Positions 1 through 64,000 of a stretch of DNA of 64,000 nucleotides are shown here, one piece after another. The stretch lies in contig NW_026252090.1 in NCBI RefSeq assembly GCF_025399195.1, forward strand, positions 372,001-436,000, in the 5' to 3' direction. A program made the translations under genes and the position numbers. The stretch's first letter is position 1. Every line of letters begins with the position of its first letter. Below the pieces are notes generated by a model that was not told the DNA's origin, did no database searches, and saw only the letters and a list, made by a program, of their open reading frames with translations. The DNA comes from Umbelopsis ramanniana AG. Lineage: Eukaryota > Mucoromycota > Umbelopsidomycetes > Umbelopsidales > Umbelopsidaceae.

Positions 1-3000
1 TCTTCTTGAGAAGGTCAGCCGGATAAGAATAGAGTGTTTGGCTGGCAAAACCTCGGAACAGTGACAGAATCACCACGGTTGCAGCTAGGTCGTGTTTCCA
101 AAAGTAAAAAAAGTTCCCATTGCATTCATTAATAAACTATGCCTCTCATATTGCAAAAATACGTTATCAGTACACTTCTCCATACTCACCTCGTCGGATC
201 TCCACTTCCTTCTCAAAGTCAAGGATCGTCAGAATCCAATGCATGAGCGACCATAACCGATCGGTTAAAGCCACTGGACAGGTTTGGCACGCGACCCCAA
301 TAATAGACAGAGCGGATACACGAAGGTGCTTATCTGTCTCTCGGTTACCTAAAACAGCCTCCAAAGGCTCAAGCAACGAATCCACTACATAATCATGGGG
401 ACGTTCATTAAAACAACCGTTTAGTCATTGTATGCCAAACAAATAGTGGTTCACGCATCTTACCGTATTTGCCAAGGGCTTCACCACATCGTTGGACAGT
501 TTGCTGCAAAGCCTCCCCAATGCGAAGCCGGTGATCCAGGGGCCTCTTAGGGTCCGCATATATCTTTGCCAACTTTGTAATGATTTTGTTCCCATGAACA
601 TCCGTCAAGGCGCATAGGCCCTTTACGGCGTTCAAGTAAATAAAACTGTAACCAGTTAGCAAACGAAAAGACATGGACTGGCTAATCATTTAAAGCAACA
701 TAGCATAAACCAGATTGCTTGTTGTTAGGTGTTACTTACCTATCGTCATCTTGTACCATATTAACAAAAATGTCTAGTACTTCGTCTAATCCTTTGCCTT
801 CCGCAACTAGAGGATCTTTGGCTAAGACCATGTTTTTCAGCATGCCCATTCCGTGCGCTCGTACAGGCATCAATTCATCACGGAGCGCTTCCATAGCCTG
901 CTTGTAGGTATCAATGGACGACTGCATATTGGCGTTGTTACTGCCGGCCATCCGGTCACTGACATTTTCCTCAGCCTCCCGTGACTTAATGACTAAAGAA
1001 AGTTCTCTGGCCGACTCTTGAATGGCAGGTATCGGGTGATTTTGAAGGACTTGTAACTTGGGTAACAGCGCACCTAGTAATTGTTTTGCCTGCTTATCTA
1101 ACTCGTCGTTTTCTGTTACGGGGTTTGGAAATCACGTTAGAATAATATAACATACAATAAAAAGACAATCTTGTGTTCGTTTGAGTTATTTTTTTTTGGG
1201 GTGGGGGGTTGGCCTACACCACTCCCTTTCGTCTTGCAGGCGAGTACACAGCTGGGGTATTCATTGTAACACATACCATTCAGTACCGCACCCAATAGGT
1301 TGACTGCCAAAAATAGGGTGCCTAAGTCATCTTCCATTATAGCGGCTTCATCATCACCTTCCATTGCATCCTCAAAATTATCTTCTTGCGACACCAAATT
1401 TGAAATTCCAGCTAGTCCTGCATTGCCTGGTGTCGCCAAAGTAGGTGCTGATTCGTTGTAACCTTGATGGTCTGCTTGCATCAGGTGGCTATCGATCACA
1501 TTACTTGCAAAAGCGATAATTTGGGTGGGATTTTGTAATATTGTTGGCCCAAGCTTGTCCAACATGGTCATGATGAGATTCAATACCATGAGAATTCTTC
1601 ATGATAGTATAATTTCCATTGTTAATTTTTGAATACACGTTGCCAACGTGCAGGTGAAATTAGTTAATATGGACAAATGGAACTTACATTTTAGGCGCAA
1701 CCGAGCGACCTGACTCAGCTTGGAGTGAGAAATACTCGTTGAGCAAAGCGACAAAGAAATCCCCGCATAATGTCTGAATTCCAATAGTTTGGATAAAGTC
1801 AACAAAGATGTTTGTGTCCACTTGCAGGTGATCTCCCGCCACAACCGGAGGCTTCCTGTTGAATCAAGATTTGGTTGTAAAGCCGATTAAAAACGTTGTT
1901 TACGTTGGAATGAATAATTATCTTGCAGAAGGGAATACAAACTTGTGTAAGCGCATCACCACTCCACCGGTGGGACCAGGTGCAAAATATGCAAGTCGCT
2001 TATCGCCCTTTTTATCAAAAAGAATTCGCTTGAGTTCCATTGTCGCTTCAGATGTCGAGACAATTCGAAAGTACGTCGTTAGTATGTCGCCTGTGGTATC
2101 CTTCAAGCCCGACTTGGAGTGGTGAGAGAACTGGTATAGATGGTATAATGCTGGAACGCTAGATGATAAAAATGCTTGTATAATTTCGGGAGAGGGTTCT
2201 GCAGATACAAGCAGAGTGTGAATTGTGGTCATTATTTGCCGAATTCGCTCTTCCGAAATTACAACGGGATCAAAAGAATCTTCTGCTAAATTCTCCTCTT
2301 GTGGAGGGCATTGGTCCTGGTCCCAAGACTTGGCAAGAAAGCCGATGACGGGATCAATGAGATACTTTTCGGATAATGATCTATATTTCACCATTAATTT
2401 TGCAATGATGAACGAAACCACTTGTGTCTTGGCATCCGGAATGCCTTGCGCGATTATATCGATTAATTGAGGACAAAGAACGGAAAGATAGCTCTAAATC
2501 ATTGCTCATTTAGTATCAAAAGACTTCGTGCGGCGTTCTGTAATATGCGTTAGCTCCTTACTTCAACGGATCGAACTTGAAAAGGAAGCGTAGTAATCAA
2601 CGTTGAAAGTTTTTCCATTTGCGCTAACTTGACTAAAAAAAATGCATTAGTTTGGGTAGACAGAAAAAAGGCTGTCCACTCAAAGTAGGTCACCTTCTTG
2701 GACTCCTCCTATAGAAAAGTCAAGCACAGCTGCTACTCCCTTTGGTCGTAACAACACCTGAGATAGGAATCGTCCACATATACTGCGAAGCCAATTAGGT
2801 ACAGGATGAAGCGGAGAAGTACCCAGTAGTAACGACAATGATTCCATGGATTTGTATGAGTCAACACTGTTATTCAAATTGTGAAAGTAAGCGTCCGATT
2901 GACAGAACAGCACGCGTGGTATCGTCAGTTACCTTTTGAACAAATGCTGAAATCTTTCAACGAATTTCTCGCGATCAATTTGAATCTGTGGAGCATTCAC

Positions 3001-3959
3001 TTGAAAAGGTGACAAACGAGGCTGTTCTGCGCTTTCTCCTTCTTTCTTACTCAATTCTGATTGCTCCTTCTCAATTGCAGCAAAAGGTGCATAGGCCATT
3101 TGAAGCAAACCAGCATATATATCAATCAAGTGGCGGTTCAACAATATGGATGCGACTGAAGTATATGTTTCTTCCTTTGGTTTCGATTGTATAATGTCGG
3201 TTAATTCTGTCATAATATGGGAAAGATGTCCTATGTCAAGAGATTTTTCGGCTTCTTGCTGGGTTGGTGAATTGCTGACAAACCCTGATGAATCGTTGAT
3301 TGTAGGCAGCTATCAGTATGTAAGCTAGATCACTCGCTGGTGGACAAGAACCACTGTACCTCTATTAGCATAGCCTGATTTTACACGTTGCTTAAGGGGT
3401 AGTCCAACACCGTTCAGCAGCTGTGGATACTCTCCCCAAGTGATAACAATTTCCAGAAGTGTATGGACCACTCGTAAATCTTTAACACCCAATAATTCCT
3501 TGAGACCCTTTGCCTCTGAAATCAATTACATAAGTCATGAATACTATGTAATACATACAAAATCTCCATTGGCTTATACCTTCACTATCTACTTTGGAAT
3601 TCAGCTCTCGTTGTATTAGCTTCAGGTATTCTAGGCATCGTAACACGAACTGCCACTTTATGTCGTCTGTAGGAATATCTACATCCATTGCTTGGTCACT
3701 CCCGTCTGTATGCTCGGTTATATCAAGTTTTGCTAGACTTTTAGCTAGCTGATCATTCAATTGCTTTTCGTCTGTTATAAATCGTGACATTCTATGTGAT
3801 TAACAATACGTTGTGGTGGTAACAGAGTATACTAGGTATGCTTCATATACCTTTCTCATTGGCGGCAAATGATCCCTCAATGAGCTTTGAGGCATTTGCT
3901 ATTACTCCTTTTAAGGATGCGTCGGCAAGTACGATGCTGGTGTGAGGAGGTGATGCCAT
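1..3959 (-). CDS. RTP1/TANGO6-like RNA polymerase II assembly factor, C-terminus cut by window edge
   Basis: Probable orthologue of yeast Rtp1 and animal TANGO6, an alpha-helical (HEAT-like) cytoplasmic protein that, in yeast, helps assemble and import RNA polymerase II. The gene has many introns and its exons read toward the left edge. The ATG at 3957-3959 opens a first exon beginning MASPPHTSIVLAD. Family-like blocks are GVKDLRVVHTLLEI and LLNGVGLPLKQR (3370-3500), LGTLFLAVNLLGAVLNG (1270-1330), and, in the RTP1 C1 region, YLNAVKGLCALTD and RIGEALQQTVQRCGEALGKYG (450-640). The C2 region continues at 167-385, and the last exon in the window still reads openly at base 1 (FRGFASQTLYSYPADLLKK), so the 3' end is missing. 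The rest of the protein is helical without catalytic motifs. Identification rests on these blocks; exact exon borders were not all resolved. Confidence 0.8.
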
Positions 3960-5377
3960 TGTAGTAGTCAATCAAGCTAACTAACTCATGTGGCAGCACC
4001 AAAAAATCAAGAAGGCAGTTTATGCGCAGTCCTATCAAGCCACAATGCAAATGTGGCTGAAATGCGATGTTCTTCAGCTTCCGCTGGCTGGTACATGCCA
4101 AACATCTATTTTCCAAGCTAACTTGAAAGATATTTGTTGCATAACATCTGGATAAAAAAGTTGGCGTTGGGATCTACATACTCAATTCATGTCTGGTTAT
4201 TTAGATACCAGCAGAATATCCTGTATTTCTATTGTTTTTTATTTTGTATAATTTACAATATACTGTAGTTGTCTGTCAATAACATTCGATGAAATCAAGC
4301 TAGTAGCATCTTTTGTTGACAGAAACAATAAAAGCAGTTGTTAATTTGGGCCAGTCAATCACTGGAAACGGTATGATTGGTATCAACGATAACATGCAAA
4401 AACTAATCGAAATGATCAAGTCTTGTAGTAAGGATGTCATTCATTTCGCCTACAAAGTGCCAAAGATACTTTAGCAAAGGGTAATTTTGCGAATTATATA
4501 TGTCATCAATATCATGGCGAAGCTAAGTAATTGGCCTTTATTCGAGATCTTTCGCGCCTTAACCAGTGTCTCTGCCTGATGGAATTATTATCTTAACATA
4601 CCTTCAAATTACATTATAATACGTTTACTGCCAGAACATCGTCTCATTTGCTTTCAAATATCACTTCGTGAACATAAAATTTTGTCAATATCAATGCCTT
4701 CAACTTTGACGTGCACACATCAAAAGTTTGTAAAAGTAGTGTCATTCAAGCCTTTCAGAATTTGCTAGTTCTTCGACCTAATTACACTCTTCAGATTATT
4801 CATCTTGATCGGCATGAATTAATGTCATTGAAGTGAGGATATTGATAATACGTTCGGGGTGTATGTAGCCAATTCAATTTAGCTAAAATCTTGGCATCAT
4901 CCCCTGTTATTGTATTGGGCTCGAACCAACTTCCAGACGAACAAAATGATAACACACAATCGATGTTGATGTAGATGGTTTGGCGCTACGGCGGATGACG
5001 CAAAAGTCCTCATTTCGATCTTCAAATTCGACTTGGGAAAAAATTGGCTATTGGACAAGTCTGATGATATGGATCGCGCGACAGGTGAAACGATCGAAAT
5101 TGACAATTTTGGTATACCACATTGGACATATTCACGTTGAACGATTTTTCTGTTGGCTTTGAATAAAAGTCCCTGTGTAATGTCGGTCAGCTTCAGTGAG
5201 CTAGCTCGACGACGTATAGTGTACAGTATACTTGAACCCAGCAATCAATATTACAATTGTGTATATAATTTTGGCGAACTGTGTTCAGTGTTGGCCAAGG
5301 TCGGCCATATAAAAAGTCACAACCAAAATTTTTGTGGGATAGCCCCTCCATTTTAACATTTGAAGACAACACACTCA
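3960..5377. other. Intergenic spacer between divergent RTP1-like and CBP3 genes
   Basis: About 1.4 kb of AT-rich sequence without a convincing gene. Open frames here (for example minus-strand 4897-5244) have no recognisable domain and no splice-supported continuation. It must contain both divergent promoters. No clear TATA box or operator was recognised. Confidence 0.6.
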
Positions 5378-6634
5378 ATGTCGGCCATCAGTAGAGCGGC
5401 CGCTCGTGGCATTTTCCTAAAGGTAGGCTTACTCATGAAGCAGCCAATCATTTCATAATGTCGCCTGGATGTTAACCTCGCCTAGACATCTACCCCTTTG
5501 TCACGACGATTGCTTCTGCAAAGAGTTGTCAACCCCGGTATATTCACCAGAATTCAGGTATCGTGAAGTCATAAGTTCGTCTGATGGGTAGCTTGAGCTT
5601 TCCTAACAGTACGCTAGCAGAATGGCGCTTTAAACCAACACTATTCTACGGAAGTAAAAGAGACTCAGCCAAAAAAGGAATATTCAGAGACGACTAAGAA
5701 GGTGGTGTTTGGCATTGCTCGAATGCTGGGATATTATTCAACGAGCTCTACGGCTATTCGTGCTAGTCGCGATTTATACAACGTATGTGCCAAGCAAGTG
5801 GAAGAAAACAAGAAGTTTTACCACCAAGGTTTGGCCATGACTTATGTTTATATGCAGCGCTTGCCAAGCACTCAAACAGGAACTAACTGTATCAATTAGA
5901 TTGCAACTTGCCTGACAACTTTCAGACATGGTTTTCTATTACTCAAGTACATGTGTGGATGCTTATGGTTCGTTTAAGAGCTGAGGACCACGGAAAGATA
6001 TATATCCAAGAACTAGTGAACCGATTTTTTGAGGATGCAGAGGATAGAATCAGATCGCACGGGGTATGGATTCGATCGATTACCTTGAGTTGGTTATAAC
6101 CAGTACTGACGATCAATTCTTGGCCCAAATAGGTTACATCTGGACGTATAGTGGAAAGTTATGTAAAGGATCTCTTAGCGCAATTTCACGGCGGCGTCGT
6201 TGCATACGATGAAGGTATGTGCAAGGACGACCCTGTCCTTGCCGCTGCTTTATGGAGGTAAGCCACTCACTTGCATATAGCGCACAACGAATAATGTGAT
6301 ACTTATGATGATCAATAGAAACGTATTCACACCAACAACTGGCAATGCAAATGACCTTGCTTATATTGTACAATATATTCGCCGTGAGCTCAAGATTTTA
6401 GACGACTATGATAGCGAAAAATTGAATGACGGTCAGGTAAGCTTCTCTAAACCAGAAGCTCACTTTTCCCAAACATAATAGTATATAGAGAAAATTCAAT
6501 TCAATTTAACATAAAATTAGCACAAGCAATCGCAAAGTGATCCAATGGTGGTGGTGTTGTGTCGTGCTTTGTCGCGTTTGAATAAGCGGGTCAAAAATTT
6601 CTATGAAGAGATTAAATTTTTTAAAAACATATGA
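5378..6634 (+). CDS. CBP3: Cbp3/UQCC1-type ubiquinol-cytochrome c reductase assembly chaperone
   Basis: Mitochondrial assembly factor that in yeast acts with Cbp6 at the mitoribosome exit to bind newly made cytochrome b and promote complex III (bc1) assembly. The first exon starts MSAISRAAARGIFLK, a basic, Ser/Ala-rich sequence typical of a mitochondrial presequence, and continues in the next exon (TSTPLSRRLLLQRVV). After an acceptor at about 5629 the mature region follows. The chaperone domain is recognisable from LPDNFQTWFSITQVHVWMLM, RAEDHGKIYIQELVNRFFED and RIRSHGV. It continues through several short introns (GMCKDDPVLAAALWR, then NDLAYIVQYIRRELKIL) and ends KRVKNFYEEIKFFKNI with TGA at 6632-6634. 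Exon joins are inferred from GT/AG signals and frame. About 300 residues, normal for the family. Confidence 0.88.
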
Positions 6635-6879
6635 CGTATGACCTTGGAGTTTGGTGCTTGAAAAACTCTGCTTTGCCACACCCGAGAGGCACTTTAACAG
6701 ATTTTATGTTCAGTCAATCAATCAATCAGTAACTCGCCAGTTATTTCTATCCTGAAAGTACGTTAATCTCAAAGTCAATGCTATTCATAGCAGATTAATA
6801 TTTTACTAATACTTGAATCTCTCTCCAGTATCTTCATCGTAGCACTGATCGTTAGATAGACATCGACAAAGCCTTGATC

Positions 6880-14423
<7,544 letters not shown>

Positions 14424-14694
14424 AATAGTAATTAGGAAAAAAAAGTTTCTGACATTCATTTCTGTAGTAAATTTCTTTCGCTTTAAAAAAAATACACTCA
14501 TCCCAAGCTAACTTTATGCTTGGAAGTTTTTCTCATATGGCATGGCTGCTGTGGCTCGATAGCATCTGATTACAAAGTATGGCCAGCAAATGGTCTCTAG
14601 ATATATTTTTTTTTATGCATCAAAAGAAGAAAATTAATATTACAACAAGAAATGTCTAAACGTTACAAAACATGCCAGCTATCTAACCCTGGCT

Positions 14695-15927
14695 TTAAGA
14701 ACGAACAAAAGTAGTCAAATGCTCTCGCACTCGGTCATCCAACTTGATAGGTGTATCATTTGCAAGCATTTCCTTCGCCTCGTCGCCAAGCCAGTATTTC
14801 TTTTCTTCCTGGCCGACGTCAATCTCGCTCTCTTCCAGAGGCTTTCTCTCATTCAGCGCAACGGCAACAGAATACTCTCCAATCCAGTCAACTCGCTTGT
14901 AGTCAGCAGCCCACATGTACAATCTGTACGGGATGTTGTACCATCCAATAACGTTGTTGTGAGGGATATACATGACGGGAGGGAAGGATGGTGGCAACGA
15001 AAATGCTGGTTCTTCCTCGGTTACCATATTACCATCGACTAGTGCAAAGTCTTGTGAATTTTCGTCGCCTGAAGCGGATACAACTACAGCTGGTTCACCA
15101 GCGAGAGGAGCATCTTCGTCGCGGTGGTTGGTTTCTCCTTGGAAAGACAATTGCTCAGGCTGATTATTGTTGTCTTCAGGTGTTGTAGATTTCTCATCTA
15201 CAATTGCAACTGCTTCCGGCTTTACTTCTTCAATCTTCTCGTCCTTCAGAGAAGCTTCACAGCCTTTCGCTAAACCATTCAGTACTTCTTTCCAAGCCAC
15301 TCTACCAATAGCGATGATGCCGTCGATCTCGTTTTGTTGAACAGGGACAGGTGAAAATGGGTTGCCGGCCTTGGCTGCTACTACCATAGCTGGTTTGGTA
15401 CCTTCTTTGGCTGCTTTGCGCTTTTGTCTAATTTCTTCGCAGATCATTGCCTCGATATCGCCATTGTTTCTTCCTTCTCTAATTTCGTAGTCCACGGCAG
15501 CCTTATACAACACGGGCTAAGATAGAAAAACGATGTATTTAATGGAATTGTACACGGGAATAGCCCATTGCTTCATTTTTACAACTTACCTTGACATATT
15601 CACGGAACCAAACACGGCTTTTGTCCATACCATCGCCCGGTGGTGGTGCAATATAAATTGTAACTTTACGAGGCATCTCCTAACATTTGCACTATGTTTT
15701 AGCCTTCAAATGTGGTTATTTGTCAATACACGTTCCATCCATCTTACCCGGACACCTAAAGGTCGATCAGCCAACCATGTCACTCGGTCGTATAGTCTTT
15801 GGTGGGATTGTTTAGAGTAATAGTTGCTACCATAGACAACTCCAGATATTCCAATTACTATTGAGCTGAAGATGAGAGTTCCTCTGGAGGGAGCTTTCAA
15901 ACCGAATGGTAACTTTCTGGTAGCCAT
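14695..15927 (-). CDS. TIM54: Tim54, mitochondrial inner membrane TIM22 translocase subunit
   Basis: Fungal-specific subunit of the TIM22 complex, which inserts carrier proteins into the mitochondrial inner membrane. The N-terminus MATRKLPFGLKAPSRGTLIF followed by SSIVIGISGVVYGSNYYSK gives a short matrix tail and a single membrane segment, then LYDRVTWLADRPLGV. The next exon (about 15590-15675) carries the conserved KVTIYIAPPPGDG...REYVKPV block, and the third exon continues with AAVDYEIREGRNNGDIEAMI. The C-terminal domain ends with HNNVIGWYNIPYRLYMW and DRVREHLTTFVRS. A central acidic linker (15000-15250) is poorly conserved. Two introns lie near the 5' end. About 360 residues, shorter than yeast Tim54 (478). 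The start ATG at 15925-15927 faces the APC13-like gene 141 bp away. Confidence 0.88.
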
Positions 15928-16068
15928 GAGGAGAGATCAGAGACAGGCGGGCCCAAACAAAACAAGGGAAAAATGTTAATATCACAGTCACTTGTTCTTT
16001 TATACACAATTGAACATGGTAAGCTCATTATACTTTGGACAAAAATGAAGTAGCAGCAGAATTAACTC
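15928..16068. promoter_or_regulatory. Short shared promoter between TIM54 and the APC13-like gene
   Basis: Only 141 bp separate the two opposed start codons, so both promoters and both 5' UTRs must share this segment. No TATA box is evident. Co-regulation is an inference from geometry. Confidence 0.5.
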
Positions 16069-16460
16069 ATGCATGCAATCCAGGATAGTCACTTCACTCA
16101 CATTCACTGGAGAACTTCACAACTTGCTGTCTTGAGCGACGACTGGATTGGCGAGCGTCTACCTGAAGAATGTACGTGTCATAGTCCCGCTTGACCGTAT
16201 TTACTGATATTGGCTATGTATCTAACCATTCAAAATACAGCTGTTGATGTTCCAAAAGACCACCAGTTGGTACCAGACGAAGATGGCGATATATGTACGT
16301 GTTAGCCATGATACATTAGGGATAAGTGAGATAGCAACTAACTATTTCGTCTTCAAACTCAGTCCTAGGTACACTCACATTTAGCAGCAAGAAAAAGCCA
16401 AAGAAACCCACATGGGACCATAGTACAATGGAAGAGGATACTGCTATGGCAGAAAGATAG
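16069..16460 (+). CDS. APC13/SWM1-like small subunit of the anaphase-promoting complex
   Basis: A three-exon gene encoding 84 residues, too small to stand out as an open frame. Proposed join: 16069-16171, 16241-16294, 16363-16460; all introns are GT-AG and the sum is an exact multiple of three. The product reads HWRTSQLAVLSDDWIGERLP, then a VDVPKDHQLVPDEDGD block, a Lys-rich linker and a C-terminal Trp-Asp followed by an acidic stretch. This follows the APC13 pattern (a leucine-aspartate-aspartate-x-tryptophan motif, a leucine-proline pair, a valine-proline block, an acidic segment, then W-D), the small subunit that stabilises TPR subunits of APC/C. The identification rests on motif order, not on strong identity; a database search is needed to confirm. 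Confidence 0.62.
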
Positions 16461-16745
16461 ACATGGGCCACACATCTACAATATACCAAATGTAAGGTCA
16501 TTGGCATTCTCTTTACTAAATCGTAATGTTACGGCTTTACACTTTTTCCTCGTTCCAAATGACCGCCACAACCCCGGATTTTGTACTCGTTAAATTGCAA
16601 TACGCAACTTTTTTTTTTTACATCTTTGTAAGATACTATTAAACATTTTAATTTTAGTTCCTTGAAAATCATTCCGTGAGTTGACAGAAAGTAGTATTAA
16701 AAGTACAATTTCATCTCAAGATAGATCAGGGTGTAAGGTGCACGA

Positions 16746-18773
16746 CTAGTTATCGGCATTTTGCATTGGTCCCTTGTAGAAATGTCTGCCAGAGACAATC
16801 CAGAAGAAAAGTGCAAAGAGTAAGACGGCGCCAATCATCAAACTAGCGTAGTTCATGCTGACTGGAGAAACGGGAGAAACAGCTGGGAAACACAAAATAA
16901 CGGCAAAGAAAGAGATCCAAATCAATGAGACGACGTTGATGGGAAGACTGTACTTTCCGAGATTGAATGGACCCTTTTCCATGGTGTTTCTTGTGAAGAC
17001 CAAGCGACAGAAAAATGGAAGACCGTAGGAGATGTTGACAGCAATAACAGCAGTCGACATAATAGCTTGCCAAAAGACGGTGCTTCCAAAAGACTAGTGA
17101 CAGTGATGAGCGACAGGGTTCGAAAGTGCGAAAGACAATGAATGAAAATCTTAGCTTACCGGCATAATAATGGCAATACAGATGACCAATTGCAACCAGA
17201 TAGCCCGAACAGGGGCATGGGTTTTGTCACTCAGCTTGTAGAAGAACTTTGAATATGGCAAGCAGCCATCACGAGCCATAGCCCAAATCAAATGCGCACA
17301 AGCCAAAATTGAGTTGAACAAAGATCCAAGCTGAGCTCCCAATAGAATGAGAAGGAAGAAAATAGTCAAGCCGTTGTTATTGGTTGTAGTGTAAAATAGT
17401 CTGGCAATGGGAACAGTGGATGACATGATATCATCGACATCTTGAATGGAGAACAAGACAGCCAAGATAAGGACAAGACCTTGAATCCATGCGCCAACGA
17501 TGGACACAATAATGCCTCTGGGAGCAGCAATATCTGCACGGTAAGTCTCTTCAACAATTTGTGCAGATGTTTCGTAACCAATCTATAGCAATATATACAC
17601 TATCAATTAGTACGAGGTCACTTACGTACTTTGCTTCATAAAATATAACATACCAAAGTCCAACCAGCTTGCAACATTCCGAGAAAGAATACGATACCAG
17701 CGTTAGTATAACCAGTGTTGTTGATGAACTCTGTGAACACCCATTGTGCAGGCTGATGGGTAGGTGCCATGGCTGAAAGTGGTTGTCAGTAGGGTTGTAA
17801 TATAAAAGGTATCTTTCATATTAAACTCTTTCTTACCTGGCATGGCAACCACAATGATAACAGTTCCAATCAAAGCCCAAGCAACTATAAGAAAAATGGT
17901 GTTACTGGTTAGTATGATAGATTTTAAAATTTATGCTGATAAAGCTGATGAGTATCTTACCAATAAACTTGTTAATGATACCAGTGGCCCCTGTGCCCAA
18001 CAAGTTGACAAGAGCTGCCAGGACGAGAAGTCCGACGTAGATTCCAACATAAGCGCCTTGAGGATAAGTTCCCTCGCCCATGGCTACCATACCGAGGATA
18101 AATTGTGCTCCTCCATATGCCAATGTCATGTTGACAGCAAGCAAACCGACCAAGTAGGTATATCCCGCCATCCAGGCAGCAAAAGGACCCCAATTTTTAT
18201 CGGCAAGTCTGAAGCACCAATAATATACACCACCAGCCGTTGGCATCGCTATTTAAAAAAATCCATTAATATATAATTCAATGCACTTGTTGATCAGAGT
18301 ACATAAAAACTTACCAGACACAATCTCAGCCATTCCCAATCCAATAAGACTGACAAATGTCGCAACAATAATCCAACCAAAGAACAAAGCTACCGGGCCT
18401 CCACTGTTTAAAGATGGTCCAAATCCAACACTGTCGTAGAAACTCAGTCAGAAACCATACCCAATACAACATACATTACCAAAAAGGATTACGAACCTCC
18501 AACTAGGCAATACAGCCATGGTAGAGAAGGCAAAGCCGAATTGTACGAACATATCCAGAGATCTTTTGAACTCTTGCTTATATCCAAGATCGTGTAACCT
18601 TTGAGCATCATAGTCCAACTCATTGCTTTCTATGTGCTCAACATCGACGTTTGTAGGTGCGTCAGTTGTCTTTTGCTGTCAGAAGATCTCCGAGGTCAGT
18701 GTGTGGGGAGGTAACTTGCGTTGTACTGTGAGTGACATACCTGGGTACCCTCATTAGCGGTTTTCTCGTCCAT
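16746..18773 (-). CDS. Amino acid/choline permease, APC superfamily (Uga4/Hnm1-like)
   Basis: Polytopic plasma-membrane transporter of about 535 residues interrupted by several short introns. The start MDEKTANEGTQ is followed by a hydrophilic cytoplasmic tail, then YKQEFKRSLDMFVQFGFAFS, the typical entry to the first membrane helix of the amino acid-choline transporter family. Family signatures include GLGMAEIVSG joined to MPTAGGVYYWCFRLAD, the GIINKFIGK loop, GAQLGSLFNSILACAHLIWA, and MARDGCLPYSKFFYKL before TM9-10. It ends in a basic/Asn-rich tail (HFYKGPMQNADN). The substrate cannot be told from sequence: relatives import GABA, choline, urea or other amines. It is transcribed away from a 2-kb upstream spacer that could hold nitrogen- or substrate-responsive control. 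Confidence 0.88.
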
Positions 18774-20744
18774 ATTGGATTGATAATGTGAGAGAGAAGA
18801 AACTGCAAGATAACGAGCGCGCTACCGATACTGCTAGGTTATAAACCCTTTCAATCCTTGCAGGAGGATATCATCTCTCACGTTGCTCAATGAGGCAACT
18901 GAGGGTCATGTGCTTACTTTACGGCTACTAACCAATGGGTTTGGCGGATTTGAATATGATTGGCCGACCATTACAAATAACTATTCATGGGTGGCGTGGA
19001 TTTTGGTGTCTACCATCGACATCTGATATTCCAATCATTTCAGAACATATCCGTGCATATGGTTAAAGTACAATCGAACCCTATTGAAAGGGTACTGTTT
19101 TCGATGACCATGTCATGCAATTCTGTACGTGAAGATTTATACTATTGTAAACATGCCAGAACTATGCTGTTCCTGTTCTAGTAGCGAAGCAAGATGTCGT
19201 TCAAGTCAATTCCTGTAACACCAAAAGATAGAAATTAAACTAGTTGGTTCATATCAATCTCCCAAGCCCGATATCGCGCGAGCTATTCTGCCTTATCTGC
19301 GGTCAACCTCAAATGCCGCTTTTGTTATACAATCGCCTGTTTCTCGCTTTAAGCTGCGCCAACTTCTAACCCATATATATCTTTGAGATAACCGAGGTTT
19401 CCGAGCGACCAGCCAAAATCTGAGTTTGACCATCATTTGCAATCAATTGATGGCTGGTATCGTTCAGTTCCTAAAGACATTTTCATCGTGCTTGTGAAGC
19501 GACGTACTCTCCAGGTATAGAACTTTGGGAAATCCATCCGCCGCTTTCTCACATACCTCTTAATTTTTCCTATGCATACGTACTCACTTCAAACTTTGTT
19601 TTCTTCGACAATTTTCCCATGCTGCCTAACGTACCCTGTGCCATCTTGGTAAGATCGGTTTGTCGGACCTTCACCCCGTTTTTGTTAGGGCAAAGTAGTG
19701 ATCGATCGTGAAGAATGGACAAATATATCAATACTGACGCAAGTCTCTGTGTTGCAGGCTTACAACAACTGACTGGCCATCGAATCTGACATCATGGCTC
19801 AGTTGTATTACACGTTATAATTTTTTATCAAAGATGGGTTGCACTGCACCTGTCGAGCCAGTGACACTTGGAATTTGTACCTAAACCATAAACCTTATGC
19901 TGACCTATTATTTGTAATTATGTTGTTTTACATATTAAAATCCATGTACAATGCTGCATCAGGAATGGAGTGGTCAATATAATACATATTAGGAGGAAAC
20001 AATACATTAATGGAGGTCTCGACGTGTCTAGTTTCACCAAATGCGCTCTCTCATACTGACGCAGTTTTTCATATGACTCCCGTCTGTGATATGATAGCCA
20101 TATTACACGTGATGAACAAGGGCCTACTTGTCAAGCAGCGCCAAGATCAATTGCAAAATACCAGCTAATTCTAAACCTTAAGTTTTATAAAAATGAAAGG
20201 AATTGCTGTTATCCTTATAAATACGAGGTGCTCAAGATGGACTGATCTACCTTGCCACTGGGTAGCTTTTTTTTTTTTTTTTTTCAAACATTTCACTTTC
20301 ATATTTTGGACCATGTGTCCTAGACGCACATCAAGCATCGCTTATAAGAGTCCCTTTTTTTTTATGTGTAAGCAACGGTAGTAGTTGCGACCACCTGTAC
20401 GTTAAAGCACGTAAAAGTAAAGTTCTTGACTGAAAAGGTACCAACTGAATGTGGGTTAAAGCACATGAATACACGTCCAAAATCGTACCGAGAGCTTATT
20501 CTCCAGGTTCTAGTACGCGTTTTGGCTGCAACGAGACATCCTGCCGCGAAAGGAGGTTCAATGTTTGTTTCATGCACTGTCAAGTGAAGCGGTCACAAAT
20601 TTGCAATTTTCATTATGAACTTGCGAATATTACGGGGTAAGGGATACCTCGAGTTACCTTTATTTCTGTCAAAGCTTGATTGGAACCGTTGCCACGATGT
20701 CCTTGGGTATGCTCTGTCATTCCACTCTTTGAACCACAATTTGA
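18774..20744. other. 2-kb spacer between divergent permease and DUG2 genes
   Basis: No gene recognised on either strand; open frames are short and without domain character. Contains a long poly-T tract (about 20269-20284) and a second T run near 20356. It holds the permease promoter and, at its right end, that of DUG2. An additional upstream, non-obvious first exon of DUG2 cannot be excluded. Confidence 0.55.
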
Positions 20745-23700
20745 ATGCTTCATTGTAACATTGTTGTTCCAACCTCCGAATCGGTCGCTGTAGGCAACAT
20801 TACCAAACATACGGCAGCTGAGTTGGTATCACCGAGTAGATGCGTACATACTCTTTCTCAAGAGGATCACACTTCGGTTCTGTCTTTAGCAGCCAGCGAA
20901 AAATATCTCTTCAGTGGTAGCCAAGGAGCTCATATTGCTGTACTGTATATTGTTTTTAATCAAAGGCCGCCAGAGTCCATGGTTACTTACATTTTGCATG
21001 TTGTTCAACTCTTTGAAGGTTTGGGATCTAGCAACGTTCACTCTTGTTAAACTTCTTTATGGACATCAAGGAAGTGTGCTTGCTCTCTCATTGTCTCCAG
21101 ATGAAACGTGGCTCTTTAGTTCTTCAGGTGAAGAAACCCTCAAAAGGATTGGGCAAAAAATTTGCGATTATCTCATGCTAACTCCGTTCGTTTTTGAATC
21201 TAGGTGATGGAACCGTGAGGGTAAGCTTTGCTGTGCATGCAATGGAAATACTCATTAGGATGAGCTACTGAACAATGATTTAAGGTTTGGGATATCGAAA
21301 GCTTACAGTGTGTATACTTGATCCATTGTTGCCATGATGTCGGCGATATTTTCTCTATTGTATACTCGGATGTGTCCAATCTACTGTTCCTTGGTAGTCA
21401 AAACACAAGCATTCAAGTATGTATTCATTTTGTTGCTAGCTCTTGCAAGAAGATATGAGGCGCTGATACAGGCTTAGTGGTACGATTTTTCAGATCCACA
21501 AACGAATGGATCTTCGGATCCTGCACCTATGACATCTATATCCCCTCGATATACTGCTCAGACCAGCAAATTCTTCGGCTCGAAAATTGATACTCCCTCT
21601 GCTGAAGAACGAAAAAACCCAATGGATGTAGAGGTTATTCAATGTGTCATTCGAGACAGCAATGTTCTAGTCAACGCACATGATGGATATGTATATTGTT
21701 TGGCTCTGGAATATGACTTGCCGAATATCGAAGGAGAAGTCTTGATTAGCGGTGCTGGAGATGGAGATGTTAAGTTATGGCGTATAACCAACGAGGGACT
21801 ACAGCATCTGAACACTCTTAAAGGAAGTGCAGAGAAGGGTATCCTGACACTTGCGGTCATGGACGATGGTTACCTATTCTGCGGTGTTCACGGTGGAAAT
21901 ATTCAAGTGTGGGACCTTGAAACTCATCAAATGATCCGGTCGATTATGGCCCATAGTGATGATGTCCTTTCTTTGTGTGTCAAAAACCACGACGTATTCA
22001 GTGCATCAGCGGATGGAACCATCAAACGATGGGATAGACGATTCGAATGCAAACAAACACTTGATGATCACGATGGTATTGTATTATCTTTAGCAACTTC
22101 CCAGACCTATCTTATCAGCGGAGCTAGCGACCACAGTATGAAAATATGGGACATACCATCAAGCTACAACAAATATGAAACGAACAGGAGATCTTCTGTT
22201 GACAGTGATTCGCCTGCAACCGATGTTCTTCTGTATGCGCTGGAACAGTGGATTTCTGTACCCACCGTCAGTGGTGACCCAAAGTATTTGGATGAATGCC
22301 GACAAGGTGCACGCTTTTTGAAGTCTGTCCTCAAGCAGCTCGGAGCAGATAGCCGCATGATTCCCGGTGCTCCTGGCAGAAACCCTTTGGTATACGGCAA
22401 GTTCACAGCAAATTCGCATCTTTCTCAAAAACCTGGATCAACAGCAGATCCCAATGCAAAAGTTCCAACCGTTTTGTTTTATGGCCATTACGACGTGATA
22501 AATGCGGAGCATGAGAAAGAAAATTGGATTAGCAATCCTTTCAAACTGACCGGTAGAGACGGATATCTGTATGCACGAGGTGTGACCGACAACAAGGTAA
22601 GCATTTACTGGATGATACCATACCGGTGTTGAAAGATATATCTTTCTGACTCCATAGAAAGGGACCAATATTAGCATCGGTTTTTGCGGTTTCTGATCTG
22701 GTCAAGGAAGGCCTTCTGGATATTGATGTCATCTTTCTGGTAGAAGGAGAAGAAGAAAGCGGCAGTATCGGTTTTGCAAATGCAGCAATGCAGCATAAGG
22801 TACATATCACAACGATTTCAGTACTCAATGATGACTGGTATTGATGGTTTCCAAAAAGGAACTTTTCCAAGACATAGATATGATCCTTCTAAGTAATTCT
22901 TACTGGCTCGGCGAAGACGTTCCATGCTTGACTTATGGTTTGCGTGGTGTGATTCGCGCAAGTCTAACGGTAAATTTTATACCATGCAATTGATGCAGTA
23001 ACAGCATGGTATCATCATTGACTCATCATATCGTTTTGGCAGGTTTCCACTTCACAAGCTGACCTGCATTCTGGGGTTGAAGGTGGGGCTGCGTCTGAAC
23101 CACTAATTGATATGATCAAGATACTCGCCAAGTTGGTTAGTGATGATAACAAGGTGCTCATTCCAGGTATGATGCGTTACCCTTTACTTTGCGGTCACCT
23201 GTACTGTTTGTCTCAATTAGAAGCATACTTGCAGGGTTTTATGATGATGTACGTCCTGTTAGTTCTGCCGAAGAGCGTCTGTATGACCCAATAATATCAT
23301 GGATGCACAGGTTAGTCCTCAACTTGTTTGACGTGACATTCACTTGACGTTTTTTAACCTTTCTTTGACAAGTCAAGTGGCTTCATCAGATGTGAATAAT
23401 GCTCTCCACATTACTCTCAACTCATTATCCCTGGGTGATGGCCAGAAACGAAAGAACAACGAAGAGCATACCAAGGCGTGTGATCCAGAGCAATTGAAGA
23501 AATCGTTAATGGCTCGCTGGAGGTATCCGACTTTCACTGTCCATAAAATTGATGTTTCGCTCAACAACCCTACGATCATTCCTCGCCAAGCAACTGCAGC
23601 AATCAGTATGCGCATTGTGCCAGACCAAGACATCAATGTCATCTGCGAGCAATTTAAGCTTTTTGTCGAAACTACCGCTCAATCGCTTGGCACAGATAAC

Positions 23701-24144
23701 AAAGTGACGGTAAGATAATGAATAGTGCCATGTAATGATGTATCTTGTACTAATATACAATTACACTGTAGGTCGAGATTAACAACACCGCAGACTACTG
23801 GCTTGGAGATTGCGATAGTCCGTACTTCAAAGCTGCAGAGAAAGCTATAGAGCAGGAGTGGGGTATTAAGCCACTTTTCATTCGTGAAGGTGGATCCATA
23901 CCTGCCGTTCGATGGCTAGAGCGATTCTGTTCGGCTCCTGCCGTTCACTTGCCTATGGGCCAGGTGAGGTTTTTAAAGGAATTACACTGCTCTGCTTTAT
24001 CAACATACTAATTTCATGTCTATACAGGCTTCTGATCAAGCTCATTTGTGCAATGAACGTATAAAGTTGAAAAACCTATATGCCGGACGACGTATTGTCA
24101 AGTCATTGCTGAGACAGATCGGGCCTTCAACAAAGAAAATGTAG
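20745..24144 (+). CDS. DUG2: Dug2-type WD40 plus M20 metallopeptidase of glutathione degradation
   Basis: Subunit of the fungal cytosolic Dug2-Dug3 complex, which cleaves the gamma-glutamyl bond of glutathione. The N-terminal half is a WD40 propeller: repeats end in HIAVWDLATF, GTVRVWDIES, NIQVWDLETH, TIKRWDRRFE and SMKIWDIPSS, several spliced from short exons with phase-matched GT-AG introns. The second half is an M20 peptidase beginning ATDVLLYALEQWISVPTVSG. It shows the metal-binding and catalytic motifs GHYDV (near 22483), the DGYLYARGVTDNKG segment, and the Glu motif VEGEEESGS (22740-22765). The lid domain around RWRYPTFTVHKIDVS and RIVPDQDINVI is followed by the C-terminal IREGGSIPAVR block and the terminal KNLYAGRRIVKSLLRQI. 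The WD40-M20 order is that of yeast Dug2 (878 residues). The start at 20745 is the best available but the N-terminus is poorly conserved. Confidence 0.9.
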
Positions 24145-24487
24145 TTATATCTTTTCCAGCTGATTCAATATAGATGCGCCATTTGCTTATACAGTGTGTA
24201 TATGACAAACATATATGAAAAAAAAAAACAGTGTTTTATATAAAAAGTGTGATAGTAGTCATCTATTCTTTTTGGTCTAGTTGTTCTATGTAGCATAGGG
24301 TGTCAAACTTTTATACAATCCCGCCATTGAATAATGACAGCGAGGGGACTAGCAAATTCTATCAATGCTTGCATAACGTTGGGCGTGGTGGTAGATAACT
24401 TCGTTTCCAACGAGGTATGTGGGGCAAATTATGTTCGGTTTTCTTTAAAATATTCACAAGAGAGATATAGCCATCGAGACATTGGCC

Positions 24488-25896
24488 TTATTGAGAGCTT
24501 CGTCCAGAGGTTAGTTTGGACAATACTTCTCCTGGTGGCCAATCATCTTTTTCGCGTAGTCGTTCTTCCAAGTGTAGAACTTGCTCATAGATTACAAACA
24601 TGACAGCTGATTGCAAGCTTGTCCAAAATACACGAGGTCCAATACCTCGAAATAAACCGCTAATACCTTGGTGTTTATAATTCCATACCAAACCTTCGAC
24701 AATGCTGGAATAATGTTTTGGCTGTAGTGGGGGTTGAGATGGTGCAATAGCTGTTGCTGACGCTACGTTGTTAGAAGCATGGACTTCCGTCTGACCGATT
24801 GGCCGTTTCCGTTTTATCTGGGTTTGTAGCAGAGTTTTGATAACGTCAAGAGGCGTTGTTATTGCGCCTGCAATGGCACCGGCTAAAGATCCCGTTGTCA
24901 GATCTGCTAATATTGGAAGTTGCTCTCCTGGTTCAATTAAAGTATGCTTGGCCAGTTTCTTGAATTGTTCTAAACAAGTATGCTCGTTAACTATCCAAAC
25001 TACCCGATGATGACAAAAACGCAGACACATAAACGTGAACTTACCATAGAATGCAAATTGTAGGGCAGAATATGGTACGTCTCTAACAAGCGTGGCTCTG
25101 AATCCATGGAACAAGGCGCCTATTCCATCGTACTTCACAATCTGAGATGTATCCATTAAAAGAATGCTCATATGGAGTTTTTAGTCAGGCTGAAAACTTA
25201 CTATTTTTGTTGCATGCCAGGTATTTCGATAGTTGTAGCCACTGATGAAGTGTGGATTATTGTAGCGCCCCTGAAGTTGCATACGTGTTTTGAGGACTTC
25301 TGATGGAACATAAATGACTGAAGCAGCAAGGTCACCAAAGGAACCAGCACAAAGATGGGCAATGAACTCTGGCACACCGTTGGCAGTTAGATTTCGTTTC
25401 GTGAACTCATATGTTCCAAAATACAGAGTTGTCCCAGGAATAGAGCCCAACATAGCAGGCGTTATGCCCGCGTAAAGCCCTCTTAGAACACCTTCTTCCT
25501 TCAATATCAGTCTATAAGACTGAACCATATTATGGTACTTCATCGGACGATGCTGTGCCTGACCTTGCAGTCTTGTTTTGACGGTGTCGACGCTACGTGT
25601 ACAGAATGAGTTTGGCAGGTCATGCATGGTGTTGCAAAACATTTTTTTTACTAACCTGTGCATCATGAAATCCGCGAGAGATCCACCAATTCCACCGGCA
25701 ACGCACACCTGTGGAGGGGGAGTATCAGTGTCACATTCCTCGATCACAGCTGCTATACCGCCTTTTGAGAGATTGCTAGGTGGCGACGACTTACATCTAG
25801 GTATGGAGGGTATCCGCCAGCGGCATCCGAGTGAGGAGCATGAATAGGATAGAGAAGTTCGGCTTTATGATTGACACTCGCACCGAGCTCTTGCAT
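24488..25896 (-). CDS. Mitochondrial carrier family protein, Mme1/YMR166C-like
   Basis: Six-helix inner-membrane carrier with three repeats. Repeat 1 contains VDTVKTRLQGQA (the P-x-D/E-x-x-K/R site has Val in place of Pro, known in this subfamily); repeat 2 has VPSEVLKTRMQLQGRYNNPH; repeat 3 has TPLDVIKTLLQTQ. The phrases GGIGGSLADFMMH, RGLYAGITPAMLGSIPGT and ALFHGFRATLVRDVPYSALQ match the subfamily that includes yeast Mme1, a magnesium exporter; magnesium transport here is inferred. Proposed first exon 25795-25896 (34 codons, MQELGASVNHK to PPYLD), spliced at GT 25794 to VCVAGGIGG. A long hydrophilic loop precedes the last repeat (KRKRPIGQTEV to QPPLQPKHY). The frame stays open upstream of the chosen ATG (see findings). 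Confidence 0.85.
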
Positions 25897-26089
25897 GGAC
25901 TTTTGGAGAGCTGTGGAGGCGGCTGTCAGGACGTTGGTATTACGAAACCTTCTCACAGTCGCTCCAAATTGTGGAATGGCTCGAGTTGAGAGGTCACGTG
26001 CTAAACGTAAATAACGTTGAATTTTCGCCAGTCTCGCCAGTCAGATTCCTCTTAACATTTGACACCGTCAGTTTCCCTTTTTTGCACAC
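25897..26089. promoter_or_regulatory. Shared short promoter between the carrier and SF3B2 genes
   Basis: The two opposed ATGs are 193 bp apart. A minus-strand ATG at 26056-26058 opens a five-codon frame ending in TGA and lies only 31 bp from the SF3B2 start, so transcripts of the two genes probably begin within this segment. Confidence 0.45.
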
Positions 26090-28453
26090 ATGGTTGCTGA
26101 GGTAGCAAGCAAAACAACACAGGACCTTCCAAAGCCTGCTAATGATAAGTCATTGCCTAACGGAGCAAGCAATGGGAATGCAGACAAAAAGCGATCGGAA
26201 CAAAAGCAGCGCCGAAGGACGAAGAAGAAGTCTAAAAAGCAGCGAGAGGAAGCAAAAGCAAACGTGAGTACCGCAGCAAAACCTATGGCATTTACGAAAC
26301 ATCCACTGCTCATCTTTATTAATCCTCTATAATAGGAACATCAACGCGAAGCTGACGATGATCTAGCCGACGTTGAAATTGAATATACACCAGAAGTTCT
26401 CGAGATCAAGGACATGAAACAAAATGGATTTGAAGATCTTGACGAAGAAACCCTACAACAGTTTTCATCCGTGTTCAAGCACTTTATGGGCGTCAACGAT
26501 GAAGAGGTACCATTGTCGATTTTGCATGTTTCTATTCGCTTCCCACTCAATACTAACGATTGTTACTTTTGCAGGACAAGGATCAGGAGGAGGCGGCTGA
26601 TGAGAACCAAGACGGCGAAGCACAAAAAAAGGTTGCCGCAGGTGACGATTCTGATGAAGAAAACCAAGAAGACAGTGGTCCACTATCAAAAAAGAAGTTG
26701 AAGAAAGTTAGCAGACTGAGCGTTGCCGAATTAAAACAACTGGTCGATAAACCAGACGTTGTAGAAGTAAGTCATAGTTTACTATTTCTTTAAAAACCTA
26801 TATCATGGACATTTACTGACATTTTTCATCTTAATTGCAAAAGTGGTGGGACGTGACAGCTTCAGACCCCAAACTACTTGTACAGTTGAAAGCATACCGA
26901 AACACGGTGCCTGTTCCTATTCATTGGAGTCAAAAGAGAAAGTATCTTCAAGGAAAGCGTGGTATTGAAAAGCAACCATGGGAACTTCCAGGTAAGCAAG
27001 TGCGACACAACTCCATACATGTTGTTGTATAGATACTAATCTCTTTCAAATGGCAGAATTCATCAAGGATACTGGCATCATGGAAATGCGTGAATCCGTC
27101 AAAGAAAAAGAAGATGCATCTAAGCTCAAAAGCAAAATGCGAGAGCGAATGCAACCAAAGATGGGAAAACTAGACATTGACTATCAAAAGCTTCACGATG
27201 CATTCTTCCGCTTTCAAACCAAACCAAGACTTACGCAGCACGGCGAAATGTAAGTTTGTACACGGCAATGATATCATCTACACCATTGAGCATTTGGACT
27301 CATTTTATGTTTAATCAAAAGCTACTATGAAGGAAAGGAGTTCGAGACCAAGCTGAAGGAGAAAAAGCCAGGCTTGCTCTCAGACGATCTTAAAACGGCT
27401 TTAAGTATTCCACCTCTCGCCCCACCACCATGGCTGATTAATATGCAACGGTTTGGTCCCCCACCTAGTTATCCAAGTCTTAGAATTCCAGGCTTGAATG
27501 CGCCAATTCCAGAAGGAGCACAGTGGGGTTATCATCCAGGAGGTTGGGGAAGACCACCGATTGACGAGGTAAATATCGACGACAGTGCATAGTTCAAACT
27601 TATCCATTAGCTCATCATTTTCTGTTTGAAGTATAACCGACCACTTTACGGAGACGTCTTTGGTTTGAACACTCAAGAAGCTGCTCCTGAGGATGTAAGT
27701 GCACTCAGCCTGTTTTATATTCTGCTTTGCATTGCGCTAATGTTTTTGAAACCTTAGATTGTTCAACCCATGGACAAGAAATTGTGGGGAGAATTGGATT
27801 CAGACATCGAAGGTAAATTGGCCAATCTACGAGCTACACCCTGACTATTAAACAAAGCTAACATGATAATGGTTTCATTCTCTACAGAAGAAGAAGAGGA
27901 GGAGGAAGAGGAAGAAGAGGAAGAAGAGGGAGCAGAAGGCGAAGGCCAGGAAGAACAGCCATCCGAAGAGGCACTATCAGAAGGTCTCGTCACGCCATCT
28001 GGTATGGCATCTGTTGCATCTGGATTGGAGACACCGGATTTCATCGAACTTCGCAAGGACACTCGCAAGCCTGTTGCTGAAAGTGATGAACCCAAACAAC
28101 TCTATCACGTGCTTCCTGAAGTGCAAAAGAACATCCAAGGTTTTATGGGATCACAGCATGGTTACAACCTTTCCAATGTTAGCGCTGCACCACCAATAGA
28201 TACCACATCTCGAACCTCAAAGAGAAAAATGGGAGAATCTGTGGACGTTGCTTTGGATCCAAGTGAACTTGAAGGCGGAATAGAAGAATCCAAGCTCCGT
28301 GCAAATTTCGAAGCAGCCAAGGCCGCACAACAACCAGCAGGAGTCAAGGAAGATTTCTCAGACATGGTCGCAGAACGAGCTAGTAAGGATGCAAAGAAAC
28401 GAAAACTCAATGATGGCAAGAAGGACTCCAAGAAGAAGGAATTCAAGTTTTAA
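26090..28453 (+). CDS. CUS1: SF3b subunit 2 (Cus1/SAP145-like) splicing factor
   Basis: Component of U2 snRNP SF3b, contacting the branch-site region together with SF3B4 and SF3B1. The start ATG is preceded by a CT-rich leader. The N-terminus is basic (KRSEQKQRRRTKKKSKKQRE). The core follows in several exons: DPKLLVQLKAYRNTVPVP, HWSQKRKYLQGKRGIEK, MGKLDIDYQKLHDAFFRFQT, YYEGKEFETKLKEKKPGLLS (the PSP domain), PPPWLINMQRFGPPPSYPSL and GYHPGGWGRPPIDE, then PLYGDVFG. An acidic exon begins with a pure Glu tract encoded by GAA/GAG repeats. The C-terminus FSDMVAE...KKKEFKF matches human SF3B2 at its very end. The N-terminal SAP domain of the animal protein is absent, as in yeast. Intron acceptor at 26843 (aaaag) is weak but fits the frame. 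Confidence 0.95.
27888..27930 (+). repeat. GAA/GAG trinucleotide tract coding poly-Glu in SF3B2
   Basis: A nearly pure run of GAA and GAG codons immediately after an intron acceptor, giving about 14 consecutive glutamates. Mixed codons should limit slippage, but the tract is a candidate length polymorphism. Confidence 0.85.
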
Positions 28454-28860
28454 TTTCTTCACAAAATTCCTTTGCCGCCGCCAAGTGATGCTTGCACTCG
28501 TTGTACGTAAGACTGAAGTATGATCACCCCTGTAATCTCTGTCATGGGACTATTTGTATTCTTGTAGCTGAACATCATAGAATGACAGTACATAGTGTTG
28601 TGTTTTTTTTTTAGTTTTGCCTTTTTTTTTTATAATTTGCTTGTATTGAAATGTTAATACAGTCGGCCCGTTTCATCAGCAAAAACCCTTACAGACCCTA
28701 TTTTTTTTTGGAAGCTCGTCGTCGCATTCATCCCCGCTGAGCTTTCAATCGCATTTTCGCATTTTCACTTTCAAAGTTTCCTCATTCTTGTCTCCCTGCT
28801 TTTGATTCTCTCTCAGTTCGGATTTCCACGCCGCTCTGCTGATCCATTAGTTGCATAAGC
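28454..28860. other. Spacer between SF3B2 and VPS8
   Basis: Holds the SF3B2 3' UTR and the VPS8 promoter. Several T runs (28602-28612, 28623-28632, 28702-28711) precede a CT-rich leader directly before the VPS8 ATG. No other gene seen. Confidence 0.6.
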
Positions 28861-31800
28861 ATGGAAGGCAGTGTACAGCCTTCAATACAGGAACCTGCTT
28901 CGGAAGGACTTAAGCCAGAAAACAGTACCAGCACATCCTCCGTTAAATTTCGCTCCAACTATGATTCCCTGTTGAAGGAAGTTTTGGACGAGTCTTCCGA
29001 AGATGAACAAGAAATCCAAATCAATAGCTTCGACATCGATGTCAACGCCGCGACAGCTGAATTGCCGGTGGAACTTAGAGCTGCGCTTGAAGATCGTGCG
29101 TTAGCGGAAAAGTACTTGGCTAACCTGCGAAGCTTTATGTCTCAGCATCAGCGCAGTCTTTCTATAGCCTCAGTACAGAGTATGAAGGGAGAACACCCGA
29201 AGTATGTATTAGATAGCCCAGATTTATGCCAGCTCCCCAACGCCCGCTAACTCGTTTCTTAATAGTACAAATGGCCAAGCCTTTTCATCCCTGGAAGATA
29301 ACGCACCCAATCCTCAAAGCCGAAAAGGGCTGTATCCGTTTACGAACCTGAAGGACAACCCTTTACGCAATATTCGATTGGTGCATGGAATACAGTCCGT
29401 TGCGGTTTTAGAGCAAAAGTTCAATGCCCTGAAGATTCCAGAATTAGAACTACCCACTATGCCTGAGACCACCATACGGGCAAAACTTGATGAACTGGAA
29501 AAAGTCAAGGACGACTTACAAATCCATTTGCAAGGTGGCCCGCTAGCGAGCCAAGACCGATCAAACGACATGCATACTTCGGCTAAACAAAAGAAGATAT
29601 CTCAGTTACTGGAAGATGTCATGAGCGAAATTGGATTTTACGAAGAATTCGCGAACAAATGTAAGGACTTCTCCACCCTTCTTCAGTATAATGTTTATAC
29701 CCTTGTCTAATGTGCATTGCTATAGCCAAATACCTGAGTCTTGAGAATATCTTGAATGAATCTGATTCTAGCGAAGATGAATTTATGGATTCAGAAACGT
29801 TGGATACCGAATCTGGCATCAATAATTTCGTAAGTTACCTTCTGATGGTTGATATTCAATACAAATTGTCTTACCTATGTTGCATCAGGACTCCTTTTCC
29901 GATGTGTCCAAGTCTAGTGGTCCCAATGTTATATTCGCCACCTCACCTAGTATGCCTTCAACACCTGCCCTTCTATCCCCATCAGCCTTATCTCAAGGAA
30001 ATTTGTTTTCTCCATCAACCTCACCAGCAAGACGTGTGACAAGCAATTCACCAGATGCCAGATCTTTTCCGGCGTCCCTCCTTCGAGTCAAGTCTTCCAG
30101 TGCATCCATCTCTTCTTCCCGTTCCCGAAATTCATCGGAACAAGACTTCCAATGGAATAGCGATACCTACAAAGGTTCCCCAGGCTCCAACATCAACCAT
30201 GATTTATCAAGAGAGCTGTCGATGACGCTCGGAGAGAATGAAAAGGATAACTTGGAGCCTTGGGAAGCTTTCAAATGGACCCCTCTTAGAAAAATTTCAG
30301 ATCACCTTCACTCTGAAGCAGTCAGACACAGTGGTGGGTTGCCAACCGTTATGGCAGTTAGTGGAGTCATCGCCATCGGAACAACAAGAGGACTAGTTTT
30401 GGTGTACGACTACTCGCAAAATCTACGCTGCATTTTAGGAGATGAGTCGCAATCAAATGATTCTGGTCCAGTGACTTCAATCGCCATTTCCGCTGACCAT
30501 ACAGCGGTTGCTTGTGGATACAGTCGAGGATCTATAGTAGTATGGGATCTGGCTTACCCAAATCAGCCTGTGCGCAAAATCCACCCAATATCGTATAGTC
30601 AGGTACCAGGTGTGTCTTCTGGCGGATCTCAACCAGCACCAAGAAAAGAAGGTCATATACAAGATGCTGCTATCCTGCATATTGGGTTTGTTGGCTTAAA
30701 GAAGACAGAAATAGTGTCTGGCGATGATCGAGGCATGGCTTTCTACCATGTGCTCTACAAGGTTGTTATGGTAAACGCAATCGAAACTACCAGAATTTTA
30801 GGAAGATACCAAAATTTGTCATTGGAAAGTGCGTCCGCGGGTAAGCTTACACAACCTGTTGCCGGATTGAGCTCTGATAGTTCTGCCGCGAAACCTAAGC
30901 GACCCAGCACCGTCTTCGCGATGCAACCTTTACCACTTGGCCAGGCAATGCATATTGCAGAAACATTCGGCTTGGTGGCCCTATTAACGCCTTATAAGGT
31001 AAGATAGATGCCTTGCGGCCATCACATTGTAGCAATTTCAATCCATTGTTAATACACCTTTCACTGTAGATGATCATTGTCGGGCTCAAACCCTCCCCAC
31101 AAACGCAATATAAATACGTCAAACCGAAATCGTCTACTCACTTTCATCACAATCCAATTATATCCAAGGGTCTAGCCAATGAGCAGCCCAACGCACCTCT
31201 CGATTCGACATCTGAAAGTCTCTCTGGATGCCTTAGCTGGCTGCCTGTTATGAAGCTTGGTGGAGTCAAATCACGTCAAAATGGCAAAGGTAACGCAAAC
31301 TACTGTGGATACATACTTTTACATACCAATTCACTAACCCGAAATGTGTCTAGCCGATAAAAAAGATGACGATAACAAATCCGATCCAACACTGGCTTTC
31401 TCTTGGGGCCAGCATCTCATAATTATTCAGGTAGCTGTAGAATCGCAACTTACCAACAAGTCCAAAGACCCAAGTAGGTCCAGTGTTGTGGCAACCAGCA
31501 GTCGGAACAAATACGGGCGGTTAGAGTTCACTAAATGTGGTGAATGGAGATGTCGTGATAACATCGTTGCTCTTCAATGGATAAATCGGCAGGTGAGATA
31601 GAAAGAAGGTAGATGTGACATTAAAATGACGGCCACTAACTCTCTTTTTTTTTGGGTGGCAGATACTCATTATCCTGACCTCAAACGATAGCATGATCGT
31701 ATTTGACCCCAAGACAATGACGGAAACCGAACGTGTAAACATCAAGTCCAAGAAACTGGTTTTCCACGATAGTTTTACAACGGCTTTGAAAGATCTCGCC

Positions 31801-34800
31801 CAAGAGACAATGACATCTGATGCTAAATTTACTTCTTCTGGTGACGAAAATCACAGTGTTGGCCATCGTATAATAGAAATGGCATACCACCATTCCTTAC
31901 GAAGTTACAAAGGAAGATTGTTTATATTGGTAAGATTCGCCTATGTTCTTTACTATATCCCAAAACCAACCTAATGCTGATGATTTTGTTATCCATCAGG
32001 GCGTGGACCATATTTTTATAGGAACCTTGTTATCCTGGGCAGACCGTATCATTGCTTTGGTACAATCTGGTGACTTTCTCGAAGGCATTGCACTGGCTAC
32101 CTCGTTTTACGTTGGAAAATCGACACAAACTGTTCTGGGTTTGCCCGAAGACGAACATGCTCGACATCAAATCGTCGGTGACAAACTACTCGAATTACTC
32201 AATGCGTCCCTCAATTATACCTTTTCATCGACTCGAACGTATGAAGGCATGGTTGATGAGATGTCTGGCGGTGGAAGCGTTTTGTTTCACGATCTCGCCC
32301 TAGGATGCACCGAAGCTTGTATTCGTATGGATAACCAAGAGTTTTTGTTTGATGTCGCTTACGAAAGATTTGCCGATGCTGGAGTTAAAGGTGTATTCCT
32401 TGAAGTTTTGGAGCCATATATTCTACAAAACGAGCTATGTGATTTCCCACCGGCGATAATGAAAGACTTGGTGGCACATTATAGCCACAAGAGGTACTTC
32501 ACTCGATTGGAGAATATCATTTGGCACGTCAATCCACAATGCCTGGATATCGATCAAGTCATCAGTACCTGTCAGCGGGAAGGACTCTATAGCGCTATGA
32601 TTTTCGTCTGGAATAGGAGCATGAACGATTATGTCAGCCCTGTTGTGGAATTGCTGAAGGTGATTCGAATGGTATTGAAAGCTGAAAGCTCGAATACCGC
32701 GGAAACGACGGGCGCAGAATACTTTCTTCGACTTCACTCCACAGCAAGCAATAGCTTTCCAACCGTTGCAGACGTTGCTAGTGCCACTATCAAAGCGGAA
32801 TCTATGCGGGAAGGAGCTGAACACATTTTCAACTACTTGAAATCCATCCTTACGGGTAGACTCTATCCAGATAATACACCTCTGCCTTCACAAGAATCCA
32901 ATGTGGCAAGGAGCGCAGTGTATTCATTTATCTTCTCTGGCCGATGTGTCGTTTGGCCTCGTATGGGTGGAAAGCTTATTTTGACTGCTGAGGGCGGCGA
33001 CGGATCATCTGAACCAACCTATCCATACCTACGTCTGCTACTTCGCTTCAATGCGGTCAAATTTTTGGATGCTTTGGAAGTAGCATTTGAAGACCCGTGG
33101 CTTAATGGAAGTGATGATATGTTAAGCTCCGGATTTGATGACGAAATGCCTGGCAAAGTTGTATCACGGCAAATCATTATCAATACACTTCTCGATGTTA
33201 TTGGCGGTACAAACTCACCACCTGCTCCAAGACCCAACCCTATACCTTCTATATCCGCATCCACTGTCAAGTCCAGCGGCTCCGATTTGAACGGCATATT
33301 GAATAACAATCGTTCCGTAAAACCTACGCAGCAACATCAAAACCTGATATACTTGTATATATTTATCTCACGCAACTTGCACAAGTACACAACCTTTATA
33401 CTACTTCCACCGACTATTCTTCATCGAATATTGAGAACGTTAGCAGAGGAGCATGATGCAGCTACCCAGGACGCTCGTGAACAAGCAGTGCAGAATCTCT
33501 TGACTGTATATACCCCAACTGAAGCAGATCAAATGGTATTACTGTACGAAGAAGCTGGGTTCTGCCAAGTACTTGAAAATATCTATCGACGAGACAGCAA
33601 ATACCGAAAATTGGTGGAAACCTACATCAAAGATACCAAGCACTTTGCCACGTTATTCGAATCGATCGAAGAATTGATTGACGTTAAGAGTAAATTGACG
33701 GATAGACAAAAGGCAGATGTGCGACAAGCTGTACTCCTGCGCATTCCTCGACTTGTTGAAATTGACGGTCAAAAAACAGCAGAGTTGGTACAACGCTACT
33801 TTGGTGGAGACCATGAAGATATGCTAAGGCGATTGGAGGATGAGCAAGAAGTGGATGACGAAGAATCACGACTAGCGGTTGACCAACATGTTTTCTTCTA
33901 TCTACGTGGTCTATTAGAACCTGAGGTACCCCAACCTGACCAAGATGACACGGCTGCAGCTAAACCAGTCGACTTTACGGCTGTGCTCGATCAAACCTGG
34001 CAAAAGATGGTACCTGATGTAGATGCCAAACTGCATGAGCGCTACGTTGACCTCATGTGCCAATTTGACCCCTCCGGTGTTTACAACTATCTCAATACTA
34101 CTTTGGATGTCAGCTATAACCTCACTACTGTCCTCAAGAGCTGTGAAAAATACGGTGTACTCGATGCCGTTGTCTGGATTATGGAGAAAAGCGGTGATCC
34201 ACAAGGCGCTCTCACCAAAGTTCTTGATATTGTCAGAGAGCAAATAACTATTGTTCTTAACCTTCTTAGACAGCACCATTCTACGAATGCGCAAGAAGAT
34301 TTACCACCATGGACTTTGACAGAGCAAAATATCGTCAGTGATTGCTTGACCAGAATTCGAGGTGTTTTGCGAGTGGGAACACACCTCTGCGAAAACAGTA
34401 GTCGTAAACTGGCTCTCGCCAATAGCACAGTCGTCTGTCAAGATGATAACCAAGGCTTTGCGTCGCTCATGATGTTGACTTCTCCATCGACGCTGACGCG
34501 GCAAATCAACTCGAAACATTCCAATAGTGCCACTTCAGCTCCTTTCTTGTCACCTAGAGCTTTTGTTCATAAGCCTAATGCCGAAAATGAGAGTGAAGAT
34601 CTTTGGTTCAAACTATTGGATACCTACGTTGAATCATCTATCTCTGTTATCGCAGCCATCGGCGGTGCTATCAAGAAAGGATCATTAGATCGTCAGCCTA
34701 TCCATATGCCTTCCAATTTACACGATTCCATTGTTTCATCTTTCAAGTCGTTCGTTCAATCTATCCTAACCTCGTTGCTGCTATCAACCTCTTCACCCCA

Positions 34801-35338
34801 TGTATCACTTCCGCGCTTGCTCCTGCGTTTGATACAATCTCAAGCAAAGGGAGATACAACGTTTGCTGACTTTAGAGATATATTCCTCGGAATGCTCGAC
34901 ACCTACAAATACGAAGGCCATCTGCTGGAAATGACCAATCGATTATTCGAGCAAGATTTATTTGTAGGAGTACGGTCGGTAATACAGAAGAAAAGCAGAG
35001 GATGGCGACCTCGCCGAATCGTTTGTGAAATATGTCATCTTACGTTACTGGATCTATCTATTCTTCAAAAACCATTCGCCTTTGATGTGGATGACAACGA
35101 CGTTGCTACAGACCAAGCTCATCTAGCTTTGGAAGGTGGTGAACAAGGCGAGTCTTCGACCTCTTCGCGTGCTCCCGCTACTCCATCCAAAGACGGCATT
35201 GTTTTGTTCCGTTGTGGACATGGCTACCATCGAGCATGCTTGGAGATGCAACTTGGTACTAATCCACTTATAAACTGGGTTTGCATGCAATGTGATCAAG
35301 TTAGCGCTGTTGCCCGAGGTAAACAACCAGTCTCATAA
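28861..35338 (+). CDS. VPS8: Vps8, CORVET tethering complex subunit
   Basis: Rab5-binding subunit of the CORVET endosomal tethering complex. The N-terminal region is acidic and disordered (SSEDEQEIQINSFDID, then DSSEDEFMDSETL). A beta-propeller follows with blades VIAIGTTRGLVLVYDYSQNL and ADHTAVACGYSRGSIVVWDL, then the diagnostic GLVALLTPYKMIIVGLKPSP. The long helical solenoid lies in one 3.3-kb exon (from about 31999). The C-terminal RING-H2 finger is visible at 35020-35300: CEICHLTLLD, then FRCGHGYHRACLEM and WVCMQCD, supplying paired Cys/His ligands. At least seven short introns lie in the 5' half. The product is close to 2,000 residues, longer than yeast or human Vps8 (about 1,270 and 1,430), mainly through disordered and Ser-rich segments. 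Ends in TAA at 35336-35338. Confidence 0.9.
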
Positions 35339-38300
35339 GAGCTTCTTTCTTAGTCTACCATGCCCTTTTGTTTCTTCTCCATGCAAATGTTTTTGTACCT
35401 TGTATCCACCCCCCTTCTATGCAAACTCATAATATCCCTATCGCTCCCCCGAACAGACATGTCTTGTACATTTGTCAGTTTCTAATAGATGTAATCGAAA
35501 GATCTTTACTTACATTGTACAAAGCCATTCCTTAGTTTTCTCAATGTTTGTATGGGTTGAAATTATGGTGACAGTTGTTGTATGTAGGAAATATATGTCC
35601 ATGGGAAATGCAGAAACCTTCACGTTGGACTTCTGGACTGAAGCAAAAGTGAATCAAGTTGCACATACCATGAACGAGTTCTTGATGTAGAAGTAAGGCT
35701 ATCTCTGCACAGTAGAATCTTCTGGGTGTTATTAGGCGAAATCTCAATTTAGCAAGCTGAATTCTCGGTGGATACTTTGTTGCGAAGGATGTATATAACA
35801 CCGCTTGATCGACATTGTATGCTGCTTTAGCGTCTCACTTGATCCACATCATCAGGCGAAATAATGCCTAAGGGGTTTGCATGCCCATTCTACCACAGTA
35901 ACATTTGGAGATGTTTATTTTCATTAAAGTCTTGTAGTCCATAATCGCATTTACAAAAAGTTCTCTATCGCTAAACTATAAGACGAGGTTCTCTACGTCA
36001 GGATTTTGTTCTATTTCTCCATCGTTAGTAAGGACGATAATTACCCTATAGTTAATTACAAAGTTCGATGCTGTTTTGCTATGTTTCTAACAACTCTTTT
36101 ATAGGTTATGTATTTTCCTATTCATCGGTTGTACTGCTCCAAGTTGTCTTGGTTGCCGTTGGGATCCCCGTCCGAGGTCTCTTCCTTGTGGTCGCCATGT
36201 TACAATCGGAGAGTACTTCCGTTTCGATGTGCCACCTAGGGTTGTAGATCTTCTTACTCAAGGTGGTGGAAGTTCTCTGTCGTACTCGACGACCTGCGTA
36301 TGGCTTCCTTGAACCTTCTACTACGTGAGGACAGATATTTGGTATGAACATAGTCGATATGAGACTGTCTGAACATATTCATCAGCTCATGGCTTTCAAG
36401 TTTGTCCCAATTGGCTTGGGGTAGAGGCGCTACTGGAATAGCATGATCCTTAGTAAGGAAGAGCGGGTATCTTTGTGCCTAAAGTAGCAGAAAGTCTCCT
36501 ATTTTTGGTGATCGAATTTCGCTTCGAAGTTCCACTAATACAGATGTATCACTGTCAATATTGATATTGAACCCTCGTTCGGAAATTCCAAGCATGAGTG
36601 CTCTGGTATAAGCAGAAAGTAAAGCGGTGCAATCAGTTGCTTTCGAAGCTGAATCGTTCAGCCTTTTCATGAAATCTCTTTCTCTTCTGTTAACGTTGCA
36701 TTCTGCGTTTCCACATATCTGTCTTCGACAAATTAACACTATATTCCCTGCTGAGAATCAGTCAAGGGTGCGATCGAAGAAGTGTCTCAAGTAGTCTGAG
36801 AGCACATTCTTTACGACTGAATCGCTGTTCGGAATGCGGAAGTGAGAGGAGAAAACATTACCGGTGGCCTGACAGGCGGCTGGTCTAGGGTGGGCAATTC
36901 TAGCGTAGATGTGTGAATAGAATGGATCTCTGCCAAACAGCAGGGTGTGAGAGACCGCAGTTCATCAACTGGCGAGAGCTCTTAGGGCTAGATTATGACA
37001 TCCTCTCGTCGATGCCTAAAGAACCAGCAGTTCTCAGACTGGAGCACTTCAGCAACACTATATTGCTTCATTTAAAGATATGTGTTCAGAAACCTGTAGA
37101 CTTGCTATGTTGGATCTCAGGTCTGCGAGTCCGAAGTAAAATATACTATCATTGTTTCTTGACCTTCCTAAGTCTCTTCTTCACCTCTGGCTACATTCCA
37201 TCGATCAGTTTGCAATACATGTTACTTGATAAGCTAGACTTTGTTGTCGTTGCTACTCTTGGATTATGTTCACCATGGCCTTCCGATCGTGCTTAGGAGG
37301 TTGGCTACAATCTCTGGCGAAGTTCGTGTATTTCTCTAATGAAGAAATCGGTGGACTTTGCCCTTCTTGTAAAGTCTCGGTAGCTCTCTCCATGTCATGT
37401 CGGAACATAGCGGTGCAAGATGCTGTATCAAAGCACTTTTGCGATAGTGTACTTGCTCGTTGGTTATCTCGATGTATCATAATTGATTAAGTCATGTTGG
37501 CCCTCAGCAACGATATTGCGTACAGTGAAGACTTTGCATCTCCACTGGAATGGACCTCGTGGTTCCACAGGCTATGCGACATTCGGGTGTCGAAAGTCGT
37601 CAGATATCTCCCTGAGACATTCCAATGTTTGACAGAGCGGTCAGTCGCTGGTAAAGCGAAAAACGATACTCCCAAAGTTTTGACAATCAACTGACATTCA
37701 ACTTTGTCTGTCCTTGATGATGTCGGCAATAGCTGAGGCTGTTTTTTTCCTTGATAAAGCCGGTATTGAGAACGAAAAGAAAAGAGCAATGCATAATCCA
37801 AGGGTGCCTTTAAGTGGTGATAAACACATGAAAAGTATCAACGCATTCCAACTGCCAGAAGCTTCCTGTATGGTTTAAATCCAGTATAAAGAAAATATTC
37901 GTCCCTGGTGGATTTAAACAGAAATGAGGTGAAGAACAAGGGGAGCTCATCTTTGCGCTCCTACTTTTGCATTTTTTGATAGTTGGCGTTGCGGTGACTG
38001 GGCGTCTGCCTAGCTGAGGCGTAAAATACGTAACAACCAGGAGTGTCAAATATGGAACAACAGTAGGAAGCTTGATATAATTGCAGAATGATGTATTACA
38101 GTAATGTTCGAGATTGCTTATCTCCAGCAACATCGTTCGTAGTCGTGATGAAATCTTTCGTAGGTCAAAGTCAGAGGCATATGATAGGTTATTTGATGTC
38201 AAGCTTTTGCTGAAGATCATAAGGCAACTTGCTGGTTAGTAAACCAACTAGCAGCCCTATGCAGCCCGTGTCCAAACAACTGACTTCTTTACCTTCTAGA

Positions 38301-39030
38301 GAGATACCTTTCCACCTCCTGGTTTCGGGGAGGGCAAATGCCGATAATTGTAGAAGGATTGTGAACTTGCAAGTTGCGTGATTGTTTGCAAGTAGGGAGT
38401 TTAAAGTATGAAGCAGCTAACTCGTGGCGTATACCTGACGGTATAAATAACGCGAACCGGATACCCACGGTATACTGGTTTTTGATTCAAAACAAAATGT
38501 AGCTGAAGAGCCCTGCAAAGAAACTCAAGCGGGCTGCATAAAATATTTGAAATTCTCAGCAGGCCAGCCAGCTATCGTGAAATGAGGTAGTACCACTGAA
38601 CTGAAAACTCTAAAGCAATGCAATGGCCGTAGCTCTGCTTAAGTCACGGAACAGACTCTTGGGTTACGCCTGATCACGTAGTCCTATGAAAGGGGATGAC
38701 GCCAATAAGGAAAGGTAAGAATTTGATATTGTACAACTGTGAAATAAGCTTACGGTTTCTGACCTTTATTTTGGACCGAAGATCCAAGCTAGCGTTGCCA
38801 AGACGCTCCACAACGCTCTGAAGTTTTTGGTCTGTGATCTTTCAGTTTCAAAAAATGAAGAATACGCACATCAATGCGATTTTAACATGGTAAGAAGCTC
38901 GCGAACATACACCAGCGAGAAAACATTTTGATTTCTGGGATGCTCAAGAAACAAACCAACATGCTTTATTATAGTCAAAGTGTATAGTAAAGGGTATCCA
39001 TTGCAGAGGTGACTTACGGAATTTCCGTCA
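35339..39030. other. 3.7-kb gene-poor spacer with degenerate reading frames
   Basis: No intact gene supported. The VPS8 3' UTR occupies the left end and the downstream side of the chitosanase gene the right end. The central part (36118-37801) contains minus-strand open stretches interrupted by stops, described separately. The rest is AT-rich sequence without splice-supported exons. Confidence 0.55.
36118..37801 (-). pseudogene. Possible degenerate coding remnant, unidentified
   Basis: On the minus strand, two open stretches in the same frame (37801-37487 and 37480-37253) are separated by a single TAA, and further stretches follow at 36739-36479 (with a CGNAEC cysteine pair) and 36351-36118. 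The first reads, for example, SRTDKVECQLIVKTLGVSFF and WNVSGRYLTTFDTRMSHSLW, which looks protein-like. I do not recognise a domain. A decayed mobile element is one explanation, chance open frames another. Confidence is low. Confidence 0.25.
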
Positions 39031-40288
39031 TCACTGCCATACATCAACAACCGATGCTTTTTGCTTGGACTCGCTCCACCTTCTCCGCCGGCAACACCGC
39101 CACCAAATGAAGAACGCTACTGCAGCAATCAAGGCTATCATCAAGGGAATAAAAACCTCAAGGAATAAGGTAAGATTGAAAGAGCTTTCGCTCGGAAGTT
39201 GCTCCGGAACGCTAGTATCATCCGATGCCAAGAAGCCTCCAATACATGTCACATTGAACACGTTTCCGTCATTATCCAAAGCAAAAGTGGCATTGTTTGT
39301 CCAGTTGTAATCGCCTTGTCCAACCGCGTAGCTATAGCTGTCGACTCGAGTAACCGACTGTTTCCATGCTGAGGCTGTACTTTTGTCTGATGGATTTGTT
39401 AAATCGTCTCTTCTGACCTCCAAGAACTTCTTCAACCACGTTATTTCGTCCACCTGATTTCCAAGTGCGGTGGTGACAACCGATCCCGATGGCCCTGTAG
39501 TGCCCGAGTCGGAAGCTGTGAGGTTGGTTGCGTTTGGATTCTGCGCAAAATAAATGGCGGTCCTATTTACCAAGGCGAGGATGCTGTCCTGATCAGTATC
39601 GTTGCCGTGCTGAACCAATCTTTTGTGATCATGGCAAGTCAGTGAACGACAGAAGTTTAACTTCCATACTCCTTAAAAAAATTACTTACGCGTCATACAT
39701 TTGGCCCCGACTAATTGCATAATTCAGACCAAGGCCATTCGATATATTCATTGCTGGAACGTAGTCCACTGAATCTGCTACCAGCATCTGTGCTTGACGG
39801 AAAAGAGGACCATTCATTGGGTCTCTTGATACAGCTGACCATATCTGACAATAATTCTTGATTTTGGACGTTGAGTCATCCTGATCATTTGCAAGACTAA
39901 CAAGAGTATCATAGTATCGAGAGAACTCGTTTGGCTGAGGTACAAGGTTGTTATACGCTTGAATAACTTGAATTGCATCTCCTAAATAACTTGCATTAAC
40001 AACCATTGCGAAGGGTTAGACAGCTATATTAAATATGGATATAGTACCTGTAGCTGTACAGAATCCAATTATTCCACTTGTATATCCACGACCGTCACCT
40101 AGGTCATCACAGTAACCAAAATGTAAGTAGATATCCGAGTTTTCGTACATAGAAGTCATCCGGTACATCCTGACTTTCTGACAATCATCCACAGGGACGG
40201 TTATCGGGTAGTCAGGAGTGTATACAACTGTTTTGTTGTAGGATTGCTCGGTTGGTTGATCTTGATCGTTGTCTGTATTATTCGACAT
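39031..40288 (-). CDS. GH46 chitosanase with C-terminal transmembrane anchor
   Basis: Endo-acting chitosan hydrolase of family GH46. The family core is clear: MYENSDIYLHFGYCDDLGDG directly followed by RGYTSGIIGFCTATG, aligning with the bacterial segment that carries the catalytic Glu (here in YENS) and Asp (here in GDGRGYT); then AIQVIQAYNNLVPQPNEFSR, RQAQMLVADSVDYVPA, GLNYAISRGQMYDA, and the C-terminal part with NQVDEITWLKKFLEVRRDDL. Two GT-AG introns join phase-correctly (near 39984-40049 and 39622-39690). After the catalytic domain comes LTLFLEVFIPLMIALIAAVA plus FFIWW, a membrane helix, then CCRRRRW and a short tail, so the enzyme is probably anchored with a cytosolic basic stop-transfer. 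The start is uncertain: ATG 40286-40288 lacks a signal peptide, but an in-frame hydrophobic stretch upstream (DIFFLALATFSSPSPF) suggests an upstream start or unseen exon. Confidence 0.87.
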
Positions 40289-42196
40289 AGGAAAAGGCGA
40301 AGGAGAAGAGAAAGTGGCGAGAGCCAAGAAGAATATGTCCTTTTTCTGAAGAAGGTGCCACAGACACCGCCTCTTGTCGAACTTATCTAGTGATGAAATT
40401 GCTCATTTTAGGAAATCTCAGAGCGGTCAGTCTGAGCGGGCCTTATATTAGACTGAGCCGTTTAGTTTTGTGTGCGTTCGCTTTGCTAAAAACCATTATG
40501 CGCAAGAACCCTTGTGAACGGGATGCTGTCATAGGAAGGAGAGCAAGGTCAGTAGTTCTATCATGTTTAGACATTTTAGCAGTAATAACATGTCAGGTTT
40601 AACGCTATTAACAAATCGCGCAGGCCCATACAGCGGCAATACTATTCACCGAATTAATGGCCAGTGCTTGTATTTTATGACAGAAAAATGTCGTACGACC
40701 TTCATTGATAGATATAGGGTCAAATTCTGGTAACATGAATGCCAAATGCTGTCCCGAAAGTTATATAAGGTTCGTAAAAAAAACTGTCTGCCAAGACTAT
40801 AAGGTAAGTGGAGCGCTCGGTTTAATCGGTAATAAGGAATCACCGTTTACCGACAGAGATGCTCGGGCAACACTGCCGAACTACAAGTTGTTTCAAAGCA
40901 CGTAGCTTAAATCGGTATGTCTTAATTTGGACCCTTCCAACCTGTTCATTTCAAGTGTTGTTGCAAAAGGTACACCAAAGGTGGTGGTTGGTTGCGATAT
41001 TGCTTACTTCAGAGCCAGCTTCCGTATCAGCATAACAGCAAATGATGGTATTCAAATGGCAGGTTCTCGTGCGAAATAATCTAGTATTAGGTGGAATAGT
41101 TTATATTTTGGGACTGTAGTTGTGACGAATTTCTTGGCATGTACCATATCACTACTGCGGAAGGCTTGAGCATCCCACAACTCGAATTTGTACTATGGCA
41201 GTAGGGCGGACTTTTTAGTTGCCAGCCAAATAAAAAATTTTCTTTAGATCAACTCTTCGTGCATTGTCGACGACGTTAGTGAAGTCTTTATCAATTTTCG
41301 TGGATTTGCCATGTCAATCTGTAGTTACTTTACTCCCTCTCGCGAAGCACTAGATTAAATTACACTGCTTGATCTTACTGAGGCATGAATAAGCCGGACG
41401 ACGTGAGGGACCTGAACCGTCCCAATGGACAGCCGTTGACTTTCATGCCCCACAGTCTATTTAAAAACAAAAAGAATATAAAACTGTCCTTTGCACGATA
41501 TGAATAGGCGAGAATGCAACTGCTATCGAACTATTGATAGCTAGGCATTGCCTGCGATGTAATATCCGTCACCACTGTCTAAATCTAAAGAAAATAAGAC
41601 AACAGATCAAAACACTTCCTATGACTTTCATAACTGACAAACAAGCACATTAAACATTTGTGCCAACCTACCGAAACCTAGTCAGTACAGTCTCTGTTAA
41701 AAAATCATAAGATACGCTTATTCCGCCAATACGACTATAACTTGTGCACATGATACTGTCAACGGTTTTGCCTGCTGACATTATGGGTTAGATGATATCA
41801 TCACATGGATAAAATGGGACATTCTACAAGGTACGAATTAACAATACCAACCATCCTGGGGTCCATTGTCGATCAATCAATCAACATATCCAAAGTGTTA
41901 TTGTCAAATGGTAAATGTGAATATGCATACATCAGTATACGGTGCAGTTCCGATTTTGTCAGGCTAACCGGCCAGTGCAAATTCATCATCCAATTTTTGG
42001 ACTGCCAACCATCTGTCTGTCAGTGATAGAGCAGGCACATATCACAGATTGACCATATCTTTCATTTTGAGCTCAACACGCGGAGAACTGATAGACGTTC
42101 AACGTGAGCTGCCCATCACCTGTAGAGCATGATGCCCTGTATAAATTACAGATAACTTCAGTAAGGTGTGAAGAGTTCTGATATCATTCTCTTCCA
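40289..42196. other. 1.9-kb spacer between divergent chitosanase and protease genes
   Basis: No gene recognised. Upstream of two divergently transcribed exported hydrolases, so it holds both promoters. A TATA-like element precedes the protease start. Short open frames such as 41805-42026 show no domain. Confidence 0.5.
42140..42146 (+). promoter_or_regulatory. TATA-like box of the protease gene
   Basis: TATAAAT lies 51 bp upstream of the ATG at 42197, a position compatible with a TATA box and a short 5' UTR. Confidence 0.5.
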
Positions 42197-43735
42197 ATGA
42201 AACCTCAATCAGTTTTGGCTTTAGTAGTTACATTCCTGATTAGCTACAGCGCAGCGCAAGTCTCATCTCCAGGATACCACCGGCTACTGAAGTCAGTATC
42301 AAGCGATGTATTAGATTTACCACCCTTGTCAAATGCAGAGCTTATGGCCACGGAAATCGAACAAAAGGACGCTCCTCGCCAATTTGGAAAGGCTATCGAT
42401 GTGGACATCCCACTAACCTTGAATGACCAAAGTATCATTCACCTCGACAATGGTGATTGGGTCTGGCGTGCCGTTATTCGTAGTGAGGAGGCCATCTCTC
42501 TCAATTTGATTTTTGGAGAATGGTGGATCCCTGAAGGTGCAGAAGCATATGTATATAATGATCAAGTAAGCAACAATGCTGTTTGTCAACAAGAAATAGT
42601 TATCGATATAATACTGACACGTTTTGTAGGAAACTCTTGGTGCATTCAAAGCTAATCCGTCCAACAAAGACTCCGGAATGTTTGCCACTGCTCCTATCCA
42701 AGGCAATGAAATTGTATTTGAGTACTTCTCGCCTTCTTGGGTTCAAGAATCTCCTCGTATTCGAATTACAAAGGTTATACATGGATACAAGCACCTTTTT
42801 ACTCCCAAGAAGTCCTCTTCCGGAAGCTGTAATATTGATGTTGCTTGCAAAGACGGCGCGGATTGGCATAACCAGGCCAGGTCTGTAGCTGTCATTTTGA
42901 CCGATAACAACCAAAAATACTGCACCGGAGCAATGGTCAACAACATGCGACAGGATGGAAAGCAATACTTTTTGACCGTAAGTATTGAAACAGCTATAAG
43001 CCAAATACGCACTCACCCCTGACAAATCTCTTCTCACTAGGCAAACCATTGTACCGGCTGGAACGATATGAAAACTCATCTTGTTATGTTCAATTATGAA
43101 AGACAAGCTTGTGGGGTAGATGACAGCGACGTCGGATCTAAGGATACGGCTCATGGTCTGAACCTATTAGGTATGCACTTAATATAACGTCAACTTTATT
43201 GATATCTGATGCTAAATGAAAACCTTTATCACTAGGCACATACAGGTCATCAGATTTTGCTCTATTGGAAGTCATGGAACCCATTCCCGATGACTATCAA
43301 GTTTATTTGTCTGGCTGGTCAGCAGAGGAGTTTCCCGTATCACCTTTCGTGACCATCCACCACCCAAGTGGAGACTTGAAGAAGATTTCTCATTTCGATG
43401 GCGACGTAACTCCTGCATGCTGGAGCGAGTGCCCAAGTAATATGCATTGGGAGGTGGAGAGATGGACTACAGGAACCACTGAACCTGGTAGCTCTGGATC
43501 ACCATTGTACGAATCCACTGGGCGCATTATTGGACAGCTTCATGGAGGCGTTGCAAGTTGCCATTATAAAGGTTATGATCGTTATGGTGCCTTCAAGGAT
43601 TCCTGGAGCTCTGCGCCGCTTGGAAATCAACAGCTCAAGGCATGGTTGGATCCGGATAACACTGGAAAGAAGCATGTAGATGGTATTGACCTCGAACAAG
43701 CTAAGCATGGACGAGCTATTAGAGACGAATTGTAA
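42197..43735 (+). CDS. Secreted lysyl-endopeptidase-like serine protease (S1 fold)
   Basis: Four exons (42197-42565, 42630-42977, 43041-43170, 43236-43735) give 448 residues. The signal peptide is clear: MKPQSVLALVVTFLISYSAA. A propeptide-like region of about 180 residues follows, with a beta-rich block (DNGDWVWRAVIRSEEAISLN, then LIFGEWWIPEGAEAYVY) that occurs in bacterial lysyl endopeptidase and Arg-C precursors. The catalytic domain has the triad: His in LTANHC (split by intron 2), Asp in SSDFALLEV, and Ser in EPGSSGSPLY. Paired cysteines surround these (CNIDVAC, ANHC, CWSEC, ASC). The family is best known from Achromobacter and Lysobacter enzymes; cleavage after Lys is inferred and the specificity pocket was not tested. 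Introns show the gene is settled in the fungal genome. Confidence 0.85.
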
Positions 43736-44118
43736 ATGAGGAGGTGGAAATATGTGTGTAATTTATATGATGTGATGCTTTGGATACCCAATAAATGAGC
43801 TAGATGCATCAATAATGCTATTTTAACATATTTTCAAAGGGATGACTTGAGATATAGCTATCGTTTTTTGAAACATATTGTGAATGCTGAAGCGGAGCCT
43901 TTGACTGGAATTGACAGAAGCTCGCTGATTGTGAATTAAAAGAATTTCATTTGGCAATTTGCTTTTATGGTTCATGTTGATTCGTTAGAAAATTAAACGC
44001 TCGCCAATTAAATTTTGTCCAAGCGGAAATCATGTGACTTACTTCGTTGTGGTGCGCAGGTGGATATACTCTGCGAAAGCCTCCCACCGTATGATCCTCC
44101 CTTTTTCCATCTACGACA
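43736..44118. other. Spacer between protease and RPL38
   Basis: Protease 3' UTR and RPL38 promoter. No further gene seen. A pyrimidine-rich stretch (44096-44111) lies just before the proposed RPL38 ATG, as often found at ribosomal protein gene start sites. Confidence 0.5.
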
Positions 44119-44809
44119 ATGGTATATATCAAAGATATTCATTACTGTGTCATTTTCATTGCAATAGAGCATGGATGCATCGATGGATGCATAGATGGAT
44201 GAACGATCGACAAGAACAGAACGTCCTACTGATTCGACATTCGTCCTTCGCATATTTTTTTTTACAACATTGACCTCTGAATTATGTCCGTCAAGCATTA
44301 CGGGCTGCTTGAGTACTTTAATGTACTAGGCACCACGAGCTCAACCGAATTTACTCTTTGCTCAACTGCTCTTGCTGAAAATGACACATAATTTCTGCAT
44401 CCTTCGGTACGGTTCACTAACATTATTTTCGCATTTGTTATAGCCTAAGCAAGTCCAGGACATTAAGAACTTCCTTGAGATCGCCCGCAGAAAGGACGCA
44501 AAGTGTAGGTGTTTTCGCCCCCCCCCCCTCAAAGGTCTAATCCACTTTAGAACGCTCCAATGTAGTTGCTTACCCATCTTATCTTTCTCAGCTGCTCGCA
44601 TCAAGAAGAACGCTGACACTGTCAAGTTCAAGGTTAGATGCTCTCGTTACCTTTACACCTTGGTCGTCAAGGATGCCCAGAAGGCTGAGAAGCTCCGCCA
44701 ATCTCTTCCTCCTGGTACGTTTTTATACAGATGATACATTCCGCCAAATCATCGTATATAACTAACATGTTCTTTACCCCTTACAGCTCTTGTTGTTAAG
44801 GACATCTAA
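44119..44809 (+). CDS. RPL38: 60S ribosomal protein eL38
   Basis: Small cytosolic large-subunit ribosomal protein. Proposed join: 44119-44121 (ATG alone), 44444-44504, 44592-44714, 44787-44809, giving 69 residues plus stop, against 70 in human. The protein reads [20 protein letters not shown], then [40 protein letters not shown] and ALVVKDI, matching the family from end to end. The first intron (44122-44443) is 322 nt, far longer than others here, with donor GTATAT and a consensus-like branch site CACTAAC at 44415-44421. The ATG-only coding exon is the inferred part: it is the nearest upstream ATG directly followed by a donor, and supplies Met before Pro as expected. Confidence 0.88.
44170..44202 (+). 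repeat. ATGGATGCAT-type short tandem repeat in RPL38 intron 1
   Basis: About three imperfect copies of a 12-base unit (atggatgcatcg / atggatgcatag / atggatga) inside the long first intron. Confidence 0.6.
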
Positions 44810-45067
44810 ATGCTAGCTTTGGCGATTTAAATGTTCAAGGAATATCGAATACAAGCAATAAAAAACGAAAACCTCATTTTTCGACTTTAATTCCTTATTA
44901 TCAAAAGTAGTAGAGCATACACGAATGTGTTTTTAACGTTACAAGGGATATCAGGCATGTCACGCGAGCAGCCTTTAATTATATGAGACCTGATGAATAC
45001 TAGTGTGTAAAGGCATTGACAGTGTTGTAAAAAGTCATATCTCCATAACATTGCTTAGATTCGTTGC

Positions 45068-46213
45068 TTACAACTGTAAAATGTTACCAATGTCATCGTA
45101 TGGTGTAGAGGTTTCATCTTTTGAGCTCAATGCACTGGTTTCCGATCGAACCACAGTCATCTGCTTGACGATTTTTTCCAGGCGTGTTTCAACAGGCAGG
45201 TCCACCAACTCTGGAGAAAAATGAATTGAAACAGTTTAAGCAAGACTTTTTCATCATCATATTTGGGCAAAGTGAACAGATTGTACCTAAAACTGCATTA
45301 TTCACAATATCGGCGGTTTCATCTCTGTAAGATTGATCGAGGTATTTGGCAATCGGCGACTGTTCAGGGTTTTGATAGGCGATAAGTGAGGACACAGTAG
45401 AGAGCGTTTCGATTTCCTCTGGGGTACCGTTGATCTTAAGATCGTTTGATAACGCTCGCAATGTCGTTTGTGCGAACTTGAGTGCCTCCAATGTTTCTCC
45501 CAATCGTACAATTTCTATAAATCTTTGGCAATTTAACCGAAATTGGACTTTTCGGTTCGTGACATCTGCTGACGACGTCAACACTGGGAAATGCTCATTC
45601 AGTAAGTCGAAAGCCTTCGCTATTTCGCCTTTCTGTATCGCATAATATAAATCTATGGAACATAGCCACTATAAACTTCAATTGTCCGATTGTAAAAGCC
45701 ATATGTCATAATGGTTACCTTTCCGTGCTTCCAATTGTGACCATCGAACTTGGCTATGTACATTGTTTATCCCATGGAGGCGGCTGAAGTGATCCGGCCG
45801 TTCATGATTGGTGTCGTTATCCGTTGAAGACACCCACTCCATATCTGATTCTGTTATTCGATCACGCATATTTCCATTACAGTCATGGACACCTTTGAGG
45901 GTAGGAATATGGAATTTAGTACACCTGACGTATTACTGAAATGCAAGTATCACATATTGGGGCGGTATATGATGGAATACGGAGTAGCTGAGATGACTTT
46001 TCAATCAATGGAGTTGGCAATAGAGGTCATAAACTTACCGGAAGTATTATTGTTTGATGCACTATGAATGACATTGCCATTCTTATCAAGGATAGATGTA
46101 TTCACGTTGAGCATGTCTAAATTCCGCATATCGGAGATAAAGGCTTTCGCAGTATTGCCATAGCAGTTGTGCAATAGATACTCTAGAATCAGGTTTCTAC
46201 ATGAATCTTCCAT
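45068..46213 (-). CDS. LisH-CTLH-CRA protein, RanBPM/Gid1-like without SPRY
   Basis: Resembles the C-terminal half of RanBPM/Vid30(Gid1), a scaffold of the GID/CTLH ubiquitin ligase. The LisH motif is near the start (NLILEYLLHNCYGNTAKAF). The CTLH segment is GEIAKAFDLLNEHFPVL, and the CRA domain follows with FRLNCQRFIEIVRLGETLEA, LKFAQTTLRALSNDL, SLIAYQNPEQSPIAKYLDQS and DETADIVNNAVL. The C-terminus (VETRLEKIVKQMTVVRSETS) is a short helix with the stop at 45068-45070. Several introns. The LisH-containing exon stays open upstream of ATG 46211-46213, back to an acceptor-like CTTTTAG near 46291, so an additional 5' exon is possible; the 500 bp available before the next gene cannot hold a SPRY domain. 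Gid8 is an alternative, but the CRA wording is closer to RanBPM. Confidence 0.75.
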
Positions 46214-46775
46214 TTGAAAAAGGGTTTGTGTTGGAAATGAATTAGAGAAAGGGTTGTAGATCAAGAGGTGAGTGCCAAAACCGCTGAACTCTATACCTAA
46301 AAGTCAGTCACAAGGGCTACGAAAAATGCCTTGAGTAGAAAGTGGCAGTGCCACGAAGTGATGGATTATTCTACCAGTTCTATTCAAGAATAATAGTCCA
46401 TAAATCTCATTGTATCATCAGATAGGCAAAGTTCACGAATAAAGCTATTCCTATGTTCACATACAGATGTCTGTGGTAGGAGTCGGATAGTGATTTTATG
46501 ACATTCCATTGGAACAAACTGCCCAAAGCAAAGAAAAAGGACAAGATATAGGAAAGTATTTTCAGCTCTATATACTATGTTGAGTTTATGGCAGCCAATT
46601 TCATCCAATGGCAAATCTAAGCAATTTTATTCACATATTGTAGTTAGCAACCCCTCAATTTAGGCGCACCAACTCTGGGATAAGACAAAAGCTGTCCCAC
46701 GGCGGAGTTCCTGACCATCGTATAGGCGGGCCCGTCTGACATCTCGATTCGATCGCGCGTTCGGAATCGTTTTTA
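46214..46775. promoter_or_regulatory. Divergent spacer between LisH-CRA and asparagine-synthase-like genes
   Basis: 562 bp containing both promoters. A minus-strand open stretch (46614-46384) has no ATG and no domain; it could be 5' UTR or an unrecognised exon of the LisH-CRA gene. Confidence 0.4.
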
Positions 46776-47914
46776 ATGCCAATTACAATAGAGAATCAGT
46801 GCGCACAACCAGAGGACATAAATCCCACTCCAAGATCCAAGGAGCTGCGGGAACTTTTTATTCAAGTGTTACAAGAAAATTCACCCTGCGATGCCATTTT
46901 ATTGTCGGGCGGACTGGATACCTCCGTCATAGCAGAAGCCTGCTCCGATCAACCTAACATCCTAAACATCAGTACTGGCATTACTGTCTGCTGTGGTGAA
47001 ACTGCATCTGATCGTCCATTTTCAACGGAGATAGCTCGAAAGCTTGGCGTTCAGCATAAGCTAATCGAGTTTGATAGCCCATTGGAACTTATTCGAGACC
47101 AGGAGTTACTCGACTTCTCTGTCAAAACGCTAAAGACATTTGATCCAATGGAATTGCGCAACTCGATTGTTATAGCAAAATCCATGCTCTTGGCAAAGGA
47201 ACTTGGTGTTAAATCGCTTGCTGCTGGAGATGGAGCTGACGAGGTAAATATTTCTGCCACTTCTAATGATCAGGACACGGCCTGGAATTAACCCTTTCTA
47301 TCCAGATATTCGCTGGTTATAGCTTTATGCACGGTATGCCCGAGGAAAAACTGCTATTATATATTAAGCATATGACAGAGACAATGACATTTTGTGCCAA
47401 GAAATTTGGAGACGTTCTGGGCATTCGCATCATACAGCCATACTTGGACCTTCGGGTCATCAAATTTGCCAAATCGTGTACATCTCGAGGGGAACTCATT
47501 CAATCAGTCAATATTCCGGATGGCGACACGGGTAATACAAAGCAGGCACTCCATGGTAAGATGGTCCTTCGCCTAGCATTTCCTGAGGCAACGTCTTGTT
47601 GGCGCAAAAAGGATCCTATTGAACAGGGAAGTGGAACAACGATACTTCCACAACTCCTTCAGGCTGAAGCGGACAAGTCTTTCGAAACCACTCAACAAGA
47701 TATACTTGAGAAATACTCCATCAAAATCCGTGACCCTGAACATCTATACTATTTCAAGGCATTCCAACGAGTGTTTGGGCACAACTTAGACAATGGTCTT
47801 GAGCGCAATGGCAGTGATCCTTGTATAGGCTGCCGTTTTCAGCTACCGGATGATAAAGCCATGTTTTGCAAAGTTTGCGGAGCCTGGCCAGCCCGCGAAA
47901 CGGACACAAATTAG
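46776..47914 (+). CDS. Asparagine-synthase-type ATP pyrophosphatase with C-terminal zinc ribbon
   Basis: Two exons (46776-47243 and 47306-47914) encode 358 residues. The adenylating PP-loop is clear at residues 44-50 (SGGLDTS), followed by the typical ISTGITVCCGE strand, DRPFSTEIARKLGVQH, and LAAGDGADEIFAGY, with the intron inside the last motif. These are the ATP- and aspartate-binding signatures of the asparagine synthase C-terminal domain. The N-terminal glutaminase domain with its catalytic Cys2 is absent, so the protein would need ammonia, another amide donor, or a different substrate. The last 40 residues carry a four-cysteine zinc ribbon (CIGCRF ... MFCKVCGAWPA). Similar short forms are, to my knowledge, found in archaea and some fungi; function is not established. 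Not ordinary Asn1/Asn2. Confidence 0.8.
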
Positions 47915-48570
47915 TTCGTTGAAAAGTATACTGTCATTGGTATTGGTTGCTTATTTTCGGAACCATGTTAGAAGTATGAAACTGACAGCTGAAATCTTGT
48001 ATTTGAAGACAACTTTATCCCACCATGACCACTTACACCTCTAAGTATTGTAGCGTTGCTACGTTGGTATACATATACCATATTCAGCGATTTACAAAGC
48101 AACAAGGTGGTCAGTAGAATCTTTTTCTTCTGTCTTCTCCGTGATCTACGGGTTCTGTTTCCCACAAATTATATCTGTTATTTAAACTGAAACCAATGTG
48201 AACTAATTACATAAAAGCTGACACTACAGGGCAATGCTCTATCATTCAGTTTTTTGAAATAATCAATTGTCTCCTTCTTTGAAACTTCATTCCGGATCTT
48301 TCAGTCACTTTCCCAGAAACATACTGAACCCAGGATGGAAATTATACGTGGTGTCCCTAGAGCGATGGCGCAGACCATTTTATTTCAGGTTGAAACGGGA
48401 CCAATAATTGCTCCATGAAAAGTCCGTCCGGCTCTGAGGGGAGAAAATCCCGCTTTGAAAGCCCGTTTTTTATATTTTTTTTTTATTTTGTCCCAGCTGC
48501 CCAACGAAAGGAACCGTTGATCAATCTTCTTTCTTACTCTCTTTATGGCTTTCCTCACTTTACATATTTA
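47915..48570. other. Spacer upstream of the polytopic membrane protein gene
   Basis: No gene recognised. Includes a T-rich tract (48469-48485) about 90 bp before the chosen start. The membrane-protein frame is open back to an ATG at 48415, but that extension is Ser/Lys- and Phe-rich, crosses the T tract, and is more likely leader. Confidence 0.5.
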
Positions 48571-50089
48571 ATGATAGAACTATCAGATTACGGAGTACGA
48601 GTTGTGGCCAGAGTCAACCTGGTCCTTACATGGATGGCAGTCCTTGTATGCGTTCGAAATGCATTTGTATGTTATGGACAATGGAAGCGAACACGAGGAC
48701 TTATGTAAGTAGACAGCTCAACCCGATTTTTTTCAATCCACCGACATCGATGCTTACCAGTTACACCACACAGACATGTTGTGAACTTGGCGCAAGTGCT
48801 TGCTGTCCTCATTCATCGTACAGTCTATGGATTATTACCCATCTTCGAAGTTATGTCCTGCGCGATATTCCCATTTTTAGTATCGTAAGTAGTTCGTCAG
48901 CGGGCAAACAAAAACTTTGTAAGGAACCTCCAATCTCAGTGTCTAACCTTTCCCAACCCGATCTCCTTCCCCAAAATCTTTCAACTCCAGTATGTGGCAC
49001 ATTGCGTTTCTATTGATGTATACTGTGATGCTTCTACGAGTCCTGGTGATTTGCGACTTCAAGTATAATAGAGCCATCACCATCATCGCTTTGTGTCTCC
49101 TGTTAATCCGGTTTGCTGACTGGCCGTTTGAGCTGGCATATCGATCCATTGTAAACAAAGTATCTTCGCAAACCGCGACAGACGGACAGACTTGCTGGGC
49201 AAGCTGGTACGTATCCAAACAGTTCTTAACAACGGAGACTGGGCCATCAACTGAAAACAAAATCCCGCCTTCTCCAATGCCACTAATTACTATAATTGGT
49301 AACTGACTTTTTATTCATAATCTCCATTTATTTATTATGAAACTTTAGGGGCACTGGTGTGGTTATTCTCAACTTTATTGGAGACCTTCTTGCAAACCTC
49401 TTTTTAAGTGGACTATTCCTTATACGGTGAGTACGCCAGAATGAACGAAACGTGGTCTGGGGCAACACACTGACTTTACTTCAACAGACTTTACCAACAT
49501 TACAAAACCCAGAAAGGCATGACCACCACTCAAAACCCTCTCGTTGGCATCGTTGTTCGAAAATCACTACTCTGCTTCATATTGACTTTTATTGTCAACC
49601 TGATCATGAATATTCTCAAAATCAGCTTGTTTCTCGGAAACCAGAGCGATGCCCTCACCGTTTTCTTCGAAATCATCGAATCTACCCTTTTGGTCGAAGC
49701 ACTTCGCTTCGAGCCGGAAAAAATGGGACATCATGCATATTGTCAAAACTGCGGAATGGTAAGTGATTTGATCTTTAACGTGGCAACTTAATTGTTTACA
49801 ATTTTTTTCTAACAAACCATTTTGTTTGCAGATTGTTGATAGCAGACAATACCGCCACCGACAAAGCAACCACTACCTTAACGAACCACCTGCTCACCCT
49901 GATATGCTTCCCGACTTCCCTTTGGATGTTATCAACGGACTATCACAGGATAAGCGACGCAGTAGCGTTCCATCCTTTTTGGAAGAGGGCAGTATAACTG
50001 GCTTATCTACCCCGAACCTCAGTGAAGGATCCAGCACCCCTACATTACCATCACAATGGAACAACAATGCGGATACGAAGCCTCAATAG
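48571..50089 (+). CDS. Polytopic membrane protein of unknown function
   Basis: Six exons joined at phase-correct GT-AG sites (donors near 48707, 48888, 49207, 49427, 49757) give about 358 residues. At least six hydrophobic segments are visible: NLVLTWMAVLVCVRNAF; VVNLAQVLAVLIHRTVYGLL; MWHIAFLLMYTVMLLRVLVI; AITIIALCLLLIRFADWPF; GTGVVILNFIGDLLANLFLS; and SLLCFILTFIVNLIMNILKI. Another weak one is IFEVMSCAIFPFLVS, so seven helices are possible. The C-terminal tail is hydrophilic and Ser/Thr-rich, with a small HAYCQNCGM Cys pair and RRSSVPSF, a possible kinase site. The topology (short N-terminus, about seven helices, long cytosolic tail) recalls receptor-like or chitin-synthase-export-like fungal proteins, but I recognise no family motif. 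The start at ATG 48571 puts a short N-tail before TM1. Confidence 0.7.
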
Positions 50090-50408
50090 ACTTCGCCTAT
50101 CTTGCAAGCACTATTCTACCTCCATGTTATACCAACACATAATTTCATCTCATCGCCCGATCAACGCCATAGATCTTTTGTAATTTTTCCTATTTATACT
50201 CTAAACATCAACTATTTTGTATTCATGAATCAATCAATCATCTCAGATTCCCATTCATGTCGATCATATTATATTTTTGTGCATGCGACCCATCCAATAC
50301 TCTGTCTCACAATACTAATGTCAATAATATAATTAAAAAAATAACATTAGCCAGTAAAGCCTTTAAGTTCAAAATCTTTATTACATAAGTTATAGGGGTT
50401 GAAGTTTA
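50090..50408. other. Convergent spacer, 3' ends of the membrane protein and secreted protein genes
   Basis: 319 bp of AT-rich sequence between two convergent genes, with AATAAT/AATAAA-like sequences around 50326-50345 suited to 3' end formation. No gene seen. Confidence 0.5.
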
Positions 50409-51314
50409 TCATATGGCATCGTTATGATTGATATTTTCTACAAGTTCAAGCAATCCGTCAATATGAGGAAGTGTCTTCACCTTGGTAAATGCTGCAAAGA
50501 TAGCGTTCAATTCCTGGTCAATGTCATCCGAAACATTCACTTCGTCATTATGCTGATTTGGGTTGTAGAAAAAGGAATCCAGATCTTCATACTGAACACT
50601 ATTGGTATGCGAATTTTCCTCGGCGTAGAGGTGGGTCAAGTCCGATTTGGGCACGTCCTTCAGCGCATCCGAATACATGTTCTTGAAGGTGGATTCGGCC
50701 ACCTCCCACTTAGGCCAGGCGGCATTGTTTCTGTGCAGTCTTCCCCACGCTTCATCCAGCCCTGAGACCTGGTCGTTAAAGTCGTGGACAGTAGCAATGT
50801 TGTGTTCGTTTTGGTCTAGCCAGATAATAGCCTGCTTGACGATCAAAACGTCACCGAGAGATCCGATGTCATATTGCTTGACATAGGTCTCCAAGTCTTC
50901 CACATATTGCTCAAATTGATTGGATGTTGAGTTACTTTCGTAGTTGTCTGTATTTCCATCGTTTGAGTGTGCGGTGGTAGTATCCCAGTCGCCTTGATAA
51001 ATTTCGTCGAAAAGATCATTCCAACCGGGCCAGAGAGGGAAATCGGTATATATAATACCAAGTTTGTTCCTGAAGTCTGCCATTTCAGCCTTGTATTCTG
51101 AAGATGAATGGTCGGATGTGGATTGAATTTTCGCTAGATCTGCTTGAAGTTGTTGCCGTAGAGGATAAACATATTTATTACGACTGACTGCGTAGTTAAA
51201 CAAGCTGTCTAGTTCTTGAGAGATACTGTGCGTTGAGTCACCGTATGAGGTGGGAGCAGCCTGCACTAACGCTCCAGTGACGGCAAGCGCGACGATGTAA
51301 GTGAAGATTCGCAT
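50409..51314 (-). CDS. Secreted protein with two copies of a WxxW helical domain
   Basis: Single-exon gene for 301 residues. The frame is open to an ATG at 51348-51350, but the ATG at 51312-51314 is preferred: it gives a clean signal peptide (MRIFTYIVALAVTGALVQAA, cleavage before PTSYG) and matches the start of the neighbouring paralogue, while a TATA-like AAATAAATAAAG lies about 45 bp upstream of it. The mature protein has two similar helical modules, each ending in a Trp motif: SQELDSLFNYAV to FPLWPGWNDLF, and QYVEDLETYVKQYD to NAAWPKWEVAE. It also has an acidic Asn/Ser/Thr linker with N-glycosylation sites and an acidic C-terminus. No known domain recognised. It is a tandem relative of the gene at 52086-53771. 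Confidence 0.75.
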   Translation of the reverse strand: MRIFTYIVALAVTGALVQAAPTSYGDSTHSISQELDSLFNYAVSRNKYVYPLRQQLQADLAKIQSTSDHSSSEYKAEMADFRNKLGIIYTDFPLWPGWNDLFDEIYQGDWDTTTAHSNDGNTDNYESNSTSNQFEQYVEDLETYVKQYDIGSLGDVLIVKQAIIWLDQNEHNIATVHDFNDQVSGLDEAWGRLHRNNAAWPKWEVAESTFKNMYSDALKDVPKSDLTHLYAEENSHTNSVQYEDLDSFFYNPNQHNDEVNVSDDIDQELNAIFAAFTKVKTLPHIDGLLELVENINHNDAI

Positions 51315-51356
51315 ATACGCGGGAAGGGGCAAGGCTTTGTTGAAAAACATTGAAGG

Positions 51357-51371
51357 CTTTATTTATTTATC
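51357..51371 (-). promoter_or_regulatory. TATA-like A/T stretch of the secreted protein gene
   Basis: Reads GATAAATAAATAAAG on the minus strand, 43-57 bp upstream of the preferred ATG (51314) but only 7 bp from the longer-start ATG. This spacing supports the shorter start. Confidence 0.45.
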
Positions 51372-51538
51372 ATCCCTTCTTCGGCCCAGCCTTAGTTACC
51401 TGCAGGCTGGGGGAAGCTCAGCCTCTGTATTCGGTGGCTCGCGTCGATTAAAAATAAACACGGCAGGTGGCTGTACAGTCACACAGCTGCCAACATTTTG
51501 TTGACCCGCTAGTTGCGAAGCCGTTACGGAATATGTGA

Positions 51539-51685
51539 ACGAAGCTCAAACAGCTCAACATTATCTTTGGAACGAAGACTGTACCTTATGATGCTAAGGG
51601 AAAGCAGTACCCATTGACTTGGAAGCATTATCATACACCGGCTGGTACTGAAATCAATAAGCCTTTTGATCTCTTGCCATATTAG
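51539..51685 (+). pseudogene. Orphan C-terminal-like coding fragment
   Basis: An open stretch of 48 codons between a TGA and TAG, without ATG, reading KLKQLNIIFGTKTVPYDAKG, then KQYPLTWKHYHTPAGTEINK and PFDLLPY, where the frame ends. Composition is protein-like (aromatic, Gly/Pro turns, balanced charge) and unlike the surrounding spacer. It looks like the last exon of a lost gene stranded between the two secreted-protein genes. I do not recognise the family. Chance is possible at this length. Confidence 0.35.
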
Positions 51686-52085
51686 AGAATATACCAAAAC
51701 ACATTTTTCTGATGCTCGCTAATGCTCACCCGAGAACTTCTCTGTACAACTTTCAATTCCTATGCTGACTGATTAAAAGGATCATTATATATCATTTTCA
51801 TGAAAGCGCGTATGATTACTCATATTATGTCATTCCTAGTCCAAGCCTAATCATTCTAATGAGATCAAGTTGAAGACAGCAGATGGGTACATAACAACAG
51901 TTTAAAAAAATACTTTATGAATTTAAGAATTCGAGTGGTAGAGGGGAAATTGGTAGAAAATGGGTTTTTAATGTTTAAATATACTTATGCTACATTTGTT
52001 TACTGACAAGAGCGTGGAGGGATATGCAGAAAATTGTAAGCCTTTGGTTTGGATTTGGGGGGTTCAATTTCAGTCGTTCTAGTCA

Positions 52086-53771
52086 CTAATAGTCACCAGG
52101 CTTATTGGCACCATCGTAGCCATTACCACCATTGCCGGACCAGTCGCCAGGCTTGTTGGCACCGTCATAGCCATTGCCGCCACTGCCGCCACTGCCAGAC
52201 CAGTCATCTTGCTTGTTAGCACCATCATAGCCATTGCCGCCACTGCCAGACCAGTCATCTTGCTTGTTAGCACCATCATAGCCAGTTCCATCATCGCCAG
52301 ACCAGTCACCAGGCTTGTTAGCGCCATCGTAGCCATTGCCACCATAATCATCATATTTTTTGTTGTTATGGTTCCAGTCGTTCTTGCCATGTTCGCTATC
52401 CCAGTCGTGGTTTTTGTAGTGGTCCCAGTCATCATTGCGGCTGTCATCGCCGTAACCATTATCATGATTCCAGTTGTTCTTGCCGTGTTCATTGTTCCAG
52501 TCCTTTCCATGGCTCTTGTCCCAGTCCTTTCCATGGTCATTGTTCCAGTCCTTTCCGTGATTCTTGTCCCAATCGTTACCACCATTGTAATGATCAAGGT
52601 AGTCGTTTGTGTTGCGGACTATATCCCAGCCACTGCCTCCATTCTTGCCCTGATCTTTGTTACCATCACTGCCGTGGTTTTTGTTCCAGTCACTGCCATG
52701 GTCCTTATTCCAGTCATTCTTGCCGTGGTCTTTGTTCCAGTCACTGCCATGGTCCTTATTCCAGTCATTCTTTCCATGGTCTTTGTTCCAATCACTGCCA
52801 TGGTCCTTATTCCAGTCATTATCACCACCATTGTTATGATCCCAGTCATCCTTTCCGTGATTGTTGTTCCAATCCTTTCCATGGCTCTTGTCCCAATCAC
52901 TGCCACGATCCTTGTTCCAGTCACCACCGCGGCCCTTATTCCAGTCATCATTACCGCCGTTGTTATGATCCCAGTCATTCTTTCCATGGTCCTTGTTCCA
53001 GTCACTACCGTGGTCCTTATTCCAATCACCACCACGGTCCTTGTTCCAATCACCTCCACGACCGCTATTCCAGTCATGGTCACCATCATTGTGGTGATCC
53101 CAGTCATTCTTGCCGTGGTCTTTGTTCCAGTCCTTTCCATGGTCTTTGTTCCAATCCTTTCCATGGTCCCAGTCCTTTCCATGCTTCCAATCTTTACCGT
53201 GGCTCTTGTCCCAGTCACTTCCATGGCCCTTGTTCCAATCGTTGCCACCATTGGAATGCTCAAGGTAGTTGTCCCAGTCGTTCTTGCCGTGGTCTTTGTT
53301 CCAGTCTGAGCCATGATTGTTATTCCTGTCCCCATTACGTCCACTGTTCCATGAGTGATCCTCATCGTAATCAGAGTGGGTGGTGGTGTCACCGCTGTAA
53401 GAGTCACCACTGTAAGAGTCACCGCCATAATTGGTCATATCAGGCAGGTAACTCCAGCCCTGCCAGCCGGGGACCTCGGATTTGAGTTTGGTGACAAGAG
53501 CCTCTAGCTCTTGCAATTTTTGCTGTGCTTCTTCCTTATTACTATCGGAATATTCATATTCGAAATAATAAATATCTTGAACCAGTGATTGATAGTCGGA
53601 TTCGGCGGAAGGGTCGTTTTGCTGGATATAATTGTGGAGATCTTCAAGACCCGCGTTCAATTCTTGTTCGGTTGTGTTGGAGTCACCGTCATTGGTGTGT
53701 CGGTATAATGGAGCAGCAATGGCAAATTGAGCTGTCACAAGAAGTGCAGCAGCAGCTATGAACAGTCTCAT
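52086..53771 (-). CDS. Secreted Asp-Trp-Asn-Lys-Asp-His-Gly repeat protein
   Basis: Single-exon gene for 561 residues. Signal peptide MRLFIAAAALLVTAQFAIAA, then a helical domain of about 100 residues related to the modules of the neighbouring gene (EQELNAGLEDLHNYIQ ... SEVPGWQGWSYL). From about residue 115 the protein becomes a low-complexity array of 8-9 residue units, consensus DWNKDHGK/S with an optional extra N before DW. Roughly 32 Asp-Trp pairs occur at near-regular spacing, interspersed with DHNNGGND linkers. The last 85 residues switch to five Gly-rich units of consensus NGYDGANKPGDWSG. There is no dibasic Kex2 pattern, no GPI-like tail and only one membrane segment (the signal). Likely an extracellular or wall-associated protein; function unknown. 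Metal binding through His/Asp and aromatic stacking are inferences. Confidence 0.8.
   Translation of the reverse strand: MRLFIAAAALLVTAQFAIAAPLYRHTNDGDSNTTEQELNAGLEDLHNYIQQNDPSAESDYQSLVQDIYYFEYEYSDSNKEEAQQKLQELEALVTKLKSEVPGWQGWSYLPDMTNYGGDSYSGDSYSGDTTTHSDYDEDHSWNSGRNGDRNNNHGSDWNKDHGKNDWDNYLEHSNGGNDWNKGHGSDWDKSHGKDWKHGKDWDHGKDWNKDHGKDWNKDHGKNDWDHHNDGDHDWNSGRGGDWNKDRGGDWNKDHGSDWNKDHGKNDWDHNNGGNDDWNKGRGGDWNKDRGSDWDKSHGKDWNNNHGKDDWDHNNGGDNDWNKDHGSDWNKDHGKNDWNKDHGSDWNKDHGKNDWNKDHGSDWNKNHGSDGNKDQGKNGGSGWDIVRNTNDYLDHYNGGNDWDKNHGKDWNNDHGKDWDKSHGKDWNNEHGKNNWNHDNGYGDDSRNDDWDHYKNHDWDSEHGKNDWNHNNKKYDDYGGNGYDGANKPGDWSGDDGTGYDGANKQDDWSGSGGNGYDGANKQDDWSGSGGSGGNGYDGANKPGDWSGNGGNGYDGANKPGDY
52089..52345 (-). 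repeat. Gly-rich C-terminal tandem repeats (NGYDGANK-x-DWSG units)
   Basis: Five copies of a unit of about 51-60 bp, differing by short Gly/Ser insertions and by KPGDW versus KQDDW. Copies are highly similar at the DNA level, suggesting recent expansion. Confidence 0.88.
52340..53310 (-). repeat. 24/27-bp coding tandem array (DWNKDHG units)
   Basis: Minisatellite made of degenerate 24- and 27-bp units, coding DWNKDHGS and NDWNKDHGK variants. Because unit length is a multiple of three, several frames on both strands stay open across it. Confidence 0.9.
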
Positions 53772-53814
53772 GTTGAGTAGAGGATGTCTGAAGAGGTTTG
53801 TTCATAGACGTTCA

Positions 53815-53822
53815 GTATTTAT
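53815..53822 (-). promoter_or_regulatory. TATA-like box of the repeat-protein gene
   Basis: ATAAATAC on the minus strand, 44 bp upstream of the ATG at 53771, a similar arrangement to the tandem neighbour. Confidence 0.4.
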
Positions 53823-54863
53823 GGATATGGCGTATAGCTACATGAGGCAGAGGCTGTGTTAGCTAACGCATGAGCCTCAAAATACGGCTGGCTGTTAGAA
53901 AATTTTCTCCACACAGGTACTGAAATAAACACTTTGATCCACGCTGTCACTTTTCAGAATAAACCATGGTATTCTCAAGAACTTGTCGCGCGTCCACCAT
54001 CAAGCTCTGAATAATAGTAAATGTCTATGCTAATGGTCATAGCTACATTTCTATCAACGAATGCTGCCGAGGCGAGGGCTGATCCTGGGCTGTGTTGTAG
54101 AAACAAGCGCCTCAAATCAATAACAACATTGGGTCATTTGGACTAGAATGAGCTTCGGGATACCGCCCGGCACGCCCCTTTATGGTGCATTAAGCCACTG
54201 AAGCGCAAGATCCGCCATCTTGGTAAAAATATAATTGGCTAAGGACGAGGCTTGAGCAAGGAGGCAGCATAAAGGCTTATGATCTACCATGACAAAGATG
54301 ACCTTTGCTTTTCAGTGTCAAGAAGCGGCAGTCATAGCATCTTGTAGAACATCATACCTGTGCTCAAAAATCATAGAGAGCAATCTACCAAACCATTTGA
54401 TGCTGTTCAAAAGTAAAAAAAGAAAAAGCGCTTTGCCTTGCGCGATGTTTATGATGTGCCTTGCGGCTTAGATGGCGGATGTGGGTCATTTCCTTTTTGT
54501 TTTTGTTTCTACTGTTTTAAATTGGACATTTTAATTTTTTTTTAGGAAAAAAGAAAATTGAATGAATGAATGAATGGAAGGAAGGAAGGAGTATATCAAG
54601 CAGCCACGTACATGCATAGCCATTACTTGCGAATTTTCAAAAATATGCCGTTGTAAAACAAAGCTACTGAGTGAATGAGTGAATTAGTGTTGAAGGAACA
54701 GAAACCAAAAAAAAAAAAACGAAAGAGGGAAGAACATATACTTTCTCCCCAGGTGGGATCTCTCCATTGCATTGGAAGAAAAGATATGAAAGAATGATAT
54801 GTGCAAAACAAAAAAGATTGACAAAAAAGAAACACTAGTTGAATAGAAATATCAGAAGCCGGT
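53823..54863. other. Spacer upstream of the repeat-protein gene and downstream of the ApsA-like gene
   Basis: About 1 kb without a supported gene. It contains a tetranucleotide tract (GAAT then GGAA units, about 54559-54590), an A run near 54708-54719, and the 3' UTR of the ApsA/Num1-like gene. Confidence 0.5.
54559..54590. repeat. GAAT/GGAA tetranucleotide microsatellite
   Basis: Four GAAT units followed by several GGAA units, a compound simple repeat in non-coding sequence. Confidence 0.8.
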
Positions 54864-57800
54864 TCAATTGACAGATCCGTTTCCACTGGTGATACTCGTG
54901 GCGAAAGGCTGATCAAAACTTGCTCCAGATACTGGACGGTATTGTTTAGATGAGCGATGATGGTGTTGATGTTTTTCTAGTTTGGATATATGATGTTTTC
55001 CATCGCAACACATGCGGACATCCTCCAAATCTTCAAGGTCGTCGTCGTTCAAACCATCACCAGCATACCTGGCACTGTCGGCCCTGGAAGGAGCATGGCT
55101 TGCTGAGCTACTAAACACACTTTGAATGCGCTGATAGCTTGGTTTTCTCAAAAGAATCGATGGATTGCTTCGCATAGACTGTGGATCTGGTCTTGGCTGG
55201 GCCATACCAAGCACGTTACCAGTGGGTCGAGCTAGCAAATAGTTGATAGCTTGAAGCCAAATTTCATGTTGAGCAATATCAGGTGCCGTGAACTTGATGT
55301 CTCGAGTCGACGTTTTGACAACAAGACTGACATTGGGTAGACCGGGAGGACTGTTGGAATGTTCTGGGACCGAGGTGATGCTCTCAATGTTGACACTCTT
55401 CGCCTTGGCTTCACCATTCGAACCGGGTTCCTTCATACTCCAGTACAACGTACGAGAGTAAGGGTGTATCCAGAAGAATCGACGATGTCGGTTATCGGAA
55501 AATCCACTACCCACTGCCTTGCGAGTGTTCTTGTACATCCAACCACCGATCATGGTTTGAGTGATATTGGATACAATGTTGGGCGCCATGGTCGATGAAT
55601 ATCCTTCCTTTTCAGAAATTGGTTTATAAATAGACGATGATGCACGCCGAGAACCAGATCCTAGATCACTGCGACTGATATTATCAAACTCGCGCTTGTT
55701 AGCAAATGTAATCTCATTACCATCAGGAGACGCAGAAAGCGCTGCCAAGTTCTTTTGGGTGAGCTTGCTGGGTTGGTATGCAGTATTAAAAATGGTAGCA
55801 TGTCCGTGGGCACGATCTTCATGTGGCACTGCGGTCCGGAGCGATGACATTGCTTCTTCTCCACTGGGTGATGCTTTAATATCTTCAATGGGGGCTTCCT
55901 GGTGGGCCACAGTAGGGTGTGCGGATAAGGAGTGCTTTTCTGCCGCCATACCAATACCGACAATACCACCCGTTAAAGCGGCTGCTTCCACAAGCTTGGA
56001 TGAAGTATTTTGAGCTGATCCATTGGACTGTTCATCACTAGAAATTGCAGTTGGAACATCCCTAGTGGCTTGTGGCAATGACATATTTTCTTGTTGCACT
56101 TGTTTGGCGGGAACCCCGGTGGCAGTGTTTGTGGCAGTATCATGATCGACTACTGCAGGTATGCTAGCATGGGACTTTTCGCCAAAAACGTCAGCATCTT
56201 CGCCACCTTCTGTCATGTCACCAGTCTTCATGTTGGCTTCAGCTACAGCTGGAGCCATCTGCTCAGCCGCACTTGGCATCACCGCGGCGAAGTCCTTATA
56301 TTGTTGATCAGGAACTGCATCGCCCGATGGCGTATATCCATTGACTGGTGGAGAAACAACTGGATGTGATGACACCACTTCATCAGCGGTAGTATGCAAA
56401 GGAGATGATTTGTTATCAGCTAACGCATAAGCACCGGCAGCAACACCTGCAGCTAAAGCAGTGGTGGCCAAAATATCGGAAGAAGGTATATCTGCTTTCT
56501 CAGATGAGGCAGCATGGTCGATGGGTATGGGCTTGCCTTCGGTTTCTTGATCAGCAGATACAAGAATGGGCAAAGCCGTTGCAACGTTACGTTCAGAAGA
56601 AGGTGTATCATCTGGCGCAGTTTGAGTGGCAGCATCAACAAGAATAGGCTTACTCTCAACCGCTTGGACGGTAGCAACATTATCCGTTTGGGCAAGCGTG
56701 GGTGTTGAAGTAGGGGCATGACCTTCAGGTACTTCGGCTGTGAAAAAAAAAATTTAGAAACTGTTTGATGTGGAAAAATCATAATGAGTCTTGTATGCAT
56801 ACCTGCGCTGGTGTCCATTACATCATTCGCACCCTCGTGCTCATCTGATGTTACAGAAGTGTTGTTCGCTACCTCAGGGATAGCAAGAGTAGAAACAACT
56901 GACTGAGCCACTTCCGGTTGGGCAACTGCCTTGTCGTTTAATTCTACTTCACCTGGCAAGGTCGATTGAGCTTCCATTGTACGGTCGATCATTTGGGCAT
57001 TTTCGGGTTCCTCGCTTTGCTCTGTCTTATGGGCAGTATCAACGGGTACGGGAGTAGCATCTTCAGTAATAGGAAGGCTGGAATCTGTACTGACTTTGTC
57101 GTTGAGCTCTTGAGCAGTAACCTGTTCTACAACTGCATTTTGCTTTTTCTGCTCAATAGGTGAAACGATGGACTTATCCGTTATCTCAGGCTCGGAAGCT
57201 TGTGTTGGACTAGTTGCAGCAGCATACGCTCCATCACGCTTAGTGAGTTGTGTTGGACTAGTTGCAGCAGCATACGCTCCATCACGCTTAGTGAGCTCAT
57301 GAGCAGCCAAACCACCAGCAGCCAATCCGGCAACAGCAGACAGTCCATTGAATGCAGATGGAGTATCAATTACATCTGTATTGACCCCTGTATCAACGTG
57401 GATCACTTGGGGTTGCTCAGCAGGAATAGATTCGCTAACAAAGACAACCGGGTCTGTATTCACTCCCATATCAACACCTGGATTGTAGTTCTTGCTGCCA
57501 GAAAGTTCGGATGACAAGGGAACAAAATTGGCTTGAGCCAAACCGAGAGAGGCTTTGGCATCCAGAGTATGAATGCTGTCCGAATCGCTCGTCTCACTTA
57601 AACCTCCAGATGAATCGAAACGTCTATGAAGGTCATCAGGGTGGTCGTCATAATCGTCTTCGGAATTATCGCTATTGAGAATTTCAAGTTCGTCGATATC
57701 CTCATACTCTTCATCATCGCTAGGTCGTCGAGGGGTGAGGCCTTTGGCGCGTCGAGCAGGAGCACGCTTCTTGTTTCCGGCTTTCTTGAGTCGGCGACCA

Positions 57801-59422
57801 GAGGCAGAGAGACTACCAGCAGCACCTTCACCTGTGCCATAACCGGATCCACTAGCACGGTCTGCACCAACATCGGCCCACATGTGGGATCCGTTTCTCA
57901 ATTGCTCAATGGTCTCTTGAGAGTCAGCCAAATGTTTCTTTAGTTCAAAGCGATCCTGTTTCTCTTTATGGAGAGATGATCTCAAATTGGAAATCATGCG
58001 ATGCGCGTGTGAGAGCGACGTCTTGAGGGTTTCCAATTCAAGAGCAGTATTGCGGGGAGCATGTGTTGGTGAAGGCGGCGGTGAAGCATTTGGTGAGTGA
58101 CCATGTTGCTTTCCATTCGCCTCGTCGTCAGAACCATTCGTATTTGCATTATCACCATTTCCAGCGAGATCAGCATCTGTGATACTTTTTCTGTTGGACT
58201 TGCTAAGACTGCGAACCGCTATCAATTCTGCGGCGGTAGTTTCCAATTGCTTGGCGACTTCATTTTTTTCACGCTGTAGAGTACTGGAATGTTTGCGCAT
58301 GGTATTCATATCTTGTTCATGGCGAGTTTTCATGGTTTCGACTTGTGACGTTAGTTTTTCTTCTGTACTACGCAACACCTCCACTTCCTGAGTCAGGCTA
58401 GTAAGCTGCTTCGACATCTTGTTTTGATCGGTGACTGACTTGCTTAATGAGTGTTGAAGTTCAGCCATAGAATTTCCAAGCTCTTGTTTTGCGAGTTCCA
58501 AATTCCAAGCATCCTCTTTCAGATGTTCTAAAAAACCATACAAGTGTTAGCGTCAAAATACCATTGTGTACGACCGTGATTTCAACTACGGGGCAGAGGG
58601 GGGTTTTACCTTCACTTTCTTGGCTTTGCTTAAGCTGCTTAGCAAGTACTTCAGCTAACCTTTCACTTTCTGCTTTATCTGTTTCTAGTCGGCGAAGTTG
58701 CTCCTCCTTCTCCTGCAGTAAAGATTGCATTTTCCTAACCTCCAACAGCAGGCCTTGGCCGATTTCCGTTGCAAATTCGATATCATTATTGCGTCTGTCG
58801 GTATTCGGTACCTTTGAGCGCCGTTTGGTTGGAGTGGTGCTTTGAGGAGGAGGAGGTAGCAAGGATGAAGTCGATGGTGGAGGAAGTATGGTGGATGAAG
58901 TTGGAGTAGGTAAAGGATCGCCAGTTGAGTTACGATTATTTAACTAGTGAATACAAAAACATACCACAATTAAAAAGACATTCTCCATGCAAGCAGTAAA
59001 TGATGCATAAGTTATTTTAGCTTGTTCCACGTTACCTTATCGGTTCGTTTCAATGGAGGTGAGCCCATGAAACCTGCATATGATTTATAGGCATTCAGCT
59101 CTCGCTCCAGAGTTTGTAATTTTTCTTTGGTAGCTGGAGACAAGTCATCCTCATTGATGACCGCTGTAGCAGCTTCGGCGTCCTTCTCCTTTTCTTGACT
59201 GGCATATTTTTGCAACATACTTTGGGTTGTGTCGCTTTGAGAAGGTTGTAGACCACCACGCTGTTTATCGGTGTGAGGAATTCTTCTTGTCCTAACCCCT
59301 GGTGAACTAGAGGTTTGAAGTGAAACTGAAGCACTCAACGGCTGTGGCGAGGTTTGTTGTGACAAAGGAGTTGAACTTGACACTTTGGGTATAAGTGAAG
59401 AGGTATCCTCTGGTTTAGACAT
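54864..59422 (-). CDS. ApsA/Num1-like cortical anchor with coiled coils and PH domain
   Basis: Large cortical protein of about 1,440 residues, resembling Aspergillus ApsA, yeast Num1 and fission-yeast Mcp5, which anchor dynein or mitochondria at the cell cortex. ATG 59420-59422. The N-terminus is Ser/Thr/Pro-rich, with a basic RRIPHTDKQRGG segment. Coiled coils follow: EVRKMQSLLQEKEEQLRRLE, then LAKQELGNSMAELQHSL to EKNEVAKQLETTAAELIAVR. The middle is acidic and disordered, with three Ala/Gly-rich hydrophobic stretches (for example AVAGLAAGGLAAHELTK and ATTALAAGVAAGAYALA). The C-terminal PH domain is diagnostic: GGWMYKNTRKAVGSGF, HRRFFWIHPYSRTLYWSM, VVKTSTRDIKFTAPD and HEIWLQAINYLLARP. Three introns (about 56738-56800, 58530-58610, 58945-59034). 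A 48-bp tandem duplication and several VDxxxxT repeats are noted separately. Confidence 0.83.
57201..57296 (-). repeat. 48-bp tandem duplication within the ApsA-like gene
   Basis: Two adjacent, nearly identical 48-bp units (differences only at the right boundary), coding two copies of LTKRDGAYAAATSPTQ. In frame and apparently recent. Confidence 0.92.
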
Positions 59423-60151
59423 AATTATTTTCTGAAAAGCCAGGGCGTATGTTCGCTATGTTTCAGATTGAGGAGGAGTGGTGTTCGGGCAAATGGGGCG
59501 ATGGCAATGCAATGCAAGAGGAAAGATGGGATGCCCAGAGAATTAAAGGAGAAATAATCAAGTTGAATTATGCTGGGATTGAGATCTTGTTTGATTGCAA
59601 AAAAATAATAAGATGAAGCAATAGCGGATAGCTCGGGAGAGAGAGCGTGATTTGTTGTGGGTGGGCTTAAAAAAGGAAAGTAGTTTGAAATAACCGTGTG
59701 ACGAAAAGGAATGTGATGGGAGATGGAGCAGCTTAGTAGCACTCTCTTTCCCTTTCTCTTGAAGAGGTTGGGTTGGGTGTATGAAAAAAATGGAAGGACA
59801 AGTTTTTTTTTTTTTTCACAACCCACCTCGTTCTACAAGTCAATTATCGGTCCCTGTCTCCCGCTCGTCCCCCCACACTCTTGTTAGGATAGCCAGCCAA
59901 TGTAAGATCTTCTCTTCCCCTTGTTGAAACGTAACGAAATCATACTTAGAAAGTGCTATGCTATGCTACGAGGCAAACTGCTATTTGAGATATCTTCACG
60001 TTCAAAATTTTATTGCAATCTCATTTTCGTTGTACATGCTCCCCCAATCGGAGTGTGTTCAGATGTCGACGTAATCTTCTTTGCTCCGATACGGTTCCAT
60101 ATTTAAAGGGTGGCAGCAGCTAGAACTCTCAGCAATTTACTCTCTTTTGAA
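59423..60151. other. Divergent promoter region, ApsA-like and aldo-keto reductase genes
   Basis: 729 bp. The ApsA side has CT/GA-rich sequence and a T run (59802-59816). The reductase side ends with a TATA-like element. No gene recognised. Confidence 0.55.
60100..60107 (+). promoter_or_regulatory. TATA-like box of the aldo-keto reductase gene
   Basis: TATTTAAA lies 45 bp before the ATG at 60152-60154, followed by a CT-rich start-site region (CTCTCAGCAATTTACTCTC). Confidence 0.5.
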
Positions 60152-61672
60152 ATGTCTGCTACTTACACTGCTATCACTACTCTTAACACTGGCGCCAAGT
60201 TGCCTTTGGTTGGTCTCGGCACCTGGCAATCCCAGCCCAATGAGGTAACATGACGTGCCCAGCTTTATTGTTTTCAGATCAAATCTTAACCAACATAAAC
60301 ACTGTCAGGTCTACGAAGCCGTTTTGACTGCTATTAAGGCGGGATACCGCCATATTGATACCGCTTGGATTTGTAAGCCCCACTCTAAACTCCATTGATT
60401 CGGATCTTAAAAAAAAAAAGACTTAAGATGCACTAATACTTTATAATGACAATAGACGGTAATGAAAAGGAAGTTGGTCAAGCCATCAAGGACTCTGGTG
60501 TCGATCGTCAGTCATTGTTTGTCACTACCAAGCTGTAGGTTTTAGGGGCATTGGCAGTGCATGCGACGTATTTTCAATTTTTTGTACTGACGCAATATTA
60601 TGCAGCTGGAACAACGCCCATTCTCCCCAAGATGTTGAGAAGGCTCTCGAGCATTCCCTCAAGAACTTGCAATTGGAGTACTTGGACTTGTATTTGATGC
60701 ACTGGTATGACGCAACTATATATGGAATAGCCAACCCCTACAGACGCTGATCTACTATTGTGCTCAATTTTTAGGCCTGTTGCTTTCAAGTCTGGTGCTA
60801 GCGCCGTGCCCAAGGATGCCGATGGAAAGGTTGAGCTTAGCCCAGTCGACTACACTGAGACTTATGCTGTAAGTATGACAATGGATGTTGATCACAAAAA
60901 CCATCAAGGTCTAATGGTTAAAACTTTCAATCTAGGCAATGGAGAAGCTTGTTGGCGATCGTGTCCGAGCCATCGGAGTGTCCAACTTCACTATCACCAA
61001 GCTTCAGAGACTCTTGAAGACCGCTCAAATCACACCTGCTGTCAATCAGGTATGTGACGGATCGCCTTTAGTGGAACTTATTGCGTGACAAACACTGTGT
61101 AGCACTTTAAGGCTAAACCTTTACCCTTCACAGGTTGAATTGCATCCTTATCTTCCCCAAACCGAACTTTTGGACTTCTGCAAGCAAAACAAGATCCACG
61201 GTAAGTCATACTATCTTTGAATATTTCAATGACGAGATAGACTACTAAACACGTGCTATTAGTCACCGCATACTCTCCCCTCGGTTCCACTTCTGGCCCT
61301 GTCCAGCAAGAGCCTGTCATTGTAAGTTACTCGTGGTGATTATAAGGATGGTGTGGCGTACCTCGTAACAATAGAAACGGAAGGATAGTGGCTAACTTGA
61401 CTTGGGTTCCATTGAAATAGTTGGAGCTTGCCAAGAAGTACAACGTTGAGCCCGCTCAAGTTTTGATCTCGTGGGCTGTTAAGAGAGGCACCAGCGTTTT
61501 GCCCAAGTCCGTCACTGCATCCCGTATTGTCAACAACTTCAACGAGGTTCCTCTTACTGCTGAAGATGTGGCTGCAATTGACGCTATTGGTACCAACAAC
61601 CCTCCCCGACGTGTTGTCGATCCTTCCGCCTCATGGGGTTCTGACATCTACGATGCTGGTGCCAAGTTGTAA
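60152..61672 (+). CDS. Aldo-keto reductase (NADPH-dependent)
   Basis: TIM-barrel oxidoreductase of about 320 residues in roughly eight exons. First exon 60152-60244 reads [20 protein letters not shown], then [11 protein letters not shown]. The catalytic tetrad is visible: Asp and Tyr in HIDTAWIYGNE, Lys in FVTTKLWNN, His in LYLMHWPVAF. The cofactor-binding signatures are [35 protein letters not shown] and [15 protein letters not shown]. The C-terminus ([20 protein letters not shown], then Leu) resembles fungal glycerol dehydrogenase / D-galacturonate reductase / xylose reductase-type AKRs; the substrate cannot be decided. A TATA-like promoter and codon choice rich in C-ending codons suggest good expression. 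Convergent with the PPR gene 158 bp away. Confidence 0.93.
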
Positions 61673-61830
61673 AAGACCAAAAAAAAAAATGGCTGCAGTA
61701 TCGCTTATAAATATGGCTTGATAGATTTTCTTTACGTCTTGCAATCAAAATAAACCTTTCAATTATATTTATTCAAATGCCATCCAGGCACGGTATGGAT
61801 GCTCTATAATTTACATTACACTTCCATCAT

Positions 61831-64000
61831 TCACGCTACTTCAATGGTCATTGCCGTCTCTTCGCTCAAGTACACCTTAGCTTGTGATAGGCAGTCGATG
61901 AGAACATGGTCTCCCTCAATGGCACCCGATTGCACTTGATCAATGGCTTCTTCGTACAGCTCCTTGATTTTATCAACATCTTGAACTTTCATGAAAGCTT
62001 GAAGCATGACACAATAAGTGAACGCGTTGGGCTGCTTGTTTTCTGTCTCCTTCATGAGGTGGAAAATCTTTTGCGCCACATCCATCTGAGACGTATTGAC
62101 ACAAGCTTCGATTAAGGACGTGTAGGTATATACATTTGGGTTGATACCCACTGCTAGCATATCGCTGTGAATGCTAAGCGCTGCCTGCATGTTGGCGGTA
62201 TCCGCATACATCTTGATTAAGGTGGTATATAAGACGACATCGGGTTTAATACCAGTCGCGACGGCCTGCTCAAAAATGCGAATCGAATTCCTGACCGTGG
62301 CTTCCGGATCGTCAGACGCAAATGCCTTGATCAAAGTGGTAATGGTGACATGGTTGGGTAGTATTCCGTCCGCCAACATTGCTTGAAACCAGTGAATCAC
62401 TTCCGGCGTATTCCTGGCTTCCGAAAATGCGTTAATCAGGATGTTGTAGCTGTAGATATTAGGCTGAATGTTGAGATCTCTCATCATATGATAATATTCT
62501 ATACAAGCGTGAAGATTCCCCGCCTGGGCGTTGGCCTTCATTGCCTCTGAAAATGACGCCGCATCAGGCGGATATCCTCGATCGATCATAGCCTGTATCA
62601 TGATTGATATCTGGTCCGTTGCTCTCTGGTCTGAAAACACTTGAAGAAGGACGTTGAACGCTTCGATGGATGGTTTGATATCACTGGACATTAATTCCTG
62701 AAATGTTTCGAGAGCTTTGGTGTGCTGTTTGGACTTTTGATAGTGTCTCATAAGAAACACGTAGGACTCGCACCTTGGTATAGTACCGTCCACCTTCATC
62801 GCTTGAAAAAGATCTTCCAAAAGGTGATATTGCTTCCAATGATATGCAACCCACATTAGATGCTCCAACTTTCCTGCCACCTCGCCAGTCTCCATAAGGC
62901 TGTATAAACGCTTTGTTGCCTCTGCGCCATTATTAGATTTGAATTGCGAATAAATGTCAGTTGACACCTTGAAATCATCTTCTGACATGTTGGATAGCTG
63001 GTTCTTGGTTACATATTCTATAACCTCGCTACATAATTCCGATTCTTGTCCTTGTGAGAACAGATGTAAAAGTTGATATATCCAGCTTCTCGTCAACTTT
63101 TTGGCATCTCCCATTGTCACCATTTGTCGAAATATCGTTATGGCCGCTTCGGGTTCCTTTGCACGTATGGCACGGTGAAGCATCTTGTAGTCTGAAATGG
63201 GTATATCGTTGACAAAAGCTAAAAAATCTTCCTTGCCAACCCCAGAGACTTCAACGTCGTTTAAAATACTTTCTATCTGTTGATCTTTCTTAAGCGCTGC
63301 CGGCTCCATCACAGTAAGTTGGCGAGCATACCGAAGCAATGCATAAAGATCACCAACAACCTCAGTTGGGATGGCTGGATTCCGGCTGCTTTTCCGTAAT
63401 GAACGATATATAGACCAAGCTCGTTCGCATTGTCGCAATTTGAGGGCTTGTACAAGATGTGACAGTTCCAAACTGCTTGCTAGATTGAATACTAGGTGAC
63501 TGTTATAAGAGAGATGTCGACTAAATCTCAGGCGACCTAGTACCTGAGCATGTGCAAACACACGTCGCTGTGCTATTGCTCGCTTGAAGAAGTCTCCATG
63601 AGGTGAATGAGTTATTGCAGGTACTGTAGAAGTCCATGAGCGATCGGCCGCCAGTGTCAGAGTCCGGATTAAATGCGTTTTCCAACAGTTCGGCCGCTGC
63701 GGTGTCCTCCTTGGAAGTGCCATGGACCGTATCATGCTCAATGGTACTCCAAAGTGGCACGACCTTGGCATTGAGTTTCGAAGAATATTTTTTTTGCTTA
63801 GCACCTGCGAATCTCTGGTAAACGGTTTGACTTTTTACAAGACCAATTTTTTTGCAGGTCCGACTGAATTTTCCGTTTTGACTGTACGAGCCTCCACTGG
63901 CAGTGAAGGGATGATCTTTTGCTTCTACAAGGTAGCCAGATCGAGTCTCCTGAAGAATCAATATAACCAGCACATATGCTAAGATATATTGTTTCAAAAT
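61831..64000 (-). CDS. Pentatricopeptide repeat (PPR) protein, 5' end beyond or near right edge
   Basis: Organellar-type RNA-binding protein, probably mitochondrial. The C-terminal two thirds are PPR motifs of about 35 residues: for example KPSIEAFNVLLQVFSDQRA, IQPNIYSYNILINAFSEARN, ILPNHVTITTLIKAFASDD, IKPDVVLYTTLIKMYADTAN, INPNVYTYTSLIEACVNTSQ and QPNAFTYCVMLQAFMKVQD. The stop is at 61831-61833. The frame of the repeats is open to 63804 but has no good N-terminus. From about 63640 rightward a second minus-strand frame has clearly better codon use (KVVPLWSTIEHDTVHGTSKE, DTAAAELLENAFNPDSDTGG), so an intron starting at the GT in CTACA|GTACCT (near 63629) and ending at one of several frame-correct AGs is likely. 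No ATG is seen in that frame before the edge, hence the gene is given as 5'-partial. Confidence 0.78.

What the first reader, a model, noticed from the sequence alone, without database searches (positions are those of the whole stretch)
50409..53771. Tandem secreted proteins sharing a new-looking domain, one with a DWNKDHG repeat array
Seen: two same-strand, intronless genes with closely similar signal peptides and TATA placement, sharing a helical module that ends in Pro-x-Trp-x-x-Trp (two copies in one, one copy in the other). The second adds about 32 regularly spaced Asp-Trp pairs in 8-9-residue units rich in Asp, Asn, Lys, His and Gly, then five Gly-rich NGYDGANK units. I know no described family with this repeat. 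No Kex2 sites, so not a processed-peptide precursor. Inferred roles: extracellular metal (Zn/Cu/Ni) binding, wall or surface polymer binding through stacked Trp, or a condensate/adhesive matrix.
Basis: partly seen in the sequence, partly recalled or inferred. Interest (0 to 1): 0.78.

Follow-up and report, generated by a model that had tools for sequence, protein, structure and literature searches.

The report
Secreted Asp-Trp repeat protein in Umbelopsis
A soil fungus carries two neighbouring genes for secreted-looking proteins that share an undescribed helical module, and one of them adds a long, regular array of Asp-Trp units whose calculated charge changes sign with acidity; it looks like a lineage-specific surface or matrix protein of unproven function.

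Summary
Two intronless minus-strand genes (50409-51314 and 52086-53771) encode proteins with similar signal peptides and a shared helical module carrying Trp-x-x-Trp near its end. The genome is inferred to be Umbelopsis. P1 has two modules and eight homologs, of which the four named are Umbelopsis. P2 has one module, 32 Asp-Trp pairs in an array (26 of 31 spacings are 8-10 residues) and five GYDGANK units. Repeat units differ mostly at silent positions (pS 0.84, pN 0.14 over 22 of 32 units), so the array looks translated and constrained, although one antisense frame also scores low. I found no Pfam, NCBIfam, PDB-sequence or clear fold match. Neither P2 search returned P2 itself, while the P1 search returned P1, so P2 is probably unannotated. 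The array occurs once in its genome. Corrections: P1 starts at Met13, and its second module lacks the Pro of Pro-x-Trp-x-x-Trp. My preferred mechanism is a secreted, disordered, multivalent Trp/His chain held by the helical module, with calculated array charge from +12 at pH 5 to -24 at pH 7, that associates with wall or matrix polymers depending on pH and metal. That function is inferred only. Interest is moderate.

The parts
50409..51314 (-). P1 coding sequence, 301 aa, two helical modules; start at Met13 of the listed ORF
   Evidence: ORF; start corrected by the 8 homologs
51255..51314 (-). P1 signal peptide (to ..VQAA)
   Evidence: sequence; AAP at its end is invariant in 9 of 9 family members; no signal-peptide program was run
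50997..51230 (-). P1 helical module 1, with PLWPGW
   Evidence: helices 41-56, 62-77, 84-103, 110-118 in the model (numbering of P0001); coordinates
50655..50930 (-). P1 helical module 2, with AAWPKW
   Evidence: helices 141-160, 162-181, 188-208, 215-232; pLDDT about 46-63 in blocks of ten
51364..51369 (-). TAAATA box of P1, -55 from ATG
51452..51461 (-). GTGTTTATTT upstream of P1, shared with P2
   Evidence: not rare: 35 of 500 (180 bases) and 97 of 500 (300 bases) window controls score as high
52086..53771 (-). P2 coding sequence, 561 aa, repeat protein with signal peptide
   Evidence: codon-level constraint
53712..53771 (-). P2 signal peptide (MRLFIAAAALLVTAQFAIAA)
   Evidence: sequence; aligned with the P1 family; no signal-peptide program was run
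53427..53675 (-). P2 helical module, with PGWQGW
   Evidence: model (helices 33-52, 54-76, 79-99, 104-108; pLDDT 64-91 in blocks of ten from 31 to 110); hhalign to P1 module 1
52374..53306 (-). Asp-Trp array, 32 DW pairs, commonest unit DWNKDHG(K/S)
   Evidence: DNA periods 24, 51 and 129 bases among others
52089..52337 (-). Gly-rich tail with five GYDGANK units
53816..53821 (-). TAAATA box of P2, -50 from ATG
53923..53932 (-). GTGTTTATTT upstream of P2, shared with P1

Best explanation
P1 and P2 are paralogous secreted proteins of a family so far seen only in Umbelopsis among named hits. The shared helical module is a folded anchor or association domain. In P2 a long, probably disordered chain of evenly spaced Trp 'stickers' separated by Asp, Asn, Lys, His and Gly stands where P1 has its second module. 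Because of its 34 His the array is calculated to be positive below about pH 5.5 and negative above. I propose that it is a multivalent, pH- and metal-tunable binder that holds itself, P1 and charged wall polymers (chitosan, glucuronan) together at the hyphal surface or in an extracellular matrix. Shown: gene structure, weak module homology, regularity of the array, constraint on its residues. Calculated: charge against pH. Inferred: disorder, secretion, binding partners and role.
For: Similar secretory N-termini and helical modules. Even Trp spacing, 0 of 5000 shuffles. Repeat units diverged mainly at silent sites. Calculated array charge +12.1 at pH 5, +1.4 at 5.5 and -24.2 at pH 7, while the N-module and tail stay acidic from pH 4.5 up. 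Walls of six Mucoromycotina strains, two of them Umbelopsis, had high glucosamine and fucose (PMC7928374, passages), and glucuronic acid is reported for Mucoromycotina walls (PMC7928374 and PMC10481521, passages). Squid beak proteins with GHGxY repeats give a precedent for His deprotonation starting aromatic-stabilised condensation (PMC6884462, passages).
Against: No expression, secretion, binding or phase data. No ortholog of P2 was recovered, so conservation of the array between species is untested. Neither search returned P2 itself. Disorder was not predicted: the array was not modelled. Mature P2 as a whole stays net negative at pH 5 (-9.1), so the change of sign near pH 5.5 holds for the array alone. 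PMC10481521 says that the wall composition of Umbelopsis differs from the mucoran ratio, so glucuronan as a partner is uncertain. The squid paper's peptides carry Tyr, and a search of its text for tryptophan gave 0 occurrences.
Confidence: 0.4

Rival explanations
1. P2 is mainly a metal-binding protein: His and Asp of the DWNKDHG units chelate Zn, Cu, Ni or other cations outside the cell for sequestration or tolerance.
For: 34 His and 73 Asp in 335 array residues. The listing includes a paper on rare-earth tolerance of Umbelopsis isabellina (PMC10218895; title and start of abstract only).
Against: No His-x-His and no Cys in P2, and a single His-His. Trp is a regular part of the unit, and metal binding does not obviously need it. 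The 10 window ORFs that I chose for a Pfam scan showed no metal-handling family; the other ORFs were not scanned.
Confidence: 0.2
2. The array is a calcium-binding repeat: D-x-N-x-D-x-G units act like EF-hand-type or RTX loops and fold on calcium.
For: 27 matches to D-x-[DN]-x-[DNSG]-x-G and 16 to D-x-[DN]-x-D in P2.
Against: 0 matches to the EF-hand-type D-x-[DN]-x-[DN]-G (motif recalled); no Pfam hit to such families at E up to 1; spacing between Asp-Trp pairs varies (6 to 13, and once each 24 and 39), unlike a strict beta-roll.
Confidence: 0.08
3. P1 and P2 are secreted interaction proteins (plant root, bacterial or competitor directed) in which the array binds a partner's glycans or receptors.
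For: Signal peptides, restriction to Umbelopsis among named hits, and a repeat that changes by unequal exchange (51-base units 96% alike). Endohyphal bacteria of Umbelopsis are studied (titles and starts of abstracts in the listing).
Against: No match to a known family of any kind, so no effector or toxin signature; acidic, low-complexity composition; no evidence of induction.
Confidence: 0.15
4. The array is a nearly neutral expansion of a linker, kept because it does no harm; the functional part is the helical module.
For: P1 has a short D/N/H/W-containing linker after module 1 (residues 119-140, QGDWDTTTAHSNDGNTDNYESN) from which such an array could have grown. Several nested periods suggest repeated unequal exchange.
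Against: pN/pS of 0.16 across 22 of 32 array units and 0.105 in the five tail units argues for constraint on the residues; units are not independent, so this is not a formal test.
Confidence: 0.15

Closest known systems
Squid histidine-rich beak proteins (GHGxY repeats)
   Same: Extracellular, low-complexity tandem units that combine His, Gly and an aromatic residue; behaviour set by His protonation (PMC6884462, passages)
   Different: Trp and Asp/Lys/Asn instead of Tyr and hydrophobics; longer units; helical N-module; no sequence relation claimed; condensation not shown here
Spider silk proteins (spidroins)
   Different: No sequence similarity found; repeats unlike silk; fold similarity not significant
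Kex2-processed fungal repeat peptides (recalled)
   Same: Fungal protein with signal peptide and tandem repeats
   Different: No KR or RR sites between units
Umbelopsis P1 family of hypothetical proteins (P0003-P0010)
   Same: Signal peptide and helical modules; P1 is a clear member (37-81% identity)
   Different: None of the eight returned proteins has the Asp-Trp array (sequences); P2 shares only the module, weakly (21-27% identity to the family over its first 125 residues)

Membership tests
Umbelopsis P1 family (two-module secreted protein) | For P1: signal peptide ending AAP and conserved two-module sequence | tested here: met
   53 invariant columns listed for 9 sequences; exceptions: P0006 lacks module 1, and P0009 has Tyr for the first Trp of module 1
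Umbelopsis P1 family (two-module secreted protein) | For P2: shares the module by descent | tested here: met
   hhalign P 2.3e-4 (module 1) and 3.8e-3 (module 2) for P2 residues 22-116; 0 of 300 shuffles reach either score, by narrow margins (26.3 against a maximum of 24.6; 20.6 against 19.9). In the whole genome the only non-self hits of residues 1-120 are the two P1 modules, E 0.181 and 1.17 (the first includes the signal peptide)
Umbelopsis P1 family (two-module secreted protein) | For P2: second module and P1-type tail | tested here: not met
   P2 has the array and GYDGANK tail there instead
EF-hand-type calcium loop | D-x-[DN]-x-[DN]-G (recalled motif) | tested here: not met
   0 matches in P2
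RTX nonapeptide repeat | Match to the family's Pfam profile | tested here: not met
   the only Pfam hit of P2 at E up to 1 is Spatacsin_C at 0.092, below its cut-off
Kex2-processed repeat protein | KR or RR between repeat units | tested here: not met
   none in either protein
pH-responsive condensing repeat protein | Condensation triggered by His deprotonation | not testable with these tools
   only the calculated charge curve
Four-helix bundle of known superfamily | Significant structural match | tested here: inconclusive
   no Foldseek E up to 0.001; best Z for the P2 module 8.6, rmsd 2.8 over 88 residues, to a designed bundle, 7dgu, which may mean only a common arrangement

The most novel reading that the evidence does not exclude
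P2 is a fungal analogue of silk or beak proteins: a Trp-sticker, His-switched polyampholyte that condenses or adheres at the hyphal surface when the surroundings cross about pH 5.5, with P1 as an acidic partner, and whose array length changes between strains by unequal exchange.
Probability: 0.15. Interest if true: 0.65.

Novelty: new variant of a known kind. Interest (0 to 1): 0.42.

Why it matters
If the array is expressed, it offers a natural, evenly spaced Trp-sticker chain with His as a possible pH switch, from a soil fungus. It would be a simple system for testing how sticker spacing and charge control extracellular condensation or wall adhesion. It also suggests that annotation can miss a long low-complexity secreted protein while keeping its neighbour.

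Tried and rejected
Whole-protein homology search with P2: the 7987 candidates sharing most words were scored, none at E <= 0.001; region 1-120: 541 candidates, none at E <= 10. Both consider only proteins of 0.55 to 1.75 times the length of P2. Viral contigs: for the P1 alignment 36 stretches matched a pattern and none was confirmed; for P2 no stretch matched. Bacterial and archaeal genome contigs with P2: 4 stretches matched a pattern, none confirmed. PDB sequences: none at E up to 1 for P1, P2 or the P1 alignment. Pfam on the 9 family members gave ten families, each in one member only, best E 0.033.

Literature: no paper of the open-licence library holds any of six peptide words searched; fungal with secreted and tryptophan-rich repeat gave none. 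Searches on Umbelopsis secretome, genome, metal tolerance, secreted protein and wall and on histidine-rich disordered repeats were seen as listings; no title or start of abstract there describes this family, but I did not read those papers except for passages of PMC10481521 and PMC7928374. The highly expressed reference gene wanted for codon comparison could not be fetched. P1 and P2 have GC3 of 0.50 and 0.54 against 0.39-0.47 in five window ORFs that I chose, only a hint of expression.

Full report
What is there. On the minus strand, two ORFs without introns lie near each other: P2 (52086-53771, 561 aa) is upstream of P1 (50409-51350 as listed). All eight P1 homologs start at the residue equivalent to Met13, so the P1 start is taken as 51314; the gap between the genes is then 771 bases. 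With that start, TAAATA lies 55 bases upstream of P1 and 50 bases upstream of P2. The upstream DNA of the two genes is modestly alike. The global alignment score is reached by 2 of 300 shuffles and 8 of 500 stretches of the window for 120 bases, 1 of 300 and 4 of 500 for 180 bases, and 0 of 300 and 3 of 500 for 300 bases; the best local match is not unusual (54, 35 and 97 of 500). This fits an old tandem duplication or shared control, but is weak.

The organism. The window lies in a genome of 22.8 Mb in 123 contigs. P1 is 81% identical to a protein of Umbelopsis vinacea (P0003). Of the eight homologs found among 847 candidates, four carry Umbelopsis names and four show no organism. I infer an Umbelopsis species.

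The array. P2 has 36 Asp-Trp pairs, 32 in the array and 4 in the tail. Among the 32 array units N is at position 3 in 20, K at position 4 in 19, D at position 5 in 13, H at position 6 in 20, G at position 7 in 26 and K at position 8 in 15. Of the 31 spacings between successive pairs 26 are 8-10 residues; the others are 13, 6, 6, 39 and 24. Tandem Repeats Finder reports DNA periods of 24, 51, 75 and 129 bases; three 51-base copies match at 96%, which points to recent unequal exchange. A degenerate DNA pattern of the unit, with up to 3 mismatches, finds 17 places in the whole genome, all inside this gene, and none with the reversed control pattern.

Is it a real gene? Of the 32 units, 22 fit a strict pattern and were compared; the other 10 were dropped. 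Differences at codon positions 3, 2 and 1 number 811, 259 and 208; pS is 0.844 and pN 0.136, ratio 0.16. The five tail units give 0.105. The five other frames of the same DNA give ratios of 1.48, 0.49, 1.99, 1.88 and 0.22, the last in one antisense frame. The test therefore favours the P2 frame but does not by itself exclude that antisense frame; the ATG, signal peptide, module and TATA box speak for P2. Units are not independent, so no probability is attached. Against a well-known gene: neither P2 search returned P2 itself, although the P1 search returned P1 as a stored protein. I infer that P2 is unannotated or annotated with a very different length. No GTRNG splice-donor-like word occurs in the P2 coding sequence.

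How it may work. The array (residues 141-475) holds 73 Asp, 61 Asn, 51 Gly, 41 Lys, 35 Trp and 34 His; P2 has no Cys and no His-x-His. The calculated charge of the array is +12.1 at pH 5, +1.4 at pH 5.5 and -24.2 at pH 7, while at pH 5 the N-module is -9.8, the tail -7.6, mature P1 -14.8 and mature P2 as a whole -9.1. Evenly spaced aromatic residues with a His switch recall squid beak proteins, where His deprotonation starts condensation (PMC6884462, passages read). Mucoromycotina walls, Umbelopsis included, showed high glucosamine and fucose (PMC7928374, passages); glucuronic-acid polymers are described for the group, though the Umbelopsis wall is said to differ from the mucoran ratio (PMC10481521, passages). 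So a pH-tuned binder of wall or matrix polymers is my preferred reading. Only the sequence features and the charge arithmetic are shown; disorder, location and binding are inferred.

Known or new. No Pfam or NCBIfam family matches P1 or P2 above chance (the only P2 Pfam hit is Spatacsin_C at E 0.092, below its cut-off), nor the P1 family as a whole, and no PDB sequence matches. No paper in the open library contains any of the six repeat words searched. Secreted repetitive proteins are a known general kind in fungi (general knowledge), so I rate this a new variant of a known kind, not categorically new.

Noticed in passing
window 51452-51461 and 53923-53932: Both genes have GTGTTTATTT about 147 and 161 bases upstream of the start codon; possibly a shared control element, but a match of this strength is not rare in the window (35 and 97 of 500 controls for 180 and 300 bases).
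   Followed up: partly
P0006: A P1 homolog of 201 aa lacks module 1, either by real loss or by a wrong gene model; modules may be gained and lost.
   Followed up: no
P0009 and P0010: These two homologs carry two units of the type H-x(2-3)-GV-x-YE-(D/E)-L-x-x-(F/Y)F where P1 has one similar unit, so the P1 tail may also expand by repeats.
   Followed up: no
window 50931-50996 (P1 linker): The linker after P1 module 1 (QGDWDTTTAHSNDGNTDNYESN) resembles the P2 array in composition and might be the kind of sequence from which the array grew.
   Followed up: no
window 46776-47291: Plus-strand ORF with an asparagine synthase domain (E 7.8e-8), a few kilobases from the pair.
   Followed up: no
window 57200-57295: A 48-base tandem duplication (2.0 copies, 100% matches) inside the long ORF 56453-58543, next to an ORF with an Mcp5-type PH domain.
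   Followed up: no
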